Assembly: GCF_015101885.1 (NCBI RefSeq)
Contig: NZ_CP062941.1
Location: 4,030,001-4,094,000 of the forward strand
DNA length: 64,000 bases
Reading direction: 5' to 3'
Source of the DNA: Massilia litorea
GTDB lineage: Bacteria > Pseudomonadota > Gammaproteobacteria > Burkholderiales > Burkholderiaceae_D
Part shown: in pieces, positions 1 through 64,000 of the stretch
How the letters are laid out: each line of letters starts with the position of its first letter
Position numbering within the stretch: the stretch's first letter is position 1
The notes under the pieces: model-generated
The model's input: only the letters and a program-made list of their open reading frames with translations
Told to the model about the DNA's origin: nothing
The model's database searches: none
Translations under genes and position numbers: made by a program

Positions 1-768
1 CTGTTCCTCGCCCCCGAGCGCCGCCGTGCGATCACGGCCCTGTACGCGTTCTGCCGCGAGGTGGACGATACCGTCGACGAAGCGACCGACGCTTCGCTGG
101 CCCGCATCAAGCTGGCCTGGTGGCGCACCGAGGTGTCGACCATGTACAAGGGCACGCCGACCCACCCGGTCACGCAGGCCCTGAAGCCGCACCTCGCGGT
201 CTACCACCTGGAAGAGCAGCACCTGCAGGCGATCATCGACGGCATGGAGATGGACCTCGACCAGAGCCGCTATCTCGACTACCCGGGCCTGCGCAAGTAT
301 TGCTGGCATGTGGCCGGCGTGGTCGGCATCCTCTCGGCCAGCATCTTCGGCTATACCAATCCGCAGACCCTGCAGTACGCCGAGAAGCTCGGGCTGGCCT
401 TCCAGCTGACGAACATCATCCGCGACGTCGGCGACGATGCGCGCCGCGGCCGCATCTACCTGCCCGTCAACGAGCTGCAGCAGTTCGGCGTCACGGCGGC
501 CGACCTGCTGGGCGCCCGCCACAGCGACAAGTTCGAGGCGCTGATGAAGTTCCAGACCGAGCGCGCCCAGGCGATGTACGACGAGGCGCTGGCGCTCCTG
601 CCGAAGGAAGACCGGCGCGCCCAGCGTCCCGGCCTGATGATGGCGGCGATCTACCGCACCCTGCTGGATGAGATCGCGCGCGACAACTTCCACGTCCTGA
701 ACCAGCGCATCTCGCTCACGCCGCTGCGCAAGCTCTGGCTGGCGTGGAAGACCTATGTCCGCAACTGA
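1..768 (+). CDS. hpnD: Presqualene diphosphate synthase HpnD (5' partial)
   Basis: Squalene/phytoene synthase family enzyme that condenses two farnesyl diphosphates to presqualene diphosphate, the first step of squalene and hopanoid synthesis in bacteria that use HpnCDE. The frame is open from base 1, so the start lies outside the window. Both Asp-rich substrate/Mg motifs are visible: DDTVDE near base 64 and DVGDDARRGR near base 425, the latter after the family's QLTNIIRD segment. The last 14 bases overlap hpnE, so the two genes are probably translationally coupled. HpnD is preferred over HpnC because it directly precedes hpnE and keeps the DDTVDE motif; the missing N-terminus prevents a length check. 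Confidence 0.9.
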   Translation: MFLAPERRRAITALYAFCREVDDTVDEATDASLARIKLAWWRTEVSTMYKGTPTHPVTQALKPHLAVYHLEEQHLQAIIDGMEMDLDQSRYLDYPGLRKYCWHVAGVVGILSASIFGYTNPQTLQYAEKLGLAFQLTNIIRDVGDDARRGRIYLPVNELQQFGVTAADLLGARHSDKFEALMKFQTERAQAMYDEALALLPKEDRRAQRPGLMMAAIYRTLLDEIARDNFHVLNQRISLTPLRKLWLAWKTYVRN

Positions 769-2185
769 TGGGAAGGCTGCCGGCGCGGTCGCCGTCGTCG
801 GCGGCGGCTGGGCCGGTTGCGCCGCGGCGGTCGAACTGGCGCGGCGCGGCCGGCACGTCACCCTGTTCGAAGCGGCGCGCACCCTTGGCGGACGCGCGCG
901 CGCCATCGAGCTCGATGGCCGCCTGCTGGACAATGGCCAGCATATCCTGCTCGGCGCCTACAAGGACACCCTGACACTGTTGAAGCGGGTCGGCGTCGAC
1001 CCGGCCAGGGCATTTTTACGCCTGCCCCTCCAGATGCGCTATCCCGCAGGCAGCGGCGGCATGGATTTCGTCGCCCCTCGCCTGCCCGCGCCCTGGCACA
1101 TGATCGTCGCCCTGGTACGCGCCGGCGGCCTGGCGCGCGAGGACAAGCTGGCGCTGGCGCGCTTTTCCACCGCCGCGCGCTGGATGGGCTGGCGCCTCGA
1201 CCAGGACGTGAGCGTCAGCGTACTACTGGAACGTTTCGGCCAGACCGCCCGCCTGAACCGCCTGATGTGGCATCCACTCTGCCTGGCGGCCCTGAACACG
1301 GCGCCGGAACGGGCATCAAGCAACGTCTTCCTTGCCGTGCTGCGCGACAGCCTGGGCGCGAAGCGGGCGGCCTCCGACATGCTGGTCCCGCGCCTGGAAT
1401 TGAGCGCCCTGTTTCCGCAGGCCGCCGCGCGTTACCTCGAAGCGAAGGGCGGCACCGTGCACCTCGGCGCCAAGGTCGACACGCTGGAGCACAGCGCCGG
1501 CGGCTGGCAGCTGCAGGCCAGCGGCCAGGCGCTCGGCGGTGACTGGAGCGGACGTTTCGACGCCGTCGTGCTGGCCACGCCCGCTGCGCAGTCGGGCGCC
1601 CTGCTCGCTTCCTTTCCGGAGACGGCCGGCCTGGCCGCCCAGCTGGGCGCCTTCGAATACGAGCCGATCGCCACCTGCTACCTGCAATACGACCGCGGGC
1701 TACGCCTGCCGCTGCCCGTCTGCGCCCTGCTCGACGATCCGGAACACGAACGCTTCGGCCAGTTCGTGTTCGACCGGGGCCAGCTCGACACCGACCAGGG
1801 CGGCCTGCTGGCAGTGGTCATTAGTGCCGCCGGCGCGGCCGCCGAGTACAGGCAGGACAGCCTGGCCCGCGCCGTCGCGGCGCAACTGGACGCGGCCTTC
1901 CCGGCGCTGGGCCTGGGAAGCCCGCAGTGGTCGCGCGTGATCACCGAAAAACGCGCCACCTTCGCCTGCACCCCGGAGCTGGCGCGTCCGGCGAACGCCA
2001 CGCCGCTGCCGAACCTGGTGCTGGCCGGCGACTATACGGCCGGCGACTACCCTGCCACGCTCGAGTCGGCGGTGCGCAGTGGCCAGGCGGCGGCGTCGGC
2101 CATCCTGCGTGGACGCGCCTCAAGCCGCAAAAACGGCAGCCTGTCGCAGGGCGATGGCAAACATCAGGCCGGGTCCGTACAGTAG
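755..2185 (+). CDS. hpnE: Hydroxysqualene dehydroxylase HpnE
   Basis: FAD-dependent amine-oxidase-fold enzyme of 476 residues that reduces hydroxysqualene to squalene, the last HpnCDE step. An N-terminal dinucleotide motif, VVGGGWAGCAAAVELA (about residues 14-29), is followed by FEAARTLGGRARA, typical of phytoene-desaturase-like flavoproteins. The C-terminal FAD motif LAGDYTAGDYPATLESAVRSG lies near residues 424-444. The ATG at 755 overlaps the end of hpnD by 14 bases. The length fits the family (about 420-480). The C-terminal 25 residues are polar and look like an unstructured tail. Confidence 0.9.
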   Translation: MSATDGKAAGAVAVVGGGWAGCAAAVELARRGRHVTLFEAARTLGGRARAIELDGRLLDNGQHILLGAYKDTLTLLKRVGVDPARAFLRLPLQMRYPAGSGGMDFVAPRLPAPWHMIVALVRAGGLAREDKLALARFSTAARWMGWRLDQDVSVSVLLERFGQTARLNRLMWHPLCLAALNTAPERASSNVFLAVLRDSLGAKRAASDMLVPRLELSALFPQAAARYLEAKGGTVHLGAKVDTLEHSAGGWQLQASGQALGGDWSGRFDAVVLATPAAQSGALLASFPETAGLAAQLGAFEYEPIATCYLQYDRGLRLPLPVCALLDDPEHERFGQFVFDRGQLDTDQGGLLAVVISAAGAAAEYRQDSLARAVAAQLDAAFPALGLGSPQWSRVITEKRATFACTPELARPANATPLPNLVLAGDYTAGDYPATLESAVRSGQAAASAILRGRASSRKNGSLSQGDGKHQAGSVQ

Positions 2186-2217
2186 CAGCATCGGATAACC
2201 GGATCACGGACATCGCC

Positions 2218-2367
2218 ATGACACCCCAACTCGGATTGCGCACCCTGCTCCTGCTGGCACTGGTTGCCGCCAGCACGCTGGCCCTGGTCGCGCCCGAACT
2301 CTTCGGCGCGCACGCCAACGCCACGGGCCCGGCCCTGCTGTCGATGCTCGCCGTCGGCCACGCCTGA
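2218..2367 (+). CDS. Small hydrophobic peptide, 49 residues
   Basis: Short open frame starting MTPQLGLRTLLLLALVAAS and ending at a TGA three bases before the ATG of the HAAS-domain gene. Residues 7-25 form one strongly hydrophobic helix, so this is either a membrane peptide or an exported peptide cleaved near AHA. I recognise no family. The tight spacing to 2371 favours a real gene or a translational leader for the next one. The ribosome site is weak (GGA at about 12 bases). It could also be a chance frame in GC-rich DNA. Confidence 0.5.
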   Translation: MTPQLGLRTLLLLALVAASTLALVAPELFGAHANATGPALLSMLAVGHA

Positions 2368-2370
2368 TCC

Positions 2371-3171
2371 ATGGGCAAGCTCGAATACCTCGAGGCGCTG
2401 AAACGCGCCATGCTCGGCCTGCCGCCCGAACTGCAGGCCAGGACCCTGGCCTGGTACGAGCAGCGCTTCGTCGACGGCATTGCCGCCGGCCGGCCGGAAG
2501 CCGACATCGCACGCGAACTGGACGACCCGAAGAAGGTGGCGCTCACCCTGCGCACCAGCACCCACATGGATGCCTTCAAGGAGCAGAAGAACCCGGCGAA
2601 CCTGGTACGCCTGATGGTGTCGGTGCTGGGCCTGCTGATCTTCAACCTGTTCATGGTCATCCCGGCGGCCGTGTTCGGCTCGCTGCTGGCGGCGCTGTAC
2701 GCGGGCGCGTTTGCCTTCTATGTGAGCGGCATCGCCATCACCGCGAGCGGCCTGGCCGGCGCCAACGAACTGGTGCTCGACGGACCGCTGCGCCACGTCG
2801 TCGACGGCGCCATCGACGACCGCGACCGCACGCGCACCCGGATCACGATCGGCGACACCGGCATCGAAGTCAGCCAGGACAAGGATAACCGCGCCGATGC
2901 AGGTGCCGACGCAGGTGCCGACACCGGCGACGATGCCGGCGCCAGCAAAGGCGCGCGCGCCGTGCGCCGCGCCGAACGGGTGGCCGGCAGCGGCATCCGC
3001 ATCTCGACCGAGATGGACGAAGAGTCGCGCGCGACCCAGACGGTGCTCGGCCTGGCCATGGTGCTGGGCGGGATCGTGCTGTTCCTGGTCTCGATCGTCG
3101 TCACCCGTTATGCGGCGCTGGGCGTGAAGCGCTACCTGCAAATGAACATGTCCCTGCTCCGGGGCAGCTGA
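2371..3171 (+). CDS. HAAS/DUF1700-domain membrane protein
   Basis: 266 residues. The first 70 residues match the HAAS (DUF1700) signalling helices: MGKLEYLEALKRAMLGLPP, then the D-x-A-x-E-L-DDPKKVA pattern. Two hydrophobic segments follow at about 88-108 and 110-135, then a charged, low-complexity cytoplasmic or periplasmic stretch with DAGADAGAD repeats (about 175-195), and a last membrane helix at about 228-250. In other bacteria HAAS proteins act with a PadR regulator and GIN/DUF4097 proteins in envelope-stress-like modules. Here the GIN partner follows at once but no PadR gene is present. Function is therefore inferred only at module level. Confidence 0.75.
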   Translation: MGKLEYLEALKRAMLGLPPELQARTLAWYEQRFVDGIAAGRPEADIARELDDPKKVALTLRTSTHMDAFKEQKNPANLVRLMVSVLGLLIFNLFMVIPAAVFGSLLAALYAGAFAFYVSGIAITASGLAGANELVLDGPLRHVVDGAIDDRDRTRTRITIGDTGIEVSQDKDNRADAGADAGADTGDDAGASKGARAVRRAERVAGSGIRISTEMDEESRATQTVLGLAMVLGGIVLFLVSIVVTRYAALGVKRYLQMNMSLLRGS

Positions 3172-3180
3172 GGAGAAACG

Positions 3181-3984
3181 ATGCGTTCATTGTTACGGGT
3201 AGGCCTCGGCCTGTTGATCCTTGCCTTCGTCCTGATCGGCCTGTCCTATGGCGTGCTGCGCGCCCAGGGCGGCACCGCGCGCCTGGATGCGCGCATCGTC
3301 GGCGACGAGACGCGCAAGATCACGCGCGAGGCGCGGGCGGTCGAACTGAGCGGGCCGATCGACCTGACCCTGCGCTACGGCGCGGAGCCGGCGCTGGTCG
3401 TGCGCGGCGAACAGCGCCTGCTGGCCAATGTCGAGACCGGCCAGGACGGGCGCGTGCTGCACATCGGCACCCGCGGCATCGTGCTGCGCCACCGCCAGCC
3501 GATCGAAGTCGAATTGACCCTCCCTGCGCTCGACCGGGTCGGCGTCGACGGCAGCGGCGAGACCCGCATCAACGGCTTTTCGGGCGAGCGCATCGAGCTC
3601 GAACTGAACGGCTCGGGCAGCGTCGACTTCAACGGCCGCTACCGCCAGGCGAAGGCCACCCTGCACGGCACCGGCGAGCTCACCGTCGATGCCGGCAATG
3701 GCGACAGCGTCGAGGCCGAGCTGAGCGGCGGCGGCACCATCACCCTGGCCGGCGCCGCGCGCAGCTTCCAGGCCGTATCGAACGGCTCCGGCACCCTCGA
3801 CGCCCAGCGCCTGCGGGCGGACGAGGTGAAGGTGCGCCAGACCGGGTCGGGCAACACCAGCGTCACCGCGCACGCCACGGTGGCGGCGGCCGTCAGCGGC
3901 AGCGGGGATGTGGATGTGTACGGGAATCCGCCGCAGCGCAGTATCAGCCGCACGGGTTCAGGCGACGTCCATTTCGATCATTGA
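3181..3984 (+). CDS. GIN-domain (DUF2807) exported protein
   Basis: 267 residues with an N-terminal membrane anchor or signal (about residues 5-27) followed by a right-handed beta-helix-like GIN domain: VELSGPIDLTLRYG, then recurring G-S-G motifs (DGSGETRI, NGSGSVDF, SNGSGTLDA, QTGSGNTSV, RTGSGDVHF). Such domains occur in surface or periplasmic proteins of uncertain role, originally named putative auto-transporter adhesin heads. It sits nine bases after the HAAS gene behind a good GAGGAGA ribosome site and is surely co-transcribed with it. No catalytic residues are apparent. Confidence 0.75.
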   Translation: MRSLLRVGLGLLILAFVLIGLSYGVLRAQGGTARLDARIVGDETRKITREARAVELSGPIDLTLRYGAEPALVVRGEQRLLANVETGQDGRVLHIGTRGIVLRHRQPIEVELTLPALDRVGVDGSGETRINGFSGERIELELNGSGSVDFNGRYRQAKATLHGTGELTVDAGNGDSVEAELSGGGTITLAGAARSFQAVSNGSGTLDAQRLRADEVKVRQTGSGNTSVTAHATVAAAVSGSGDVDVYGNPPQRSISRTGSGDVHFDH

Positions 3985-4006
3985 TGGAGCCGGCGATCCG
4001 TATGAT

Positions 4007-4034
4007 CGTAGGGTGGGCACCCCGTGCCCACGCG
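4007..4034 (+). repeat. Interspersed palindromic repeat, single copy
   Basis: The unit starts CGTAGGGTGGGCAC and ends GTGCCCACGCG, so the inner GTGGGCAC/GTGCCCAC forms a hairpin and the outer ends differ, giving it an orientation. It lies between the convergent GIN-domain and flavoprotein genes. The same unit recurs at 21411, 25977, 40813 and 62993, usually as an inverted pair. This one is solitary. Confidence 0.8.
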
Positions 4035-4045
4035 TGAAGCATGCG

Positions 4046-5293
4046 TCACGTCAGGTGATGCAGCACCCCTTGCGCCGCCGCCCGCCCGCTGGCAAAGCAG
4101 GCAGTCAGCAAATACCCGCCCGTCGGCGCCTCCCAGTCGAGCATTTCTCCGGCCACGAACACGCCCGGTACCGCACGCAGCATGCCGTTGTCATCGAGCG
4201 CCTCGAAACGCACCCCGCCCGCACTGCTGATCGCCTCGTCGATCGGCCGCGGACGCTTTAATACCAGCGGCAGCGCCTTGATCGCCGCCGCCAGCTTTTC
4301 CTCATCCAGATAATCCGCCTGTGCCAGGCATTCGCGCAGCAGGCCAGCCTTCACACCCTTGATCCCCAGCCGGCTCTGCAAATGGCTCGACATCGAGCGC
4401 GCGCCCCGTGGCCGGGTGACCTCGGCATGGACCCGCTGCGCATCGTGGTCGGGCGCGAGGTCGAGCCAGACCATCGTTTCGCCGCGCGCCGCGATCTGGT
4501 CGCGCAGGATGCTCGACAAGGCATACACCAGGCTGCCTTCGATGCCGCTACTCGTCACCACGAACTGCCCCTGGCGCCGCGCACGCTTGCCTGCGCGGGC
4601 TTCATACTCGATAGCCACGGTGGTCAAGGGCGCGCCCGCATGCCTGTCGCTGAAGTGGGGCGACCAGTCGACGTCGAAGCCGCAATTGGCCGGCACCAGC
4701 GGCGCCACCTCGACGCGGCGCGCTTCCAGCAAGGGCACCCACGCGCCGTCCGATCCCAGCCGCGCCCAGCTCGCCCCCCCCAGCGCCAGGACGACGGCGT
4801 CGAACTGCCCGGACGTGTCGCCGTCCGGCGTCGCGAAGCGCAGCGCTTCCCCCTCCCAGCCGAGCCAGCGGTGGCGCATGTGAAAACGTACACCGGCTTC
4901 CCGCAAGCGATGCAGCCAGGCACGCAGCAGGGGCGCCGCCTTCATGTCGGTCGGGAAGACCCGGCCCGAAGTACCGATGAAGGTGTCGATCCCGAGGCCG
5001 TGGATCCAGGCGCGCACGGCGTCCGGCCCGAAGGCATCGAGCCAGGCGCCGACCTGCGTGCTGCGTTCGCCATAGCGGAGAACGAAATCGGCATAGGGCT
5101 CGGAGTGGGTGATGTTCATGCCGCCCTTCCCGGCCAGCAGGAATTTGCGGGCGACCGAGGGCATCGCGTCGAAGACCTCGACCTGCACGCCGCCGGCGGC
5201 CAGGACTTCGGCCGCCATCAGGCCGGCCGGTCCGCCGCCGACGACGGCGACGCGCTGTGGAAGGGATGAAGGAATCGGCATGGGAAGCGGCAC
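4046..5293 (-). CDS. HI0933/BaiN-type NAD(P)/FAD flavoprotein (TIGR03862-like)
   Basis: 415 residues. The N-terminal FAD-binding motif VAVVGGGPAGLMAAEVLAAGG (starting near residue 14) is followed by GKGGMNITHSEP, a hallmark of the HI0933-like family, and the C-terminal GGYLLTACFASGRAAA segment closes the FAD site. Members include BaiN-type reductases, but most have no assigned substrate, so a specific reaction cannot be given. The first ATG is used; a second ATG four codons in (5281) is equally possible because neither has a clear ribosome site. It is probably a lone gene, 61 bases downstream of the regulator gene. Confidence 0.85.
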   Translation of the reverse strand: MPLPMPIPSSLPQRVAVVGGGPAGLMAAEVLAAGGVQVEVFDAMPSVARKFLLAGKGGMNITHSEPYADFVLRYGERSTQVGAWLDAFGPDAVRAWIHGLGIDTFIGTSGRVFPTDMKAAPLLRAWLHRLREAGVRFHMRHRWLGWEGEALRFATPDGDTSGQFDAVVLALGGASWARLGSDGAWVPLLEARRVEVAPLVPANCGFDVDWSPHFSDRHAGAPLTTVAIEYEARAGKRARRQGQFVVTSSGIEGSLVYALSSILRDQIAARGETMVWLDLAPDHDAQRVHAEVTRPRGARSMSSHLQSRLGIKGVKAGLLRECLAQADYLDEEKLAAAIKALPLVLKRPRPIDEAISSAGGVRFEALDDNGMLRAVPGVFVAGEMLDWEAPTGGYLLTACFASGRAAAQGVLHHLT

Positions 5294-5354
5294 AGAAGAT
5301 CGGGAGCCGCATTGTAGACGACAAGGCTGCGCCGGTCAGCCCCTGCCGAACGAC

Positions 5355-6035
5355 TCAGGCCGCGGCAGCCTGCAACTGCGGCAGGGACGCCATCAGGTCC
5401 GCAAAGCGCTGCCCCTGGATCATCACGTGCTCGCGCGTCAGGCGCGCGGCCAGTTCGCCGTCGCCGTCGAGGATGGCCTGGACCATCTCGTCGTGCTCCG
5501 CATACGAATTGCTGACCCGGTCGCGCACGCGCAGCTGCAGGCGGCGGTAGGGCCGCAGGCGCCGGTACAGGCTGCGCGCCTGCTCGATCAGGAACTGGTT
5601 GTGGCTGCCGGTGTAGATCGCCTCGTGGAAGGCCTCGTTCTTCACATAGTAGTCGTCCGGGTCCTGCGAGGTCATCGCTTCCTTGCAGGCGGCGTGGGCC
5701 GCCCGCAGCGCGTCCTGTTCGGCCGGCGTCATGCGACGCGCGGCCAGGCGCGCGCAGATCGATTCCAGCTCCGACATCACCTCGAAGCGCTCGACCAGCT
5801 GCTGCGGTCCGAGTTCGGCGACCACGGCGCCGCGGCGCGGGCGGATCACGACCAGGCCCATCGAGGCGAGCTGGATCAGGGTTTCGCGGATCGGCGTGCG
5901 CGAGACGCCGAAGGATGCCGCCAGCTCGGTCTCGTCGAGGTGCTGGCCGGGGGCGAATTTGCCGACGGCGATCATCTCTTCGATTGCGTCCTTCAAGGTT
6001 TCCGACCTGCTCTTCATATGCTGCCCACTATTCAT
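5355..6035 (-). CDS. GntR/FCD transcriptional regulator, probable malonate operon regulator
   Basis: 226 residues. An N-terminal winged helix (LDETELAASFGVSRTPIRETLIQLASMGLVVIRP) is followed by a helical FCD ligand-binding domain with the metal/ligand pattern D-x3-N-E-x-FH (DYYVKNEAFHEAI). It is divergent from the TRAP-mdc operon. In Acinetobacter the malonate operon is repressed by the GntR-family protein MdcY, so this gene is the natural candidate regulator. The start is uncertain: the ATG at 6017 (MKSRSETLK) leaves a more usual leader after the -10 box at 6050-6055 than the ATG at 6035. Confidence 0.85.
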   Translation of the reverse strand: MNSGQHMKSRSETLKDAIEEMIAVGKFAPGQHLDETELAASFGVSRTPIRETLIQLASMGLVVIRPRRGAVVAELGPQQLVERFEVMSELESICARLAARRMTPAEQDALRAAHAACKEAMTSQDPDDYYVKNEAFHEAIYTGSHNQFLIEQARSLYRRLRPYRRLQLRVRDRVSNSYAEHDEMVQAILDGDGELAARLTREHVMIQGQRFADLMASLPQLQAAAA

Positions 6036-6049
6036 GTATTCGATATCTC

Positions 6050-6077
6050 ATTATAAAAGCTAAGTATAGCTTGACAA
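6050..6077 (-). promoter_or_regulatory. Predicted promoter of the GntR gene
   Basis: On the minus strand there is a perfect TATAAT (6050-6055) and, 16 bases upstream, TTGTCA (6072-6077). The latter is almost the mirror image of the TTGACA used by the opposite promoter, so the two -35 boxes overlap face to face. This is prediction from consensus only. Confidence 0.5.
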
Positions 6078-6106
6078 CGTATATTTTAAGTTTAATCTTG
6101 TATACA
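6071..6106 (+). promoter_or_regulatory. Predicted promoter and GntR operator of the TRAP-mdc operon
   Basis: TTGACA (6071-6076) is followed after 16 bases by TAATCT. TTGTATACA (6098-6106) contains the perfect palindrome TGTATACA and would lie just at or past the -10 box. As I recall, the Acinetobacter repressor MdcY binds ATTGTATACAAT, and the core here matches it. GTATA also occurs at 6064 and 6079. The region is markedly AT-rich compared with its surroundings. Binding by the neighbouring GntR protein is an inference. Confidence 0.55.
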
Positions 6107-6178
6107 CGAAGACGGACGATGCATACGGCTTGACCGCAGGCACGATCCGAACGATCACTACACTTCTTGGAGATAGAT

Positions 6179-7198
6179 ATGCCGGCAATCACCCGCAGGG
6201 CCGTCCTGGGCGCACTCGCTACCACCCCACTCTGGCTGCAGGCCGCACGTGCCCAATCGAACACGTCCCTCAAAATTTCGCACCAGTTCCCGGGCGGCAG
6301 CGTCACCCAGGGCGATTTCCGCGATCGCCTGTGCCGCATGTTCGCCACCGAGGTCGAAAAGCGCACCAAGGGCGCCCTGAAATTCTCGATCTATCCCGGC
6401 TCCTCCCTGATGAAGACGAACGCCCAGTTCTCGTCGATGCGCAAGGGCGCCCTCGACATGTCGCTGGTGCCGCTCTCGTATGCCGGCGGCGAAGTCCCGG
6501 AAGTGAACATCGGCCTGATGCCCGGCCTGGTGACCTCCTACGAGCAGGGCTACGGCTGGAAGAATGCCGAAGTCGGCAAGGAACTGGCACGCATCCTCGC
6601 CGAAAAAGGCATCGTGGTGGTGAGCTGGATCTGGCAGGCGGGCGGTGTCGCCTCGCGCTCCAAGCCGATCGTCGAGCCGGAAGACGCGCGCGGCCTGAAG
6701 GTGCGCGGCGGCTCGCGCGAGATGGACCTGATCCTGAAGGAAGCCGGCGCCGCCGTCGTCACCCTGCCCTCGAACGAAATCTATGCCGCGATGCAGACCG
6801 GCGCGATGGACGCGGCGCTCACCTCCTCGACCTCGCTGATCTCGTTCCGTCTCGAGGAAGTCTCGAAAGCCCTGACCACGGGCCGCACCGGCGCCTACTG
6901 GTTCATGTTCGAGCCGCTGATGATGTCGAAGGCCGTCTTCGACCGCCTGCCGAAGGACCAGCAGGCAGCCATCATGGCCGTGGGCGGCGAGCTCGAAGCC
7001 TTCGCCCGCAAGGAAGCGCAGGAAGACGACCAGGAAGTGGCGACCGTCTACCAGAAGAAGGGCGCCACGGTAGTCGACCTGAAGCCGGCGACCATCAAGA
7101 AGTGGCAGGCGATCGCCCGCAACACCGCCTGGAAGGATTATGCAGAGCGTAATCCGAACTGCGCCAAGCTGCTGGCCCTGGCGGAGAAGACGCTGTGA
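6179..7198 (+). CDS. dctP: TRAP transporter substrate-binding protein (DctP family), probably malonate
   Basis: 339 residues with a twin-arginine-like signal (RRAVLGALATTPLWLQAARAQ), so it is exported to the periplasm. DctP hallmarks: SHQFPGGS near the mature N-terminus, the GLKVRGGSREMD stretch with the carboxylate-binding Arg, and AAMQTGAMDAALTS. It is first in an operon with DctQ, DctM and the malonate decarboxylase genes, which points to malonate or a related dicarboxylate. The ATG at 6179 is chosen because GGAG lies six bases upstream; a TTG at 6167 would be part of that site. A close paralogue lies at 17210. Confidence 0.88.
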   Translation: MPAITRRAVLGALATTPLWLQAARAQSNTSLKISHQFPGGSVTQGDFRDRLCRMFATEVEKRTKGALKFSIYPGSSLMKTNAQFSSMRKGALDMSLVPLSYAGGEVPEVNIGLMPGLVTSYEQGYGWKNAEVGKELARILAEKGIVVVSWIWQAGGVASRSKPIVEPEDARGLKVRGGSREMDLILKEAGAAVVTLPSNEIYAAMQTGAMDAALTSSTSLISFRLEEVSKALTTGRTGAYWFMFEPLMMSKAVFDRLPKDQQAAIMAVGGELEAFARKEAQEDDQEVATVYQKKGATVVDLKPATIKKWQAIARNTAWKDYAERNPNCAKLLALAEKTL

Positions 7199-7773
7199 GC
7201 CACGGCTTCGAGCTCGAATCGGCACGGCTGCCCGCCGTGTCGGGCAGCGCGCCGGTCGCAGCGATGCAGCTGCTGCTGGCGCGCGTCAACTCGGTCCTGC
7301 TGAAGCTGTCGATGGTGGCGATGATCCTCACCGCCCTGGTGCTGACCTATTCGGTCGTGGCCCGCTACTTCTTCAAGACCCCGACCGACTGGCAGGACGA
7401 GGCTTCGGTCTTCATGCTGGTGGGCGTGACCTTCTTCTGCACGGCCTATGTCCAGTCCTTCCGTGGCCACATCGGCATCGAAGCCCTGGCCACGATCCTG
7501 CCGCCGAAGGTCAACGCCGCGCGCCTGTTCCTGGTCGACCTGCTCTCCCTTGCCTTCTGCGCCTTCTTTGCCTGGAAGTCGTGGGCGCTGTGCCATGAAG
7601 CCTGGGTCGACGGCCAGACCACGTCCTCGACGCTGGCGCCGCCGCTGTGGATTCCCTACTCCATGATGGCGGCCGGAATGACCCTGCTGGCCCTGCAGAT
7701 CCTGGTTCAGGTGCTGGCCCACTTTACCGACAAGCGGGCCGTGGCCCCGACTGAAACCCGGAGCGCCCCATGA
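7195..7773 (+). CDS. dctQ: TRAP transporter small membrane subunit (DctQ family)
   Basis: 192 residues starting at a GTG that overlaps the dctP stop by four bases (GTGA). Four hydrophobic helices are seen at about 40-62, 79-98, 118-137 and 155-178, the DctQ layout. The family motif R-Y-F-x-x-P-T-x-W-x-D-E-x (ARYFFKTPTDWQDEAS) is present near residue 60. DctQ pairs with DctM in the inner membrane to bring in the substrate delivered by DctP, using the sodium gradient. About 30 extra residues precede the first helix. Confidence 0.88.
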   Translation: MSHGFELESARLPAVSGSAPVAAMQLLLARVNSVLLKLSMVAMILTALVLTYSVVARYFFKTPTDWQDEASVFMLVGVTFFCTAYVQSFRGHIGIEALATILPPKVNAARLFLVDLLSLAFCAFFAWKSWALCHEAWVDGQTTSSTLAPPLWIPYSMMAAGMTLLALQILVQVLAHFTDKRAVAPTETRSAP

Positions 7774-9119
7774 GCGACCTGACCCTGGGCGCCCTGTACG
7801 GCGCCGTCACGCTGATCGTCATGTTTTCCGGCATGCCGATCGCCTTCGCGCTCGGCCTGGTGGCCACCGCCTTCATGTACTTCTTCATGCCGGCCACCTC
7901 GCTCGACACGATCAGCCAGAACGTGTACGAGGAAATGGCCTCGATCACCCTGCTGTCGATCCCGCTCTTCATCCTGAAGGGCGCGGCGATCGGCAAGTCG
8001 CCGGCGGGCCGCGACCTGTACGGCGCGATCCACGCCTGGCTGCACAAGGTGCCGGGGGGACTCGGCATCGCCAACGTCTTCGCCTGCGCCCTGTTCGCGG
8101 CCATGGCCGGCTCCTCGCCCGCGACCTGCTCGGCGATCGGCTCGGCCGGCATCCCGGAGATGAGGAAGCGCGGCTATTCGCCCGGCTTCGCGGCCGGCAT
8201 CATCGCCGCCGGCGGCACCCTCGGCATCCTGCTGCCGCCCTCGATCACCATGATCCTGTATGCGGTCGCCGCCGAACAGTCCCTCGGTCGCCTGTTCCTC
8301 GCCGGGATCGGCCCCGGCCTGCTGCTGGTGCTGATGTTCGCCGGTTACGCGGTCTACCGCGCACGCAAGGAATACGGCATGGCCAAGGCCGCCTATGAAG
8401 GCGGCGGCGTCAAGTCGGCCTATCTCGAGAACGAGCATTTCACGCTCTCGCAAAAGGTCGAGATGCTGCCGCGCGTGCTGCCCTTCCTGGTCCTGCTGAT
8501 CGGCGTGATGATCGCGCTCTACGGCGGCTACGCGACGCCGTCGGAGACCGCCGGCCTGGGCGCACTGCTGGCGATCGTCCTGATCGCGGTCGTCTACAAG
8601 CTGTGGCACCCGAAGGACTTGTCTCCCTTCCTGGCCGCGACGATCAAGGAATCGACCATGCTGCTCCTGATCATCGGCATGTCGCTGCTGTATTCCTATG
8701 TGATGAGCTACCTGCACATCAGCCAGTCGGCCGCGCAATGGGTGGTCGACATGCACCTGTCGCGCTGGGTGCTGCTGTCGGTGATCCTGTTCATGGTGAT
8801 CGTGCTCGGCTTCTTCCTGCCGCCGGTCTCCATCATCCTGATGACGGCGCCGATCATCCTGCCGCCGCTGCGCGAAGCCGGTTTCGACCTGATCTGGTTC
8901 GGCGTGGTGATGACGATCGTAATGGAGATGGGCCTGATCCACCCGCCGGTCGGCCTGAACATCTTCGTGATCAAGAACATCGCGCCCGACATTCCGCTGC
9001 GCGACGTGATCTACGGCGTCATGCCCTTCGTCGGACTGATGTTCGTCGCCGTCGTGCTGCTGTGCGTGTTCCCGCAGATCGCCACCGGCCTGCCCGCCAT
9101 GCTGATGGGGGGAAGCTGA
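7770..9119 (+). CDS. dctM: TRAP transporter large permease subunit (DctM family)
   Basis: 449 residues, overlapping dctQ by ATGA. It is multi-spanning and has characteristic DctM segments: GMPIAFALG near the start, AAMAGSSPATCSAIGSAGIPEM near 110-130, and GILLPPSITMILYAV near 150-165. This subunit carries the transport path. Downstream coupling to mdcA (TGATGA, one-base overlap) shows the transporter and the decarboxylase are one transcription unit. The length is slightly above the usual 425-430, from an extended cytoplasmic loop around residues 195-230. Confidence 0.9.
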   Translation: MSDLTLGALYGAVTLIVMFSGMPIAFALGLVATAFMYFFMPATSLDTISQNVYEEMASITLLSIPLFILKGAAIGKSPAGRDLYGAIHAWLHKVPGGLGIANVFACALFAAMAGSSPATCSAIGSAGIPEMRKRGYSPGFAAGIIAAGGTLGILLPPSITMILYAVAAEQSLGRLFLAGIGPGLLLVLMFAGYAVYRARKEYGMAKAAYEGGGVKSAYLENEHFTLSQKVEMLPRVLPFLVLLIGVMIALYGGYATPSETAGLGALLAIVLIAVVYKLWHPKDLSPFLAATIKESTMLLLIIGMSLLYSYVMSYLHISQSAAQWVVDMHLSRWVLLSVILFMVIVLGFFLPPVSIILMTAPIILPPLREAGFDLIWFGVVMTIVMEMGLIHPPVGLNIFVIKNIAPDIPLRDVIYGVMPFVGLMFVAVVLLCVFPQIATGLPAMLMGGS

Positions 9120-10786
9120 TGAACGCGCCGGACAAGACCTGGAACACGCTCCAGGCCGACCGTAGGGCGCGCCTGGAAAGGACAGGCGCGGTGCTCGGGC
9201 GCGACCTGGACGGCAAGGCCGTCCCCAGCGGCCGGGTCCAGGACCTGCTGCACAGCGTGCTGGCCTGCGGCGACCGCGTCTGCCTCGAGGGGAACAACCA
9301 GAAGCAGGCCGATTTCCTGGCCGCGGCGCTGGCGGGACTGGATCCCTCGCGCATTAACAACCTGCACATGCTGCAGTCGGTGCTGGCGCTGCCGGAACAC
9401 CTCGACGTGTTCGAACGCGGCGTGGCTTCGCGCCTGGACTTTTCCTTTTCCGGCCCCCAGGCCGGGCGGGTGGCGAAGCTGGCCTCGGCCGGCAAGCTGA
9501 ACATCGGCGCGATCCACACCTATCTCGAGCTGTTCTCGCGCTACTTCATCGACCTGCCGCCGCGCGTGTCGCTGGTGGCGGCCGAAGCGGCCGACCGCAA
9601 CGGCAACCTGTACACCGGCGCCAACACCGAGGACACACCGGCCATCGTCGAGGCGACCGCCTTCAAGAACGGCATCGTCATCGTCCAGGTGAACCGCATC
9701 ATGGACACGCTGCCGCGCGTCGACATCCCGGGCGACTGGGTCGACTACGTGGTGCAGTCGCCGAAACCGTATTACATCGAGCCGCTGTTCACGCGCGACC
9801 CGGCCCTGATCTCGGAGATCCAGGTGCTGATGGCGATGATGGCCATCAAGGGCATCTATGCCGAGTACGGGGTCGAGCGCCTGAACCACGGCATCGGCTT
9901 CGACACCGCGGCCATCGAGCTGCTGCTGCCGACTTATGCGACCGACCTTGGCCTGAAGGGGAAGATCGGCCGTCACTGGGCCCTGAACCCGCATCCGGCG
10001 CTGATTCCGGCGATCGAATCGGGCTTCGTCGAATCCGTGTATTCCTTCGGTTCGGAGCTGGGGATGGAAGACTACATCCGCGCCCGCCCCGACGTGTTCG
10101 CGGTCGGCCCCGACGGCAGCATGCGCAGCAACCGGGCGCTGTGCCAGGCCGCCGGCCACTATGCCTGCGACATGTTCATCGGCTCGACCCTGCAGATCGA
10201 CTTGCAGGGCAATTCCTCGACGGCCGTCGTCGGCCGCATCGCCGGCTTCGGCGGCGCACCGAACATGGGAGCGGATGCGCGCGGAAGGCGTCACGCGAGT
10301 CCGGCCTGGCTCAAGGCCGGCGCCGAGGCACGCGGGGAGCGCAACACGATCCCACGCGGCCAGAAGCTGGTCGTGCAGATGGTCGAGACCTTCCGCGAGC
10401 ACATGCAGCCGGCCTTTGTCGAGCGCCTGGATGCCTGGGAACTGGCCGAGCAGGCCGGCTTCGAGATCCCGCCGGTAATGATCTACGGCGACGACGTGAC
10501 CCACATCCTGACCGAAGAAGGCATCGCCAACCTGCTGCTGTGCCGTAGCGCAGAAGAGCGCGAACAGGCGATCCGCGGCGTGGCCGGCTACACCCCGGTG
10601 GGCCTGGGACGCGACCGGCGCATGGTCGAAAACCTGCGCGACCGCGGCGTCATCAAACGGGCCGAAGACCTGGGCATCGACAAGCGGCTCGCCACGCGCG
10701 ACCTGCTGGCGGCCAAGAACATGAAAGACCTGGTGCGCGCATCGCACGGCATGTACGAGCCGCCGAAGCGCTTCCGCAACTGGTAA
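9119..10786 (+). CDS. mdcA: Malonate decarboxylase alpha subunit (acetyl-S-ACP:malonate transferase)
   Basis: 555 residues, the usual MdcA length. The alpha subunit swaps the acetyl group on the acyl-carrier subunit for malonate, giving malonyl-S-ACP and acetate. A CoA-transferase-like fold is suggested by KAVPSGRVQDLLHSVLACGDRVCLEGNNQKQADFL near the N-terminus and by later glycine-rich segments such as VVGRIAGFGGAPNMG. The ATG at 9119 shares one base with the dctM stop. It is followed by the other cytoplasmic decarboxylase genes in the order C-D-E-G-B-H. Confidence 0.95.
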   Translation: MNAPDKTWNTLQADRRARLERTGAVLGRDLDGKAVPSGRVQDLLHSVLACGDRVCLEGNNQKQADFLAAALAGLDPSRINNLHMLQSVLALPEHLDVFERGVASRLDFSFSGPQAGRVAKLASAGKLNIGAIHTYLELFSRYFIDLPPRVSLVAAEAADRNGNLYTGANTEDTPAIVEATAFKNGIVIVQVNRIMDTLPRVDIPGDWVDYVVQSPKPYYIEPLFTRDPALISEIQVLMAMMAIKGIYAEYGVERLNHGIGFDTAAIELLLPTYATDLGLKGKIGRHWALNPHPALIPAIESGFVESVYSFGSELGMEDYIRARPDVFAVGPDGSMRSNRALCQAAGHYACDMFIGSTLQIDLQGNSSTAVVGRIAGFGGAPNMGADARGRRHASPAWLKAGAEARGERNTIPRGQKLVVQMVETFREHMQPAFVERLDAWELAEQAGFEIPPVMIYGDDVTHILTEEGIANLLLCRSAEEREQAIRGVAGYTPVGLGRDRRMVENLRDRGVIKRAEDLGIDKRLATRDLLAAKNMKDLVRASHGMYEPPKRFRNW

Positions 10787-10809
10787 CGATCATTGGTAGA
10801 AGAGACACC

Positions 10810-11124
10810 ATGGAAAAGCTTACATACCGATTTGCAGGCGGCAGCCGCGCGCTGCCGCACACCGCGGAAGTCGTCGGCGTCGTCAGCTCCGGCAACCTCG
10901 AGGTGCTGATCGAATCGGCGCCCCTGAACGGAGACTGCGCGATCGAAGTCAATACCGCGGCCCTGGGCTTCGGCGCCACCTGGGAAGCCGTCATGCGCGA
11001 CTTCCACGAGCGCTGGCAGCTGACGGACACCCGCATCGCCATCAACGACATGGGCGCCACGCCCGCCGTGGTCAGCCTGCGCCTGGACCAGGCCGTGGAG
11101 ACCGTGCTGGGAGGCCCGCCATGA
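10810..11124 (+). CDS. mdcC: Malonate decarboxylase acyl carrier protein, delta subunit
   Basis: 104 residues, close to the 99 or so of known MdcC. It carries the 2'-(5''-phosphoribosyl)-3'-dephospho-CoA prosthetic group on a serine. The motif GVVSSGNLEVL places the modified Ser at residue 27 by alignment with the family's GSGDLEVL pattern. It starts 23 bases after mdcA with a purine-rich site (AGAAGAGA) and overlaps mdcD by four bases. Confidence 0.93.
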   Translation: MEKLTYRFAGGSRALPHTAEVVGVVSSGNLEVLIESAPLNGDCAIEVNTAALGFGATWEAVMRDFHERWQLTDTRIAINDMGATPAVVSLRLDQAVETVLGGPP

Positions 11125-12017
11125 GCAGCTACCTGGAATTGTCGGCGCGCGAGCGCCTGGCCCAGCTCTTCGACGCGGGCAGCTTCACCGAATTCCTGCC
11201 GCCGAAAGCGCGCGTGATCAGCCCGCACCTGGCCCAGCTCGACGCCCCGGTCGCCTTCGATGACGGCGTCGCCGTCGGCCGCGCGTGCCTCGATGGCCGG
11301 ACCGTCTTTGCCGCCGCCCAGGAAGGCGGCTTCATGGGCGGCGCGGTCGGCGAAGTGCATGGGGCCAAGCTGGTGGGCCTGCTGCGCCGCGCCATCGCCG
11401 AGCGCGCGGCGGGCGTGGTGCTGCTGCTCGAATCGGGCGGCGTGCGCCTGCACGAAGCGAATGCGGGCCTGGTCGCCGTTTCGGAAGTGATGCGCGCCGT
11501 GCTCGATGCCCGCAATGCCGGCGTGCCGGTGATCGCCCTGATCGGCGGCGCCAATGGCTGCTTCGGCGGCATGGGCATCGTGGCGCGCTGCACGAATGCC
11601 GTGATCATGTCGGAAGAGGCGCGCCTGGGCATGTCGGGACCGGAAGTCATCGAGACCGCCAGCGGCGTCGAGGAATTCGATTCGCGCGACCGCGCCCTGG
11701 TCTGGCGCACCACCGGCGGCAAGCATCGCTACCTGCTGGGCGACTGCCAGGAGCTGGTGGCGGACAAAGTGGCCGACTTCCGCGCCGCGGCCATTGCGAC
11801 GCTGGATCGCCTCCAGGTGCAGGAGACTGCCCTGAGCCTGGCGGCCCTGGAAGCCGAGCAGGACATGCTGGCCCGGCGCCTGGATCGCTTCGGCACCCTG
11901 GAGGAACCAATGCAGATCTGGGCCGCGCTCGGGATCGCCGAGCCGCGCAGCCTGCCGCTGCTCGAAGCGGGGCCTTTCGTGGAACAGGTAGCCGCACACC
12001 GGATTGGAGCGAACTGA
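11121..12017 (+). CDS. mdcD: Malonate decarboxylase beta subunit
   Basis: 298 residues with the crotonase-like carboxyltransferase fold. With MdcE it decarboxylates malonyl-S-ACP to acetyl-S-ACP. Visible features are the N-terminal SYLELSARERLAQLFDAGSF, the GGFMGGAVGEVHGAKLVGLLR segment, the oxyanion-type glycines in GGANGCFGGMGIVA, and SGPEVIET. Overlaps of four bases with mdcC and one base with mdcE indicate tight coupling. Confidence 0.93.
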   Translation: MSSYLELSARERLAQLFDAGSFTEFLPPKARVISPHLAQLDAPVAFDDGVAVGRACLDGRTVFAAAQEGGFMGGAVGEVHGAKLVGLLRRAIAERAAGVVLLLESGGVRLHEANAGLVAVSEVMRAVLDARNAGVPVIALIGGANGCFGGMGIVARCTNAVIMSEEARLGMSGPEVIETASGVEEFDSRDRALVWRTTGGKHRYLLGDCQELVADKVADFRAAAIATLDRLQVQETALSLAALEAEQDMLARRLDRFGTLEEPMQIWAALGIAEPRSLPLLEAGPFVEQVAAHRIGAN

Positions 12018-12733
12018 TGGACTGGAACACAATCGCGAGCGCCCTGTTCCCGCGCGGGCACGACATCACCGAGCGCGACCTGTTTTTGAGCGGGACGGCC
12101 CAGGTAGGCGAGACGAGGGTGGCCGTCGTCGGCACCACCGGCCACGCGCCGATCGGGGTCGAGATCGCCCTGGCGCAGGCGCGTTTCATTTTGCAGACCG
12201 TGCGCGAGCACCCGGGGCGGCCGATCCTGATCCTGGTCGACACCGTCGGCCAGCGCCTGCGCCACCGCGACGAAATGCTGGGAATTAACAGCTACATGGC
12301 CCACCTGGGCAAATGCGTGGAACTGGCGCGCCGCCAGGGGCATCCGGTGCTGGGACTGGTGTACGACCAGGCCCTGTCCGGCGGCTTCATCACCAGCGGC
12401 CTGATGGCCGACGCCTGCTACGCGCTGCCCGATTCGACCATCCGCGTGATGGGCCTGCCGGCAATGGCGCGCATCACCAAGGTGCCCGAGGAGCGGCTGA
12501 CCGAACTCGCGGCCAGCAATCCGGTCTTCGCGCCGGGGCCGGAAAACTACCTGCGCATGGGTGGGGTGCGAGAAATCTGGCAGGGCGAGCTCGGCGCGCA
12601 GCTGGAAGCGGCGCTGGCGGAGCTCGCCCCCGTCGACGAGCGCGCCGCGCTTGGCCTGGCGCGCGGCGGACGCAAGTTCGCGCAGCCCGTGATCGAAGCC
12701 ATCATGGCGGGGCGCGATGTACTCGCGTCATGA
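12017..12733 (+). CDS. mdcE: Malonate decarboxylase gamma subunit
   Basis: 238 residues. This is the partner of MdcD in the carboxyltransferase-like decarboxylase. It has LILVDTVGQRLRHRDEMLGI and the glycine-rich GLVYDQALSGGFITSGLMAD, typical of MdcE, followed by VMGLPAMARITKVPEERL. The ATG overlaps the mdcD TGA by one base. The 3' end overlaps mdcG by 17 bases. Confidence 0.93.
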   Translation: MDWNTIASALFPRGHDITERDLFLSGTAQVGETRVAVVGTTGHAPIGVEIALAQARFILQTVREHPGRPILILVDTVGQRLRHRDEMLGINSYMAHLGKCVELARRQGHPVLGLVYDQALSGGFITSGLMADACYALPDSTIRVMGLPAMARITKVPEERLTELAASNPVFAPGPENYLRMGGVREIWQGELGAQLEAALAELAPVDERAALGLARGGRKFAQPVIEAIMAGRDVLAS

Positions 12734-13361
12734 CCTGGTCTGGCTGACGGCGCAGGGGTGGAAAGAGGCAGCGAAGACGGTGCGCCCCGGCGACCTGCGA
12801 TCGCTCGCGCTGTGGGAACGCCAGGGCTGGCCGGCGGTCGTGCGGCGGCGCGATGTCGGCCAGCCGGCCGGTATCGTTTCGCTCGGCATCGCGCTGCCGC
12901 CGGCCGGGGCCGACGCGCCGAAGGAGCGCATCGCGCTGCGCGTCCCGTCGCAGCATGTCGCGCGTCGCGCGGGTGCGCTGTCGCTGCCTGAGGCGATGGC
13001 GGCCGCACCCGAAACCTGGCGCGCGGACCTCGCTGCGCTGGGCGGCGGCACCGCGCTGCGTGCCTACGGTTCGCTCGCGCTGCAGGCCATCACCGGACTT
13101 CCCTACCTGACCCCGCGCTCGGACATCGACCTGCTGCTCGCGCCGCGCAGCCGCAGCGAACTCGATGCGGGAATCGCCGCGCTGTCGCGCCATGCGGACG
13201 CCCTGCCGCTCGACGGCGAAATCCTGTTCCCGGGAGGCGCGGCCGTGGCCTGGAAGGAGTGGCGCGACGCCCGCGACGGCATGCGGGTGCTGGTGAAAAC
13301 GATGGACGCGGTGCGCCTCGATAGCCGCGCCGCGCTGCTGGCCACGCTGGAGGACCGATGA
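12717..13361 (+). CDS. mdcG: Phosphoribosyl-dephospho-CoA transferase (malonate decarboxylase holo-ACP synthase)
   Basis: 214 residues. MdcG attaches the phosphoribosyl-dephospho-CoA group to MdcC. A nucleotidyltransferase-like signature is visible: YGSLALQAITGLPYLTPRSD followed by IDLLL, giving the G-S...D-x-D pattern near residues 118-144. The start at 12717 lies inside mdcE (17-base overlap); no other in-frame start sits nearer. The length matches the family (about 205-215). It ends with an ATGA overlap into mdcB. Confidence 0.9.
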   Translation: MYSRHDLVWLTAQGWKEAAKTVRPGDLRSLALWERQGWPAVVRRRDVGQPAGIVSLGIALPPAGADAPKERIALRVPSQHVARRAGALSLPEAMAAAPETWRADLAALGGGTALRAYGSLALQAITGLPYLTPRSDIDLLLAPRSRSELDAGIAALSRHADALPLDGEILFPGGAAVAWKEWRDARDGMRVLVKTMDAVRLDSRAALLATLEDR

Positions 13362-14257
13362 GCCTTGCCGCCATCGCCGCCCGCCGCGCACTGCTCGCGC
13401 CGCGCCCACCCGCCGCACCGGACCAGGCGCTGCATGGCGCCGTCGCGCGGCTGGCGCTGCGCTGCCTGTACGCCGAGCTGACGCTGTATCCGAAACCGGG
13501 CCTCGTTTCGCTGGTCGACAACGGCAGCCACGGCGACATGAATGCCGAGACCTTCATGCGCAGCCTGTTCGCGCTGCGCCATTATTTTTCCCGCATTTGC
13601 CGCGCAGGTGCCCACGGCGCGCTATTCGGCGAACTGAAGCGGCTGGGAATCGAGGCGGAAGCGCGCATGCTGCTCGCGACCCGCGGCATCAATACCCACC
13701 GCGGCGCGATCTTCAGCCTCGGCCTGCTGTGCGCGGCCATCGGCCGGGCGCGCGCCCAGGGTGTCGCCCTGACGCCCGCCGGCCTGCGTGCGGTGCTGCT
13801 GCTGCGCTGGGGCGAGGAACTGGCGGCGCATACGGTGCCGGGTGCACAGCAGTCGAACGGCCTGCGCGTGGCCGACCTGCACGGCGCCGGCGGCGCGCGC
13901 GAGGAAGCGGCGCTCGGCCTCCCGTCCGTGTTCGAGACCGGCCTGCCGGCGCTGCGCGCGACGCTCGCCGCGGGACGCGGCCTGCAGCAGGCGCGCATCG
14001 ACGCCCTGTTCGCGCTGATGGCGCGCGTCAGCGACACCAACGTGTTCCACCGCGGCGGCGCGGCGGGCGCGGCCACCGTACGCGAGCAGGCGCAGGCCTT
14101 CCTCGACGCCGGCGGAACGGGCGATCCACACTGGCGCGAACGGGCGCTGGCCTGCCATCGCCTGTTCGTCGCGCGGCGCATCTCGCCCGGCGGCGCGGCG
14201 GACCTGCTGGCCGCCACCTGCCTCGTGCATGCTGCAACGAGCGGCACCCTGCCGTGA
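13358..14257 (+). CDS. mdcB: Triphosphoribosyl-dephospho-CoA synthase
   Basis: 299 residues, CitG/MdcB family. It makes 2'-(5''-triphosphoribosyl)-3'-dephospho-CoA from ATP and dephospho-CoA, the precursor used by MdcG. Conserved segments: LTLYPKPGLVSLVDNGSHGDMN near residues 42-62, TRGINTHRGAIFSLGLL near 108-125, and the C-terminal RVSDTNVFHRGG. In Klebsiella and Pseudomonas operons mdcB sits near mdcA; here it has moved behind mdcG. It overlaps both neighbours by four bases. Confidence 0.93.
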   Translation: MSLAAIAARRALLAPRPPAAPDQALHGAVARLALRCLYAELTLYPKPGLVSLVDNGSHGDMNAETFMRSLFALRHYFSRICRAGAHGALFGELKRLGIEAEARMLLATRGINTHRGAIFSLGLLCAAIGRARAQGVALTPAGLRAVLLLRWGEELAAHTVPGAQQSNGLRVADLHGAGGAREEAALGLPSVFETGLPALRATLAAGRGLQQARIDALFALMARVSDTNVFHRGGAAGAATVREQAQAFLDAGGTGDPHWRERALACHRLFVARRISPGGAADLLAATCLVHAATSGTLP

Positions 14258-15156
14258 GCGCGCGCCTGCTGATCCTGTGTCCGGGCCAGGGCGGCCAGCA
14301 CGCCGCCATGTACGACCTGGCGCGCGGCGATCCGGCCGGCGCCGCGCTGCTCGATGCCTGCGCGCCGGCGCTCGATCCGGATACCCTGTTCGACAACCGG
14401 ATCGCCCAGCCGGCGATCGTCGCCGCCACCCTCGCCACCTGGGAAGCGCTGCGCCCTCGGCTGCCGGCGCCGGCGCTGGTCGCCGGCTACAGCATCGGCG
14501 AACTGGCTGCGCATGGCGTGGCGGGCGCTTTGCCTGCTCAGGATGCAATCGCACTGGCAAGCCGGCGCGCCGCGCTGATGGACGCCGCTGCCGCTGCAGG
14601 CGTGCGCGGCGCCCTGGCCGCCGTCAGCGCCCTGCCGCTCGAACGCGTGCGCGCGATCGCCCGGGCCTGCGACTGGCAGCTCGCCATCGTGAATGGCGAA
14701 GACGCTTGCGTCGCCGGCGGACCCGCTTCGACATACGAAACCTTTGCCGGCGCCTGCGAGGCCGCCGGCGCGCGCATGCAGCGCCTGCCGGTCGCCGTGG
14801 CTTCGCACACGCCCCTGATCGCCGCGGCGGTGCAGCCCTTTGCCGGCGCACTCGCCGGTGCGCCCTTCCACGGCTGGCAGTGCCCGGTACTGTCGGGGAT
14901 CAGCGGTGTGCGCATCGCGAGCAAGGATGCGGCGGTCGAACACCTGTCGCGCCAGCTGGCGGAGACGATCGAATGGCGCGCCTGCATGGACGCGGCCGTC
15001 GAGAGCGGGATCAGCGTGGCGCTCGAGCTGGGGCCGGGCGCGGCGCTGGCGCGCATGTTCGCGGCGCGCCACCCGCAGGTTGCCTGCCGTTCGGTTGCGG
15101 AGTTCCGCAGCCTGGATGGTGTCGCCGCCTGGGTGGAGCGCCAATTCGAGCGCTAG
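14254..15156 (+). CDS. mdcH: Malonyl-CoA:ACP transacylase of malonate decarboxylase, epsilon subunit
   Basis: 300 residues starting at a GTG that overlaps mdcB (GTGA). FabD-like acyltransferase that charges the carrier protein with malonyl from malonyl-CoA. The N-terminal LLILCPGQGGQ and the nucleophile elbow AGYSIGELAAHG (catalytic Ser) are clear. The second catalytic residue is the His in VASHTPLIAAA. It is the last mdc gene. A new promoter begins about 20 bases later, and I see no hairpin terminator between. Confidence 0.92.
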   Translation: MSARLLILCPGQGGQHAAMYDLARGDPAGAALLDACAPALDPDTLFDNRIAQPAIVAATLATWEALRPRLPAPALVAGYSIGELAAHGVAGALPAQDAIALASRRAALMDAAAAAGVRGALAAVSALPLERVRAIARACDWQLAIVNGEDACVAGGPASTYETFAGACEAAGARMQRLPVAVASHTPLIAAAVQPFAGALAGAPFHGWQCPVLSGISGVRIASKDAAVEHLSRQLAETIEWRACMDAAVESGISVALELGPGAALARMFAARHPQVACRSVAEFRSLDGVAAWVERQFER

Positions 15157-15177
15157 CGGCCTCAATGTAAAGGAAGC

Positions 15178-15226
15178 TTGACATCACCGGAAACGCTGTC
15201 TACCATGTAAAGCATACTTTACATGG
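15178..15226 (+). promoter_or_regulatory. Promoter with perfect dyad operator
   Basis: TTGACA (15178-15183), 17 bases, then TACCAT (15201-15206). A perfect inverted repeat with arms CCATGTAAAG (15203-15212) and CTTTACATGG (15217-15226) and four bases between overlaps the -10 box and the transcription start. A further half-site, ATGTAAAG, lies at 15165-15172. The arrangement is that of a repressor site. The HTH protein encoded two genes on is the obvious candidate. Confidence 0.7.
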
Positions 15227-15237
15227 AGGCCAGTGTC

Positions 15238-15624
15238 ATGCGTGAAAAGCGTATCGCCCGAATCTACTACCGCGAGCTGTTCGCCGCGTTCGCGCTCTAC
15301 ACCATCCTGCTGGTGGCGGCGATCAGGTTCGGGCGGCCGATGCCGGACAGCCTGCTGCGCACGGCGATCCTGGCCAGCCCGATGATCGGCTTTGGCGCGG
15401 CCATCTGGGCCATCGCGCGCCAGGTGCAGCGCGCCGACGAATACATCCGGATGCGGCTGCTGGAAAACATCGCGCTGGCCGCCGCGATCACGGCCGGCCT
15501 GAGCTTCACCTACGGCTTCCTCGAAACGGCCGGCTTTGCCAAGCTGTCGATGTTCACCGTCTGGGCCGTGCTCTGCCTGTCGCTCGGCGCAGTACAGCTC
15601 GTGCGCAAAGCGCTCGGCCGATGA
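15238..15624 (+). CDS. Four-helix small membrane protein
   Basis: 128 residues with four predicted membrane helices (about 11-30, 43-63, 76-97 and 103-122) and little else. It is basic at the N-terminus (MREKRIARIYYR), which suggests a cytoplasmic N-end. The ATG at 15238 is chosen because GGAGG (15225-15229) stands eight bases upstream; an ATG at 15223 would lie inside the operator. I do not recognise a functional family. It overlaps the following HTH gene by ATGA; small membrane proteins paired with a Cro/CI-type regulator are a common bacterial arrangement. Confidence 0.75.
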   Translation: MREKRIARIYYRELFAAFALYTILLVAAIRFGRPMPDSLLRTAILASPMIGFGAAIWAIARQVQRADEYIRMRLLENIALAAAITAGLSFTYGFLETAGFAKLSMFTVWAVLCLSLGAVQLVRKALGR

Positions 15625-15824
15625 ACAACCATATTCGCGAACTGCGCGCCGAACACGGCTGGAGCCAGGCCCGCCTGGCCGAGCTGCTCGACGTTTCGCG
15701 CCAGACCGTGATCGCCATCGAGACCGGGCGCTACGACCCCAGCCTCCCGCTCGCCTTTGCGATTTCCCGTTTATTCCAGCAACCGATCGAAGCCATCTTC
15801 AACCCTGACCAGGAGCCCGCATGA
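15621..15824 (+). CDS. XRE-family HTH regulator, 67 residues
   Basis: A single Cro/CI-type helix-turn-helix domain: NNHIRELRAEHGWSQARLAELL, then DVSRQTVIAIETGRYDPSLPLAFAISRLF. It resembles the small YozG/PlcR-like HTH proteins that accompany a membrane protein gene. It is translationally coupled to both neighbours through ATGA overlaps. It probably binds the CCATGTAAAG dyad at 15203-15226 and represses its own operon; this rests on position only. Confidence 0.88.
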   Translation: MNNHIRELRAEHGWSQARLAELLDVSRQTVIAIETGRYDPSLPLAFAISRLFQQPIEAIFNPDQEPA

Positions 15825-16750
15825 AAGCCACCCTGTTGTTCGCACTGCTCGCCGCAAGCTTGACGCCGGCCTTTGCCGCTGACGTCCCGGCCGCCCCCAA
15901 CCGCTTTGCCGGCGCCGTCGCACCGGCCGAGCGCTTCGAGCTGCAGGGCATGCTGGTCGAGCGCTTCGGTGCCGGCGGCAAGCCCTTGGTCCTGATACCG
16001 GGCCTCGCCACGGGCGGCTGGGTATGGCAGGAAACGGTGCGCGCGTTCGCCGGCAGCCAAGCCGTGTATGTCGTGACCCTGCCCGGTTTCGATGGACGCC
16101 CGGCGGTCGAGGGCAATCCCTTCGATGCGGCAAAAAGCGCGCTGAAGGAGCTGATCGCCTCGCGCCGGCTGGCCAGTCCGGTGCTGGTCGGGCATAGCCT
16201 GGGCGCGACGCTGGCGATCGCGCTGGCCGAGGAACTGCCGGGCCGGATCGGCGGCACGGTCGCCATCGACGGCCTGCCGGTCATGCCGCGCACCGAAGAC
16301 AGCCCGCCGGAACAGCGCGCCGCGATGGCGGACGCGATGCGCCAGCGGATGGCGGCTGCCGACCCCGCCGCCTTCGCCGCCCAGCAGCGGCAATACATGC
16401 GCGCCATCGGCACGGTCGACATGGGCAAGGCGGACGACCTGGCGCAGCTGACCAGCCGCAGCGATCCCGCCGCCGTGGCGGCCTGGGTCGGCGCCGTGCT
16501 GGCACTCGACCTGCGCCCCGGCCTGTCGAAGATCACCGCGCCGGTACTCGTGCTGGCGCCCTTCTACGGCCCGGACAGCGCGGCCCAGGGCGGGATATCG
16601 TCGGCGGACAAGGTGGCGTATTATCGGGAACTGATGACCGGCACCCCGAAGCTGGAGGTCGCGCCGGTCGAGAATGCGCGCCACTTCGCCATGATCGACC
16701 AGCCGCAGGCGGTCAACGACGCGCTGCGCCGCTTCCTCAAAAACCTGTAA
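15821..16750 (+). CDS. Exported alpha/beta hydrolase
   Basis: 309 residues with a Sec signal (MKATLLFALLAASLTPAFAA), so the product is periplasmic or secreted. Alpha/beta-hydrolase signatures: LVLIPGLATGGWVWQ (oxyanion region), nucleophile elbow GHSLGATLA (catalytic Ser near residue 126), and C-terminal His in NARHFAMIDQP. The substrate is unknown. It is third in the operon driven by the dyad-controlled promoter and coupled to the HTH gene by ATGA. Confidence 0.85.
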   Translation: MKATLLFALLAASLTPAFAADVPAAPNRFAGAVAPAERFELQGMLVERFGAGGKPLVLIPGLATGGWVWQETVRAFAGSQAVYVVTLPGFDGRPAVEGNPFDAAKSALKELIASRRLASPVLVGHSLGATLAIALAEELPGRIGGTVAIDGLPVMPRTEDSPPEQRAAMADAMRQRMAAADPAAFAAQQRQYMRAIGTVDMGKADDLAQLTSRSDPAAVAAWVGAVLALDLRPGLSKITAPVLVLAPFYGPDSAAQGGISSADKVAYYRELMTGTPKLEVAPVENARHFAMIDQPQAVNDALRRFLKNL

Positions 16751-16759
16751 GGAGACAGC

Positions 16760-16984
16760 ATGCCACCATTGGTCCATTGGATCGTCCAGTACCTGATCGC
16801 CGTCGTCTCGATGGCCGCGCTGCTGACCGGCATCGACATGATGGGCGGCGAGACCCTGCCGCGCGCCCTGCTCTCGGCCCTGGCCTGGTCGGCAGTCGCC
16901 TCGGCGCTGTTTATCGGCACCCGCTACCGCAACATGAAGCGCGGTATCGCCTGCGCCGTGTGCGACACGCTCGACAAGAAATAA
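16760..16984 (+). CDS. Small two-helix membrane protein
   Basis: 74 residues with two hydrophobic segments (about 7-25 and 36-54) and a short basic tail holding a C-x-x-C pair (GIACAVCDTLDKK). AAGGAGA lies just upstream of the ATG, and the gene starts nine bases after the hydrolase, so it is probably the last gene of the operon. No family is recognised. Confidence 0.65.
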   Translation: MPPLVHWIVQYLIAVVSMAALLTGIDMMGGETLPRALLSALAWSAVASALFIGTRYRNMKRGIACAVCDTLDKK

Positions 16985-17085
16985 GTTCCGTCCTCCTCCC
17001 TGATGCGCTTCAGTCCGGTATCTCTCCGCGCGAGGGATACTCGACAGTTATTCACGATGCATTTGTTAAGAAAACAAGATACTGC

Positions 17086-17132
17086 TTGACAAGCTTTATC
17101 AGGAGAATATTCTTATACATACCTAAAAGGTA
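17086..17132 (+). promoter_or_regulatory. Predicted promoter of the orphan TRAP binding protein gene
   Basis: TTGACA (17086-17091), 16 bases, then TATTCT (17108-17113), followed by TTATACAT, which resembles one arm of the TTGTATACA box at the mdc promoter. A dyad TACCT-AAA-AGGTA (17120-17132) lies just downstream. The preceding 60 bases are AT-rich. The similarity to the 6071 promoter (TTGACAA at the same distance before a TATACA) suggests co-regulation, but this is weak evidence. Confidence 0.45.
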
Positions 17133-17209
17133 GAAAAGTGAACGATGCGTGCCACAAGGCGCGCACGATTCGCCCGGTAGTGTCGTTTTACTCATCTTGG
17201 AGGATGAAT

Positions 17210-18247
17210 ATGTCGTTGAAGACAGGGCCGATTCTGGCTCGTAGAACCCTGCTGGGCGCGATCGCGTCCAGCCCCCTGTGGCTCGGCAGTGCATGGGCCG
17301 CGCAGTCGATGAAAATCTCGCACCAGTTCCCCGGCGGCAGCGTCATGGAAGGCGACTTCCGCGACCGGCTGTGCCGCATGTTCGCGGCCGACGTCGAAAA
17401 ACGCACGCGCGGCAGCCTGAAGTTCTCGATCTATCCCGACGCCGCGCTGATGGCGCCGAACGCCCAGTTCGGCGCCCTGAAGAAGGGCAGCCTCGAACTG
17501 GCCCTGGTGCCGCTCTCGTATGCCGCCGCCGAGTCGCCGGAAGCGAACATCGGCCTGATGCCGGGCCTGGTGACCTCCTATGCGCAAGGCTATGGCTGGA
17601 AGAATGCGGAAGTCGGCAAGGAGCTGACCCGCATCCTGGCCGACCAGGGCCTGGTCGTGATCAGCTGGATCTGGCAGGCCGGCGGCGTCGCCGCACGCGG
17701 CACGCCGATCCTCGCGCCCGAAGACACGCGCGGCCTCAAGGTGCGCGGCGGCTCACGCGAAATGGACCTGGTCCTGCAGGAAGCGGGAGCGACCATCGTC
17801 AACGTGCCCTCGAACGACATCCATGCCGCGATGAAGAGCGGCGCGCTGGACGCCGCGTTTACCTCCTCGACCTCGCTGATCTCGTTCCGCCTGCAGGACG
17901 TGTCGCGTTCATTGACCACGGCGCGCAGCGGCGGCTACTGGTTCATGCTGGAACCGCTCCTGATGTCGAAGACCGTGTTCGACCGCTTGCACAAGGACCA
18001 GCAGGCCGCGATCATGGCGGTCGGCGCCGACCTCGAAAAGTTCGCGCTGCGCATGGCCCAGGGCGACGATGCGGCCGTGGCCAATGTCTATTCGCGCAAC
18101 GGTGCGCGCGTGGTCGACATGGATGCCGACGCGCTCCGGAAATGGCAGGAGATGGCGCGCAATACCGCCTGGCGCGACTTCAGCGCGCGCAGCGACAACT
18201 GCGCCAGGCTGATGGCGCTGGCGGAAAAGTCGATCGTCGCACTGTAA
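17210..18247 (+). CDS. dctP: Orphan TRAP substrate-binding protein (DctP family)
   Basis: 345 residues, aligning gap-free over the mature part with the DctP at 6179 and about 70 percent identical by eye (SHQFPGGSV, GYGWKNAEVGKEL, GLKVRGGSREMD shared). The signal region carries RRTLLGAIASSPLWLGSAWA, again twin-arginine-like. No DctQ or DctM follows; a strong terminator does. It may feed the same membrane subunits with a different but related acid. The start at 17210 is chosen by TTGGAGG six bases upstream; 17204 would sit directly on that site. Confidence 0.85.
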   Translation: MSLKTGPILARRTLLGAIASSPLWLGSAWAAQSMKISHQFPGGSVMEGDFRDRLCRMFAADVEKRTRGSLKFSIYPDAALMAPNAQFGALKKGSLELALVPLSYAAAESPEANIGLMPGLVTSYAQGYGWKNAEVGKELTRILADQGLVVISWIWQAGGVAARGTPILAPEDTRGLKVRGGSREMDLVLQEAGATIVNVPSNDIHAAMKSGALDAAFTSSTSLISFRLQDVSRSLTTARSGGYWFMLEPLLMSKTVFDRLHKDQQAAIMAVGADLEKFALRMAQGDDAAVANVYSRNGARVVDMDADALRKWQEMARNTAWRDFSARSDNCARLMALAEKSIVAL

Positions 18248-18278
18248 AAAAAAGGGCGGCCCCGGCCGCCCTTTTTTG
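18246..18278. terminator. Bidirectional rho-independent terminator
   Basis: Perfect eight-base stem GGGCGGCC / GGCCGCCC (18254-18261 and 18264-18271) with a two-base loop, A-tract before and T-tract after. It lies between the convergent dctP paralogue and moaD, so it can serve both. Confidence 0.9.
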
Positions 18279-18279
18279 T

Positions 18280-18537
18280 TTACCCGCCGGTCACAGGCGG
18301 GAAGAAGGCCACTTCCCCGCCCTCTCTTACTTCCGTCTCCGGACCGCACATCACGTGCTCGAAGGCCATGCGCAGCGCGCGATCCTGGCCGAGGGCCTGC
18401 GCCCACACGCCGCCGCGTTCGACCAGGTGCGCGCGCACGGCGCCCACCGTCGTCACGCCCGGGGGCAGTTCGATGCGTTCGCTGGCGAGGCCGAGGGCTT
18501 CGCGCACGGACGCGAAAAATCGCAGTTCGATGTGCAT
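18280..18537 (-). CDS. moaD: Molybdopterin synthase sulfur carrier subunit
   Basis: 85 residues with a ubiquitin-like fold and the essential C-terminal Gly-Gly (PPVTGG), which is thiocarboxylated to donate sulfur to precursor Z with MoaE. The N-terminus IELRFFASVREALG is typical. It follows moeA by 16 bases. The partner moaE, often next in related genomes, is absent here; the terminator follows at once. Confidence 0.93.
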   Translation of the reverse strand: MHIELRFFASVREALGLASERIELPPGVTTVGAVRAHLVERGGVWAQALGQDRALRMAFEHVMCGPETEVREGGEVAFFPPVTGG

Positions 18538-18553
18538 GACGATGTGGTTTCTC

Positions 18554-19807
18554 CTAGTGTTGCAGTTCGGCGAAGGGAATGAAGCGCACGATGTCGCCTT
18601 CGTTGATGATGCGCCCCGGTGGATTGTCGATGATGCCGTCGCCCCAGACGGTCGAGGTCAGCACGCCCGAGCTCTGGTTCGGGAACAGGTCGAGGCCGCC
18701 GCCGGCATTCACGCGCGCGCGCAGGAATTCGTTGCGGCGGTCGGGCTTGGGCAAGCTGAAGTCGGCGCGCAGCTGCCAGGCGCGCGGTTCCACCGGTCCG
18801 CTCACGCCCTGCAGGCGCAGCAGGAAGGGACGCACGAACAGCAGGAAGGTGATGAAGCTCGACACCGGGTTGCCCGGCAGGCCGAGGAAGAACGCATGAC
18901 CGTTTTCCCGCCGTACCTCACCGAAGGCCAGCGGCTTGCCCGGCTTGACGGCGATCTGCCACATGTTCAGCTGGCCCTCGGCTTCCACCGCCGGCTTGAT
19001 ATGGTCTTCCTCGCCGACCGAGACGCCGCCCGAGGTGATGATCAGGTCGTTCTCGCGCGCCGCCTCGACCAGCGTGGCGCGGGTGGCCGCGAGCGTATCG
19101 GGCACGATGCCGAAGTCGCTGATGACGCAGCCGAAGTTCTCCAGCAGGCCGCGCAGCGTAAAACGGTTCGAATTGTAGATCGCGCCCGGCGCCAGCACGC
19201 CGCCCGGCGCTTCGCCCGGCATGGTCAGCTCGTCGCCGGTAAAGAAGACGGCCACCCGCAGGCGCCGGCGCACCGGCAGGCTGGCCAGGCCGACCGAGGC
19301 GGCCAGTCCCAGCTCCTGGCTGCGCAGGCGCGTACCGGCGGCTAGGATGGTAGCGCCGGCCGCGATGTCCTCGCCCGTGCGGCGGATCCATTCGCCGCTC
19401 TTCGGGGTGTGGCGGATGGTGACGCTGTCGCCTGTCGGTTCGCATTGTTCCTGCATCACGACCGCGTCTGCGCCGGCCGGGATCATCGCGCCGGTGAAGA
19501 TGCGCGCCGCGGTGCCGGGTTCCAGCGGCGCGCCCACCTGGCCGGCCGGGATGCGCTGGGTGACGCGCAGGACGGCGCCGCCATTGACGCAATCGGCCGC
19601 ACGCACCGCATAGCCGTCCATCGAAGTGTTGTCGGCCGAGGGCACATCGATCGTCGACGCCTGGTCCTCGGCCAGCACGCGGCCGTTGGCTTCCAGGGTC
19701 GGCACCCGTTCGGTTTCCTGCACGGGACGGGCGGCGCCCAGCAGCGTGTCGAGCGCCTCGCGCACCGACAGCATCGGGCGCGGCGCCGGTTTCTCGGTGG
19801 CGCTCAT
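18554..19807 (-). CDS. moeA: Molybdopterin molybdenumtransferase
   Basis: 417 residues. MoeA inserts molybdate into adenylated molybdopterin. Clear segments: NTSMDGYAVRAAD near residue 70, TGDEL and then TSGGVSVGEEDHIKP near 250-265, and LPGNPVSSFITF near 320-330. The ATG at 19807 is chosen because GGGG lies eight bases upstream; a GTG at 19813 overlapping the thrC stop is possible. It is in the minus-strand unit thrC-moeA-moaD. Its product is needed by the aldehyde oxidoreductase at 51613-55431. Confidence 0.93.
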   Translation of the reverse strand: MSATEKPAPRPMLSVREALDTLLGAARPVQETERVPTLEANGRVLAEDQASTIDVPSADNTSMDGYAVRAADCVNGGAVLRVTQRIPAGQVGAPLEPGTAARIFTGAMIPAGADAVVMQEQCEPTGDSVTIRHTPKSGEWIRRTGEDIAAGATILAAGTRLRSQELGLAASVGLASLPVRRRLRVAVFFTGDELTMPGEAPGGVLAPGAIYNSNRFTLRGLLENFGCVISDFGIVPDTLAATRATLVEAARENDLIITSGGVSVGEEDHIKPAVEAEGQLNMWQIAVKPGKPLAFGEVRRENGHAFFLGLPGNPVSSFITFLLFVRPFLLRLQGVSGPVEPRAWQLRADFSLPKPDRRNEFLRARVNAGGGLDLFPNQSSGVLTSTVWGDGIIDNPPGRIINEGDIVRFIPFAELQH

Positions 19808-19809
19808 GC

Positions 19810-21285
19810 TCACAGCCCCGTGTGCGCCGCGATGAAGGTCTTCATCTCGTCGACGTTCGGACGCATCACGACGAACTTCTGCGGCAGGCTTTCGATGTCC
19901 TCGAAGCCGGCCGGACGCTCGGCATCCGTACCCAGGGCCTCGAGGATGGTCTCGTTGAACTTCGCGGCCAGCGCGGTTTCCAGCACGATCATGGTCACGC
20001 CGGGCGCCATGTGTTCGCGCGCGACCTTGATGCCGTCGGCGGTGTGGGTATCGATCACGATGCCGTAATCGTCCGCCACCATGCGGATCGTTTCCAGGCG
20101 GTCGGCGTGGGTCGATTTGCCCGACACGAAGCCGTATTCGCCGACGCGCCTGAATTCGTCGCCGTCCGCACCCGGCGCGCCCGACAGGTCGAAGCCCCCG
20201 TGGGTGTCGACCTTGCGGAACAGCGCGTGGGTGCGCTCGCTGTCGCGTCCGACCAGGTCGTAGATGAAGCGCTCGAAGTTCGAAGCTTTCGAGATGTCCA
20301 TCGACGGGCTGCTGGTGTGGAAGGTCTCGGCCGATTTGCGTACCCGGTAGACGCCGGTGCGGAAGAACTCGTCGAGCACGTCGTTCTCGTTGGTCGCGAC
20401 CACCAGCTTGTCGATCGGCAGGCCCATCATGCGCGCGATATGGCCGGCGCAGATGTTCCCGAAGTTCCCCGACGGGACCGTGAACGAGACTTTTTGCGTG
20501 TTGTCGGTCGTCGCGGCGAGGTAGCCGCGGAAGTAGTACACGACCTGGGCGACGACGCGCGCCCAGTTGATCGAATTGACGGTGCCGATCTTGTGGCGTG
20601 CCTTGAAGGACAGGTCGTTCGACACCGCCTTGACCAGATCCTGGCAGTCGTCGAACACGCCTTCGACGGCGATGTTGAAGATGTTCGGGTCCTGCAGGCT
20701 GAACATCTGGGCGGTCTGGAAGGGGCTCATCTTCCCGGCGGGCGACAGCATGAACACGCGCACGCCGCGTTTTCCACGCATCGCGTATTCGGCGGCGCTG
20801 CCGGTGTCGCCCGAGGTGGCGCCGAAAATGTTCAGCTCATCCTCGTCCTTCGCCAGCGCATATTCGAACAGGTTGCCCAGCAACTGCATCGCCATGTCCT
20901 TGAAGGCCAGGGTCGGGCCGTTCGACAGCGCCTGCAGCACCAACTTGCGATTGCCCTCTTCCTCCAGCGTGCGCAGCGGCGTGATGTCGGCCGCCGACTC
21001 TCCGGCGCGCGCGTTGCGGTAGACCTCGGGCGTGTAGGTCTTGGCGGTCAGCGCCTTCAGGTCGGCTTCCGGAATGTCGGTCGCGAATTTGCGCAGGATT
21101 TCGTAGGCCAGCTCGGCGTACGGCAGCTTGCGCCAGGCGTTCAATTCCTCGCCGCTGACGCGCGGGTATTCGGCCGGCATGAACAGGCCACCGTCGGGGG
21201 CAAGGCCGCCGAGCAGGATGGAGGAGAAGGACTCGGGATTGCGGGAAGCGGACGCGCTGGTCGCGCGGGTAGACACGTATTGCAT
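19810..21285 (-). CDS. thrC: Threonine synthase
   Basis: 491 residues, the long PLP-dependent ThrC type that converts O-phosphohomoserine to threonine. The PLP lysine lies in GPTLAFKDMAMQLLG (about residue 120), and the phosphate-binding loop SGNFGNICAGH is near 275. In many betaproteobacteria hom precedes thrC; here the upstream interval holds a perfect inverted repeat and then sdaA. The start is the ATG giving MQYVSTRA, the usual N-terminus. It overlaps or abuts moeA. Confidence 0.95.
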   Translation of the reverse strand: MQYVSTRATSASASRNPESFSSILLGGLAPDGGLFMPAEYPRVSGEELNAWRKLPYAELAYEILRKFATDIPEADLKALTAKTYTPEVYRNARAGESAADITPLRTLEEEGNRKLVLQALSNGPTLAFKDMAMQLLGNLFEYALAKDEDELNIFGATSGDTGSAAEYAMRGKRGVRVFMLSPAGKMSPFQTAQMFSLQDPNIFNIAVEGVFDDCQDLVKAVSNDLSFKARHKIGTVNSINWARVVAQVVYYFRGYLAATTDNTQKVSFTVPSGNFGNICAGHIARMMGLPIDKLVVATNENDVLDEFFRTGVYRVRKSAETFHTSSPSMDISKASNFERFIYDLVGRDSERTHALFRKVDTHGGFDLSGAPGADGDEFRRVGEYGFVSGKSTHADRLETIRMVADDYGIVIDTHTADGIKVAREHMAPGVTMIVLETALAAKFNETILEALGTDAERPAGFEDIESLPQKFVVMRPNVDEMKTFIAAHTGL

Positions 21286-21409
21286 GTTGGGATAATCCGG
21301 TTGGGCTCGCGTTGACCATTTATTATAGTGCGAGCTGGGAAATCCTGTGTGCGGACGGGTTTTGCACAGGCGGCGCTGCGCGGAAGTGCCGCAGCTGCGC
21401 GCAGGGTGA

Positions 21410-21474
21410 ACGCGTGGGCGGTGCCCACCCTACGTTACGCCTCGGTCAACGTAGGGTGGGCACCGCCCACGCGT
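21410..21474. repeat. Inverted pair of the interspersed palindrome
   Basis: Two copies of the GTAGGGTGGGC unit face each other as a perfect inverted repeat with 27-base arms (21410-21436 and 21448-21474) and an 11-base loop. Each copy is itself nearly palindromic. It lies between thrC and sdaA, both on the minus strand, and could form a very stable cruciform or RNA hairpin, hence could also end or attenuate transcription. Confidence 0.85.
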
Positions 21475-21531
21475 ACGTGCCAACGAATACCCGGCCGCCG
21501 ATTCACATCGGCGATGCCGGAATACCACTAC

Positions 21532-22929
21532 TCAACACGCGGCGTGGTTGACCGTCACCACATGAATCGCGAGACCACCGAGCGAGGTCTCCTTGTACTT
21601 CACCTGCATATCCGCCCCCGTCTGGCGCATCGTCTCGATCGCATTGTCCAGGCTGACGAAATGGGTTCCGTCGCCCTTCAGCGCCAGCGAGGCCGCCGTG
21701 ATCGCCTTGATCGCGCCCATGCCGTTGCGCTCGATGCAGGGGATCTGCACCAGGCCGCCGATCGGGTCGCAGGTCATGCCGAGGTGGTGTTCGATGCCGA
21801 TTTCGGCGGCGTTCTCGATCTGTTCGTTGCTGCCGCCGAGCGCCGCCACCAGGCCCGCCGCGGCCATCGCGCAGGCGACGCCGACTTCGCCCTGGCAGCC
21901 GACTTCGGCGCCCGAGATCGAGGCGTTGCGCTTGCAGAGCATGCCGATCGCGGCGGAAGTCAGCAGGAATTCGCGGATGCCCTTCACCGCGTCCGTCGGA
22001 CGGCAGTCTTCGGCGTAGTAGCGGACCACCGCCGGGATGATGCCGGCGGCGCCGTTGGTCGGCGCGGTGACGACCCGGCCGCCGGCCGCGTTTTCTTCGT
22101 TGACCGCCATAGCATACAGCGTCACCTGGTGGGTCGCGTCATGCGGCAGTTCGTTCACGCGCTTGCCCTCGATGCAGTGCGCCTGCTTCCACAGCGTGGC
22201 GGCGCGCCGTTTGACGTTCAGGCCGCCCGGCAGCTGGCCGTTCGTGACCAGGCCGTGGGCAATACAGTCGCGCATCACGCTCCAGATGCGGTCCAGGCCC
22301 GCGTCGAGTTCGGGCTCGGTCATGCGCGCCAGCTCGTTCGCGCGCAGCATGTGCGGGATCGACAGCTTGTGCGCGCGGCCCTGGGCCAGCAGCTCGGCCA
22401 TGGTCGCGAAAGGGAACGGCACCTGCACGCGGCCCGGCTCGACGCCCTGTTCCTGCGCGCGCTGCGCTTCGCCGGCTGCGGTAATAAAGCCGCCGCCGAC
22501 CGAATAGAAGATGCGTTCGATGACGCTGCCGTCCGCCAGCTGCAGCACGAAGCGCATGCCGTTCGGGTGCTCGGGCAGGCTGGAGGCCTTGTGCCAGACG
22601 AGGCCCGTGCGCATCGAGAACGGTACTTCCTTCGTTCCCAGCAGGCGCAGCACGCCGTCCAGTTCCGCTTCGGCGAGTTTATCTTCGACCGTATCCGGAT
22701 CGATATCCTGCGGCGTCTCGCCCATCAGGCCGAGGATGACCGCCTTGTCGGTCGCATGGCCGACGCCGGTCAGCGCCAGCGACCCGTACAAATGGGCCTC
22801 GACGCCAACCGCGGCGTCAAGCGGACCGCACTCCAGCAGGAAGCGGCGCGCCGCCACCATCGGGCCCACCGTATGCGAGCTCGAAGGCCCGATACCGATC
22901 TTGAACAGATCGAAAACGCTCATGTCCAT
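21532..22929 (-). CDS. sdaA: L-serine ammonia-lyase, iron-sulfur type
   Basis: 465 residues, the single-chain bacterial serine dehydratase that converts serine to pyruvate and ammonia. The N-terminal beta domain has [20 protein letters not shown]. Iron-sulfur cysteines are visible in [12 protein letters not shown] and in [19 protein letters not shown]. The length matches the family (about 455-465). It is downstream of tdh and kbl on the same strand, so glycine/serine made from threonine can go on to pyruvate. The first ATG is used; a second lies two codons in. Confidence 0.95.
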
Positions 22930-22965
22930 CTGTTTGTCTCTTTAATTTTTTATTATTGTGTGTGT

Positions 22966-23922
22966 TCAGGCAGTGGCGCCGACGTCGATATTCTCGAGCA
23001 TGCTGGCCACCATCTCTTCGATGCCGACGCGGGCCTTCCAGCCCCAGTCGCTGGTCGCGCGGCTGTCGTCCAGGCTCTTCGGCCAGGTATCGGCGATCTG
23101 CTGGCGGCTGTCCGGCTTGTAGGCGATCTCGAAACCAGGCTTGCGCTTGCGGATGCTCGCCGCCAGTTCGCGCGGGTTGAACGAGACGCCGGCCACGTTG
23201 TACGAGGAGCGGATCACGACCTTCTCGCCCGGCGCATCCATCAGTTCGATGGTGGCGCGGATCGCGTCCGGCATGTAGATCATCGGCAGCGTCGTTTCCG
23301 GGCCGAGGAAGCATTCGTAGGTTTCGCCCTTCAGCGCGGAGTGGAAGATCGCGATCGCATAGTCGGTCGTGCCGCCGCCCGGAGGCGATTTGAAACTGAT
23401 GATGCCCGGGTAGCGGATGCTGCGCACGTCCACGCCATACTTGGTGTGGTAATACTCGCAGAGGCGCTCGCCGGCCAGCTTGCTGATGCCGTAGATCGTG
23501 GTCGGGTCCATCACCGTGTACTGCGGCGTGTTCTCGCTCGGCGTGTTCGGGCCGAAGGCCGCGATCGACGAAGGCCAGAACACCTTGAGGGGCTTGCCGG
23601 CTTCCAGCCGCGCGCGCGCCACTTCCAGGATGTTGAGCAGACCATCCATGTTCAGGGTCCAGGCCTTCAGGGGCGCCTGTTCGCCGGTGGCCGACAGCAG
23701 CGCCGCCAGCTGGTAGACCTGGGTCACGCCCTCTTCCTCGACCAGCGACATCAGGCGCGCCTTGTCCAGCACGTCGAGCTGGGCATAGCGCGCGGCGCCG
23801 TAGACGTTGTTGGCGCCGATGTCGGTGGCGAGGACGTTGGCGGCGCCGTGCTGCTCCGCCAGTGCGGAGACCAGTTCGCTGCCGATCTGTCCGTTGGCGC
23901 CGATGATGAGGATGCGTTCCAT
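22966..23922 (-). CDS. L-threonine 3-dehydrogenase, SDR (epimerase-like) type
   Basis: 318 residues of the extended short-chain dehydrogenase family. N-terminal NAD motif ILIIGANGQIGSEL, catalytic Y-x3-K in TTIYGISKLAGERL (Tyr near residue 140), and SFKSPPGGGTTDYA and FNPRELAASIRKRKPGF, which match the SDR-type threonine dehydrogenases known from Cupriavidus and Flavobacterium rather than the zinc-dependent Tdh of E. coli. Its product 2-amino-3-oxobutyrate is the substrate of the adjacent Kbl. A plain sugar epimerase is unlikely given that neighbour. Confidence 0.88.
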   Translation of the reverse strand: MERILIIGANGQIGSELVSALAEQHGAANVLATDIGANNVYGAARYAQLDVLDKARLMSLVEEEGVTQVYQLAALLSATGEQAPLKAWTLNMDGLLNILEVARARLEAGKPLKVFWPSSIAAFGPNTPSENTPQYTVMDPTTIYGISKLAGERLCEYYHTKYGVDVRSIRYPGIISFKSPPGGGTTDYAIAIFHSALKGETYECFLGPETTLPMIYMPDAIRATIELMDAPGEKVVIRSSYNVAGVSFNPRELAASIRKRKPGFEIAYKPDSRQQIADTWPKSLDDSRATSDWGWKARVGIEEMVASMLENIDVGATA

Positions 23923-23943
23923 GTGTGTTCCCAGAGTGTTCGA

Positions 23944-25158
23944 TTAATTATTCTTGAGGATGCCGAGTTCGCGGCCGGCCTGCTCGAAGGCCTTCAATAC
24001 GGTGTCGAGCTGTTCGCGGGTGTGCGCCGCCGACAGCTGGACGCGCACGCGCGCCTGCCCCATCGGCACCACCGGATAGAAGAAGCCCGACAGCAGCACG
24101 CCCAGTTCGAACATGCGCGCCGCGAATTTCTGCGCCACCGGCGCATCGAACAGCATCACCGGCACCACCGGGTGGGTGCCCGGCTTGATGGTGAAGCCGA
24201 TGCGCTCGATCTCCTTGCGGAAGTAAGCGGTGTTCTCGTGCAGGCGGTCGCGCAGCTCGGTCGACTTCGAGATCCGGTCCAGCACCGACAGCGAGGCGCC
24301 GGCGATCATCGGCGCCAGCGTATTCGAGAACAGGTAGGGACGCGACTTCTGGCGCAGGGTTTCGATGACTTCCTTGCGGCCCGAGGTAAAACCGCCCATC
24401 GCACCGCCCAGGGCCTTGCCCAGGGTGCCGGTGATGATGTCGATCCGGCCCATCACGCCGCAGTGCTCGTGCGTGCCGCGGCCGGTCGCGCCCAGGAAGC
24501 CGGAAGCGTGCGATTCGTCGATCAGGGTCAGGGCGCCGTACTTGTCGGCCAGGTCGCAGATTTTATCGAGCTGGGCGATCGTGCCGTCCATCGAGAAGGC
24601 GCCGTCGGTGACGATTACCTTGTGGCGCTTGCCGGCGGCGGTCGCGGCCTGCAGCTGGGCTTCGAGGTCGGCCATGTCGTTGTTGGCGTAGCGGTAGCGC
24701 GCCGCCTTGCACAGGCGGATGCCGTCGATGAGGGAAGCGTGGTTCAGGGCGTCCGAGATGATGGCGTCGTTCTCGTCGAACAGCGGCTCGAACACGCCGC
24801 CGTTGGCGTCAAAAGCCGCCGCGTACAGGATGGTGTCTTCGGTGCCGAGGAATTCGGACAGCTTGCGCTCGAGTTCCTTGTGCACGGTTTGCGTGCCGCA
24901 GATGAAACGCACGGAGGACAGGCCATAGCCGTACTTCTTGAGTGCTTCTTCGGCTGCCTTCTGCGTTTCCAGGTCGCCCGACAGGCCAAGGTAGTTGTTC
25001 GCGCACATATTGATCAGGGTGCGGCCGTCTTCGGACTGAACCTGCGCGCCCTGGCGCGAGGCGAGCACGCGCTCCGGCTTGAACAGGCCCTGCTCGCGCA
25101 GGGTGGACAGGTTCTGCTGCAGCCCAGTGTAAAAAGCGTTTTTCGCTTGCTCGCTCAT
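23944..25158 (-). CDS. kbl: 2-amino-3-ketobutyrate coenzyme A ligase (glycine C-acetyltransferase)
   Basis: 404 residues, alpha-oxoamine synthase family, PLP-dependent. It splits 2-amino-3-oxobutyrate with CoA into glycine and acetyl-CoA. PLP lysine in DIITGTLGKALGGAMGG, and DESHASGFLGATGRG near residue 215, are family marks. The ATG giving MSEQAKNAFYTGL is chosen because GAGG lies about eight bases upstream and matches the usual N-terminus; the frame is open 40 codons further. It is the first gene of the kbl-tdh unit, divergent from the XRE-cupin regulator. Confidence 0.95.
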   Translation of the reverse strand: MSEQAKNAFYTGLQQNLSTLREQGLFKPERVLASRQGAQVQSEDGRTLINMCANNYLGLSGDLETQKAAEEALKKYGYGLSSVRFICGTQTVHKELERKLSEFLGTEDTILYAAAFDANGGVFEPLFDENDAIISDALNHASLIDGIRLCKAARYRYANNDMADLEAQLQAATAAGKRHKVIVTDGAFSMDGTIAQLDKICDLADKYGALTLIDESHASGFLGATGRGTHEHCGVMGRIDIITGTLGKALGGAMGGFTSGRKEVIETLRQKSRPYLFSNTLAPMIAGASLSVLDRISKSTELRDRLHENTAYFRKEIERIGFTIKPGTHPVVPVMLFDAPVAQKFAARMFELGVLLSGFFYPVVPMGQARVRVQLSAAHTREQLDTVLKAFEQAGRELGILKNN

Positions 25159-25272
25159 CTGCTTACCTCGTCTGTGGATGCCGGCTTGACCGGCGGTTGG
25201 ACTATGCTGTACCGTTCTTCGGTTGCCCCGCATATTTACTGGGCTGTCGCGTTTTCGGTATCTCGAACTGAA

Positions 25273-25288
25273 ATTCAATATAATGAAT
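25273..25288. promoter_or_regulatory. Near-palindromic AT-rich box between kbl and its divergent regulator
   Basis: ATTCAATATAATGAAT is palindromic in 14 of 16 positions and contains TATAAT (25279-25284), a good -10 for the regulator gene at 25354, though no clear -35 is seen. It is a candidate operator for the XRE-cupin protein. Confidence 0.4.
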
Positions 25289-25353
25289 ATTACGCCGGCC
25301 TGTTGAACTTGGCAAGGTCCGGCAATTTCACCACTACTAGATCTGTCCCGACA

Positions 25354-25932
25354 ATGAAAACCCTGGTCCCGACCAACAACGCCCCGCCCGAAGTCGGCGC
25401 CACCCTGCAGCGCCTGCGCCTGGCACGCGGTCTCACGCTGGAGGACCTGTCGCGCATCGCCGGCGTGTCGAAGTCGATGCTGTCGCAGATCGAGCGTGAA
25501 AAAGCGAATCCTACCATCGCCATCACCTGGCGTCTTGCCAACGCGCTAGGCGTGCAGATCGGCGAACTGCTGTCCTCGGAAACGCGCGAGGTCGAGGCGA
25601 TCCGGGTGCTGGACGCGCACGAAACCCCGACCCTGCCGGGCGCCCACGCGGGCTATACCCTGCGCATCCTGGGGCCGATGGAGCTGGCCGGGCAGTACGA
25701 ATGGTACGAGCTGACCCTGGCGCCGGGCGGCGAACTGGCCTCGCAGGCGCACGATCCGGGGACCAAGGAGCATATGACGGTGATTAACGGGACGCTCGAG
25801 GTCGAGGTAGGGACGTCGAAGCGCAAGGTCAAGGCCGGCGGGACGGCGCGGTATCCGGCGGACCAGGACCATATCGTCAGGAATGTGGGGAAGACGGAGG
25901 CGAAGGCATTGCTGGTGGTGGTGCACCGGTAG
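25354..25932 (+). CDS. XRE-family regulator with C-terminal cupin domain
   Basis: 192 residues. N-terminal HTH (GATLQRLRLARGLTLEDLSRIAGVSKSMLSQIEREKANPTIAITWRLANALG, about 15-65) and a C-terminal cupin (YEWYELTLAPGGELASQAHDPGTKEHMTVINGTLEVEVG, then YPADQDHIVRNVG). This architecture (SutR/PuuR-like) usually senses a small metabolite. It is divergent from kbl-tdh-sdaA, so a role in controlling threonine/glycine catabolism is likely but inferred. The ATG at 25354 gives the standard N-terminus. Confidence 0.88.
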   Translation: MKTLVPTNNAPPEVGATLQRLRLARGLTLEDLSRIAGVSKSMLSQIEREKANPTIAITWRLANALGVQIGELLSSETREVEAIRVLDAHETPTLPGAHAGYTLRILGPMELAGQYEWYELTLAPGGELASQAHDPGTKEHMTVINGTLEVEVGTSKRKVKAGGTARYPADQDHIVRNVGKTEAKALLVVVHR

Positions 25933-25976
25933 GAGGGAGACTAGTTTTCGATGTGATCGCGGTGCGGGCGCCGTAC

Positions 25977-26079
25977 CGCGTGGGCACGGAGTGCCCACCC
26001 TACGGACTACGGTGCGCTACGGTTCGGGTGCTATTTATCGATAACGGCTGCGTAACGTAGGGTGGGCAGTGCCCACGCG
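25977..26079. repeat. Inverted pair of the interspersed palindrome
   Basis: Minus-oriented copy at 25977-26004 (starts CGCGTGGGCAC) and plus-oriented copy at 26056-26079 (starts CGTAGGGTGGGCAG), 51 bases apart, between the convergent regulator and prolyl oligopeptidase genes. The inner loop sequences of the two copies differ slightly. Confidence 0.8.
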
Positions 26080-26112
26080 TTCGGTCGGTTGAGCAGACTT
26101 GCATTAAATAGC

Positions 26113-26150
26113 AACGGGCCGGTCGAATCCCACGATTCCACCGGCCCGTT
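26113..26150. terminator. Hairpin between convergent genes
   Basis: Ten-base arms AACGGGCCGG and CCGGCCCGTT with an 18-base loop, directly downstream of the prolyl oligopeptidase stop on the minus strand. There is only a short T-run on either side, so it is a probable but not perfect intrinsic terminator. Confidence 0.6.
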
Positions 26151-26190
26151 TCATTCCTCACTCAAGCGGCCCGCGGGCCGCCTGTTGCGT

Positions 26191-28323
<2,133 letters not shown>

Positions 28324-28498
28324 GTGCATATTCTTCTCGAAACGGTGGAAGGAAGGCGGAGTGCCGAAAAGAATCATAACGCGAAACCCGACAGGAAGCG
28401 ACCCGGCGTTTGCCCCGTACATACAGGCGCCCCGACGCGTGTGCGGCCGACCTGAAGCGCCGCCCGGGCGGCCCGGCGCGGCGGAAAACGCCAGTGTG

Positions 28499-29890
28499 TT
28501 ACCCGGTGTCGCGTTTCGCCAGCACCTCGCGATGGCTCAGCTGCCACTTGTGCGACAGGTCGATCGCCCAGCCGATTTCCGCGGGACTCAGGCGCCGCGC
28601 GACGATGGTCTTGTTGACGTTGGCCGCGCTGTCGCCGCCCTCGGCCGCCAGCAGCATCCACATGTAGGCGCGCACCGGGTCGCGCGCCACACCCAGGCCG
28701 CTGCCGACCATGCCGCCCAGGTTGTACTGGGCCAGCGCATGGCCCTGTTCGGCGGCCTGCTCGTACCAGTAGACGGCCTGCTTGTCGTCATGGGGCACGC
28801 CCTGGCCGCTGGCGTACATCACGCCCAGGTTGTTCTGGGCGCTGGCGTCGCCCTGCTCGGCGGCCAGGCGATACCAGTAGGCGGCGCGCACCTCGTCCTT
28901 GTCGACGCCCTGGCCGTTGGCGTAGATGACGCCGAGGTTGAACTGGGCGTTCGGCGCGCCCTGCTCGGCAGCCCGGCGGTACCAGTCGAACGCGCGTGCC
29001 GGGTCGCGCGCGGTGCCGCGCCCATGCGCATACATATTGGCCAGGTTGTACTGGGCCGCCATGTGCCCGCCCTGGGCCGCGCGCGCATACCACTCGAGGG
29101 CGCGCGCCTCGTCGCGCTCGACGCCCCTGCCGTTGACGCACATGGTCGCGAACAGGAACTGCGCTTCGCGGTCGCCATGCTCGGCCGCCCGCTGCAGCCA
29201 GGCGCAGGCGCGGCGCGCATCGAGCCGCACGCCCTGCCCCCCGGCGTAGGCGATGCCGAGTTCGCGCTGGGCGCCGCGGTCGCCGGCGGCGGCAGCCTTG
29301 CGGAACCAGAACAGGGCCTGGCTGGCGCTGGCGTCCACGCCCTGCCCGCGCTGGTACATCAGGCCGAGGTTCAGCTGGGCCGCGGCCTCGCCCTGCAGGG
29401 CGGCCTTGCGAAACCAGGCCATCGCCAGCGGGTAATTGACGGCCGCCCCGACGCCCTCGAGATAGCATTCGCCGAGCTGGTTCTGGGCGCCGGCCATGCC
29501 CTGCTCGGCGGCGCGGTAATACCAGGACAGGGCGCGCTCGGGATCGACCGCCATGCCGCGCCCCTGGCGGAACATGTGGCCCAGGTTCTGCTGGGCCGAG
29601 GCGTCGCCCTGTTCGGCGGCCCGGCGGAACCAGCGCGCGGCCTCGAGGTCGCAGCGCTCGACGCCGCGCCCGTGGTAGTACATGGCGCCCAGGTGGTTCT
29701 GGGCAAAGGCCAGGCCCTGGCCCGCCGCCAGGCGCAGCCAGTGCACGGCGCTGGTGTCGTCGCGTTCGACGCCGCTGCCCTTCTTGTACATCAGGCCCAG
29801 GTTGAACTGCGCGTACGCATTGCCGCGCTCGGCGGCGTCGCGGAACCACAGATAGGTCTGGTGGCTCTCGTTCTGGAGCTTCTGGTTCAT
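28499..29890 (-). CDS. Sel1-repeat (TPR-like) protein
   Basis: 463 residues made almost wholly of 36-residue Sel1 repeats of the pattern AAEQGDAxAQxNLGxMYxxGxGVxxDxxxAxxWYRx; I count eleven good copies and a degenerate twelfth. It has no signal peptide, so it is probably a cytoplasmic solenoid for protein binding. The ATG at 29890 is preceded by GGGG at six bases; the frame remains open upstream but without a better start. It stands as a single gene, and nothing indicates its partner. Confidence 0.85.
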   Translation of the reverse strand: MNQKLQNESHQTYLWFRDAAERGNAYAQFNLGLMYKKGSGVERDDTSAVHWLRLAAGQGLAFAQNHLGAMYYHGRGVERCDLEAARWFRRAAEQGDASAQQNLGHMFRQGRGMAVDPERALSWYYRAAEQGMAGAQNQLGECYLEGVGAAVNYPLAMAWFRKAALQGEAAAQLNLGLMYQRGQGVDASASQALFWFRKAAAAGDRGAQRELGIAYAGGQGVRLDARRACAWLQRAAEHGDREAQFLFATMCVNGRGVERDEARALEWYARAAQGGHMAAQYNLANMYAHGRGTARDPARAFDWYRRAAEQGAPNAQFNLGVIYANGQGVDKDEVRAAYWYRLAAEQGDASAQNNLGVMYASGQGVPHDDKQAVYWYEQAAEQGHALAQYNLGGMVGSGLGVARDPVRAYMWMLLAAEGGDSAANVNKTIVARRLSPAEIGWAIDLSHKWQLSHREVLAKRDTG

Positions 29891-30033
29891 GCGAATCCCC
29901 GTCTGGACAAACGTCAGCCGCGTTCGGTTGGCCAATGCCTGTGGCAAGCGGCCTCATTTGTATTAACAAAATTTTAATGAAAGCGACCCTGTGCGGGTTT
30001 GACCGGGCACAATCGTGCCGGTGCGCGACCCAT

Positions 30034-30067
30034 AAAAAAACCCGCCGGGCGTGCGCGCGGCGGGTTT
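30034..30067 (-). terminator. Rho-independent terminator of the zinc uptake genes
   Basis: Arms AAACCCGCCG and CGGCGGGTTT with a ten-base loop. On the minus strand the stem is followed by a run of seven T. It lies just after the znuB stop. Confidence 0.88.
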
Positions 30068-30087
30068 CAGTCGAGGCCTGCCTGGCT

Positions 30088-30861
30088 TCAGGACAGCGAC
30101 GAACGGTTCGGCCCAAGCCCGTAGACCAGCATCGCCAGCAGCGCGAGGCACCAGACGATCAGGGCACCCGACGGCAGGTCGAGGATGACCGACAGCACCA
30201 GGCCGATTGCGTAGCCGCCGACGCCGACCAGGTAGGCGAAGGGCAGCTTGCGCGACTCGCGATAATGGCGCACCGCCAGGCTCGGCACGATCAGGCTGGC
30301 GAACACCAGGTAGACGCCGACCAGCTGCACCGAGGCCGTCACGGCCAGCGCGAACACCAGGTAGAAGCCGAGCCGCCCGAGACGGTTGCGGAAGGCCGCC
30401 AACAAGGCGAGGATCAGCACCGCGCCGAGCGCCGGCATCGCCAGCTGGTCGTAGCTGACCCAGAGGATCTGGCCGGCCAGCAGGTCCTGCAGGTGCTCGC
30501 CGCCGTGCGGATTATGTGCGAGCAGCAGCAGGCCGGCGGTTGCGGCCAGCACGAACAGCACGCCGATCTGCGCTTCCTGGACCTCGGGCCAGCGCTTCTC
30601 GGTCCAGGTCAGGAGCAAGGCGCCGAGCACCGCCGCCACCCCGGCCGCGATCTGGATGGTCCAGCCGTGCGGGTCGAAGTCCGCCGCGCTGGCGACGATC
30701 ACGCCAAGCGCGGCGATCTGGGCGATCGCCAGGTCGATGAAGACGATGCCGCGCTTGAGCACCTGGGCGCCGAGCGGGATGTGGGTCGCGAGGACCAGCA
30801 GGCCGGCAACGAAGGCCGGGAGGACGATCAGGAAATCGACGTGTTGGGCGAAGTTTTGCAC
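30088..30861 (-). CDS. znuB: Zinc/manganese ABC transporter permease (ZnuB-like)
   Basis: 257 residues, mostly hydrophobic, ABC-3 family with seven or eight membrane helices. The first helix FLIVLPAFVAGLLVLATHIPLGAQVLKRGIVFIDLAIAQIAALG contains the family's R-G-I-V-F-I-D-L-A-I-A-Q motif. It follows the binding-protein gene by one base. No gene for the ATP-binding subunit (ZnuC) lies in the group, so the ATPase must come from elsewhere if the transporter works. Zn is favoured over Mn from the neighbouring genes only. Confidence 0.85.
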   Translation of the reverse strand: MQNFAQHVDFLIVLPAFVAGLLVLATHIPLGAQVLKRGIVFIDLAIAQIAALGVIVASAADFDPHGWTIQIAAGVAAVLGALLLTWTEKRWPEVQEAQIGVLFVLAATAGLLLLAHNPHGGEHLQDLLAGQILWVSYDQLAMPALGAVLILALLAAFRNRLGRLGFYLVFALAVTASVQLVGVYLVFASLIVPSLAVRHYRESRKLPFAYLVGVGGYAIGLVLSVILDLPSGALIVWCLALLAMLVYGLGPNRSSLS

Positions 30862-30862
30862 G

Positions 30863-31786
30863 TTACTTCACTGCCTGCGTCAGACGTTGCACCGTGGTGT
30901 CGAACAGTGCGAACAGGTCACCGCTTTCCTTGTCGGCGCCGACCGTAAACGGAACCACGACCGCCGGGATGTGGGCCCGCTGCGACAGCCAGTTCGAGGC
31001 CCGCTCGTCCTGGTAGGCCGCGCGCAGCACCAGTTTCGCCGGCTGCTGCTGGAGCTGGGCCAGCAGCTGGCCCAGCTGGGCCGCACTCGGCTCGACGCCC
31101 GGTTTCGGTTCCAGGGTGCCGACCTGGCGCATGCCGAGCCAGCTCATCAGGTATTCCATGTTGCGGTGGTGTTCGACCAGGGTCAGGCCGCGCAAAGGCG
31201 CCGCCTGGGTTTCCCATTTGCGCATGGCCTGCGACCAGCGGCCGGCGAAATCGGCCTGGCGCGCGGCATAGTATGCGGCATTCGCCGGGTCGATGGCGGC
31301 CAGGCGCTTGGCCAGCTGGGCGCTGATCAGGGCGATGTTGTGCGGGTTCAGGTGCACGTGCGGGTTGCCGAAGGCATGGACGTCGCCTTCGGCGCGATCG
31401 AGTTTGGCCGGCACGTCCAGGCGCGGGACGAAGCTGCCGGCTTCGAAGTAGCCCGGCTGGCCCTTGGCGATCTTCGCGTTGCCGGACTGCTGCACCAGCA
31501 GCGGCAGCCAGCCCGCTTCCAGATCCAGGCCGGTGCACACCAGCAGGTCGGCATTGCGGGTGCGCGCGATCAGGCCCGGACGCGCTTCGACCCGGTGCGG
31601 ATCCTGCAGCGCATTGGTCGCGCTCGAGACGCTGGCCTTGTCGCCGGCCAGTTCCGTGGTCAGCGCCGCCCATTCCGGTTCGCAGGTGAGGACGTTGATT
31701 GCCGCCTGCGCAGGCAGGGCAAGAGACAAGGCCAGCGCGCCGGCGGCCAGCAGTTTGTTCGATACGGATTTTGTCAGGGTTCTCAT
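30863..31786 (-). CDS. znuA: Zinc ABC transporter substrate-binding protein (ZnuA-like)
   Basis: 307 residues with a Sec signal ending AQA. Cluster A-I binding protein features: VLTCEPEWAALTTELAGDK, NALQDPHRVEARP (first metal His), GNPHVHLNPHNIA (second His site) and VEHHRNMEYLMSWLGM (third). It lacks the long His/Asp-rich loop of enteric ZnuA. In the second conserved segment the usual D-P-H is N-P-H (GNPHVHLNPHN). It probably delivers zinc to ZnuB. Confidence 0.87.
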   Translation of the reverse strand: MRTLTKSVSNKLLAAGALALSLALPAQAAINVLTCEPEWAALTTELAGDKASVSSATNALQDPHRVEARPGLIARTRNADLLVCTGLDLEAGWLPLLVQQSGNAKIAKGQPGYFEAGSFVPRLDVPAKLDRAEGDVHAFGNPHVHLNPHNIALISAQLAKRLAAIDPANAAYYAARQADFAGRWSQAMRKWETQAAPLRGLTLVEHHRNMEYLMSWLGMRQVGTLEPKPGVEPSAAQLGQLLAQLQQQPAKLVLRAAYQDERASNWLSQRAHIPAVVVPFTVGADKESGDLFALFDTTVQRLTQAVK

Positions 31787-31796
31787 GCTGCTCTCC

Positions 31797-33194
31797 TTAG
31801 AAGGTATGGCCGGCGTGGGCGCCCAGGCTCATGATGTATTGCAGGTAGACCTGGTTGTCGGTCTGGCCCGGACGCGCTTCGTCGCGCGCGAACTGGAGGC
31901 GCAGGCGCGAGAATTCCGAGGGACTCCAGTCGAGCATCACGCTGGAACGTTGTGGCTTATACCGAACGAGGGCCGGAAACGCGTCCATGCCCAGCGCGCC
32001 GCTGTCGACCAGGCCGATGAAGGGAGTGCCGGAGGACAGGCGGTCAAAACGCAAGCCTGCGCGCCAGTTCGGCATGAACTGGTACACGCCCTGCAGGTAC
32101 CAGCCGGACTGGGTGCTCGCGTAGGCGTCGGCCAGTTCTCCCGCGGCCAGCGTGCCGCTTTCCTTGCGCCGCATGTATTCGCCCTGCAGCTTGAAATTGG
32201 TCCGGGTCGGATTGCCGTTCGGCGCCCATTTGTAGACGGCGTCCGCCATCCAGATGCTGGACTTGCCGCTGAAGGCGTTCGGGATGCCGTCGAACTCGTA
32301 GGCGCGGTCGGCCGCGCCGGTGCGCAGGTACGACAGGCCCGCGCGCCAGCTGGCGGAGTCGCCGATGTCGTCGCCCGCGTGCGCGAACACGCTGGTGGCG
32401 TTGAAGCCGTTCTTGTTGCGGTCGTTGCCGGGGAAGCTGCGCCCGCTGCCCACCTCTGCGCCGACCTCGAGGAAGGTGTTGAACGGCGCGAGCCAGCGCA
32501 CCTGCACGCCGTCCGGCTTGTACTGGCCGCCGAAGAAGGCCTGGTAGGCCAGCGGCGCGTCGACGAAGTCCCAGGTGTGGCTGTGCTGGGCGTTCAGGTA
32601 GCCGACCCCGGACAGGAAGCGGCCCGCCTTGACGTTCGTGCCGCCGCCCAGCTCGCGGGTGCGTACGAACGCTTCTTCGACCGAGGCTTCGTTCTCGCCG
32701 GTGAGGGCAAAGGTCAGCTGGCCCGCGAACATCGGGTCGATATTCGCCGCCATCGTCAGTTCGGACTCGCCCAGGTTGAAGCTGCGGCTGCCCGGCCCGA
32801 CCTCGCCCACCGGCGGCATGAAGCCGCCGAAACGGTAGGTACTCGGATCCTGCGACAGGTTGGAGAAGGTGCCGCCCAGCACCAGCGAAATGCTCGGATT
32901 GAAGCTGTTGTCGCCGGCCGCGGCCGTCGTCGGCGCTGCCGGAGCCGGCGCGGCCGGTGCGGCCGGCGCATTGGCCTGCTGGGCGCTGGCTGCCGCGTTC
33001 TGCGCTTCGGCCACGGCCGCCTGCGCATCCTGCAGGCGCTGCTCCAGTGCCTGCAGGCGCGCCTCATAGCTTTGTTTCATTTCCTGGATCTGGGCACGGA
33101 TGGCGGCCAGCTCGGGGCTCTCGGCGGCGCCGGCGGACAGGGGCAATGCAAAGGCGGCGGCGATCGCCACCGTCATGACGGAGTGTTTGAACAT
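31797..33194 (-). CDS. Outer-membrane beta-barrel porin with coiled-coil N-terminus
   Basis: 465 residues. Sec signal (MFKHSVMTVAIAAAFALPLSAGAA), then a coiled coil (ELAAIRAQIQEMKQSYEARL to about residue 70), an Ala/Pro linker, and a long barrel region ending in Phe (GAHAGHTF), the usual outer-membrane assembly signal. It is the gene before znuA (ten-base gap), so a role in passing zinc or zinc complexes across the outer membrane is likely. It resembles the phosphate-selective-porin-like proteins seen in zinc loci. GAAGGAA precedes the ATG. Confidence 0.8.
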   Translation of the reverse strand: MFKHSVMTVAIAAAFALPLSAGAAESPELAAIRAQIQEMKQSYEARLQALEQRLQDAQAAVAEAQNAAASAQQANAPAAPAAPAPAAPTTAAAGDNSFNPSISLVLGGTFSNLSQDPSTYRFGGFMPPVGEVGPGSRSFNLGESELTMAANIDPMFAGQLTFALTGENEASVEEAFVRTRELGGGTNVKAGRFLSGVGYLNAQHSHTWDFVDAPLAYQAFFGGQYKPDGVQVRWLAPFNTFLEVGAEVGSGRSFPGNDRNKNGFNATSVFAHAGDDIGDSASWRAGLSYLRTGAADRAYEFDGIPNAFSGKSSIWMADAVYKWAPNGNPTRTNFKLQGEYMRRKESGTLAAGELADAYASTQSGWYLQGVYQFMPNWRAGLRFDRLSSGTPFIGLVDSGALGMDAFPALVRYKPQRSSVMLDWSPSEFSRLRLQFARDEARPGQTDNQVYLQYIMSLGAHAGHTF

Positions 33195-33270
33195 CGTGTT
33201 CCTTCTTTCGAATAGAGAATGCGGGGCAGCTTCCGGCACGGGCAGGAAGGCCACTCGGTAAAACGGGTCT

Positions 33271-33624
33271 CTAGACGAAGGGAGGCGGCGCGCGCGAATG
33301 GAAAACGCAGACGGTGCGCGGGGTGCGCTCGGTGGTGGTGAGCGCGATGATGCGTTCGGTCTGCAGGTCGAGCGGGGCGAACTGGCGCGGCGTGCTGCCG
33401 ATCGCGCTCGCCATCTGGGCAAAGGCGAGGCACTCGCTGCAGCTGCGGTCCCCTGCGACGGCGCTGGAGAGGTCGTTGTCGCTGTCGAGCTTGACGAACG
33501 CCGCGTTCGGATGCGTGGACCCGAGCTTGCCGGTCCAGTGCGACATCGCATGCGCGAACGCCATCTGCTGGGAGACCAGCAGAAGCAGCGAGAGCATTAC
33601 ATGGACAAGTCGGCGACGCATCAT
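33271..33624 (-). CDS. Small exported Cys-containing protein (DUF2946-like)
   Basis: About 117 residues. Hydrophobic signal (MMRRRLVHVMLSLLLLVSQQMAFAHA) followed by a short mature part with a His (SHWTG), a C-x-x-C pair (RSCSECLAFAQ) and the ending FHSRAPPPFV. The C-x-x-C and terminal R-A-P-P recall DUF2946 proteins that accompany metal uptake receptors. It lies 76 bases upstream of the porin gene on the same strand. The start is uncertain because no ribosome site is clear; ATG ATG at 33624/33621 is chosen for the signal peptide. Confidence 0.65.
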   Translation of the reverse strand: MMRRRLVHVMLSLLLLVSQQMAFAHAMSHWTGKLGSTHPNAAFVKLDSDNDLSSAVAGDRSCSECLAFAQMASAIGSTPRQFAPLDLQTERIIALTTTERTPRTVCVFHSRAPPPFV

Positions 33625-33631
33625 GATGGCG

Positions 33632-33643
33632 GCATTGTAATGC
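33632..33643. promoter_or_regulatory. Short dyad upstream of the zinc group
   Basis: GCATTGTAATGC has perfect five-base arms around GT and sits eight bases before the first gene of the zinc uptake group, inside the 41 bases that separate it from the exonuclease gene. It could be a Zur-type operator, but it does not clearly match a known Zur consensus. Confidence 0.3.
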
Positions 33644-33665
33644 GCACAAGGCAACTACGGAACAA

Positions 33666-34304
33666 CTAGCGCGTCTTTTTTTCCACAGCGTATTTACCGA
33701 GCCAGGTCGGCACCTTGCTTGCTGCCAGCTTGTTGATCGACACCAGCAGGTCCGGCGCGACCTGGGACAACCCGTAGGAGCTGCCGATGTGGCGCCCGAT
33801 ATGGATCAGCACTTCAGCCGCGACTTCGGCATCGGCCTCGGCCCGGTGGGCCGCACTGCGGAAAGCGATGCCGAGCTGGCGCGAGAGCGTGCCCAGTTTA
33901 TAGCTCGGCATGCCGGGGAACACGCGGCGCGACAGCTTTAAGGAGCAGACCAGGCCATCGTGGCCGCAGCCGCGGCCGAGGCGCTCGGCTTCTGCCAGCA
34001 GGAACTTCTCGTCGAAGCTGGCGTTATGCGCCGACAGCGTATCGCCGCCGATGAAGTCGAGCAGTTCCGGCACCACCTGGCGCGCGGGCGGCGCCGAATC
34101 GACCATCTCCTGGGTGATACCGGTGAGACCCGTAATAAAAGCCGGGATGCGCGCGCCGCAGTTCACGAGCGAGACATAGCGCTCGGTGACCTGCCCGCCG
34201 ACGATGCGTAAAGCCGCGACCTCGGTGATGCGGTCGCCCATGGCGGGCGACAAACCCGTGGTCTCGAAGTCGAGCATCACGATGGGGCGTTCAAATATGG
34301 ACAT
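33666..34304 (-). CDS. DEDDh 3'-5' exonuclease (DnaQ/RNase T-like)
   Basis: 212 residues. The three exonuclease motifs are plain: VMLDFETTGLSP (Exo I), SAHNASFDEKFL (Exo II) and HRAEADAEVAAEVL (Exo III, with the His of the DEDDh type). It lacks a polymerase or other domain, so it resembles PolC-type or epsilon-like stand-alone exonucleases used in DNA repair or RNA trimming. It starts nine bases after the Hsp70-like gene ends and is probably co-transcribed with it. Confidence 0.88.
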   Translation of the reverse strand: MSIFERPIVMLDFETTGLSPAMGDRITEVAALRIVGGQVTERYVSLVNCGARIPAFITGLTGITQEMVDSAPPARQVVPELLDFIGGDTLSAHNASFDEKFLLAEAERLGRGCGHDGLVCSLKLSRRVFPGMPSYKLGTLSRQLGIAFRSAAHRAEADAEVAAEVLIHIGRHIGSSYGLSQVAPDLLVSINKLAASKVPTWLGKYAVEKKTR

Positions 34305-34313
34305 GCGATCCTT

Positions 34314-35585
34314 TTAGCCGAATTTGCGCTGCGCGTCCAGCGCCAGGCCGGCGCCGATGCTGCCGAACAGGTCGCCCTCGACCTTGCGTGCGCCGGGCAG
34401 CAGCGCGCCGATCCGTTCGCGCAGCAGGCCCACGCCGCTGGAGCCGCCGGTGAAGAACACGGTGTCGACCTGGCCGGCCCCGATACCTGCATCGTCCAGC
34501 AGGCGCAGCACGGTGGCGTCGATCGCGTCGAGCAGCTGGCCGATCGCGGCCTCGAAGCTCGCGCGTTCGACCATCAGGGTCTCCGGCGGCGCCAGCCGGT
34601 CAAGCTCGAGCGCGACCTGCGGCTGAGAGGACAAGCCGATCTTCGCGCCCTCGACCTGCATCGCCAGCCAGTGGCCGGCGCGCTCGTCGATCAGGTCCTG
34701 CAGGCGGGCCAGCTTCGCCGGTTCACGCGCATCGCGCACCAGGTCGTCGAGCTGGGCGATGCTCTTCCTCGTATAGGCCTGGTTGATGGTATGCCAGGTC
34801 GCCAGGTTGAAGTAATAACTGGACGGGATCTCGGCGCCCGAGCGCAGCGCGCTTCGATAACCCAGCAGCGGCATCACCGAGGCCAGGCTCAGGTATTTGT
34901 CGAAGTCGGTGCCGCCGATGTGCACGCCGCCGGTGGCGAGGATGTCGTCGCGGCGCTCGGCCTTGCCGGCGCGGCCCGGTCCCAGGCGCACCAGCGAAAA
35001 GTCCGAGGTGCCGCCGCCGATGTCGGCGATCAGGACCAGTTCCTCGCGGTCGATCTGGGATTCGTAGTCGAAGGCGGCGGCGATCGGCTCGTACTGGAAC
35101 GCGATCTCGCGGAAACCGACGCCGCGCGCCACTTCCGCCAGCGTATCCTCGGCCAGCTTGTCGGCGGCCGGGTTGTCGTCGATGAAGAAGACCGGACGCC
35201 CGAACACCGCGCGCTCGAATCCACGCCCCGCCTCGGTCTCGGCGCGGCGTTTGACTTCGCCGATGAACTGGGCCAGCAGCATCTTGAACGGCAGCGCGCG
35301 CCCGCCCACTTCGGTCTGGCCGTCCATCAGGCTCGTGCCCAGCAGGCTTTTCAGGGAGCGCATCAGGCGCCCTTCGTAACCGGCCAGGTAGTCGGCCAGG
35401 GCCGCGCGGCCATAGCGCACCTCTTCGTCGTCGGCATTGAAGAACACCACCGACGGCAGCGTTGCCTTGCCGTCTTCGAGTGTCAGCAGCGCGCTTGCCC
35501 CCTGGGCCGGCTTGTCCTGCCCTGGCTTGATCCAGCCAACCGTGGAATTCGACGTACCGAAGTCGACGCCGCAAGCATTCGTCAT
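34314..35585 (-). CDS. Hsp70-family protein, YegD-like
   Basis: 423 residues. Actin/Hsp70 ATPase fold: phosphate-1 motif CGVDFGTSNSTVGW at the N-terminus, adenosine-region VLIADIGGGTSDFSLV near residue 190, and VFFTGGSSGVGLLRERI near 380. It ends after the nucleotide domain, without the DnaK substrate-binding domain, as in E. coli YegD. A chaperone role is therefore unproven. The ATG at 35585 gives MTNACGVDFG, the expected start. Confidence 0.85.
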   Translation of the reverse strand: MTNACGVDFGTSNSTVGWIKPGQDKPAQGASALLTLEDGKATLPSVVFFNADDEEVRYGRAALADYLAGYEGRLMRSLKSLLGTSLMDGQTEVGGRALPFKMLLAQFIGEVKRRAETEAGRGFERAVFGRPVFFIDDNPAADKLAEDTLAEVARGVGFREIAFQYEPIAAAFDYESQIDREELVLIADIGGGTSDFSLVRLGPGRAGKAERRDDILATGGVHIGGTDFDKYLSLASVMPLLGYRSALRSGAEIPSSYYFNLATWHTINQAYTRKSIAQLDDLVRDAREPAKLARLQDLIDERAGHWLAMQVEGAKIGLSSQPQVALELDRLAPPETLMVERASFEAAIGQLLDAIDATVLRLLDDAGIGAGQVDTVFFTGGSSGVGLLRERIGALLPGARKVEGDLFGSIGAGLALDAQRKFG

Positions 35586-35756
35586 GTGTGCCTTTCTCAG
35601 AAGGGGCGAGATCTTACCAGAAATCAGCTTCCCTGGCGAAGGCTCGATCGGCGCCGTTGCGCGAGGGCTACGTAGCAACTGCGGTCCCTCGCGCGCGGCG
35701 CGTCAATACAGCCTCTCCTATAATGGAACAATCCGTGTCACTCACACATGCCCGCC

Positions 35757-36212
35757 ATGGCGCATACCTGGATCCTGAAGCGCAACTGCTCGCTGACGCC
35801 GCGCCAGTCGGCGGGCGCCTACGCACTCCTGTGCGCCGGATCCTTCGGTATCGCCCTGGTCTTCCTGCTGCAGGGAATCTGGGTCGTGCTGGCGTTTTCC
35901 ATCGTCGAAATGGCAGCCGTCGGCTGGGCCCTGCTGCATTACGCGCGCCACGCGCTGGACGTGGAACGCATCGCGCTGACGGATGGTTCCCTGGTCGTCG
36001 AGCGCATCGACGCCGGGCGCAGCAGCCAGTTCCAGCTCGACCCGGTACGCACCCGCATCGAGCCGCCGCTGCCGCGCAGGCGCAAGCTGATCCTGCTTGA
36101 GTCGCCGGGTACGCGTGTCGAGATCGGCAGCTACGTTTCGGAGCCGATCCGCCAGCAGGTGGCGCAGGAACTGGCCCGCGCCATGCGTTCCCACCCAGCA
36201 CGTTTCCTATAG
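35757..36212 (+). CDS. DUF2244-type membrane protein
   Basis: 151 residues. N-terminal segment TWILKRNCSLTPRQSAGAY is followed by two close membrane helices (about 20-38 and 40-60) and a cytoplasmic domain of beta strands (ALTDGSLVVERID, LILLESPGTRVEIGSYV). This matches DUF2244, found near cytochrome oxidase genes in other proteobacteria, but no such genes are nearby. A TATAAT at 35719-35724 may be its -10. The ATG at 35748 is a possible earlier start. Confidence 0.75.
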   Translation: MAHTWILKRNCSLTPRQSAGAYALLCAGSFGIALVFLLQGIWVVLAFSIVEMAAVGWALLHYARHALDVERIALTDGSLVVERIDAGRSSQFQLDPVRTRIEPPLPRRRKLILLESPGTRVEIGSYVSEPIRQQVAQELARAMRSHPARFL

Positions 36213-36227
36213 AAATGTCGTCTTCGT

Positions 36228-36295
36228 TGTAAGTTTGATCTTACATTGTCACGGCGGCGCTACCGATAGGTGTTTTCTATTAGCGTTTTTATAAT
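36228..36295 (+). promoter_or_regulatory. Candidate operator and promoter of the cyanophycin operon
   Basis: A dyad TGTAAG-TTTGAT-CTTACA (36228-36245) and, 45 bases on, a TATAAT (36290-36295) in an AT-rich stretch before the isoaspartyl peptidase gene. No convincing -35 is seen. The dyad does not match an ArgR or Ntr consensus that I can recognise. Confidence 0.4.
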
Positions 36296-36354
36296 TCTCT
36301 CTTAGATCTGCCAAGCGCCACAAGCGTGAAGGCAACAACAGAGAGGAAGACATT

Positions 36355-37266
36355 TTGGGCAACAAGGAACAAGGATTCGCCATCGTCGTCCACGGCGGCG
36401 CGGGCGAACCGCTGGAGTTCGCCGACGGCTGCGAGCGTGCTGCGCGGCAGGCGCGCAGCAAACTGCTGGAGACGGGCGACGCCCTCGACGCCGCCATCGC
36501 CGCGGTCCTGGTGCTCGAAGAAGACGAACGTTTCAATGCCGGCACCGGTTCGGTGCTATGCCTGGACGGCGCCACCATCGAAATGGACGCCTCGATCATG
36601 GACACCCGCGGCCGCCTGGCCGCCGTCGCCGGCGTGCGCGACGTGCGCAACCCGGTCCTGCTGGCGCGCGCAGTGGCCGACACGCCGCACGTCTTCCTGG
36701 CCGGCGAAGGCGCCGACCGCCTCGCGCGCGCCCTCGGACTGGAGCGCGCGCAGCCCATCCGCGCCAGCCAGCGCGACAAACACCAGAAGCTGCTGAAGGA
36801 GCTGGCCGGCTCGGTGCCGGCCATGCCCGGCATCGACAACCGCCTGTTCGAGCGCTTCTGGAATTACAAGACCCCGCTGCAACTGCCGCCGAGCGCCGCC
36901 CACGACACGGTCGGTGCCGTCGTGCGCGGGCCGGATGGCCATTTCGCCGTGGCCGGTTCGACCGGCGGCTCGGCCCCTTCCCTGCTGGGACGGGTCGGCG
37001 ATACCGCCATCATGGGCAGCGGCTTCTATGCCGGGCCGCTGGGCGCGATCGCCGCCACCGGCGTCGGCGAGCACATCGTGCGCCACATGCTGGCGCGCAC
37101 CGTCTACGGCTATCTCGAACAGGGCATGCCGCTGCAGCTGGCCCTCCAGCGCGGCATCGACCTGATCGACAGGGACGTCGACACGGGCCTGATCGGCGTC
37201 ACCAGAACGCAAGCTGCCTCCTGCAGCAACACGCATATGCCAATTGGGAAGATCGAACAGCAATGA
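36355..37266 (+). CDS. Isoaspartyl peptidase / L-asparaginase (Ntn hydrolase)
   Basis: 303 residues, type-2 asparaginase family, a precursor that cleaves itself before a catalytic Thr. The N-terminus reads FAIVVHGGAGEPLEF, and the nucleophile is Thr185 in SAAHDTVGAVV, followed by GSTGGSAPSLLGRVGDTA. The start is TTG (GAGAGGAAG upstream); no ATG fits. It overlaps cyanophycinase by four bases. In that setting it most likely splits beta-Asp-Arg dipeptides released from cyanophycin into aspartate and arginine. Confidence 0.88.
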   Translation: MGNKEQGFAIVVHGGAGEPLEFADGCERAARQARSKLLETGDALDAAIAAVLVLEEDERFNAGTGSVLCLDGATIEMDASIMDTRGRLAAVAGVRDVRNPVLLARAVADTPHVFLAGEGADRLARALGLERAQPIRASQRDKHQKLLKELAGSVPAMPGIDNRLFERFWNYKTPLQLPPSAAHDTVGAVVRGPDGHFAVAGSTGGSAPSLLGRVGDTAIMGSGFYAGPLGAIAATGVGEHIVRHMLARTVYGYLEQGMPLQLALQRGIDLIDRDVDTGLIGVTRTQAASCSNTHMPIGKIEQQ

Positions 37267-38147
37267 AAACCGAACCACACCACACCGCATCGCACGGCCA
37301 CCTCGTCATCATCGGCGGCCACGAGGACCGCAAGCACGGCAAGGAAATCCTGGCCCGTTTCGTCGAACTGGCGGGCGGGGAGAATGCCCGCATCGTCGTC
37401 ATCACCGCCGCCAGCCAGATCGCCGAAGAGATGTGGGACCAGTACGACCAGGCCTTCGGCGACCTTGGCGTCCGCCAGCGCTTCCACCTGCCGCTGGCGA
37501 GCCGCCAGGACGCGAACGACGAAGCCAAGGTGCGCATGGTGGCCGAGGCCGACGGCATCTTCATGACCGGCGGCGACCAGAAGCGCCTGCTGGCCATCAT
37601 CGGCGGCACTGCACTCGACGCCGAGATGCACACCGCGCTCAAGGTACGCGGCGCCTGCATCGGCGGCACCAGCGCCGGCGCCTCGGCCATGTCGGGCCAT
37701 ATGCTGGCCCAGGGCAAGACCGACCTGCTGCCCGAGAAGGGCGCGGTCAGCCTCGCGGCCGGACTCGGCTTCCTGCACCGCGTCGTCATCGACCAGCATT
37801 TTTCGGAGCGCCAGCGCCTGTCGCGGCTCCTGTCGGTGGTGGCGCAGAACCCGTATTTGCAGGGCATCGGGATCGACGAGGACACGGCCCTCGTGGTCGA
37901 GCGCGGACGCGGCATCGAGGTGCTGGGCGAAGGCTCGGTCACGGTGGTCGACGGCCGCACGATGGACACCAACATGGCCGACATCCAGGAGCGCGACACG
38001 CCTGAACTGATCGACGTGCGCCTGCACCTGCTGCCGGCCGGCAGCCGCTTTTACCTGCCGACGGACGACGAACCGCTGACCAAGCCGATGTCGCCCTCGC
38101 TGCGCGATTTCTTGGAAAATGTAACGAAACGGAACCCGATCTCATGA
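37263..38147 (+). CDS. cphB: Cyanophycinase
   Basis: 294 residues, serine peptidase of family S51. It cuts cyanophycin into beta-Asp-Arg dipeptides. The nucleophile motif GACIGGTSAGASAMS (G-T-S-A-G) and the substrate-pocket segment VIDQHFSERQRLSRLL are both visible, as is the FMTGGDQKRLL loop. The N-terminus has a short His-rich lead (KTEPHHTASHGH). It lies between the isoaspartyl peptidase and cphA, each overlapping by four bases, so synthesis and breakdown genes are one unit. It has no signal peptide, so it acts in the cytoplasm. Confidence 0.93.
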   Translation: MKTEPHHTASHGHLVIIGGHEDRKHGKEILARFVELAGGENARIVVITAASQIAEEMWDQYDQAFGDLGVRQRFHLPLASRQDANDEAKVRMVAEADGIFMTGGDQKRLLAIIGGTALDAEMHTALKVRGACIGGTSAGASAMSGHMLAQGKTDLLPEKGAVSLAAGLGFLHRVVIDQHFSERQRLSRLLSVVAQNPYLQGIGIDEDTALVVERGRGIEVLGEGSVTVVDGRTMDTNMADIQERDTPELIDVRLHLLPAGSRFYLPTDDEPLTKPMSPSLRDFLENVTKRNPIS

Positions 38148-40735
38148 GAATTCTCGAACAACGCTTCCTGCGCGGCCCGAATCTGTACAGCGCCGCACCT
38201 TGCCTGATGGCGGTCGCCGATCCGGCCGGTCTCGACCTTGCGCCCGGGTTCGGCGCGCGTCTGCTGGCACTGCTGCCGGAGCTGTCGCCCGAAGTAGCGG
38301 CGCGCCTGGCCGGCATTCAGAATGCCGCGCAGGCGCTTGAACCAGTCGTGATGGAACTCCAGCGCCTGGCCGGCGCCCCGGCCGATTTCAGCCAGACCCT
38401 GGACGTGCCGCGCAAAACCGAGGTCCGGCGCGCCGTCTGCGGCTACCGTACCGAACAGGTGGCACGCCTCGCCTTCGACACGGCACTCGATCTGATCAAG
38501 GCCGTCGCGCGCGGCGAAGACTTCGATCTCGCCCGGGCCGTCGATGCGCTCCATGAAACGGCCGAGGATTATGCGATCGGCACCAGTACCGGCGCCGTGG
38601 TCAACGCGGCGCTCAAGCGCGGCATCCCCAGCCTGCGCATCACCGACGAAGCAAACCTGTTCCAGCTCGGCTGGGGCTCGAAGCAGAAGCGCCTGCAGGC
38701 GACCATCACCGGCGCCACCAACTCGATCGCGGTCGGCATCGCCAGCGACAAGCAGCTGACCAAGACCCTGCTCGAGCAGGCCGGCGTGCCGGTCCCGGGC
38801 GGCTCCACCGTCACCACGCTGGCGGACGCCCAGCGCGTGGCGCGCCGCCTGGGCGGCCCGGCCACCATCAAGCCGCTCGACGCCAACCAGGGCAAGGGCG
38901 TCACCACCACCTGCACCACGCCGGAGGAAGTCGAGCGCGCCTTCGAGCACGCCCGCAAGTACGGCCGCTACGTGATCGTCGAGGAATTCCTCGAAGGGCG
39001 CGACTACCGCGTGCTGGTCACCGGTAACAAGATCGCCGCCGCTTCCTGGCGCCGTCCGCCCTGCGTGACCGGCGACGGCAAATCCACCGTGCGCGAACTG
39101 GTCGAGGTCGAGAACCGCAACCCGGCGCGCGGCGAAGGCCACACGAATATTCTTACCAAGATCCCGCTGGATGACCTGGCGGCTTCCACGCTCGCGAAAC
39201 AGGGCTATGGCTTCGATTCGATCGTACCAGGCGGCGTCAGCGTCGACCTGCGCGGCAACGCCAACCTGTCGACCGGCGGCACCGCCGAAGACGTGACCGA
39301 CCTGCTGCCCGAAGAGACTCGCGAGATCTGCATCCGCGCCGCGCGCACCATCGGCCTCGATGTCGCCGGCATCGACGTGATCTGCCAGGACATCTCGCAG
39401 CCGCTGCGCGAACAGAAAGGCGGCATCATCGAAGTCAATGCCGCCCCGGGCATCCGTATGCACCAGTACCCGAGCCGAGGCACCCCGCGCGACGCCGGCG
39501 CGGCGATCGTCGAGGCCCTGTTCGGCGACAGCGACGGCCGCATCCCCGTGGTTGCCATCACCGGCACCAACGGCAAGACCACGACCTCGCTGCTGATCGC
39601 GCACGCCGCCCGCCTGTCGGGCCTGCGCACCGGCGTCACCACTACCGAGGGCGTCTACATCGACGGCCAGCTGACCATGAAGGGCGACTGCACCGGCTAC
39701 CGCTCGGCACGCAGCCTGCTCACTTCCCCGGAAGTCGACTTTGCCGTGCTGGAAACGGCGCGCGGCGGCATCCTGAAACGCGGCCTTGCCTATGACCGCT
39801 GCGACGTCTCGGTGGTGCTGAACGTCTCCTCCGACCACCTGGGCCTGGACGGCGTCGAGACCATCGAGGACCTGGCGCGCGTGAAAGCGGTCGTCGCCCA
39901 GCGTGCTTCGCGCGCGGTGGTACTGAATGCCGAAGACGATTACTGCGTGGCCATGGCCAGGGACCTGGCGGAGAACGTCGAAGTCCTGTACTTCGCGCTG
40001 GATGAAGACAACCCGGTCCTGCTGCGCCACCTGGAGCGCGGCGGCCGCGGCGTCTACCTGGAAGACAACACCGTCGTGCTGGCGACCGGCGCGCGCCATG
40101 AAGCCCTGGTGGACGTGCGCCAGATGCCGGTCTCGCTGAACGGCTGCGCGCGCTACAACATCGCCAACGCCCTGGCCGCGACCGCCGCCCTGGCCGCGAG
40201 CGGCTTCGGCAACGCCGAGATCGTGGCCGGCATGCGCAGCTTCGTCTCGGACAGCAAGCACAACCCGTTGCGCTCGAACGTGTTCGACGTCGACGGCGTG
40301 ACCGTCATCGTCGACTACGCCCACAACTGCGCTGCCTACGCCGCGCTGTCGGAAACGGCGCGCGCCATGACGCCGGGCCGGGTGGTCGGCGTGGTCGCCG
40401 CCCCGGGCGACCGCCGCGACGCCGACCTGGTCGACGTCGGCCGCACCTGCGCCGCCGGCTTCGACGAGCTGGTCGTATACGAGACCGAGAACCGCGGCCG
40501 CTCCGAGGGCGAAGTGGCCGCTTTGCTGGTGCAGGGTGCGCGCCTGGGCCGCGTTGCCCAGGACAAGCTGTCCTGCGAGCTGGACGTGCACCGCGCGATC
40601 CGCAAGGGTTTGTCGCTGTGCCAGCCCGGCGACGTGCTGGTGTTCGGCTGCGGGTCGTCGATTTCGGAACTGACGGAGGCGCTGCGGCCGACCAGGCCGG
40701 AGATTGCGCAGCGGATCGAGGCGGAAGCGGTGTGA
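38144..40735 (+). CDS. cphA: Cyanophycin synthetase, copy 1 with divergent N-domain
   Basis: 863 residues. ATP-grasp domain (about 190-440) that adds aspartate or arginine and a Mur-ligase-like domain with P-loop GTNGKTTT (474-481). LFQLGWGSKQKRLQ, EVNAAPGIRMHQYPSRGTPRD and YAHNCAAYAAL are family marks. In the N-domain the segment corresponding to cyanobacterial H-x-x-E-H-V-A-L-E-L-Q reads QALEPVVMELQ (63-73), and the GTY and GFGRTR motifs are gone, unlike the copy at 40997. It makes the Asp backbone with Arg side chains, alone or with that paralogue. A terminator follows. Confidence 0.92.
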   Translation: MRILEQRFLRGPNLYSAAPCLMAVADPAGLDLAPGFGARLLALLPELSPEVAARLAGIQNAAQALEPVVMELQRLAGAPADFSQTLDVPRKTEVRRAVCGYRTEQVARLAFDTALDLIKAVARGEDFDLARAVDALHETAEDYAIGTSTGAVVNAALKRGIPSLRITDEANLFQLGWGSKQKRLQATITGATNSIAVGIASDKQLTKTLLEQAGVPVPGGSTVTTLADAQRVARRLGGPATIKPLDANQGKGVTTTCTTPEEVERAFEHARKYGRYVIVEEFLEGRDYRVLVTGNKIAAASWRRPPCVTGDGKSTVRELVEVENRNPARGEGHTNILTKIPLDDLAASTLAKQGYGFDSIVPGGVSVDLRGNANLSTGGTAEDVTDLLPEETREICIRAARTIGLDVAGIDVICQDISQPLREQKGGIIEVNAAPGIRMHQYPSRGTPRDAGAAIVEALFGDSDGRIPVVAITGTNGKTTTSLLIAHAARLSGLRTGVTTTEGVYIDGQLTMKGDCTGYRSARSLLTSPEVDFAVLETARGGILKRGLAYDRCDVSVVLNVSSDHLGLDGVETIEDLARVKAVVAQRASRAVVLNAEDDYCVAMARDLAENVEVLYFALDEDNPVLLRHLERGGRGVYLEDNTVVLATGARHEALVDVRQMPVSLNGCARYNIANALAATAALAASGFGNAEIVAGMRSFVSDSKHNPLRSNVFDVDGVTVIVDYAHNCAAYAALSETARAMTPGRVVGVVAAPGDRRDADLVDVGRTCAAGFDELVVYETENRGRSEGEVAALLVQGARLGRVAQDKLSCELDVHRAIRKGLSLCQPGDVLVFGCGSSISELTEALRPTRPEIAQRIEAEAV

Positions 40736-40755
40736 TTCTTGCTGCCGGTGGATGC

Positions 40756-40783
40756 GAGGGCGGCCCGGGGGCCGCTCTTTTTT
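40756..40783 (+). terminator. Rho-independent terminator after cphA copy 1
   Basis: Stem GCGGCC / GGCCGC with extending A-G/C-T pairs, a CGGG loop and a run of six T (40778-40783). Confidence 0.8.
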
Positions 40784-40812
40784 CTTGCTTCGCCGGTAGG
40801 CAAACGGTGTAA

Positions 40813-40908
40813 CGCGTGGGCTCGGAGAGCCCACCCTACGGTGCACCACGGTCTCGACTCAACCCGGCGATGGCCGTGCACCGTAGGGTGGGCACTTGTG
40901 CCCACGCG
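40813..40908. repeat. Inverted pair of the interspersed palindrome
   Basis: Minus-oriented copy at 40813-40840 and plus-oriented copy at 40882-40908. The symmetry continues beyond the units: CCACCCTACGGTGCAC (40831-40846) faces GTGCACCGTAGGGTGG (40876-40891). It lies between the two convergent cyanophycin synthetase genes and their terminators. Confidence 0.82.
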
Positions 40909-40951
40909 GATCACCGCCCGCACAAGGCCTGCGTTCGCAATGGCCACCTGC

Positions 40952-40976
40952 AAAAAACCCCGCACACGGCGGGGTT
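40952..40976 (-). terminator. Rho-independent terminator after cphA copy 2
   Basis: Stem AACCCCGC (40956-40963) and GCGGGGTT (40969-40976), five-base loop, followed on the minus strand by a run of T. Confidence 0.88.
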
Positions 40977-40996
40977 CTTCATTCGGGCGACAACTA

Positions 40997-43630
40997 TCAG
41001 ACCGTCTGCGCCTCGATCCTGTCCGCACTCTCCGGATCGTCCACGCGCAATGCGTCGATGAAGGTCTTCAGCGAAGACCCGCAGGCAAACACCAGCACGT
41101 CCCCAGCGCGGCACAGCGACAGGCCGAGGCGGATCGCCTTGTCGACCTCGATCTCGCGATGCGTCGTATCCGACGGCCCGACCACCTTCTCGATGCCTTC
41201 GATGATCAGGTCGACTGCGCCGCCGACCTCGCGCCCGCGGCTTTGCGACTCATAGACCACCAGCTCGTCGAAGCGCTCGCCGCAGACTTCCCCGATCTGG
41301 ACCAGGTCGCTGTCGCGGCGGTCGCCGGGCGCGGTCACGATGCCGACCAGCTGGCCCGGCAGCAGCGCGCGCGCCATTTCGGCCAGCGCCGCGTAGGCCG
41401 CCGGGTTGTGGGCGTAGTCGACGATCACGGTCACGCCGCGCACGTCGAACACGTTCGTGCGCAGCGGGTTGGTCTTGCTGTCGGAGACGAAGGTCGACAG
41501 GCCGGCGGCGATCTGCAGGTTCGAGAAGCCCGAGGCCATCAGCGCCGCGCTGGCCGCCAGTGCGTTGGCGATGTTGTAGCGCGCGCGGCCGCCGAAGGTC
41601 GAGGGCATGGCCTCGACCCGCATCAGTTCCTGGTGCAGGGTGCCGTCGGCGATGACGATGGCGTTGTCCTGCAGGTAGGCGCCGCGGCCTCCGTCTTCCA
41701 GGTGCTGCAGGAAGGTCGGGTTTTCGGCGTCCATCGAGAAGAAGATGATTTCCGCGCCCGGCCTGGCGCGGCGCGCCATCGACACGCACAGCGCATCCTC
41801 GGCATTGAGCACGACCGCCTTCGACGCCGAGGTGGCCACCACCGCCTTGACTTGCGCCAGGTCTTCGATGGTGTCGACCCCGTCCAGCCCCAGGTGGTCT
41901 CCGGCGACGTTCAGCACGACGCCGACGTCGCACTGGTCGAAAGCCAGGCCGCGCTTCAGGATGCCGCCGCGCGCCGTTTCCAGCACGGCGAAGTCGACGT
42001 CCGGGGCCGACAGCACGGTGCGGGCCGACCAGTAGCCGGTGCAGTCGCCCTTGACCAGGCGCTTGCCGTTGACGAACACGCCTTCGGTGGTGGTGACGCC
42101 CGTGCCCAGGCCCGCGACGCGCGCCGCGTGGGCGATCATCAGGGTGGTCGTGGTCTTGCCGTTGGTGCCGGTGACGGCGACCACCGGAATGCGGCCGTTC
42201 GATGGGCCCATCAGGCCGTCGACGATGGCCTCGCCCGCGTCGCGCGGCAGGCCGGCGCTCGGGTGCTGGTGCATCCGGATGCCGGGCGCGGCATTGACTT
42301 CGATCACCGCCCCACCCTGCTCGTCCAGCGGCAAGGCGATGTCGCGGCAGACGATGTCGATGCCGGCCACGTCCAGGCCGATCTTGCTGGCCGCGCGCAC
42401 GCACAGGGCGCGCGTCGATTCGGGCAGGAGGTCGGTCACGTCTTCGGCGGTGCCGCCGGTCGAGAGGTTGGCATTGCTGCGCAGTTCGACGCAGACGCCC
42501 GGCGCCGGCACGGAATCAGGCGCGTAGCCCTGGCGGCGCAGCATGTCCTCGGCGTGGGCGTCGAGCGCGAGGCGGGTCAGCACATTGCTGTGGCCCGCGC
42601 CGCGCGCCGGGTTCTGGTTTTCGATCTCGACCAGTTCCGTGATGGTCGACACGCCGTCGCCGGTCACGTGGGCCGGACGGCGCAAGGAAGCGGCGGCAAT
42701 GCGGCCGCCAGCCACCAGCACGCGGTAGTCGCGGCCCTCGACGAAACGCTCGACGATGATGCGGCGTCCGTATTCGCGCGCGAATGCGAAGGCTTTCTCG
42801 ACTTCCTCCGGCGTCGAGCACCTGGTGGTGACGCCCTTGCCCTGGTTGCCGTCGAGCGGCTTCAGCGTGACCGGCACCCGCAGGCGGCGCGCGATGCGCT
42901 GCGCCTCTTCCAGCGCGGTGACGGTGCCGCCTTCGGGTACCGGCACGCCGGCTTCCATCAGCAGCGCCTTGGTCAGCTGCTTGTCGCTGGCGATTTTGAC
43001 CGCGACGTAGCTGGTGTCGCCGGTGGTCGTGGCCTGCAGGCGCTTCTGCTTCGAGCCCCAGCCCAGCTGGAACAGGTTCGCCTCGTCGGTGATGCGCGTG
43101 TACGGAATGCCGCGCTCGTGGGCCGCGGCCAGCACGGCAGCCGTGCTGGTGCCGATGGCATAGCGCGAGCCCAGGGAACGCAGCTCCTGCAGGCGCGGCT
43201 CGATGTCGAATTCCTCGCCGCCCGCCAGCGCCGTGACCAGGTCGACCGCCAGCTGGAAGCTCGGCTCGGCCAGCTTTTCGATCGCATACTGCACCACCAC
43301 GCGGTACTGGCCCGGGCGCCCGGCGGCCGGGCGCGTGCGGCCATAGCCGACCGTCGGGCCGGCCAGCGACTGCAGGGCCAGGGTGACGTGTTCGACCACG
43401 CGCGCCAGGTAGGTGCCGGCGCGCAGGCGCTGGGCGAAGCCGCCCGGCTGGCCGGTCGGCAGCAGCTGGCCGTGCAGGGACGGCAGCGCCGCCAGCAGCG
43501 CGTCGTTGAAGCCGGGGATGTCTTTCGAGGAGACGCCGTACAGGTCTTCCAGGTCGATCAGGCTGAGCAGGCAGGGGGTGTCCGCGTGGACGTTCGGTCC
43601 GCGCAGGAATCGTTGTTCGAGGATGTACAC
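40997..43630 (-). CDS. cphA: Cyanophycin synthetase, copy 2 with canonical N-domain
   Basis: 877 residues. It has the same ATP-grasp and Mur-ligase domains as the copy at 38144 (LFQLGWGSKQKRLQ, VTGTNGKTTTTLM, EVNAAPGIRMHQHP). Its N-domain keeps the classical features IPGF (38-41), GGF (63-65), AGTY (71-74) and VGYGRTR (94-100). The primer-making metallopeptidase-like motif, HIVEH in cyanobacterial CphA1, reads RVVEH (77-81), so Glu and the second His remain but the first His is Arg. It is convergent with copy 1 and 90 bases downstream of the di-iron enzyme gene. Confidence 0.92.
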   Translation of the reverse strand: MYILEQRFLRGPNVHADTPCLLSLIDLEDLYGVSSKDIPGFNDALLAALPSLHGQLLPTGQPGGFAQRLRAGTYLARVVEHVTLALQSLAGPTVGYGRTRPAAGRPGQYRVVVQYAIEKLAEPSFQLAVDLVTALAGGEEFDIEPRLQELRSLGSRYAIGTSTAAVLAAAHERGIPYTRITDEANLFQLGWGSKQKRLQATTTGDTSYVAVKIASDKQLTKALLMEAGVPVPEGGTVTALEEAQRIARRLRVPVTLKPLDGNQGKGVTTRCSTPEEVEKAFAFAREYGRRIIVERFVEGRDYRVLVAGGRIAAASLRRPAHVTGDGVSTITELVEIENQNPARGAGHSNVLTRLALDAHAEDMLRRQGYAPDSVPAPGVCVELRSNANLSTGGTAEDVTDLLPESTRALCVRAASKIGLDVAGIDIVCRDIALPLDEQGGAVIEVNAAPGIRMHQHPSAGLPRDAGEAIVDGLMGPSNGRIPVVAVTGTNGKTTTTLMIAHAARVAGLGTGVTTTEGVFVNGKRLVKGDCTGYWSARTVLSAPDVDFAVLETARGGILKRGLAFDQCDVGVVLNVAGDHLGLDGVDTIEDLAQVKAVVATSASKAVVLNAEDALCVSMARRARPGAEIIFFSMDAENPTFLQHLEDGGRGAYLQDNAIVIADGTLHQELMRVEAMPSTFGGRARYNIANALAASAALMASGFSNLQIAAGLSTFVSDSKTNPLRTNVFDVRGVTVIVDYAHNPAAYAALAEMARALLPGQLVGIVTAPGDRRDSDLVQIGEVCGERFDELVVYESQSRGREVGGAVDLIIEGIEKVVGPSDTTHREIEVDKAIRLGLSLCRAGDVLVFACGSSLKTFIDALRVDDPESADRIEAQTV

Positions 43631-43667
43631 GAGAATGTCCCTATTGTTGGAATTTTATGTAGTCGAC

Positions 43668-43698
43668 GGCCGCCGCTCTCCGCGTGGGGGCGGCGGCC
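43668..43698. other. GC-rich hairpin between the di-iron enzyme gene and cphA copy 2
   Basis: Perfect nine-base arms GGCCGCCGC and GCGGCGGCC with a 13-base loop and no T-run. It may reduce read-through between the two minus-strand genes or protect the mRNA end; it is not a convincing intrinsic terminator. Confidence 0.5.
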
Positions 43699-43720
43699 GC
43701 TTGCTTGCGTGTTGAGGGCT

Positions 43721-45175
43721 TTAACTGTCCAGGAGCTGGGTGTACATGCGGGTCGCCATCAGGCCGGCGGCCGTATGGTGGCCCGCAGGCGTCATCAGCT
43801 CGAGCAGCAGCGCCATCGCTTCCGCCTTGCCGGCGGCGGAGGCGACGCGGCCTTCGAGCAGCGCCAGTTCGTTGTCCGACTCGCTGTCGCGTGCCGCCCG
43901 ACGGCGGATCAGGCCGCGCTCGGGGAAGTTGGTGCTGCGGTCGGCGTGCTGGCCCAGGTTGTCCAGGGTGCGCTGGCGCGCGCGCCAGGTCAGCGTGCGT
44001 TCCTGTTTGACGGTGGCGCCCGGCGCCGTGACGATCCAGTCGCGCAGCACCTGCAGTTCGTAGGCCGAGAAGACGCCGAACATCTCGGCGCGTTCGCCTT
44101 CGACCAGGCGCCAGAAGCGGCTGTTCTCCACCTCTTCGCCGCGCTTGATCCAGCCTGCCGTTTCCATGGCCGACAGGAAGCCCGGGATCTGGCCCGGTTC
44201 GGCCAGCCAGTCGTTGACCGAGCGGCCGGCGACGCGGCAGTAGTCGGAGTGCATGTTCTTGCCGACCCTGCTCTTCTGGGCCAGGACGGTCACCACTTCT
44301 TCCTGCAGGTCGAAGTCGGCGATCACGGAATTCGTGCTCGCGCCCAGTTCGTTGAGGCGGTAGCCGTCGAGCACGCGCTTGTAGAAGGCGGCGCGGTCGC
44401 CGACGCGCGGCATCAGGTCGAGCAGGGCCTGCACCGCCTTTTGCGCGTGGCCGGTGGCGGCATTGTCGACCGTGACGTGCAGCTGGAAATAATAGGGGTC
44501 GATGCCGAATTCGTTCAGTTCATACGAGGTAATCAGGAGGTGCAGCGGCAGCTGCTCGTAGCCGAGGTTGAAGCCGATGACCTCCGGCAGAAAGCGCTCG
44601 GCGTTATGGCCCAGGGCCAGTTGGATCGCGCCCTGCACGAAATGGTCGTCGCTCAGCTGCTCCCAGTTGTCGATGCCGTGGGTAGCGAGCAGCTTGCGGT
44701 AGATCGTGACATGGTTCTTGTCCGGCACGCCCTCGCCCAGCTCTTCGAGATAGGTCTTGATCAGCGGGTGGAAGTCAGGGCTGTCCCAGTTCCTGAGCAT
44801 GCCGTACAGCCAGGATCCGTCGACCAGCTTGGTCGGCGCGGCCGACTTGATGAAATTCAGCGCATGCGCCTTGTTGGAGAAATAGCGGCGCGGCGCACCG
44901 CCCTTGCGGGCCGCCAGGTATTCGCGGTACTGGATGCCGACGGCTTCACTGCGCGCCTCGATCCAGGCCGGGAGCTGGGCCAGGGTGGGCGGCAGGTCGG
45001 CCGGGATGTCCTGCACGGCGGCGATCTGGTCGCGCAGGAAGGCCTCGCCGGCGCGGGCGTTGTGCTGCGGGTCGGCGTACAGGGCGAAGTACAGGTCCCG
45101 CGCGCGCGCATGCGCGTGCACGCGGCGTGCGGCCTGGACGGATTCTTGTACATCGGTAACGGGCGATGGCATCAT
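43721..45175 (-). CDS. Haem-oxygenase-like di-iron enzyme (iron-containing redox enzyme family)
   Basis: 484 residues. The central part (about 120-260) fits the haem-oxygenase-like di-iron oxidase (HDO) fold: E148-x6-H155 in EGVPDKNH, E207 in GFNLGYEQLPLH, and H233-x3-D237-x5-H243 in QLHVTVDNAATGH. These six residues correspond to the ligands of CADD/UndA-type enzymes. The C-terminal 200 residues are helical and unassigned. Known HDOs oxidise amino acids or fatty acids; the substrate here is unknown, but the gene lies directly upstream of cphA copy 2 on the same strand. The start (ATG ATG, 45175/45172) lacks a clear ribosome site. Confidence 0.72.
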   Translation of the reverse strand: MMPSPVTDVQESVQAARRVHAHARARDLYFALYADPQHNARAGEAFLRDQIAAVQDIPADLPPTLAQLPAWIEARSEAVGIQYREYLAARKGGAPRRYFSNKAHALNFIKSAAPTKLVDGSWLYGMLRNWDSPDFHPLIKTYLEELGEGVPDKNHVTIYRKLLATHGIDNWEQLSDDHFVQGAIQLALGHNAERFLPEVIGFNLGYEQLPLHLLITSYELNEFGIDPYYFQLHVTVDNAATGHAQKAVQALLDLMPRVGDRAAFYKRVLDGYRLNELGASTNSVIADFDLQEEVVTVLAQKSRVGKNMHSDYCRVAGRSVNDWLAEPGQIPGFLSAMETAGWIKRGEEVENSRFWRLVEGERAEMFGVFSAYELQVLRDWIVTAPGATVKQERTLTWRARQRTLDNLGQHADRSTNFPERGLIRRRAARDSESDNELALLEGRVASAAGKAEAMALLLELMTPAGHHTAAGLMATRMYTQLLDS

Positions 45176-45295
45176 AAACGTTTGTTCACAATCTTGTTGA
45201 ATGATCACCGGAATTATCCGGGCTGGGCCATGCACCGCACATCGGCACGCACCCTCAATGCATGTAAGACAAGCCTTACAAAAATGCAAAAATGT

Positions 45296-46462
45296 TCACA
45301 CTCGGTGCAACTGCGGGGTGTGCGAGGGCTCGTCGCCGAGGCAAATGCCCAGATCACGTGCGGTTGCGACCGTGTCGCCATCGACCGGCACCAGCCTGGT
45401 GCGCCCGGCGACAGCATCCAGGGGCACCAGTTCGATCGTTTGCGGCCCGAGCGCGACCATGACCCCATCCTGTCCGGCAGCCAGCGCGCGCACCGCGGCC
45501 GCGCCGAATCGGGCGGCGATCACCCGGTCGAAGGCCGAGGGAGGGCCGCCGCGCAGCAAGTGTCCAAGCACGACGCTGCGGCATTCTTTTGTCGTGAGCG
45601 CAGCCAGCTGCGCCTCCACACGCGCGCCGATGCCGCCGAGGCGCTCGGCGTGCCCGGCCGCGGCCCCTTGCCGCACTTCGCGCGCGCCACCCTCCTGCTG
45701 CGCGCCCTCGGCCACGACCACGATCGCATGGTGGTGGCCGGCCGCATCGCGCCGCGCGATCGCTTCCAGCACCGCCTCGATCCGGTAGGGGATTTCAGGA
45801 ATCAGGATCGCATGGGCGCCGCCGGCGATGCCCGCATGCAGGGCGATCCAGCCTGCGTAGCGGCCCATCACCTCGACCACCATCACGCGGTGCTGGCTGT
45901 GCGCCGTCGTGTGCAGGCGGTCGATGCATTCGGCGGCGAAGCCCACCGCGGTATCGAAACCGAAGGTGAAGAAGGTCCGGTCGAGGTCGTTGTCGATGGT
46001 CTTCGGCACCCCGGCCACGCGCAGGCCCTGGGTATGCAGGGCCTGGGCGATCCCCATCGAGCCGTCGCCGCCGCAGATCACCAGTGCGTCGAGCCCGCGC
46101 GCGCGGCACAGGGCGACGACTTCCGCCGTACGGTCGCGCTCCACGACTTGCCCGTCCGCACCGGGCGTCGGATAGTGGAGCGGATTGCCGCGGTTGGTGC
46201 TGCCGAGGATGGTGCCGCCGAGGTGGCCGATCGATTGCACGTCCAGGGCGCGCAGGCGCGTCACCGGTTCCCCGGCGCAGGTGTCGGGCGCGAGCAGCCC
46301 GTTGAAACCGTCGCGGATGCCGTGGCACTCCCAGCCGAGGCGCCCGGCCGCGAGCACGACGGCGCGGATCACGCCGTTCAGCCCGGGCGCGTCGCCGCCT
46401 CCAGTCAGCACGCCGATGCGGCCGATGGGTGCGGGGATCGATTTCGCTGCTTGCGCGGCCAC
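45296..46462 (-). CDS. 6-phosphofructokinase, group III, possibly pyrophosphate-dependent
   Basis: 388 residues. N-terminal GVLTGGGDAPGLNGVIR and catalytic PKTIDNDLDRT are clear. The phosphoryl-donor motif is GGDGS (ATP type: Gly) while the later motif is PKTIDND (Lys, as in PPi-dependent enzymes, instead of Gly), the mixed state seen in actinobacterial and methanotroph group III enzymes. Donor choice cannot be settled from sequence. Starts at a GTG preceded by GGGAGG. The C-terminal 40 residues after VMVALGPQTIELVPLDAVAG are slightly extended. It does not appear to be part of the cyanophycin unit. Confidence 0.85.
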   Translation of the reverse strand: MAAQAAKSIPAPIGRIGVLTGGGDAPGLNGVIRAVVLAAGRLGWECHGIRDGFNGLLAPDTCAGEPVTRLRALDVQSIGHLGGTILGSTNRGNPLHYPTPGADGQVVERDRTAEVVALCRARGLDALVICGGDGSMGIAQALHTQGLRVAGVPKTIDNDLDRTFFTFGFDTAVGFAAECIDRLHTTAHSQHRVMVVEVMGRYAGWIALHAGIAGGAHAILIPEIPYRIEAVLEAIARRDAAGHHHAIVVVAEGAQQEGGAREVRQGAAAGHAERLGGIGARVEAQLAALTTKECRSVVLGHLLRGGPPSAFDRVIAARFGAAAVRALAAGQDGVMVALGPQTIELVPLDAVAGRTRLVPVDGDTVATARDLGICLGDEPSHTPQLHRV

Positions 46463-46658
46463 CTTGCCTCCCGTTCAGGATCGCCAATACGAGCATGATG
46501 CGGGCGTGTGGAGCACGGCGGCGCACGCATGCGCAAAGCCAACGCCGTCGCAGGCCGGACGACGGACAGGCGGCGATACGCTTGCATGCATGTGCAGTGA
46601 GCCGAACAGGCGTAGCATGTACTCCATTGTGTCTTCAGTCGGGCACAGGGAGACGGCG

Positions 46659-48179
46659 ATGAAGCAGTCCGAAGTCCTGATCGTAGGCGCCGGCCCGAGC
46701 GGCCTGGTACTGGCCCTGTGGCTGAAGGCCTTCGGTGTCGGGGTGCGCATCGTCGATGCCGCAAGCGGGCCCGGCACCACCTCGCGCGCCCTTGCCGTGC
46801 AGGCGCGCACGCTCGAGCTCTACCGCCAGCTCGACCTGGCGCAGGCGGTCGTGGACGCAGGCCATCCGATCGAGTTTTTCAATCTCTGGGCCGAAGGCAA
46901 GCATCGCGCGCGCATCCCGCTCGGCGCGATCGGCGCCGGCCTGACGCCCTACCCTTTCTTCTTCATTTACCCGCAGGACCGCCATGAGCAGCTGCTGGTC
47001 GAGCGCCTGGCGGCGGCCGGCCTCGAAGTCGAGCGCAGCACTACGCTGGCCGGCTTCGAGGAGCGGGGCGACCTGGTCGAGGCCAGGCTTGTCGATGGGA
47101 ACGGCCGCGAGGAAGTGTGCGCCGCCCGTTACCTGATCGGCTGCGACGGCGCCCACTCAAAGGTACGCAATGTCATGGGAGTCGGCTTCCCGGGCGGCAC
47201 CTATCGCCAGGTCTTCTACGTGGCCGACATCGAGGGCGACAGCCCCGCCCTGAACGGCGAGCTCAACATCGACCTGGACGAAGCGGACCTGCTCGCCGTG
47301 TTCGCCACCGCGCCCCAGGGCCGCGGGCGGCTGGTGGGTACCGTGCGCGACGACCGCGCCGAACAGGCGGAGACCCTGCAGTTTTCCGATGTCAGCCAGC
47401 GGGCGATCGACAACCTGATGATCAGCGTCCGGATGGTGAACTGGTTCTCGACCTACCGCGTGCACCACCGCGTCGCCGAGCACTTCCGGCGCGGACGCGC
47501 CTTCCTCGTCGGCGACGCCGGCCATATCCACAGTCCGGCCGGGGGCCAGGGCATGAACACCGGCATCGGCGACGCGATCAATCTCGCCTGGAAGCTGGCC
47601 GCCGTCCTGCACAAGCAGGCGCCCGAGGAGCTGCTCGACAGCTATGAAGCCGAACGCCTGCCCTTCGCACAACGCCTGGTGCACACGACCGACCGCGCCT
47701 TCAGCTTCCTCACGGCCGATGGTCCCGTCGCCGAGATCGTGCGCACCGGCATCGTCCCGCGCCTGATGCCCCTGGTCGGCAAGCTGCCCGCCGCACGCGA
47801 ATTCCTGTTTCGCACGATCTCGCAAACCCTGGTGCATTACCGGACCGCGCCGCTGAATGCGGGCCATGCCGGCAAGGTACACGGCGGCGACCGCCTGCCC
47901 TGGGTGCAGTTCGACGGCGGCGACAATTTCGCGCCGCTGCCGCGCCTGGGCTGGCAAGTCCATGTCTACGGTGAGGTGGGCGCGGAACTGGCGACCTGGT
48001 GCGCGCTGCACGGCGTGGCCCTGCGCCGCTATGACTGGAACGAGGCTTGCGCCGAAGCCGGCCTCGCACGCGACGCCGTCTACCTGCTGCGCCCGGATAC
48101 GTATGTCGGCCTGGCCGCCGGCACGCCGTCGGTCGCGCTGCTGGACGACTACCTGCGCGCGAACGGGCTCAGGCTGTAG
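46659..48179 (+). CDS. FAD-dependent aromatic-type monooxygenase (PheA/TfdB family)
   Basis: 506 residues. N-terminal FAD motif VLIVGAGPSGLVLALWLKAFG, the central D-G motif ARYLIGCDGAHSKVR, and the FAD-ribityl motif FLVGDAGHIHSPAGGQGMNTGIGDAINLAWKLA near residue 285. A C-terminal thioredoxin-like segment ends LLRPDTYVGLAAG, as in phenol-hydroxylase-like enzymes. The substrate is unknown and no aromatic pathway genes adjoin. GGGAGA precedes the ATG. It is divergent from the phosphofructokinase gene. Confidence 0.85.
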   Translation: MKQSEVLIVGAGPSGLVLALWLKAFGVGVRIVDAASGPGTTSRALAVQARTLELYRQLDLAQAVVDAGHPIEFFNLWAEGKHRARIPLGAIGAGLTPYPFFFIYPQDRHEQLLVERLAAAGLEVERSTTLAGFEERGDLVEARLVDGNGREEVCAARYLIGCDGAHSKVRNVMGVGFPGGTYRQVFYVADIEGDSPALNGELNIDLDEADLLAVFATAPQGRGRLVGTVRDDRAEQAETLQFSDVSQRAIDNLMISVRMVNWFSTYRVHHRVAEHFRRGRAFLVGDAGHIHSPAGGQGMNTGIGDAINLAWKLAAVLHKQAPEELLDSYEAERLPFAQRLVHTTDRAFSFLTADGPVAEIVRTGIVPRLMPLVGKLPAAREFLFRTISQTLVHYRTAPLNAGHAGKVHGGDRLPWVQFDGGDNFAPLPRLGWQVHVYGEVGAELATWCALHGVALRRYDWNEACAEAGLARDAVYLLRPDTYVGLAAGTPSVALLDDYLRANGLRL

Positions 48180-48184
48180 GGCCA

Positions 48185-48250
48185 GATCGCGGCAGGCGCA
48201 ATGCGGGGCGGCCTAATGCGAGGCAGGCTTGATGCGAGGTGGGCTCAATG
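48185..48250. repeat. Imperfect 16-bp tandem repeat
   Basis: Units beginning GCGGCAGGC or ATGCGAGGCAGGCTTG recur at 48185, 48201, 48216 and 48232, followed by ATGC at 48248. They are 15 or 16 bases long and differ at a few positions. The array spans the gap between the monooxygenase stop and the small minus-strand gene, whose TGA lies in the last unit. Confidence 0.7.
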
Positions 48251-48403
48251 CTTTTTGCCGCCGCCCGAGACCTTGTTTTCGGTCGCCCAGGCGCGGCGCT
48301 TGGCTTCGGCCGGCGCAACGCCCTTCTTCTCATAGCCTTCCTCGATATGCCTGGCCTGGCGTTTCTGCTTGTCGGTATAGGACGATTTATCTCCCTGGGG
48401 CAT
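48245..48403 (-). CDS. Small charged conserved protein, 52 residues
   Basis: Reads MPQGDKSSYTDKQKRQARHI then EEGYEKKGVAPAEAKRRAWATENKVSGGGKKH, a hydrophilic, Lys-rich small protein. It strongly resembles the short proteins often annotated as plasmid stabilisation proteins in proteobacteria (pattern Y-T-D-K-Q-x-R-x-A-x-H-I-x-x-G-Y-x-x-x-G-V...A-W-A-T-x-N-K...G-G-G-K). Its biological role is not established; the stabilisation label has weak support. GAGGAGAAA lies seven bases before the ATG. It is likely a stand-alone gene. Confidence 0.85.
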   Translation of the reverse strand: MPQGDKSSYTDKQKRQARHIEEGYEKKGVAPAEAKRRAWATENKVSGGGKKH

Positions 48404-48629
48404 GATGATTTCTCCTCGTGGCAAGGGTTTGGCATCGGCCGCGACGGCGGCCGCATGGTGAGAAATTTAGCATTTCGCCATCGAACGCCGGCGCACCTTT
48501 CCAATTGTCATCAACTAGCCAGAGCGGAAATTTACATCAGGCAAAGCTGCGCCACCTCAGCCGGTTTGGCGCGATGATCGAGCCTTCCGCGTTCGCGTTC
48601 GCGCTCGCGCCCACCACCATCGGAGAACC

Positions 48630-48908
48630 ATGGACCTCACCGTCAACAACAGCACCACCGCCGCCACCCTCGTCACCGTCTTCGCCGAACTCCAGGACGG
48701 CCGCTTCGTCGCCAAGGTCATGCCGGAAACCGACGTGCCCTACACGCCCTATTTCGAGAACGAACTCGACCAGGTGATCGTCTACATCGCGCCGAACGAT
48801 GAGCAGTTGCAGGCCATCCTTGCCGCCCTCAACGAACGGCGCCTGCCCTTCGGCGACCTGCAGAATTATGGTGCGGCCGGCGGCGGCACCTCGACCATTC
48901 CGGTTTGA
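48630..48908 (+). CDS. Hypothetical acidic protein, 92 residues
   Basis: Reads MDLTVNNSTTAATLVTVFAE and ends NYGAAGGGTSTIPV. Acidic, with no signal and no membrane helix. The central DVPYTPYFENELDQVIVYIAPNDEQLQAILAALNE looks like a folded alpha-beta unit. I recognise no family. A GGAGAACC site precedes the ATG. It sits alone between the small Lys-rich gene and a low-GC interval. Confidence 0.6.
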   Translation: MDLTVNNSTTAATLVTVFAELQDGRFVAKVMPETDVPYTPYFENELDQVIVYIAPNDEQLQAILAALNERRLPFGDLQNYGAAGGGTSTIPV

Positions 48909-49141
48909 ACCGGGCGGCAACTGCCGCGCTGCGGCGTGCCGGGCCTGATGAGAGTTCCTGTTTTCGCCTGGAGCAACAACATCGTGCGCCAGGCGATTCG
49001 GACGTCCGGTATCGACCGCTTGAATGCGCACCCCTGAGCAGTCCTTGCCGATTCCAGAAAGCGGTCGTTCAAGGCCCGCGTCAAGCTGCCACCCGCTGGC
49101 GCCGCCAGTGAGCCGACGGCTCGAGCGACTTGGTGGGCTGC
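48909..49141. other. Intergenic interval without recognised features
   Basis: 233 bases with lower GC than the surroundings. No convincing gene, hairpin terminator or repeat is seen. Confidence 0.6.
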
Positions 49142-49444
49142 TCAGCCCGGCAGCTTTGCCGCAAGAACGTCCACCTTTTCGATTGACGGCGGCTTGGCAA
49201 ATAACTCACCTGCTTTTTCCATGAGCGCGGCCGCGACGGCGCCGGAAAGATGAGCTTGCCGCCCAGCCTCATCTGGAAACGCGTCAAAGATGCCGAAGGT
49301 CGACGGCCCCAGGCGGATGCCGAACCAGGCTGTAGTAGCCGGCTCTGCCTGAACGAGGGGAAGACCATTCAACAGAAAGTTCTCTACGTCTTTCTCCTTA
49401 CCCGGCTTGGCTTCCAGACGCACGAACAACGCGAGTTTGACCAT
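49142..49444 (-). CDS. Antibiotic biosynthesis monooxygenase (ABM) domain protein
   Basis: 100 residues, one dimeric alpha/beta-barrel ABM domain: LALFVRLEAKPGKEKDVENFL at the start, then ATTAWFGIRLGPSTFGIFDAFPDEAGRQAHLSG, the usual pattern of YgiN-like quinol monooxygenases. The pattern F-x-x-F-x-D-x-x-G-x-x-A-H is intact. The precise substrate is unknown. AGGAG lies seven bases before the ATG. It lies in a stretch less GC-rich than its surroundings. Confidence 0.85.
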   Translation of the reverse strand: MVKLALFVRLEAKPGKEKDVENFLLNGLPLVQAEPATTAWFGIRLGPSTFGIFDAFPDEAGRQAHLSGAVAAALMEKAGELFAKPPSIEKVDVLAAKLPG

Positions 49445-49615
49445 GATATATCTCCTGTTGTGAACAAGACATCACTTCACCCACTTTCCAGCAAGCCCCA
49501 TGCAATGATGATCGGTCCGCCACCAGTTGCGGCTTAGTCGCCTTCTTCACGTGGGCGCAAGCAGTCTACCGGCAAAGGACCGATACCGCCCCGAAGCGGA
49601 CGGGCAACTGTCGAA

Positions 49616-49795
49616 CTATGGCTCGCGTCCTTTGTCGCGCTCTGGCGTCTCTGGAGTAAGCGGAACAAACGGGCCTTGCATACGACGCTTCAGATAACGC
49701 TCGCCATCTGGGGAATTGAAAGCCTTCCACAACCTGAAGGCCACATAGGCAATAAAAACCACGGTGATCGTCAGACCGATTGCGCGTACGTCCAT
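49616..49795 (-). CDS. Small single-helix membrane protein, 59 residues
   Basis: Reads MDVRAIGLTITVVFIAYVAF then RLWKAFNSPDGERYLKRRMQG and a Pro/charged tail (PETPERDKGREP). One membrane helix at about 5-22 is followed by a basic cytoplasmic segment. GAGGAGAAA stands six bases before the ATG, a strong ribosome site for so short a frame, and codon use is not GC-extreme. I recognise no family. It is likely a real small membrane protein. Confidence 0.65.
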   Translation of the reverse strand: MDVRAIGLTITVVFIAYVAFRLWKAFNSPDGERYLKRRMQGPFVPLTPETPERDKGREP

Positions 49796-49978
49796 TGCTT
49801 TCTCCTCAGGTGTCTGTTCTGGTTGAAATTGGCCACCTGGACAAGCATATCAGCTTACCAAGCCGACAAGATCACGTCGTGACCAACTTTCGCTATCAAC
49901 GGCCGATAGCGGACGACCGGAATAGCTCAGTGTACGGAGTCGTTGCCGGACGGGTAAGCAAAAAGACGGATCGGCGCC

Positions 49979-51589
49979 TCAGCCGCGTGCCCGCGGCAAG
50001 CCCTGGCTGCCTGCCCCGCGGCCGTTTCGCCCTGCGCGAGCAGGCCCGGCAGGCGCTTCGATACGCGTGACCAGCACCGCCGCGATACGCCGGTCCTTCA
50101 CCTCCGCTACCTCGAAGCGCAAATCGTCGACCACGACCTGCTCGCCCACCGCCGGCAGCGTGCCCAGGCGCTCGAGCATGAAGCCGGCCAGCGAGCTGTA
50201 GTCGTCGCTCTCGCTCACCAGGGCATCGGTGCCGAGCTCCTGCTGCACGTAATGCAGGTCGGCGGCGCCGTCGATGCGCCAGCAGTCCGGTCCTTCGCAC
50301 ACCACGGCGGGCTGCTCGTCCTCGTCCGGGAATTCGCCGGCGATCGCTTCCAGGATGTCGATCGGCGTCACCAGGCCCTGCAGGGTCCCGTATTCGTCGG
50401 CGATCAGCACTAGCTGGCCGTGCGAGCGCTTCAGCGTGTCCATCACTTTTAAAACGTCGCCCGTCTCGGGCAGGATGATCGGCGTGCGTACGTGCCCGGG
50501 ATCGATCCGGCCGCCGAGCGCCAGGTCGGCCATCAGGTCGCGCGCGCGCACGACGCCGATGATCTCGTCCAGTTCCCCTTTGCAGACGGGGAAGAAGCTG
50601 TGCGGGGTTTCCATGATCTGGCCGCGGATGACGTCCGCCGGGGCATCGATATCGATCCAGGATATGTCCGAGCGGTGGGTCATGATCGAGCGGATCGAGC
50701 GCTGCGACAGGCTCAGCACGCCGCTGATCATGTTGCGCTCGGCCGGCTCGAAGGCCTCGGCCACGCTCGTTTCGGGCGGCGCGTCCGGCCCGCCGGCCGC
50801 CACCGGCTCGACTTTGCCGCCCAGCATGCGCAAGATGGCGTCGGCCGTGCGCTCGCGCAGCGGCAGCCGGCTTTCTTCTTTCGCGACATTCCGTGAAGCC
50901 ATTTGATTGAGCGCTTCGATCGCCACCGAAAATCCGATCGCCGCATACAGGTAGCTCTTCGGAATATGGAAGCCGAAACCTTCCGCGATCAGGGACAGGC
51001 CGATCATCAGCAGGAAACTCAGGCACAGCACGACCACCGTGGGGTGGGCGTTCACAAAAGCGGTCAGGGTTTTCGAGGCAAACAGCATCACGCCCATCGC
51101 CGCCACGACGGCCGCCATCATGACCCAGAGTTCGTCGACCATGCCGACTGCGGTGATGACGGAATCGAGCGAAAACACGGCGTCGAGCGCGATGATCTGG
51201 GCCACGACCACGGCGAAGCGCGCGTACTCGACGGGCCCGCTGCGGCGGGCAGTCTTGCCCTCGACCCGTTCATGGAGTTCCATGGTCGCCTTGAACAGCA
51301 GGAACAGGCCACCGAGCAGCAGGATCAGGTCGCGCCCCGACAGGTCGAGGCTGCCGAGGCTGAACAGGGGCGCGGTCAGCGTGACGATCCAGGAAATCAT
51401 CGTCAGCAGGCCGACCCGCATCAGCATCGCCAGCGACAGGCCGAGCAGGCGCGCGCGGTCGCGCTGCCCGGGCGGGAGTTTTTCGGCGAGGATGGCGATG
51501 AAGATCAGGTTGTCGATGCCGAGAACGATCTCGAGAACGACGAGGGTAAAGAACCCTATCCAGATGTTCGGATCCAGCAAGCCTTCCAT
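49979..51589 (-). CDS. TerC-family membrane protein with CBS and CorC/HlyC domains (YoaE-like)
   Basis: 536 residues. N-terminal TerC domain with about seven helices: [31 protein letters not shown] carries the conserved E-x-x-L-G-x-D-N, and a second such site is [14 protein letters not shown] near residue 155. Two CBS domains follow (about 300-420: [24 protein letters not shown]) and then a CorC/HlyC domain (about 440-520). Probably an inner-membrane metal-ion (Mn or Mg) exporter or sensor, by analogy with TerC proteins. E. coli YoaE has the same order and length. Confidence 0.88.
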
Positions 51590-51612
51590 GCCGCGCCCCG
51601 CCCGCGCGCCGG

Positions 51613-53823
51613 CTAGACGTAAGCCGGCAGGGTCGGCAGCAGTTTGTCGAGCGTGATCGGATAATCGCGCACCCGCACCCCGGTCGCGTTGTAGATCGCG
51701 TTCGCCACCGCCGCCGCCACGCCGCAGATGCCGAGCTCGCCCACGCCCTTGGCCTTCATCGGCGAACTCATGGGATCGGTTTCGTCGAGGAAGACGACTT
51801 CCTGGTGCGGGATGTCGCCGTGCACCGGCACTTCATAGCCGGCCAGGTCGTGGTTGACGAAAAAGCCGATGCGCTTGTCGACCACCAGGTGTTCCATCAG
51901 CGCCGCGCCGACGCCCATCGTCATGGCGCCGATGACCTGGCTGCGCGCCGACTTCGGGTTCAGGATGCGCCCGGCCGCGCAGACGGCCAGCATGCGGCGC
52001 ACGCGCACTTCGCCCGTCGCGGAATCGACGCCGACTTCGACGAAGTGGGCGCCGAAGGTCGATTGCTGGGTTTTCTTTTCCAGGTCGCCGTATTCCATGA
52101 TGTCTTCGGCCGTGATCACGCCCTCGGGTGCCATCTGCGCCACCTGCGCCAGCGGAATCGAACGGGTGCCGAGGCGGATCGCCCCATCGGCGAACTCGGC
52201 CGTTGCCGGATCGAGGCCGGCCCTGGCGGCCACCATCTCGCGCAGCTTCATGCAGGCCGCGTACACGCCCGCGGTGGAACTGTTTCCGCCCCACTGCCCG
52301 CCGGATCCGGACGACACCGGGAAATTCGAGTCGCCCAGCAGCACGGACACGCGCCCGATCGGCAGGCCCATCATCTCGGCCGCGGTCTGGGCAATGATCG
52401 TATAACTGCCGGTGCCGATATCGGTCATGTCGGTTTCGATGGTGACGCTGCCGTTCTTTTCCAGGCGGGCGCGCGCGGCCGACTTCATGTTCATGTTGTT
52501 GCGGAAGGCCGAGGCCACGCCCATGCCGATCAGCCAGCGGCCTTCGCGCCGCTTGCCGGGCTCGGGATTGCGGTTCTTCCAGCCGAAACGCTCCGCGCCC
52601 TGGCGCATGCATTCGACGAAGCGGCGCTGGGAAAATTTACGGGCCCGGTTCTCCGGGTCGACCGTGGTGTCGTTGACGATGCGGAAGGTCACCGGGTCCA
52701 TTTTGAGCTTTTCCGCCATTTCGTCGATCGCGATCTCGAGCGCCATCATGCCCGGCGCCTCGCCCGGAGCGCGCATCGCGTTTGCTTCCGGCAGGTCGAG
52801 GGTGGCCAGCTTCAGTTGCGTAAAGCGGTTCGGACCGGCGTAAAGCAGCCGGGTCTGCTGGACCGCCGTTTCCGGCTGACCACCGGGCAGGTCGCCCGAC
52901 GTGCTTTCGTGGGCGATCGCCGTGATGCGGCCCTCGCGGGTGGCGCCGATGCGGATGCGCTGGATGGTCGCCGGGCGGTGCGTGGTGTTGTTCATCATGA
53001 TCGCGCGTTGCAGGGCGATTTTCACAGGGCGGCCGGCCGCGCGGGCGCCGAGCGCCGCCATCAGCGCTTCCGAGCGCAGGAACAGCTTGCCGCCGAAGCC
53101 GCCGCCGATGAAGGGCGAGACCAGGCGCACGTTTTCCTTCGGGATGCCGAGGGTCTTGGCCAGGTCGCCCTGGCTCCAGGCGATCATCTGGTTCGAAGTC
53201 CACAGCGTCAGTTTGTCTCCCTCCCACACCGCCAGCGAGGCATGCGGTTCCATCATCGCGTGCGACTGGTCGGGCGTGGTGTAGGTGGCGTCCAGTTTCA
53301 CGGGGGCGCTGGCGAAGGCGCCGGCGAAGTCGCCGGTCTTCGTTTCCGGCTTTTCTTCCTTCTTCGGCAGCTTGGCGCTGTTCTTCGCCTGCTTCAGGTC
53401 GTATTCGCCCTTTGCCTTCACGTACTCGACCTTGACCAGGCTGGAAGCGGCGCGCGCCTGCTCGAAGGTTTCGGCGACGACCACGGCCACGGCCTGGTGG
53501 TAGTGCTGCACTTCGGGCCCGGCCAGCAGCCGCGCGGTGTTGAACTTGCCCTTGCCGATCTTGCCCGCGTTTTCGTAGGTGACGATGGCCAGCACGCCGG
53601 GTGCGCGTTTGGCCGCCGCGGTGTCGATCGAGGCGATGCGGCCCTTGGCGACGGCGGCGCCGATCACATAGCCGTAGGCCGGGTTCGGCGCGGCCTCGTG
53701 CTGCTCGTAGGCATAGGGCGCGGTGCCGGTGGTCTTGTACGGGCCGTCGATGCGGTCCGTGGGCTTGCCGATGACCTTCAGCTGGTCGATCGGGTTGGTG
53801 GTGGCGGGTGTGGTGAATTTCAT
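51613..53823 (-). CDS. paoC: Aldehyde oxidoreductase molybdopterin-binding subunit (PaoC/YagR-like)
   Basis: 736 residues, xanthine-oxidase-family large subunit, close to the 732 of E. coli PaoC. It binds the molybdenum cofactor and oxidises aldehydes to acids. Visible: [20 protein letters not shown] (substrate channel), [13 protein letters not shown] near residue 240, [21 protein letters not shown] near 345, and the C-terminal [24 protein letters not shown] with the catalytic Glu in G-E-L-G. The ATG at 53823 lies four bases after the FAD subunit gene. No chaperone gene (paoD) follows. Confidence 0.88.
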
Positions 53824-53827
53824 GCCC

Positions 53828-54781
53828 TCAGCCTTTCTTTGCGTCGACCAGCACCGATTCCAGCGTGCGCCGGACCAGCGGGACTTTGTATGCGTTTTCG
53901 CTCGTCGTTTTCGCGCCGGCGAGCAGGGTGTCGCTTGCCGCGCCGGCGCCGCGCGCCAGGGCCGCGTCCGCCGCCGGCAGGCGCCAGGGTCGATGCGCGA
54001 CGCCGCCCAGCGCGACCCGGCCGCTGCCGTCCGGCAGCACCACGGCCGCCACCGACACCAGCGCAAAGGCGTACGAGGCCCGGTCGCGCACCTTGCGATA
54101 AAAGTGTTTGCCGCCGAGCGGGCGCGGCAGCACGACCGAGGTGATCAGTTCGCCCGACACCAGGGTGTTTTCGATATGCGGGGTATTCCCCGGCAGGCGA
54201 TAAAAATCGGCGATCGGGATCACGCGGGTGCTGCCGTTGGCGCGTACCGTCTCCACGCCGGCGTCGAGCAGCTGCATGGCCACCGCCATGTCGCTCGGAT
54301 GGGTGGCGATGCAGGCGTCGCTCTGGCCGACGATCGCGTGGTTGCGCGTGTAGCCGCCGATGGCCGAGCAGCCGCTGCCGGGAACGCGCTTGTTGCACGG
54401 CAGGTTCGTGTCGTAGAAATAGGGACAGCGGGTGCGCTGCAGCAGGTTGCCGGCCGTGGTCGCCTTGTTGCGCAGCTGGGCCGAAGCGCCGGCCAGCAGG
54501 GCGCGCGCCAGCACCGCATAATCGCGCCGTACGCGCGGGTCGCTGGCAAGGTCGGTATTGCGCACCAGGGCGCCGATGCGCAGCCCGCCGCCCTCGACTG
54601 CTTCGATGCGGTCGAGCTTCAGGCCGTTGACGTCGATCAGGTGCGGCGGCGCCTCGATCTCCAGCTTCATCAGGTCGAGCAGGTTGGTGCCGCCGGCGAT
54701 GAAGCGCGATCCCGGGTGGCGCTCGGCCGCAGCGGCCGCCTCGGCGGGTGTGCGCGCGCGTTCGTAGGTAAATGCCTTCAT
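53828..54781 (-). CDS. paoB: Aldehyde oxidoreductase FAD-binding subunit (PaoB/YagS-like)
   Basis: 317 residues, length as in E. coli PaoB (318). FAD-binding segments [15 protein letters not shown] near residue 28, [26 protein letters not shown] near 98-122 and [14 protein letters not shown]. The paired cysteines in [19 protein letters not shown] fit the extra 4Fe-4S cluster described for PaoB. It overlaps the paoA-like gene by four bases. It passes electrons between the molybdenum and iron-sulfur subunits. Confidence 0.88.
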
Positions 54782-55431
54782 GCCTTGACTCCTCCCACTT
54801 CAGTGATCGCCTCGAGGATGTTGGAGTAGGCCCCGCAACGGCACAGGTTGCCGCTCATGCGCTCGCGGATCTCGTCCACGCTCAGCAAGGGCTTCACGTT
54901 GAGGTCGGCGCTGACATGGCTCGGGATGCCTTGGCGGATCTCGTCCAGCACGGACACGGCCGAGCAGATCTGCCCCGGCGTGCAATAGCCGCACTGGTAG
55001 CCGTCGTGCTTCACGAAAGCCGCCTGCATCGGGTGCAGTTTGTCCGGCGTGCCGAGGCCCTCGATCGTGGTGATCTCGTCGCCGTCGTGCATGATCGCAA
55101 GCGACAGGCAGGAATTGATGCGGCGGCCGTTGACGATGACCGTACAGGCGCCGCACTGGCCCTGGTCGCAGCCCTTCTTGGTGCCGGACAGTTTCAGGTG
55201 CTCGCGCAGGGCGTCGAGCAGGGTCGTGCGGGTGTCGACCGTCAGCTCGCGCCGCTGGCCGTTGACGCGCAGCGTGGTTTTCGCCGTGCTCGGCGGCGGA
55301 TTCACCGGCTGGGCTGCCCCGGCCCCGGGCTGGGCGGTGGCCACGGCGGGAATCGCCGCGCTGGTGGCGGCGGCGGCGCCGGTGATCAGCAAGTCGCGCC
55401 GCGACAGTTTCAGGTCGCTCAAGTCGTCCAT
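54778..55431 (-). CDS. paoA: Aldehyde oxidoreductase 2Fe-2S subunit (PaoA/YagT-like), Tat-exported
   Basis: 217 residues. A twin-arginine signal ([24 protein letters not shown]) shows the heterotrimer is carried folded to the periplasm. The ferredoxin-like cluster is C-D-Q-G-Q-C-G-A-C plus a later C (about 85-110), and the second cluster is C-G-Y-C and C-R-C ([27 protein letters not shown]). The start [13 protein letters not shown] gives a normal Tat n-region. It is first of three genes, divergent from the NCS2 permease. Confidence 0.9.
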
Positions 55432-55648
55432 ATCGTCAAACCTTCCGAACTGGGCCGCGTCCTGCGGCCCGCGTGAGTGGTAGGCCAGGCGCGCCGAACG
55501 GCGCCTGGCAGGTCGTCCCATCATAAAGAGATTCGCGATAGCGGGCGGCACGGTTGACCGGACCGCACAATGCCGCTTTCGGGTGCGCTGCGCCGGCTCG
55601 CCGTGCACCTTAGGGCGTGCGCGCAGCCCCAGGGTGCGCAAAGGCCCT

Positions 55649-55665
55649 CGCCCGCCTGGCGGGCG
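55649..55665. other. Short perfect hairpin in the paoA / permease promoter region
   Basis: CGCCCGCC and GGCGGGCG flank a single T. It lies 40 bases before the permease ATG and just before TAAAAT, a possible -10. Function unknown; possibly an operator. Confidence 0.35.
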
Positions 55666-55704
55666 CGGCAGGGTAAAATCACGGTTTTGCTCGAGGCCAA
55701 GACC

Positions 55705-57108
55705 ATGACCAAACAAGCCCCGCCCGCCACGCCGCCCCTGGGCGGTTCGGAACTGATCCTCGGCCTGGAAGACCGGCCCCGTCCCCTGATCGGCATCCTG
55801 GCCGCCCTCCAGCACCTGCTGGCGATCATCGTGCCGATCGTGACGCCGGGCCTGCTGATCTGCCAGGCGCTGGGCGTGTCGGCGCGCGACACCAACCTGA
55901 TCGTCTCGATGTCGCTGGTCATCTCGGGCATCGCCACCTTCGTGCAATGCCGCCGCTTCGGGCCCTTCGGCGCGGGCCTGTTGATCGTGCAGGGCACGAG
56001 CTTCAATTTCGTCGGACCCCTGATCGCCGGCGGCAGCCTGATGGTCAAGGCGGGTACGCCGGTCGAAGGCGTGATGGCGGCGATCTTCGGCGTCGTGGTC
56101 GCCGGCTCTTTCGTGGAGATGGGCGTCTCGCGCATCCTGCCTTTCGTGAAACGCATGATCACGCCGCTGGTGACCGGCATCGTGGTCCTGATGATCGGCC
56201 TCACCCTGATCAAGGTCGGGCTGATCAGCATGGGCGGCGGTTTCAGCGCGATGCAGAACGGCAGCTTCGCCAATGGCGAAAACCTGCTGCTCTCCGGCGT
56301 GGTGCTGGCCCTGATCGTGGCGATCAACCGCGTGCCCGTGGTCTGGGTGCGCAGCTGCGCGATCGTCATCGCCCTCGCCGCCGGCTATGCGCTGGCCGGC
56401 GCGATGGGCCGGCTCGATTTCACCGGCATGCACGAGGCGCCCCTGTTCCAGGTGCCGCGCCCCCTGCACTTCGGGCTCGATTTTTCCTGGTCGCTGTTCA
56501 TTCCGATGATCGTGATCTATCTCGTTACCTCGCTCGAGGCGATCGGCGACGTCACGGCGACCAGCAAGATCTCGCGCGAGCCGGTCGAGGGGCCGCTCTG
56601 GATGCGGCGCATCAAGGGCGGTGTGCTGCTCAATGGCGCCAATTCCCTGCTGGCCGGCGTCTTCAATACCTTCCCGAGTTCGATCTTCGCCCAGAACAAC
56701 GGCGTGATCCAGCTGACCGGCATCGCCAGCCGCCACATCGGCGTGTGGCTGGCGCTGATGCTGGTCGTGCTCGGCCTGTTCCCGGCCGTCGCCGGCGTCA
56801 TCCAGGCAGTGCCGGAACCGGTGCTCGGTGGCGCGGCCATGGTCATGTTCGGCGCCGTCGCCGCGGCCGGCATCAACATCCTGGCCAGCATCCACCTCGA
56901 CCGGCGCGCCTTGCTCGTGATTGCGGTGTCGCTGGCACTGGGCCTGGGCGTGTCGCAGGTGCCGGAATTCCTGGCCCACATGCCCCATGCACTGCGCAAC
57001 GTGCTCGAGTCGGGCGTCGCCACCGGCGGCATCTGTGCCGTGCTGCTGAACTGGTTCCTGCCGGCCAGCCCCGAAGTGGACACGCAAGCGGGCGCAGTGC
57101 ATCGCTAA
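55705..57108 (+). CDS. NCS2 purine permease (xanthine/uric acid type)
   Basis: 467 residues with about 14 membrane helices. Nucleobase-ascorbate family marks: the GLLIVQGTSFNFVGPLIAGGS segment (helix 3, Q-G-T-S-F) and the signature NNGVIQLTGIASRHIGVW near residue 332-349, whose N-G-V-I-x-L-T-G-x-A-S-R pattern points to xanthine/uric acid rather than uracil carriers. It is divergent from the aldehyde oxidoreductase genes, which belong to the xanthine-dehydrogenase family but are of the Pao type. GAGG precedes the ATG. It overlaps the next gene tail to tail by four bases. Confidence 0.88.
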   Translation: MTKQAPPATPPLGGSELILGLEDRPRPLIGILAALQHLLAIIVPIVTPGLLICQALGVSARDTNLIVSMSLVISGIATFVQCRRFGPFGAGLLIVQGTSFNFVGPLIAGGSLMVKAGTPVEGVMAAIFGVVVAGSFVEMGVSRILPFVKRMITPLVTGIVVLMIGLTLIKVGLISMGGGFSAMQNGSFANGENLLLSGVVLALIVAINRVPVVWVRSCAIVIALAAGYALAGAMGRLDFTGMHEAPLFQVPRPLHFGLDFSWSLFIPMIVIYLVTSLEAIGDVTATSKISREPVEGPLWMRRIKGGVLLNGANSLLAGVFNTFPSSIFAQNNGVIQLTGIASRHIGVWLALMLVVLGLFPAVAGVIQAVPEPVLGGAAMVMFGAVAAAGINILASIHLDRRALLVIAVSLALGLGVSQVPEFLAHMPHALRNVLESGVATGGICAVLLNWFLPASPEVDTQAGAVHR

Positions 57109-58064
57109 GCCGCAGCGCCCGTCACCGGCGTCGGCAGCGGCCTGCCCGCGAAGTGCGCGAGCAGGTTGTCCAGCGCCAGCCGGCCCATCGCCGTGCGGGT
57201 CTCGACCGTAAAACTGCCGACGTGGGGCGTCAGCACGGCATTCTCGCATTCGCGCAGCGCGGCCGGCACGCGCGGCTCGTCGGCGAAAACGTCGAGCGCG
57301 GCGCCGCCGAGGCGCCCGTCCTGCAGGGCCGCGATCAGCGCCGCTTCGTCGACCAGCGAGCCGCGGGCGATGTTGACCAGGGTGCCGTCCGGGCCGAGGG
57401 CCTCGAGCACGGCGCCGTCGATCATCGCGCGCGTGGCCGCACCGCCGGGTGCGCACACGACCAGGTAGTCGCTTCCGGCGGCCAGCGCCAGCAGCGACTC
57501 GCTGCGCGGATAGGGCGCATCGGCCGTGCTGCGCTGGTAGTAGCGGATCGCCATGCCGAAGCTTGACAGGCGCGTGGCGACCGCGCGGCCGATCCGTCCG
57601 AGGCCGACGATGCCGGCCACCTTGCCGCGCAGGCTGCGGCTCGCGCGCAGGGGGACCTTCGCCTCCCATTCCCCCGCCCGCACATAGCGGTCGAGCTGGG
57701 GCAGGCGGCGGCTGGCGGCCAGCAGCAGCGCCACCGCCAGGTCGGCGACGTCCTCGGTCAGGACGTCGGGCGTGTTGGTGACGGCGATGCCGCGCGGCGC
57801 CAGCGCAGCGAAATCGACCGCATCGACGCCCACGCCGTGCACGGCGACGATCTCCAGCGCCGGCAGGCGCGCCGCCAGCGCGCCATCAATGCCGGCGACA
57901 CCGGTGGTGTAGACGCCGCGCACCTTCTGCCCGATGCGCTCGATGAAGGCGGCGCGCTCGGCCAGCGCCACCTGCGCCATGCGGTGGCAGACGAAAGCGC
58001 GCTCCAGCGCTTCATCGACTTCGGCTACCCAGCCGGAACCCAGCAACAGTATTTCTGGACGCAC
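57105..58064 (-). CDS. D-2-hydroxyacid dehydrogenase (NAD-dependent)
   Basis: 319 residues. Rossmann motif VAGIVGLGRIGRAVATRL near residue 150, with catalytic Arg in NIARGSLVDEAAL, Glu in DVFADEPRVP and His in VLTPHVGSFT, all of the family's triad. It probably reduces glyoxylate or hydroxypyruvate or oxidises another D-2-hydroxyacid; the substrate cannot be fixed. The GTG at 58064 is chosen because GAGGGGAG lies six bases upstream; an ATG nine codons earlier lacks a site. It overlaps the NCS2 permease stop by four bases. Confidence 0.88.
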   Translation of the reverse strand: MRPEILLLGSGWVAEVDEALERAFVCHRMAQVALAERAAFIERIGQKVRGVYTTGVAGIDGALAARLPALEIVAVHGVGVDAVDFAALAPRGIAVTNTPDVLTEDVADLAVALLLAASRRLPQLDRYVRAGEWEAKVPLRASRSLRGKVAGIVGLGRIGRAVATRLSSFGMAIRYYQRSTADAPYPRSESLLALAAGSDYLVVCAPGGAATRAMIDGAVLEALGPDGTLVNIARGSLVDEAALIAALQDGRLGGAALDVFADEPRVPAALRECENAVLTPHVGSFTVETRTAMGRLALDNLLAHFAGRPLPTPVTGAAA

Positions 58065-58103
58065 CCTGGTCTCCCCTCGTTTCACATGCAAAGAGTATAG
58101 GGC

Positions 58104-59174
58104 CTAGTCGACATCCTGCCACCAGGCCGGGCCGGCGTGCGGCTGCAGGATGGCGAGCGGCTCGCCGATCAGCGGCGTCGCCAGCGGCAGGCCGCGCGCG
58201 CCCGCCAGCGCGACGATCCGCTCCATCGGTTCCTGCCAGCGGTGCAGGGCCAGGTCGAAGCTGCCGTTATGGATCGGCACCAGCCAGGCGCCCTTCAGGT
58301 CGAGCGCGGCCTGCAGGGTTTCCTCGGGCTGCATGTGGACGTCGGGCCACTGCTTGTCGTAGGCGCCGGTTTCGACCAGGGCCAGATCGAAGGGGCCGTA
58401 GCGCTCGCCGATCGCCCTGAAGCCGTCGAAATAGCCGCTGTCTCCGCTGAAGAAGACCCGCAGCTTGCCGGTCGTGATGACCCAGGACGCCCACAGCGTC
58501 GCATTCCGGTCATTCAGGCCGCGCCCGGAAAAATGGCGGGCCGGCGTCGCCACGAAACGCACGCCGGCTATCGTGGCCCCCTGCCACCAGTCGAACTCGC
58601 GCACCCTGGCCGCATCGACGCCCCAGCCGACCAGGCGCTTGCCCACGCCGAGGGGCGCCAGGAAATGCGCGGTCTTGCCGGCCAGGGCAAGGATGCTGGC
58701 GTGGTCGAGGTGGTCGTAATGGTCGTGCGACAGGATCACGGCCTTGATCGGCGGCAGCTCCTCGATGGCGATCGGCGGTGCCGAGAAGCGCCGCGGACCG
58801 GCCCACTGCACCGGAGAAGCGCGCTCGGAGAACACCGGATCGGTGAGGTAGAACTCGCCCGCAAGTTTCAGCAGCACGGTCGAATGGCCGAGGCGCATCA
58901 GCGTATTGTCGGGCGCATCCAGCAAGGCCTGCCGGGTCAGGCTGCGCACCGGGATCGGGTGCGTGGGGCTTGTCCCTTCCGGCTTGGCGAGCATCGCCGT
59001 CCACCACATGCGCGCCTGCTCGCCGAGGCTGTGTTCGCGCATCGGGGTCGGATTGGCAAAGGCCTCGCCCTTGTATTGCGGAGAGACATGTGCCGTGCGC
59101 ACCGCCGGCTTGAGCGCGCAGGCGCCGACCAGGGCGATCGCCATGAGGACGAGGGTGATGGTGAGAAGACGCAT
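58104..59174 (-). CDS. MBL-fold hydrolase, probable lipoprotein
   Basis: 356 residues. A lipobox (ALVGAC, Cys near residue 19) suggests membrane anchoring. The metallo-beta-lactamase motif H-x-H-x-D-H is SHDHYDHLD near residue 150, with further metal ligands in TPARHFSGRG, FSGDSGYFDG and VPIHNGSFD. The pattern resembles the NAPE-PLD/UlaG-like branch that hydrolyses phosphodiester or lactone bonds. The substrate is unknown. It is divergent from the LysR gene, 139 bases apart, with a shared 19-bp box between. Confidence 0.87.
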   Translation of the reverse strand: MRLLTITLVLMAIALVGACALKPAVRTAHVSPQYKGEAFANPTPMREHSLGEQARMWWTAMLAKPEGTSPTHPIPVRSLTRQALLDAPDNTLMRLGHSTVLLKLAGEFYLTDPVFSERASPVQWAGPRRFSAPPIAIEELPPIKAVILSHDHYDHLDHASILALAGKTAHFLAPLGVGKRLVGWGVDAARVREFDWWQGATIAGVRFVATPARHFSGRGLNDRNATLWASWVITTGKLRVFFSGDSGYFDGFRAIGERYGPFDLALVETGAYDKQWPDVHMQPEETLQAALDLKGAWLVPIHNGSFDLALHRWQEPMERIVALAGARGLPLATPLIGEPLAILQPHAGPAWWQDVD

Positions 59175-59252
59175 TGGCAGCCGGTTCGATGTTGGTAGCG
59201 CCATCTTAACCGGCGTCGTGCGTGTTAATCCGGCCGGGGTTTGCATGCCCTT

Positions 59253-59271
59253 ATGAACGCAGCTCATGAAT
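59253..59271. promoter_or_regulatory. Candidate LysR box, site 1
   Basis: ATGAACGCAGCTCATGAAT lies between the divergent MBL and LysR genes, 43 bases before the LysR ATG. It repeats ATGAA after 13 bases. A version identical at 16 of 19 positions lies at 61190-61208 before the cupin operon. Shared sequence at both ends of the LysR-cupin region suggests a regulator site. Confidence 0.6.
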
Positions 59272-59313
59272 CGGCTGCTAGAATGAGGACGAATTTTCAT
59301 GAAGGGAGAGTCC

Positions 59314-60207
59314 ATGGCGCGCGACAACATCAACGACATGCTGGTCTTCTTCGCCGTCGCCCGCGAGCGCAGCTTCACCCGCGCCGCCGCCAAGCTCGGC
59401 ATGACGCAATCGGCCCTCAGCCACATCGTCCGTTCGCTGGAGGCGCGCCTCGGCGTGCGCCTCTTGAGCCGCACCACGCGCAGCGTCTCGCCCACCGAAG
59501 CGGGCGAGCGCCTGCTGCAGAACGTGGCGCCGCGCCTCGAAGAAATCGAGGCCGAGATCGCGGCCGTCAGCGACCTGGGCGGCAAGCCGGCCGGCACGGT
59601 ACGCATCACCGCCATCGACCATGTGATCGACCAGGTGCTGTGGCCGCGCATCGCGCCCCTGCTGCCGCAGTACCCCGACCTGCACGTCGAGTTCAGCGCC
59701 GATTACCGCATCGTCGACATCGCGGCCGAACGCTACGACATCGGCGTGCGCCACGGCGACCAGGTCGACAAGGACATGATCGCCGTGCGCCTGACGCCCG
59801 ACGTACAAATGCGCATCGTCGGTGCGCCCGCGTATTTCGCGCACCGTCCGGTGCCGGCTTCGCTGGCCGAGCTCATGAAGCACAACTGCATCAACCTGCG
59901 CCTGGCCAGCAGCGGCGGCATCTATGCCTGGGAACTGCAGCGCGCGGGCCAGGACATCGAGGCCCGCGTGCGTGGGCAGGTCGTCTTCTCGAACGCCGGC
60001 CACATCCTGCAGGGCGCGCTGGCCGGCGCCGGCCTCGGCTTCCTGCCCGACGAACTGGTCGGCGAGCACTTGCGCGCCGGGCGCCTGCTCAGCGTGATGG
60101 AGGACTGGTGCCCGCTGTGGCCGGGCCTGCATGCCTATTACCCGAGCCGGCGCAATTCCTCGCGCGCCCTGGCCCTGGTGATCGACGCGATCCGCCACAA
60201 GGGCTGA
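59314..60207 (+). CDS. LysR-family transcriptional regulator
   Basis: 297 residues. N-terminal winged helix (MLVFFAVARERSFTRAAAKLGMTQSALSHIVRSLEARLGVRLLSRTTRSV) followed by a periplasmic-binding-like effector domain. Effector ligand unknown. The ATG at 59314 is preceded by AAGGGAGAG at five bases; an earlier ATG at 59299 has no such site. The convergent cupin genes end six bases downstream, and a shared 19-bp box lies both here and before the cupins, so it probably controls them and itself. Confidence 0.9.
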   Translation: MARDNINDMLVFFAVARERSFTRAAAKLGMTQSALSHIVRSLEARLGVRLLSRTTRSVSPTEAGERLLQNVAPRLEEIEAEIAAVSDLGGKPAGTVRITAIDHVIDQVLWPRIAPLLPQYPDLHVEFSADYRIVDIAAERYDIGVRHGDQVDKDMIAVRLTPDVQMRIVGAPAYFAHRPVPASLAELMKHNCINLRLASSGGIYAWELQRAGQDIEARVRGQVVFSNAGHILQGALAGAGLGFLPDELVGEHLRAGRLLSVMEDWCPLWPGLHAYYPSRRNSSRALALVIDAIRHKG

Positions 60208-60212
60208 ACCGC

Positions 60213-60635
60213 TTAGTGCTCGTGGGGCTGGTCCGCCAGCGCGCTCAGGTAATCCGCGTCGCCGACCTTCTCCATCCAGACCACGTTCACGCCGTCCAGC
60301 GCTTCCTGGACCGCGATGTGCGTCATGGCCGTGGTCGCGGTGGCGCCATGCCAGTGCTTGTGGCCGGGCGGGCACCAGATCACGTCGCCGGCGCGGATCT
60401 CGACTTTCGCTTCTCCCTCGCACTGGGTCCAGCCGCAGCCGGCGGTGACGATGAGAGTCTGGCCCAGCGGATGCGTATGCCAGGCCGAGCGCGCGCCCGG
60501 TTCGAAGGTGACGCTGGCGCACGAGACCCGGCTGGGTAGCGGCGCCGCGTTGAGCGGGTCGATGCGGACGGTGCCGGTGAACCAGGCCTCGGGGCCCTTG
60601 ACCGATGGCTGCGAGCCTGCGCGTTTGAGTTCCAT
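60213..60635 (-). CDS. Single-domain cupin, hydroxynitrile-lyase-like
   Basis: 140 residues, one cupin. Metal ligands in [17 protein letters not shown] (two His, a Gln) and a later His in [10 protein letters not shown]; ending [16 protein letters not shown]. The pattern matches the manganese cupins related to the hydroxynitrile lyase of Granulicella tundricola, but no lyase activity can be claimed. It lacks a signal peptide, unlike its neighbour at 60647, of which it is a clear paralogue. Confidence 0.85.
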
Positions 60636-60646
60636 GTCTTCTCCTC

Positions 60647-61117
60647 TTATTCGCCGTACTGCTCGTCGCTGACTTTTTCCATCCATTCGACATTCTTGCC
60701 GGCGGCCGTCTCCTGGATCGCGAGATGGGTCATCGCGGTCCCTGGTACCGCGCCATGCCAGTGCTTGACGCCGGGCGGGATCCGGATCACGTCGCCGGGA
60801 CGGATTTCCTCGATCTTCCCGCCCCAGCGCTGCACGCGGCCGACGCCGGCGGTGACAACCAGGGCCTGGCCCAGCGGATGGCTGTGCCAGGCCGAACGCG
60901 CGCCGGGTTCGAAAGTGACGTAGGCGGCACCGGCGCGGGCCGGTTCGGTCGGCGTGAACAGCGGGTCGACGCGCACGCTGCCGGTGAAATTGGCCGCTGG
61001 CCCCTGCACCGGGGCTTGCGTCCCGGCGCGGGAAATGCCGATGTCGCCGGCAGGCGCCTGGGCGTGTGCCGCGCAGGCGGCCAGCAAGGCGATAGTGGTC
61101 AGGACGGCAGGCTTCAT
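60647..61117 (-). CDS. Exported cupin, hydroxynitrile-lyase-like
   Basis: 156 residues: a Sec signal ([21 protein letters not shown]) and one cupin with [17 protein letters not shown] and [21 protein letters not shown]. Probably periplasmic. It is a paralogue of the next gene, 11 bases downstream, sharing most of the cupin core but differing in location. It is the first gene of the pair; the second copy of the 19-bp LysR box lies 73 bases before its ATG. Confidence 0.87.
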
Positions 61118-61189
61118 CGGCTTCCTTTCGAAAACCCACTGTAACCCGCCCTCCGATCCATGATAAGACCGGATAAACGACATAGGCCC

Positions 61190-61208
61190 ATGAATGCGCC
61201 TCATGAAT
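61190..61208. promoter_or_regulatory. Candidate LysR box, site 2
   Basis: ATGAATGCGCCTCATGAAT, 16 of 19 positions shared with the box at 59253. It lies 73 bases upstream of the exported cupin gene on the minus strand, in normal LysR activator position. Confidence 0.6.
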
Positions 61209-61223
61209 GCGCGCGCAGCGCGA

Positions 61224-61266
61224 ATGCAGACAGGCCCGCCGGATTTCCCGGCGGGCCTGTCTGCAT
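61224..61266. terminator. Strong hairpin, probable terminator of the PEP-CTERM gene
   Basis: Perfect 19-base arms (61224-61242 and 61248-61266) starting ATGCAGACAGGCCC, with a five-base loop. It lies just past the minus-strand stop at 61280. No T-run follows, so efficiency as an intrinsic terminator is uncertain. Confidence 0.7.
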
Positions 61267-61279
61267 GGGCAAACCAGGC

Positions 61280-61879
61280 TTAGCTTGCCGCGGCCGTCAC
61301 GCGCCGGCGGCGCAGCCCGGCCAGGCCGGCCGCGCCCAGGCCGAACAGCGCCAGGCTGCCCGGTTCCGGCACCTCCGTCAGGAAGCCGCGGATTTCGCCG
61401 CGCGGGAAGGCGCTCGTGTGGATGTTCAGGTAGGCGCGGCCAGAGGCAAGTCCCGCCAGGAAGGCCGCCTGGGCGCCGGCCACGTTGCCGCCGTTGTTGT
61501 TGACGAAGGCAGGATTCCAGGTCGACAGGTTGGAAAAGTCGAAGGTTTCGGTATAGGTACCCGCGGTGACACCCAGCGGAAATGCCGGGAAGGTCGGCAG
61601 CGAGGTCGCCACCCCTGCCGTACCGGCGAACGGCAGCGCCGTGCAGCAATGGATGTGCGAGGCGGTCGTCCCCGCGCTCAGGCCGGAAAAGCTGGCGTTC
61701 ACGGTCATGGTGCCGAGCACGTCGTCGATGGTGACACGTGCCTGGCCGGTGCCGGACGAATTGTTTTGCGGATCTTCATTCGTGCCGTTCAAGGTTGCCT
61801 GGTAGGTGATGATGTCCGCATGCGCCGCGCTGCACAGCAGGAGCAGCGCGGTGGACAAACCGAGAGCAAGACGTTTCAT
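61280..61879 (-). CDS. CHRD-domain protein with PEP-CTERM anchor
   Basis: 199 residues: Sec signal ([21 protein letters not shown]), a CHRD domain ([29 protein letters not shown] near the start, then SHIHCCTA, and [19 protein letters not shown]), and a C-terminal PEP-CTERM sorting signal ([24 protein letters not shown]). The product should be cut and anchored by an exosortase, which is not in the window, and linked to exopolysaccharide. The CHRD domain's function outside chordin is unclear. Confidence 0.9.
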
Positions 61880-62151
61880 GACGAATCCTCCGAAATGGGT
61901 GTCCTACCCGCCGAGCATAAAATATGCCCGTACCGTGGCGCGGGGCGTCGCGGATGTTCCTGGGGCGTCGCCGACTTGAAGTGTAAATACTGCCGACACC
62001 AGAAGTATGTCGTCCTGTCATCTAACCGTTCCGCGTGGAATCGGCTGGCGGGCCGGCCAGGGTTTTCGCACGTGCGCCTGACAAGCGGCAGCGCACGGCG
62101 TAAACTCGTCCTGGCGGCCACTTGCGCCGAACCGGGACGAAAGGAGACAGC

Positions 62152-62988
62152 ATGTACAAGACAATCGTGGTGCACGTCGACGACAGCGCGGGGATGGAGG
62201 CACGGCTGCGGGCGGCGGCAAACCTGGCGAACCTGCACGGCGCCCACCTGGTCGGCAGCGCGGCGACCGGCACCTCATGGTCCTCGTATGCCTTGCTGGT
62301 CGGTTCGATGGCGGTGACGCCGATCGAGGAATTCGATGCCATGTGCGTCGAAGCGCGTACCAGCCTGCGCCACTTCGCCGAAGCGGCGCGCCGGCTGGGC
62401 GTGGAATCGGTGGAAGAACGCCTGACCGAGGACGAGCACCGCCGCGCCCTGCTGCTGCAGTCGCGCTACGCCGACCTGGTCGTGACCAGCCAGGACACGG
62501 GCGCCAGGACGGGTGCCTACGAACGTGTGCGCGGCCTGCCGCAATACGTGGCCATGCACGGCGCACGGCCGGTGCTGGTCGTGCCGCAGGCCTACGGCGG
62601 CAAACCGATGGGCGAGCATGTGGTCGTCGGCTGGGACGGCAGCCTGCCGGCCGTCCGCGCCATCCAGGCTGCCCTGCCCCTGCTGGTGCGCGCGGCATCG
62701 GTGCGGCTCGCGCTGGTGAACGTCGACGACGAGTCCGGCCTGCATGGCGAAGAGCCCGGCGCCGACATGGCCCTCTATCTCGCGCGCCATGGCGTGCCGG
62801 TCGAGGTCGTGCTCGAGAAGACGAATGCCGCGCCCGGCCAGGCGCTGGCCGACATCGCGCAGGCGGGCCACGCCGGCCTGATCGTGGCCGGCGCCTTCGG
62901 GCACAGCCGCTACCGCGAACTGGTGCTGGGCGGCGTCACGCGCTACCTGGTCGAGCGCAGCCCGCTGCCGGTGCTGCTTGCGCATTGA
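62152..62988 (+). CDS. Universal stress protein (UspA family), tandem domain
   Basis: 278 residues. Two Usp-like halves: MYKTIVVHVDDS...VRPVLVVP-like (about 1-150) and HVVVGWDGSLPAVRAIQAA to PLPVLLAH (about 160-278). The second half has the ATP-binding-like pattern G-A-F-G-H-S-R-Y-R-E-L-V-L-G-G-V-T. The first has a degenerate version. Cytoplasmic; role in stress endurance inferred from the family. AAGGAGA precedes the ATG. It stands alone, followed by a palindromic repeat. Confidence 0.88.
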   Translation: MYKTIVVHVDDSAGMEARLRAAANLANLHGAHLVGSAATGTSWSSYALLVGSMAVTPIEEFDAMCVEARTSLRHFAEAARRLGVESVEERLTEDEHRRALLLQSRYADLVVTSQDTGARTGAYERVRGLPQYVAMHGARPVLVVPQAYGGKPMGEHVVVGWDGSLPAVRAIQAALPLLVRAASVRLALVNVDDESGLHGEEPGADMALYLARHGVPVEVVLEKTNAAPGQALADIAQAGHAGLIVAGAFGHSRYRELVLGGVTRYLVERSPLPVLLAH

Positions 62989-62992
62989 GAGG

Positions 62993-63102
62993 CGTAGGGT
63001 GGGCTCTCCGAGCCCACGCGTGACGCCGGCACCGTGTTGGCGGGGCCTTTCTTAAAGCACAGCCAACACCGTTCAACATTCACGCGTGCGCTCGGAGAGC
63101 CC
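62993..63102. repeat. Interspersed palindrome with a degraded inverted partner
   Basis: Full copy at 62993-63020 (starts CGTAGGGTGGGCTC, ends GAGCCCACGCG). An inverted partial copy at 63081-63102 keeps CACGCGTG and CTCGGAGAGC but has lost the GTAGGGTGGG end. It lies between the UspA gene and the convergent dehydrogenase gene. Confidence 0.75.
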
Positions 63103-63113
63103 GGTGAAGCCGT

Positions 63114-63136
63114 CATCGAGGCCATTGGCCTCGATG
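63114..63136. terminator. Perfect hairpin after the 3-hydroxyacyl-CoA dehydrogenase gene
   Basis: Ten-base arms CATCGAGGCC and GGCCTCGATG with a three-base loop, five bases past the minus-strand stop. No T-run on either side. Confidence 0.45.
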
Positions 63137-63140
63137 ACCC

Positions 63141-64000
63141 CTACGGCAGCTTGTCCGTCCCCGCCTTGGCCTCGAGCAGCCGGGCCAGCAAGGCGTCGCG
63201 CGTCGGCGCCAGCTGGGCGCCGTCTCGCCCGGCCAGGGCCGCCTCGACGCCGGCGGCCAGCTGCAGCTTCAACTCCTCGGTGATGCGCGGCGTGCCGAGG
63301 TCGTCCCACCAGCTTTCGATCGGTCCGCCCAGGTGGTCGAGCATGTGGCGGATCCCGCCCTCGCCGCCCGACAGGTGCAGGTTCATGAAGGGCCCCATCA
63401 GCGCCCAGCGCAGGCCGGGACCGTAGGCGATCGCGGTATCGACGTCGGCCACGGTCGCCACGCCCTGTTCGACGAGGTGAAAGGCTTCGCGCCAGAGCGC
63501 GGCCTGCAGGCGGTTGGCGATATGGCCAGGCACTTCCTTGCGCACGTGGATCGGGCGCTTGCCGATCGCCGCGTAGAAGGCCATGGTGCGTTCGACCGTC
63601 TCGGCCGATGTCAGCGCGCCGCCGATCACCTCGACCAGCGGAATCATGTGCGGCGGATTGAAGGGGTGGCCGAGCACGACGCGCTCGGGGTGAAAGCAGG
63701 CCTCCTGCACCTTGCTCATCAGGAGGCCCGAGGAGCTCGAGGCCAGGATGACCCGCCCCGGCAGCAGCCCATCCATGTCGCGGAACAGGGCCAGTTTCAG
63801 GTCCTCGCGCTCGGGACCGCTCTCCTGCACGAAGTCCACGCCCTGCAGGGCCTGCTCCAGATCGGCGGAGAAGCGCAGCCGGTCCGCAGAAGCGCCCTGG
63901 GCCAGCCCCATCTGCTCCAGGATCGGCCAGTGCGCGCGCACCGCCGCGCGCAGTTTGTCTTCCGCACCCGGCATCGGGTCGCTGGCCGAGACGTCGAAAC
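63141..64000 (-). CDS. 3-hydroxyacyl-CoA dehydrogenase family protein (5' end outside window)
   Basis: The frame is open to the window edge: the eight codons before the internal ATG at 63974 read FDVSASDP, typical of the NAD-binding strand, so the gene continues beyond base 64000. Visible are the 3HCDH middle and C-terminal parts: VILASSSSGLLMSKVQEACFHPERVVLGHPFNPPHMIPLVEVIGG (catalytic His in G-H-P-F-N-P-P) and GHIANRLQAALWREAFHLVEQG. The length and the single 3HCDH module fit L-carnitine dehydrogenase or hydroxybutyryl-CoA dehydrogenase relatives; the substrate cannot be decided without the N-terminus. Confidence 0.87.
   Translation of the reverse strand, partial: FDVSASDPMPGAEDKLRAAVRAHWPILEQMGLAQGASADRLRFSADLEQALQGVDFVQESGPEREDLKLALFRDMDGLLPGRVILASSSSGLLMSKVQEACFHPERVVLGHPFNPPHMIPLVEVIGGALTSAETVERTMAFYAAIGKRPIHVRKEVPGHIANRLQAALWREAFHLVEQGVATVADVDTAIAYGPGLRWALMGPFMNLHLSGGEGGIRHMLDHLGGPIESWWDDLGTPRITEELKLQLAAGVEAALAGRDGAQLAPTRDALLARLLEAKAGTDKLP

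Follow-up and report, generated by a model that had tools for sequence, protein, structure and literature searches.

A DtpC-family haem-oxygenase-like di-iron protein with a probable methyltransferase partner beside a second cyanophycin locus of Massilia litorea

The window analysed here, a stretch of 64,000 nucleotides of Massilia litorea DNA, carries a gene for a haem-oxygenase-like di-iron protein (HDO) of the DtpC family, placed next to a cyanophycin synthetase gene of a clade that we call CphA-D. Our preferred reading, to which we assign a probability of about 45% as a whole, is that this protein is a DtpC-type N-oxygenase which would take part in a pathway with a methyltransferase and serve in stress protection, beside the second cyanophycin locus of the genome. 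The positions of the gene, of its candidate metal ligands and of the neighbouring features are given in Table 1.

Table 1. Features of the HDO gene and of the adjoining cyanophycin locus, numbered from the first letter of the window.
Feature	Position	Strand	Basis
DtpC-family HDO gene (P0002)	43721..45175	minus	ORF, PF14518, DtpC homology, predicted fold
D119 codon, candidate metal ligand	44819..44821	minus	D in 77/80 and E in 2/80 relatives; aligns with SznF 189
E145 codon, likely metal ligand	44741..44743	minus	77/80 relatives; equivalent to DtpC E143 and SznF 215
H155 codon, likely metal ligand	44711..44713	minus	78/80 relatives; equivalent to DtpC H153
E207 codon, likely metal ligand	44555..44557	minus	80/80 relatives
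H233-x3-D237-x5-H243 ligand segment, core helix 3	44447..44479	minus	79, 79 and 78 of 80 relatives
C-terminal region, residues 290-484	43724..44308	minus	Alignment across the HDO family and with DtpC
G+C-rich hairpin, HDO stop to cphA start	43666..43700	minus	-30.2 kcal/mol, z -2.87
CphA-D copy 1 (P0123)	40997..43630	minus	TIGR02068, 1035 bits against 850
CphA-D copy 2 (P0124)	38144..40735	plus, convergent	TIGR02068, 947.6 bits against 850
cphB cyanophycinase	37263..38147	plus	TIGR02069, 266.6 bits against 126.6
Isoaspartyl-dipeptidase-type gene, IaaA-like, Asparaginase_2 family	36355..37266	plus	PF01112, E=5e-64

Reading-frame analysis gave an intact frame of 484 aa for the HDO. The plus strand of the same interval is likewise stop-free, and stop-free antisense frames are a common effect of high G+C content; a larger open frame of 1919 codons on the plus strand (40739-46498), antisense to cphA-D, the HDO gene and pfkA, is probably an artefact of the same kind and a trap for ORF callers. 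Residues 107-264 match PF14518 (Haem_oxygenas_2) with E=7e-29 and 101.3 bits over a cut-off of 28.9, this being the sole domain that Pfam returned at E up to 1, and none of the NCBIfam models matched up to E=1. A search with the protein scored 7996 candidates, of which 3122 were relatives at E up to 0.001. The nearest named relative is from Massilia (89%).

A set of seven residues, D119, E145, H155, E207, H233, D237 and H243, is conserved in 77 to 80 of 80 relatives and, by homology to DtpC and SznF, is likely to come together in a metal site of the 3H/4C type. Five of the six ligands named in the first-pass annotation belong to this set and are near-invariant (H155, E207, H233, D237 and H243), and the sixth, E148, was rejected, position 148 being E in 28, D in 35, N in 12 and another residue or a gap in 5 of the 80 relatives. 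The E-x6-H spacing that had been proposed from CADD falls with it, and in this respect the protein differs from CADD and UndA. The place of E148 as a ligand is likely taken by E145; its neighbour E144 is conserved too (76 of 80). A phmmer comparison with SznF gave a weak match (E=0.97), in which D119, E145, H155, E207, H233 and D237 align with SznF positions 189, 215, 225, 281, 311 and 315, as counted by eye, and these are presumably the positions that SznF itself uses. In the accessible part of one account, SznF is classed as 3H/4C with one additional Glu, and enzymes of this type are estimated at ~25% of HDOs (PMC13108848).

The exceptions to the conserved set are three. L048, from Massilia sp. 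CF038, is a fragment with an HDO match split between frames (two in all) and no cph gene in the stretch examined; it represents either a decaying copy or a sequencing error. L070 and L071 belong to genomes of the family f25 (G025 and G072) and are second HDO paralogues that have lost several ligands (E145 to N or T, H243 to S or C); possibly they are inactive partner subunits, and the same two genomes also hold an HDO-methyltransferase pair (L065 and L066).

The structure model of the full protein (pLDDT 84.9, pTM 0.85, with residues 231-240 at a low-confidence pLDDT of 59) was compared with the PDB using Foldseek, which returned no row below E=0.001. The best rows (VIA) were RohS, HrmI, SznF and FlcD, followed by CADD, BesC, HamA and UndA, and 3bjd, also among the top rows, bears another label. 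CADD, UndA and SznF, suggested at the outset for this comparison, are all among these rows, with SznF in the top group. By sequence, the family profile of the HDO reached RohS at E=0.35 only. The predicted fold is closest to those of the N-oxygenases RohS, HrmI and SznF, and fold alone cannot tell which reaction the protein runs. RohS acts on 2-aminoimidazole. Identity to RohS and HrmI is 12-15%, and their alignments stop near residue 303, with no counterpart of the C-terminal extension of the HDO; the substrate of HrmI is lysine, according to the accessible text of PMC13108848. The present literature is broader than the earlier remark that known HDOs oxidise amino acids or fatty acids: RohS, CADD and DtpC are also counted as HDOs in the portion available of the DtpC report (PMC13232832). 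Family, ligand residues and predicted fold agree with the proposal of an HDO with a predicted di-iron-type site, and we consider an active di-iron enzyme very probable.

The C-terminal ~190 residues, which had been suspected of holding a second domain, are kept across the HDO family and are common to DtpC, as judged from alignments. When residues 290-484 were modelled alone, a mostly helical but weak model was obtained (pLDDT 73.6, pTM 0.48), which matched no fold in the PDB. A C-terminal cupin, as in SznF (PMC13108848, in the part available), was considered and discarded, given that Pfam finds PF14518 only and that the region is predicted to be mostly helical.

The assignment to the DtpC family comes from a tblastn search of plasmid records, in which three A. 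baumannii records of 3.7-4.1 Mb were matched. These PLSDB entries (NZ_CP104448.1, NZ_CP064203.1 and NZ_CP077849.1) are filed as plasmids and look like A. baumannii chromosomes. The HDO aligns with A. baumannii DtpC at 35.6% identity over query residues 30-482 (94%), C-terminal region included. In one A. baumannii record (L107), the frame read from its tenth residue carries E143, H153 and H232, and 54 bp separate the HDO from a downstream catalase HPII gene. The accessible text of the 2026 report on DtpC, an A. baumannii HDO that protects from desiccation and oxidative stress, states that none of the variants E143A, H153A and H232A restores survival and that dtpC shares an operon with katE, 54 bp lying between them (PMC13232832). 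These published features coincide with those of the record. We take the HDO of the window to be a DtpC-family member, an assignment that we regard as nearly certain. The three essential residues correspond to E145, H155 and H233 of the window protein, which resembles DtpC in full-length homology and in these positions. The two differ in their surroundings: DtpC adjoins katE, whereas the window HDO adjoins cphA-D instead, and the genome of the window has a PrmC/GenN-type methyltransferase, while no member of that family was found in the A. baumannii record searched.

Some relatives of the HDO lie near stress genes, and we give these neighbours as raw observations, with no background rate attached. 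katE was found near the HDO in L105, L107 and L108, and the A. baumannii HDO has a PRK06701-type SDR as well as katE in its neighbourhood; a search of the window with KatE of A. baumannii gave no match at E=1e-15. Both katE and the SDR occur in L105, TreY, TreZ and the SDR in L066, TreS in L069, and MalQ with TreY in L078; neither katE nor the SDR was present in the flanks examined of L069, L088, L089 and L102-L104. A plasmid of Acinetobacter johnsonii (NZ_CP083948.1, L108) carries the HDO together with a catalase (katE), DUF421 and the trehalose genes OtsA/OtsB, and at least 11 plasmid-size Acinetobacter records bear a similar HDO among the matches listed.

The methyltransferase matches the MTS methyltransferase family, and its NPPY motif is invariant in 14 of 14 aligned sequences. 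For the one sequence compared with the PDB, the best match was gentamicin N-methyltransferase (E=2e-11), followed by PrmA and HemK, and two sequences stayed below the PrmC cut-off of 199 bits, at 78 and 67. Among 145 genomes of the window's taxonomic family, 41 have the HDO, 34 the methyltransferase and 33 both, so that the methyltransferase is present in 33 of 41 HDO genomes versus 1 of 104 without HDO (Fisher 6e-24, uncorrected for ancestry); the eight HDO genomes without it count against coupling. In 13 of 42 HDO loci the two genes are same-strand neighbours, and in the other 29 they are not adjacent. In the genus of the window the HDO sits at the cph locus in all eight genomes that have it and the methyltransferase elsewhere in seven of them; that of M. 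litorea itself lies outside the window (G000:C1:4652451-4653374). The arrangement varies among relatives. Three Pseudoduganella loci (L040, L041 and L047) and L095 have the order HDO, methyltransferase, iaaA, cphB, cphA; psychrophilic Massilia and other family members (L043, L044, L076-L078 and L080-L082) have HDO and methyltransferase together with no cph genes in the flanks examined; and in f25 genomes (L065, L066 and L069) the two are divergent neighbours. The pair recurs in the order of G460, probably Pseudomonadales from its sequences (the G460 HDO is 74% identical to a Stutzerimonas protein), where 155 genomes contain six HDOs, one of them cut by a contig end, and seven methyltransferases, with the methyltransferase directly downstream of the HDO in six of six. 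In the A. baumannii record with DtpC, the search for this family gave three partial SAM-core matches, the best at E=6.5e-17 over 84 of 321 positions; DtpC protects there without the methyltransferase, which is then dispensable for the protective role in that organism. We consider it probable that HDO and methyltransferase are coupled.

The HDO gene ends 90 bp before the cyanophycin synthetase gene that follows it on the same strand, whose product passes the TIGR02068 model, which bears out the adjacency described by the first-pass annotation. The second CphA-D copy is 62% identical to the first, and the IaaA-like gene matches the NCBIfam beta-aspartyl-peptidase model below its cut-off. In 49 close relatives, a biased set since it was retrieved with the HDO protein itself, cphA is directly downstream in 36, lies on the same strand 0.9-3.1 kb further in 7, and no cph gene was found in the stretch examined in 6. 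In the seven spaced loci cphB, iaaA or the methyltransferase stand between HDO and cphA, the rearranged orders being HDO-cphB-cphA, HDO-iaaA-cphA and HDO-methyltransferase-iaaA-cphB-cphA.

Counting CphA-D at 56% identity or more to P0123 among the matches listed, all 17 CphA-D genomes of the 145 also have the HDO, within 3.1 kb on one contig in 16, the remaining one being a draft with the two on separate contigs; no CphA-D without HDO was found among these 145 genomes. At the same threshold, CphA-D is absent from 24 of the 41 HDO genomes, among them G674, whose adjacent CphA copy at 45-53% (L085) is thereby uncounted. CphA of any kind occurs in at least 109 of the 145, it lies on another contig or far from the HDO in G171, G133 and G178, and G025 is an HDO genome that gave no CphA match. 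Across 300 genomes of the window's order there are 114 with CphA and 11 with HDO (a weak match in G015 included), which argues that CphA is independent of the HDO, and a class-wide sample has the HDO in 3 of 369 genomes, that of the window among them. The proposed association with cyanophycin, and the survey of cphA neighbourhoods suggested for it, therefore hold within one clade, and in other lineages the HDO is found away from cphA.

In a quick tree, the 38 CphA-D rows group in a single clade, separate from 22 other CphA/CphA' rows (SH-aLRT 100), with two canonical rows (L128 and L129) joining the CphA-D branch under a long-branch warning. CphA-D passes the cyanophycin synthetase models as do the canonical CphA1 of the order, from which it is a separate clade. 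The HDO tree, from which duplicate loci, rows of fewer than 1000 bases and rows with stops were left out and in which L048 entered as a fragment, gathers the cph-linked rows within a single 53-row group of Oxalobacteraceae (support 98/93) and shows three changes of the cph-link label, a single change being still compatible. It has no outgroup, and the placement of several long branches, those of DtpC included, is uncertain. The cyanophycin link is real and confined to one clade; from that confinement the HDO-methyltransferase pair looks older than the link, as far as a tree without an outgroup can be read.

A G+C-rich hairpin is predicted between HDO and cphA-D in the window and in 16 other loci folded (between L002 and L034). 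The hairpins differ in sequence and, by eye, are followed by no T run. Among seven tested, z was -2.4 to -3.9 in four and about -1.4 in three, values that let base composition account for part of the signal. The element could act in attenuation, in processing or as an unusual terminator, and HDO and cphA may or may not be co-transcribed across it.

In the mechanism that we propose, the HDO would bind two metals through the seven-residue set (D119, E145, E207 and D237 with H155, H233 and H243), activate O2 and most likely N-oxygenate a small nitrogen-containing substrate; we put N-oxygenation itself at even odds. The PrmC/GenN-type methyltransferase would probably act in the same pathway, by analogy with SznE and SznF on arginine, where SznF takes N-methylarginine (PMC11705231, in the text available). 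The product, or the O2 and iron chemistry itself, may protect cells under drying and oxidative stress, by analogy with DtpC in Acinetobacter, and the making of a protective metabolite is a tentative element, a little short of an even chance; alternatively, the pathway may consume rather than yield something protective for dried or oxidised cells. In the one Oxalobacteraceae clade where the HDO lies upstream of the second cyanophycin locus (CphA-D, CphB and IaaA), stress protection and nitrogen storage or arginine supply would probably be used under the same conditions, and the locus could be a source of arginine, come under the same stress regulation or hold the product in store.

An enzyme acting directly on arginine, aspartate, beta-Asp-Arg or cyanophycin within cyanophycin metabolism would fit the 43 of 49 close relatives in which the HDO stands in an operon-like arrangement with CphA-D, CphB and IaaA, rearranged orders included, the constant presence of the HDO in CphA-D genomes and the action of SznF on N-methylarginine. 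Such a role is nevertheless unlikely, as most HDO genomes are without CphA-D at the threshold used (the divergent copy of G674 aside), CphA is far more widespread in the order than the HDO, and the wider context disfavours it, namely the methyltransferase partner, the katE and trehalose neighbours in some lineages and the homology to DtpC. Equally improbable to us is a chance landing of the HDO at the cyanophycin locus of one ancestor, kept without functional meaning: the restriction of cph-linked HDOs to one Oxalobacteraceae group, where one of the three label changes would do, and the hairpin between HDO and cphA-D are what it would predict, whereas the HDO stays beside cph genes while the gene order varies among genera, and CphA-D is never without it in the family sample.

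Protection by a DtpC-type protein through iron retention or the scavenging of O2, superoxide or H2O2, with no dedicated metabolite, is a somewhat stronger contender, though still on the unlikely side. It draws on the accessible text of the DtpC report, in which DtpC keeps H2O2 down in dried cells, DtpC and KatE are redundant, and an iron chelator helps dtpC mutants (PMC13232832), and on the fact that DtpC is functional in A. baumannii, a species whose searched record contains no member of the methyltransferase family. Against it stand the co-occurrence of the methyltransferase in other lineages, the nearest predicted folds, which are those of biosynthetic N-oxygenases, and the fact that no protection by DtpC from acute H2O2 is reported in that text (PMC13232832). 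A bolder extension of the DtpC-type N-oxygenase reading, which we regard as very unlikely, is that HDO and methyltransferase would make an N-oxygenated, N-methylated arginine-type compound that CphA-D, CphB and IaaA store and release as modified cyanophycin; were it true, such cyanophycin would hold a stress-protective metabolite instead of plain arginine or mixed with it.

HDOs and DtpC are already known. According to the accessible text of the DtpC report, its authors regard DtpC as the only HDO tied to desiccation or oxidative stress and know no substrate for it, and the word methyltransferase does not appear there (PMC13232832). In the limited and mostly non-subscription literature covered, we found no report of an HDO at a cyanophycin locus or with a methyltransferase among the matches listed, which are part of all matches and so give weak evidence of absence, and no paper that joins cyanophycin to a heme oxygenase-like or iron-containing redox enzyme; within the part available, the Sharon 2023 survey mentions neither heme nor Massilia nor Burkholderiales (PMC10206079). 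The methyltransferase pairing, the CphA-D clade and their association were likewise not found reported within this scope. Three handles together make DtpC function testable in soil bacteria that are harmless: a methyltransferase that travels with the HDO family in two orders and points to a biosynthetic step and a kind of substrate; katE and trehalose genes beside some relatives in other genera; and a separate CphA-D clade tied to the HDO throughout the 145-genome sample. The HDO-methyltransferase pairing hints at a small-molecule stress pathway beside a nitrogen-storage locus.

Genes for making and hydrolysing cyanophycin in Massilia sp. METH4 are mentioned in a study of biocrust, whose accessible part says nothing of the HDO gene (PMC11844795). 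In M. litorea itself, a cphA-cphA' pair with a cyanophycin-associated ABC transporter (NF052233) sits elsewhere in the genome (L073, C1:2690000-2706000), which together with the two cphA genes of the window gives four cphA-type genes.
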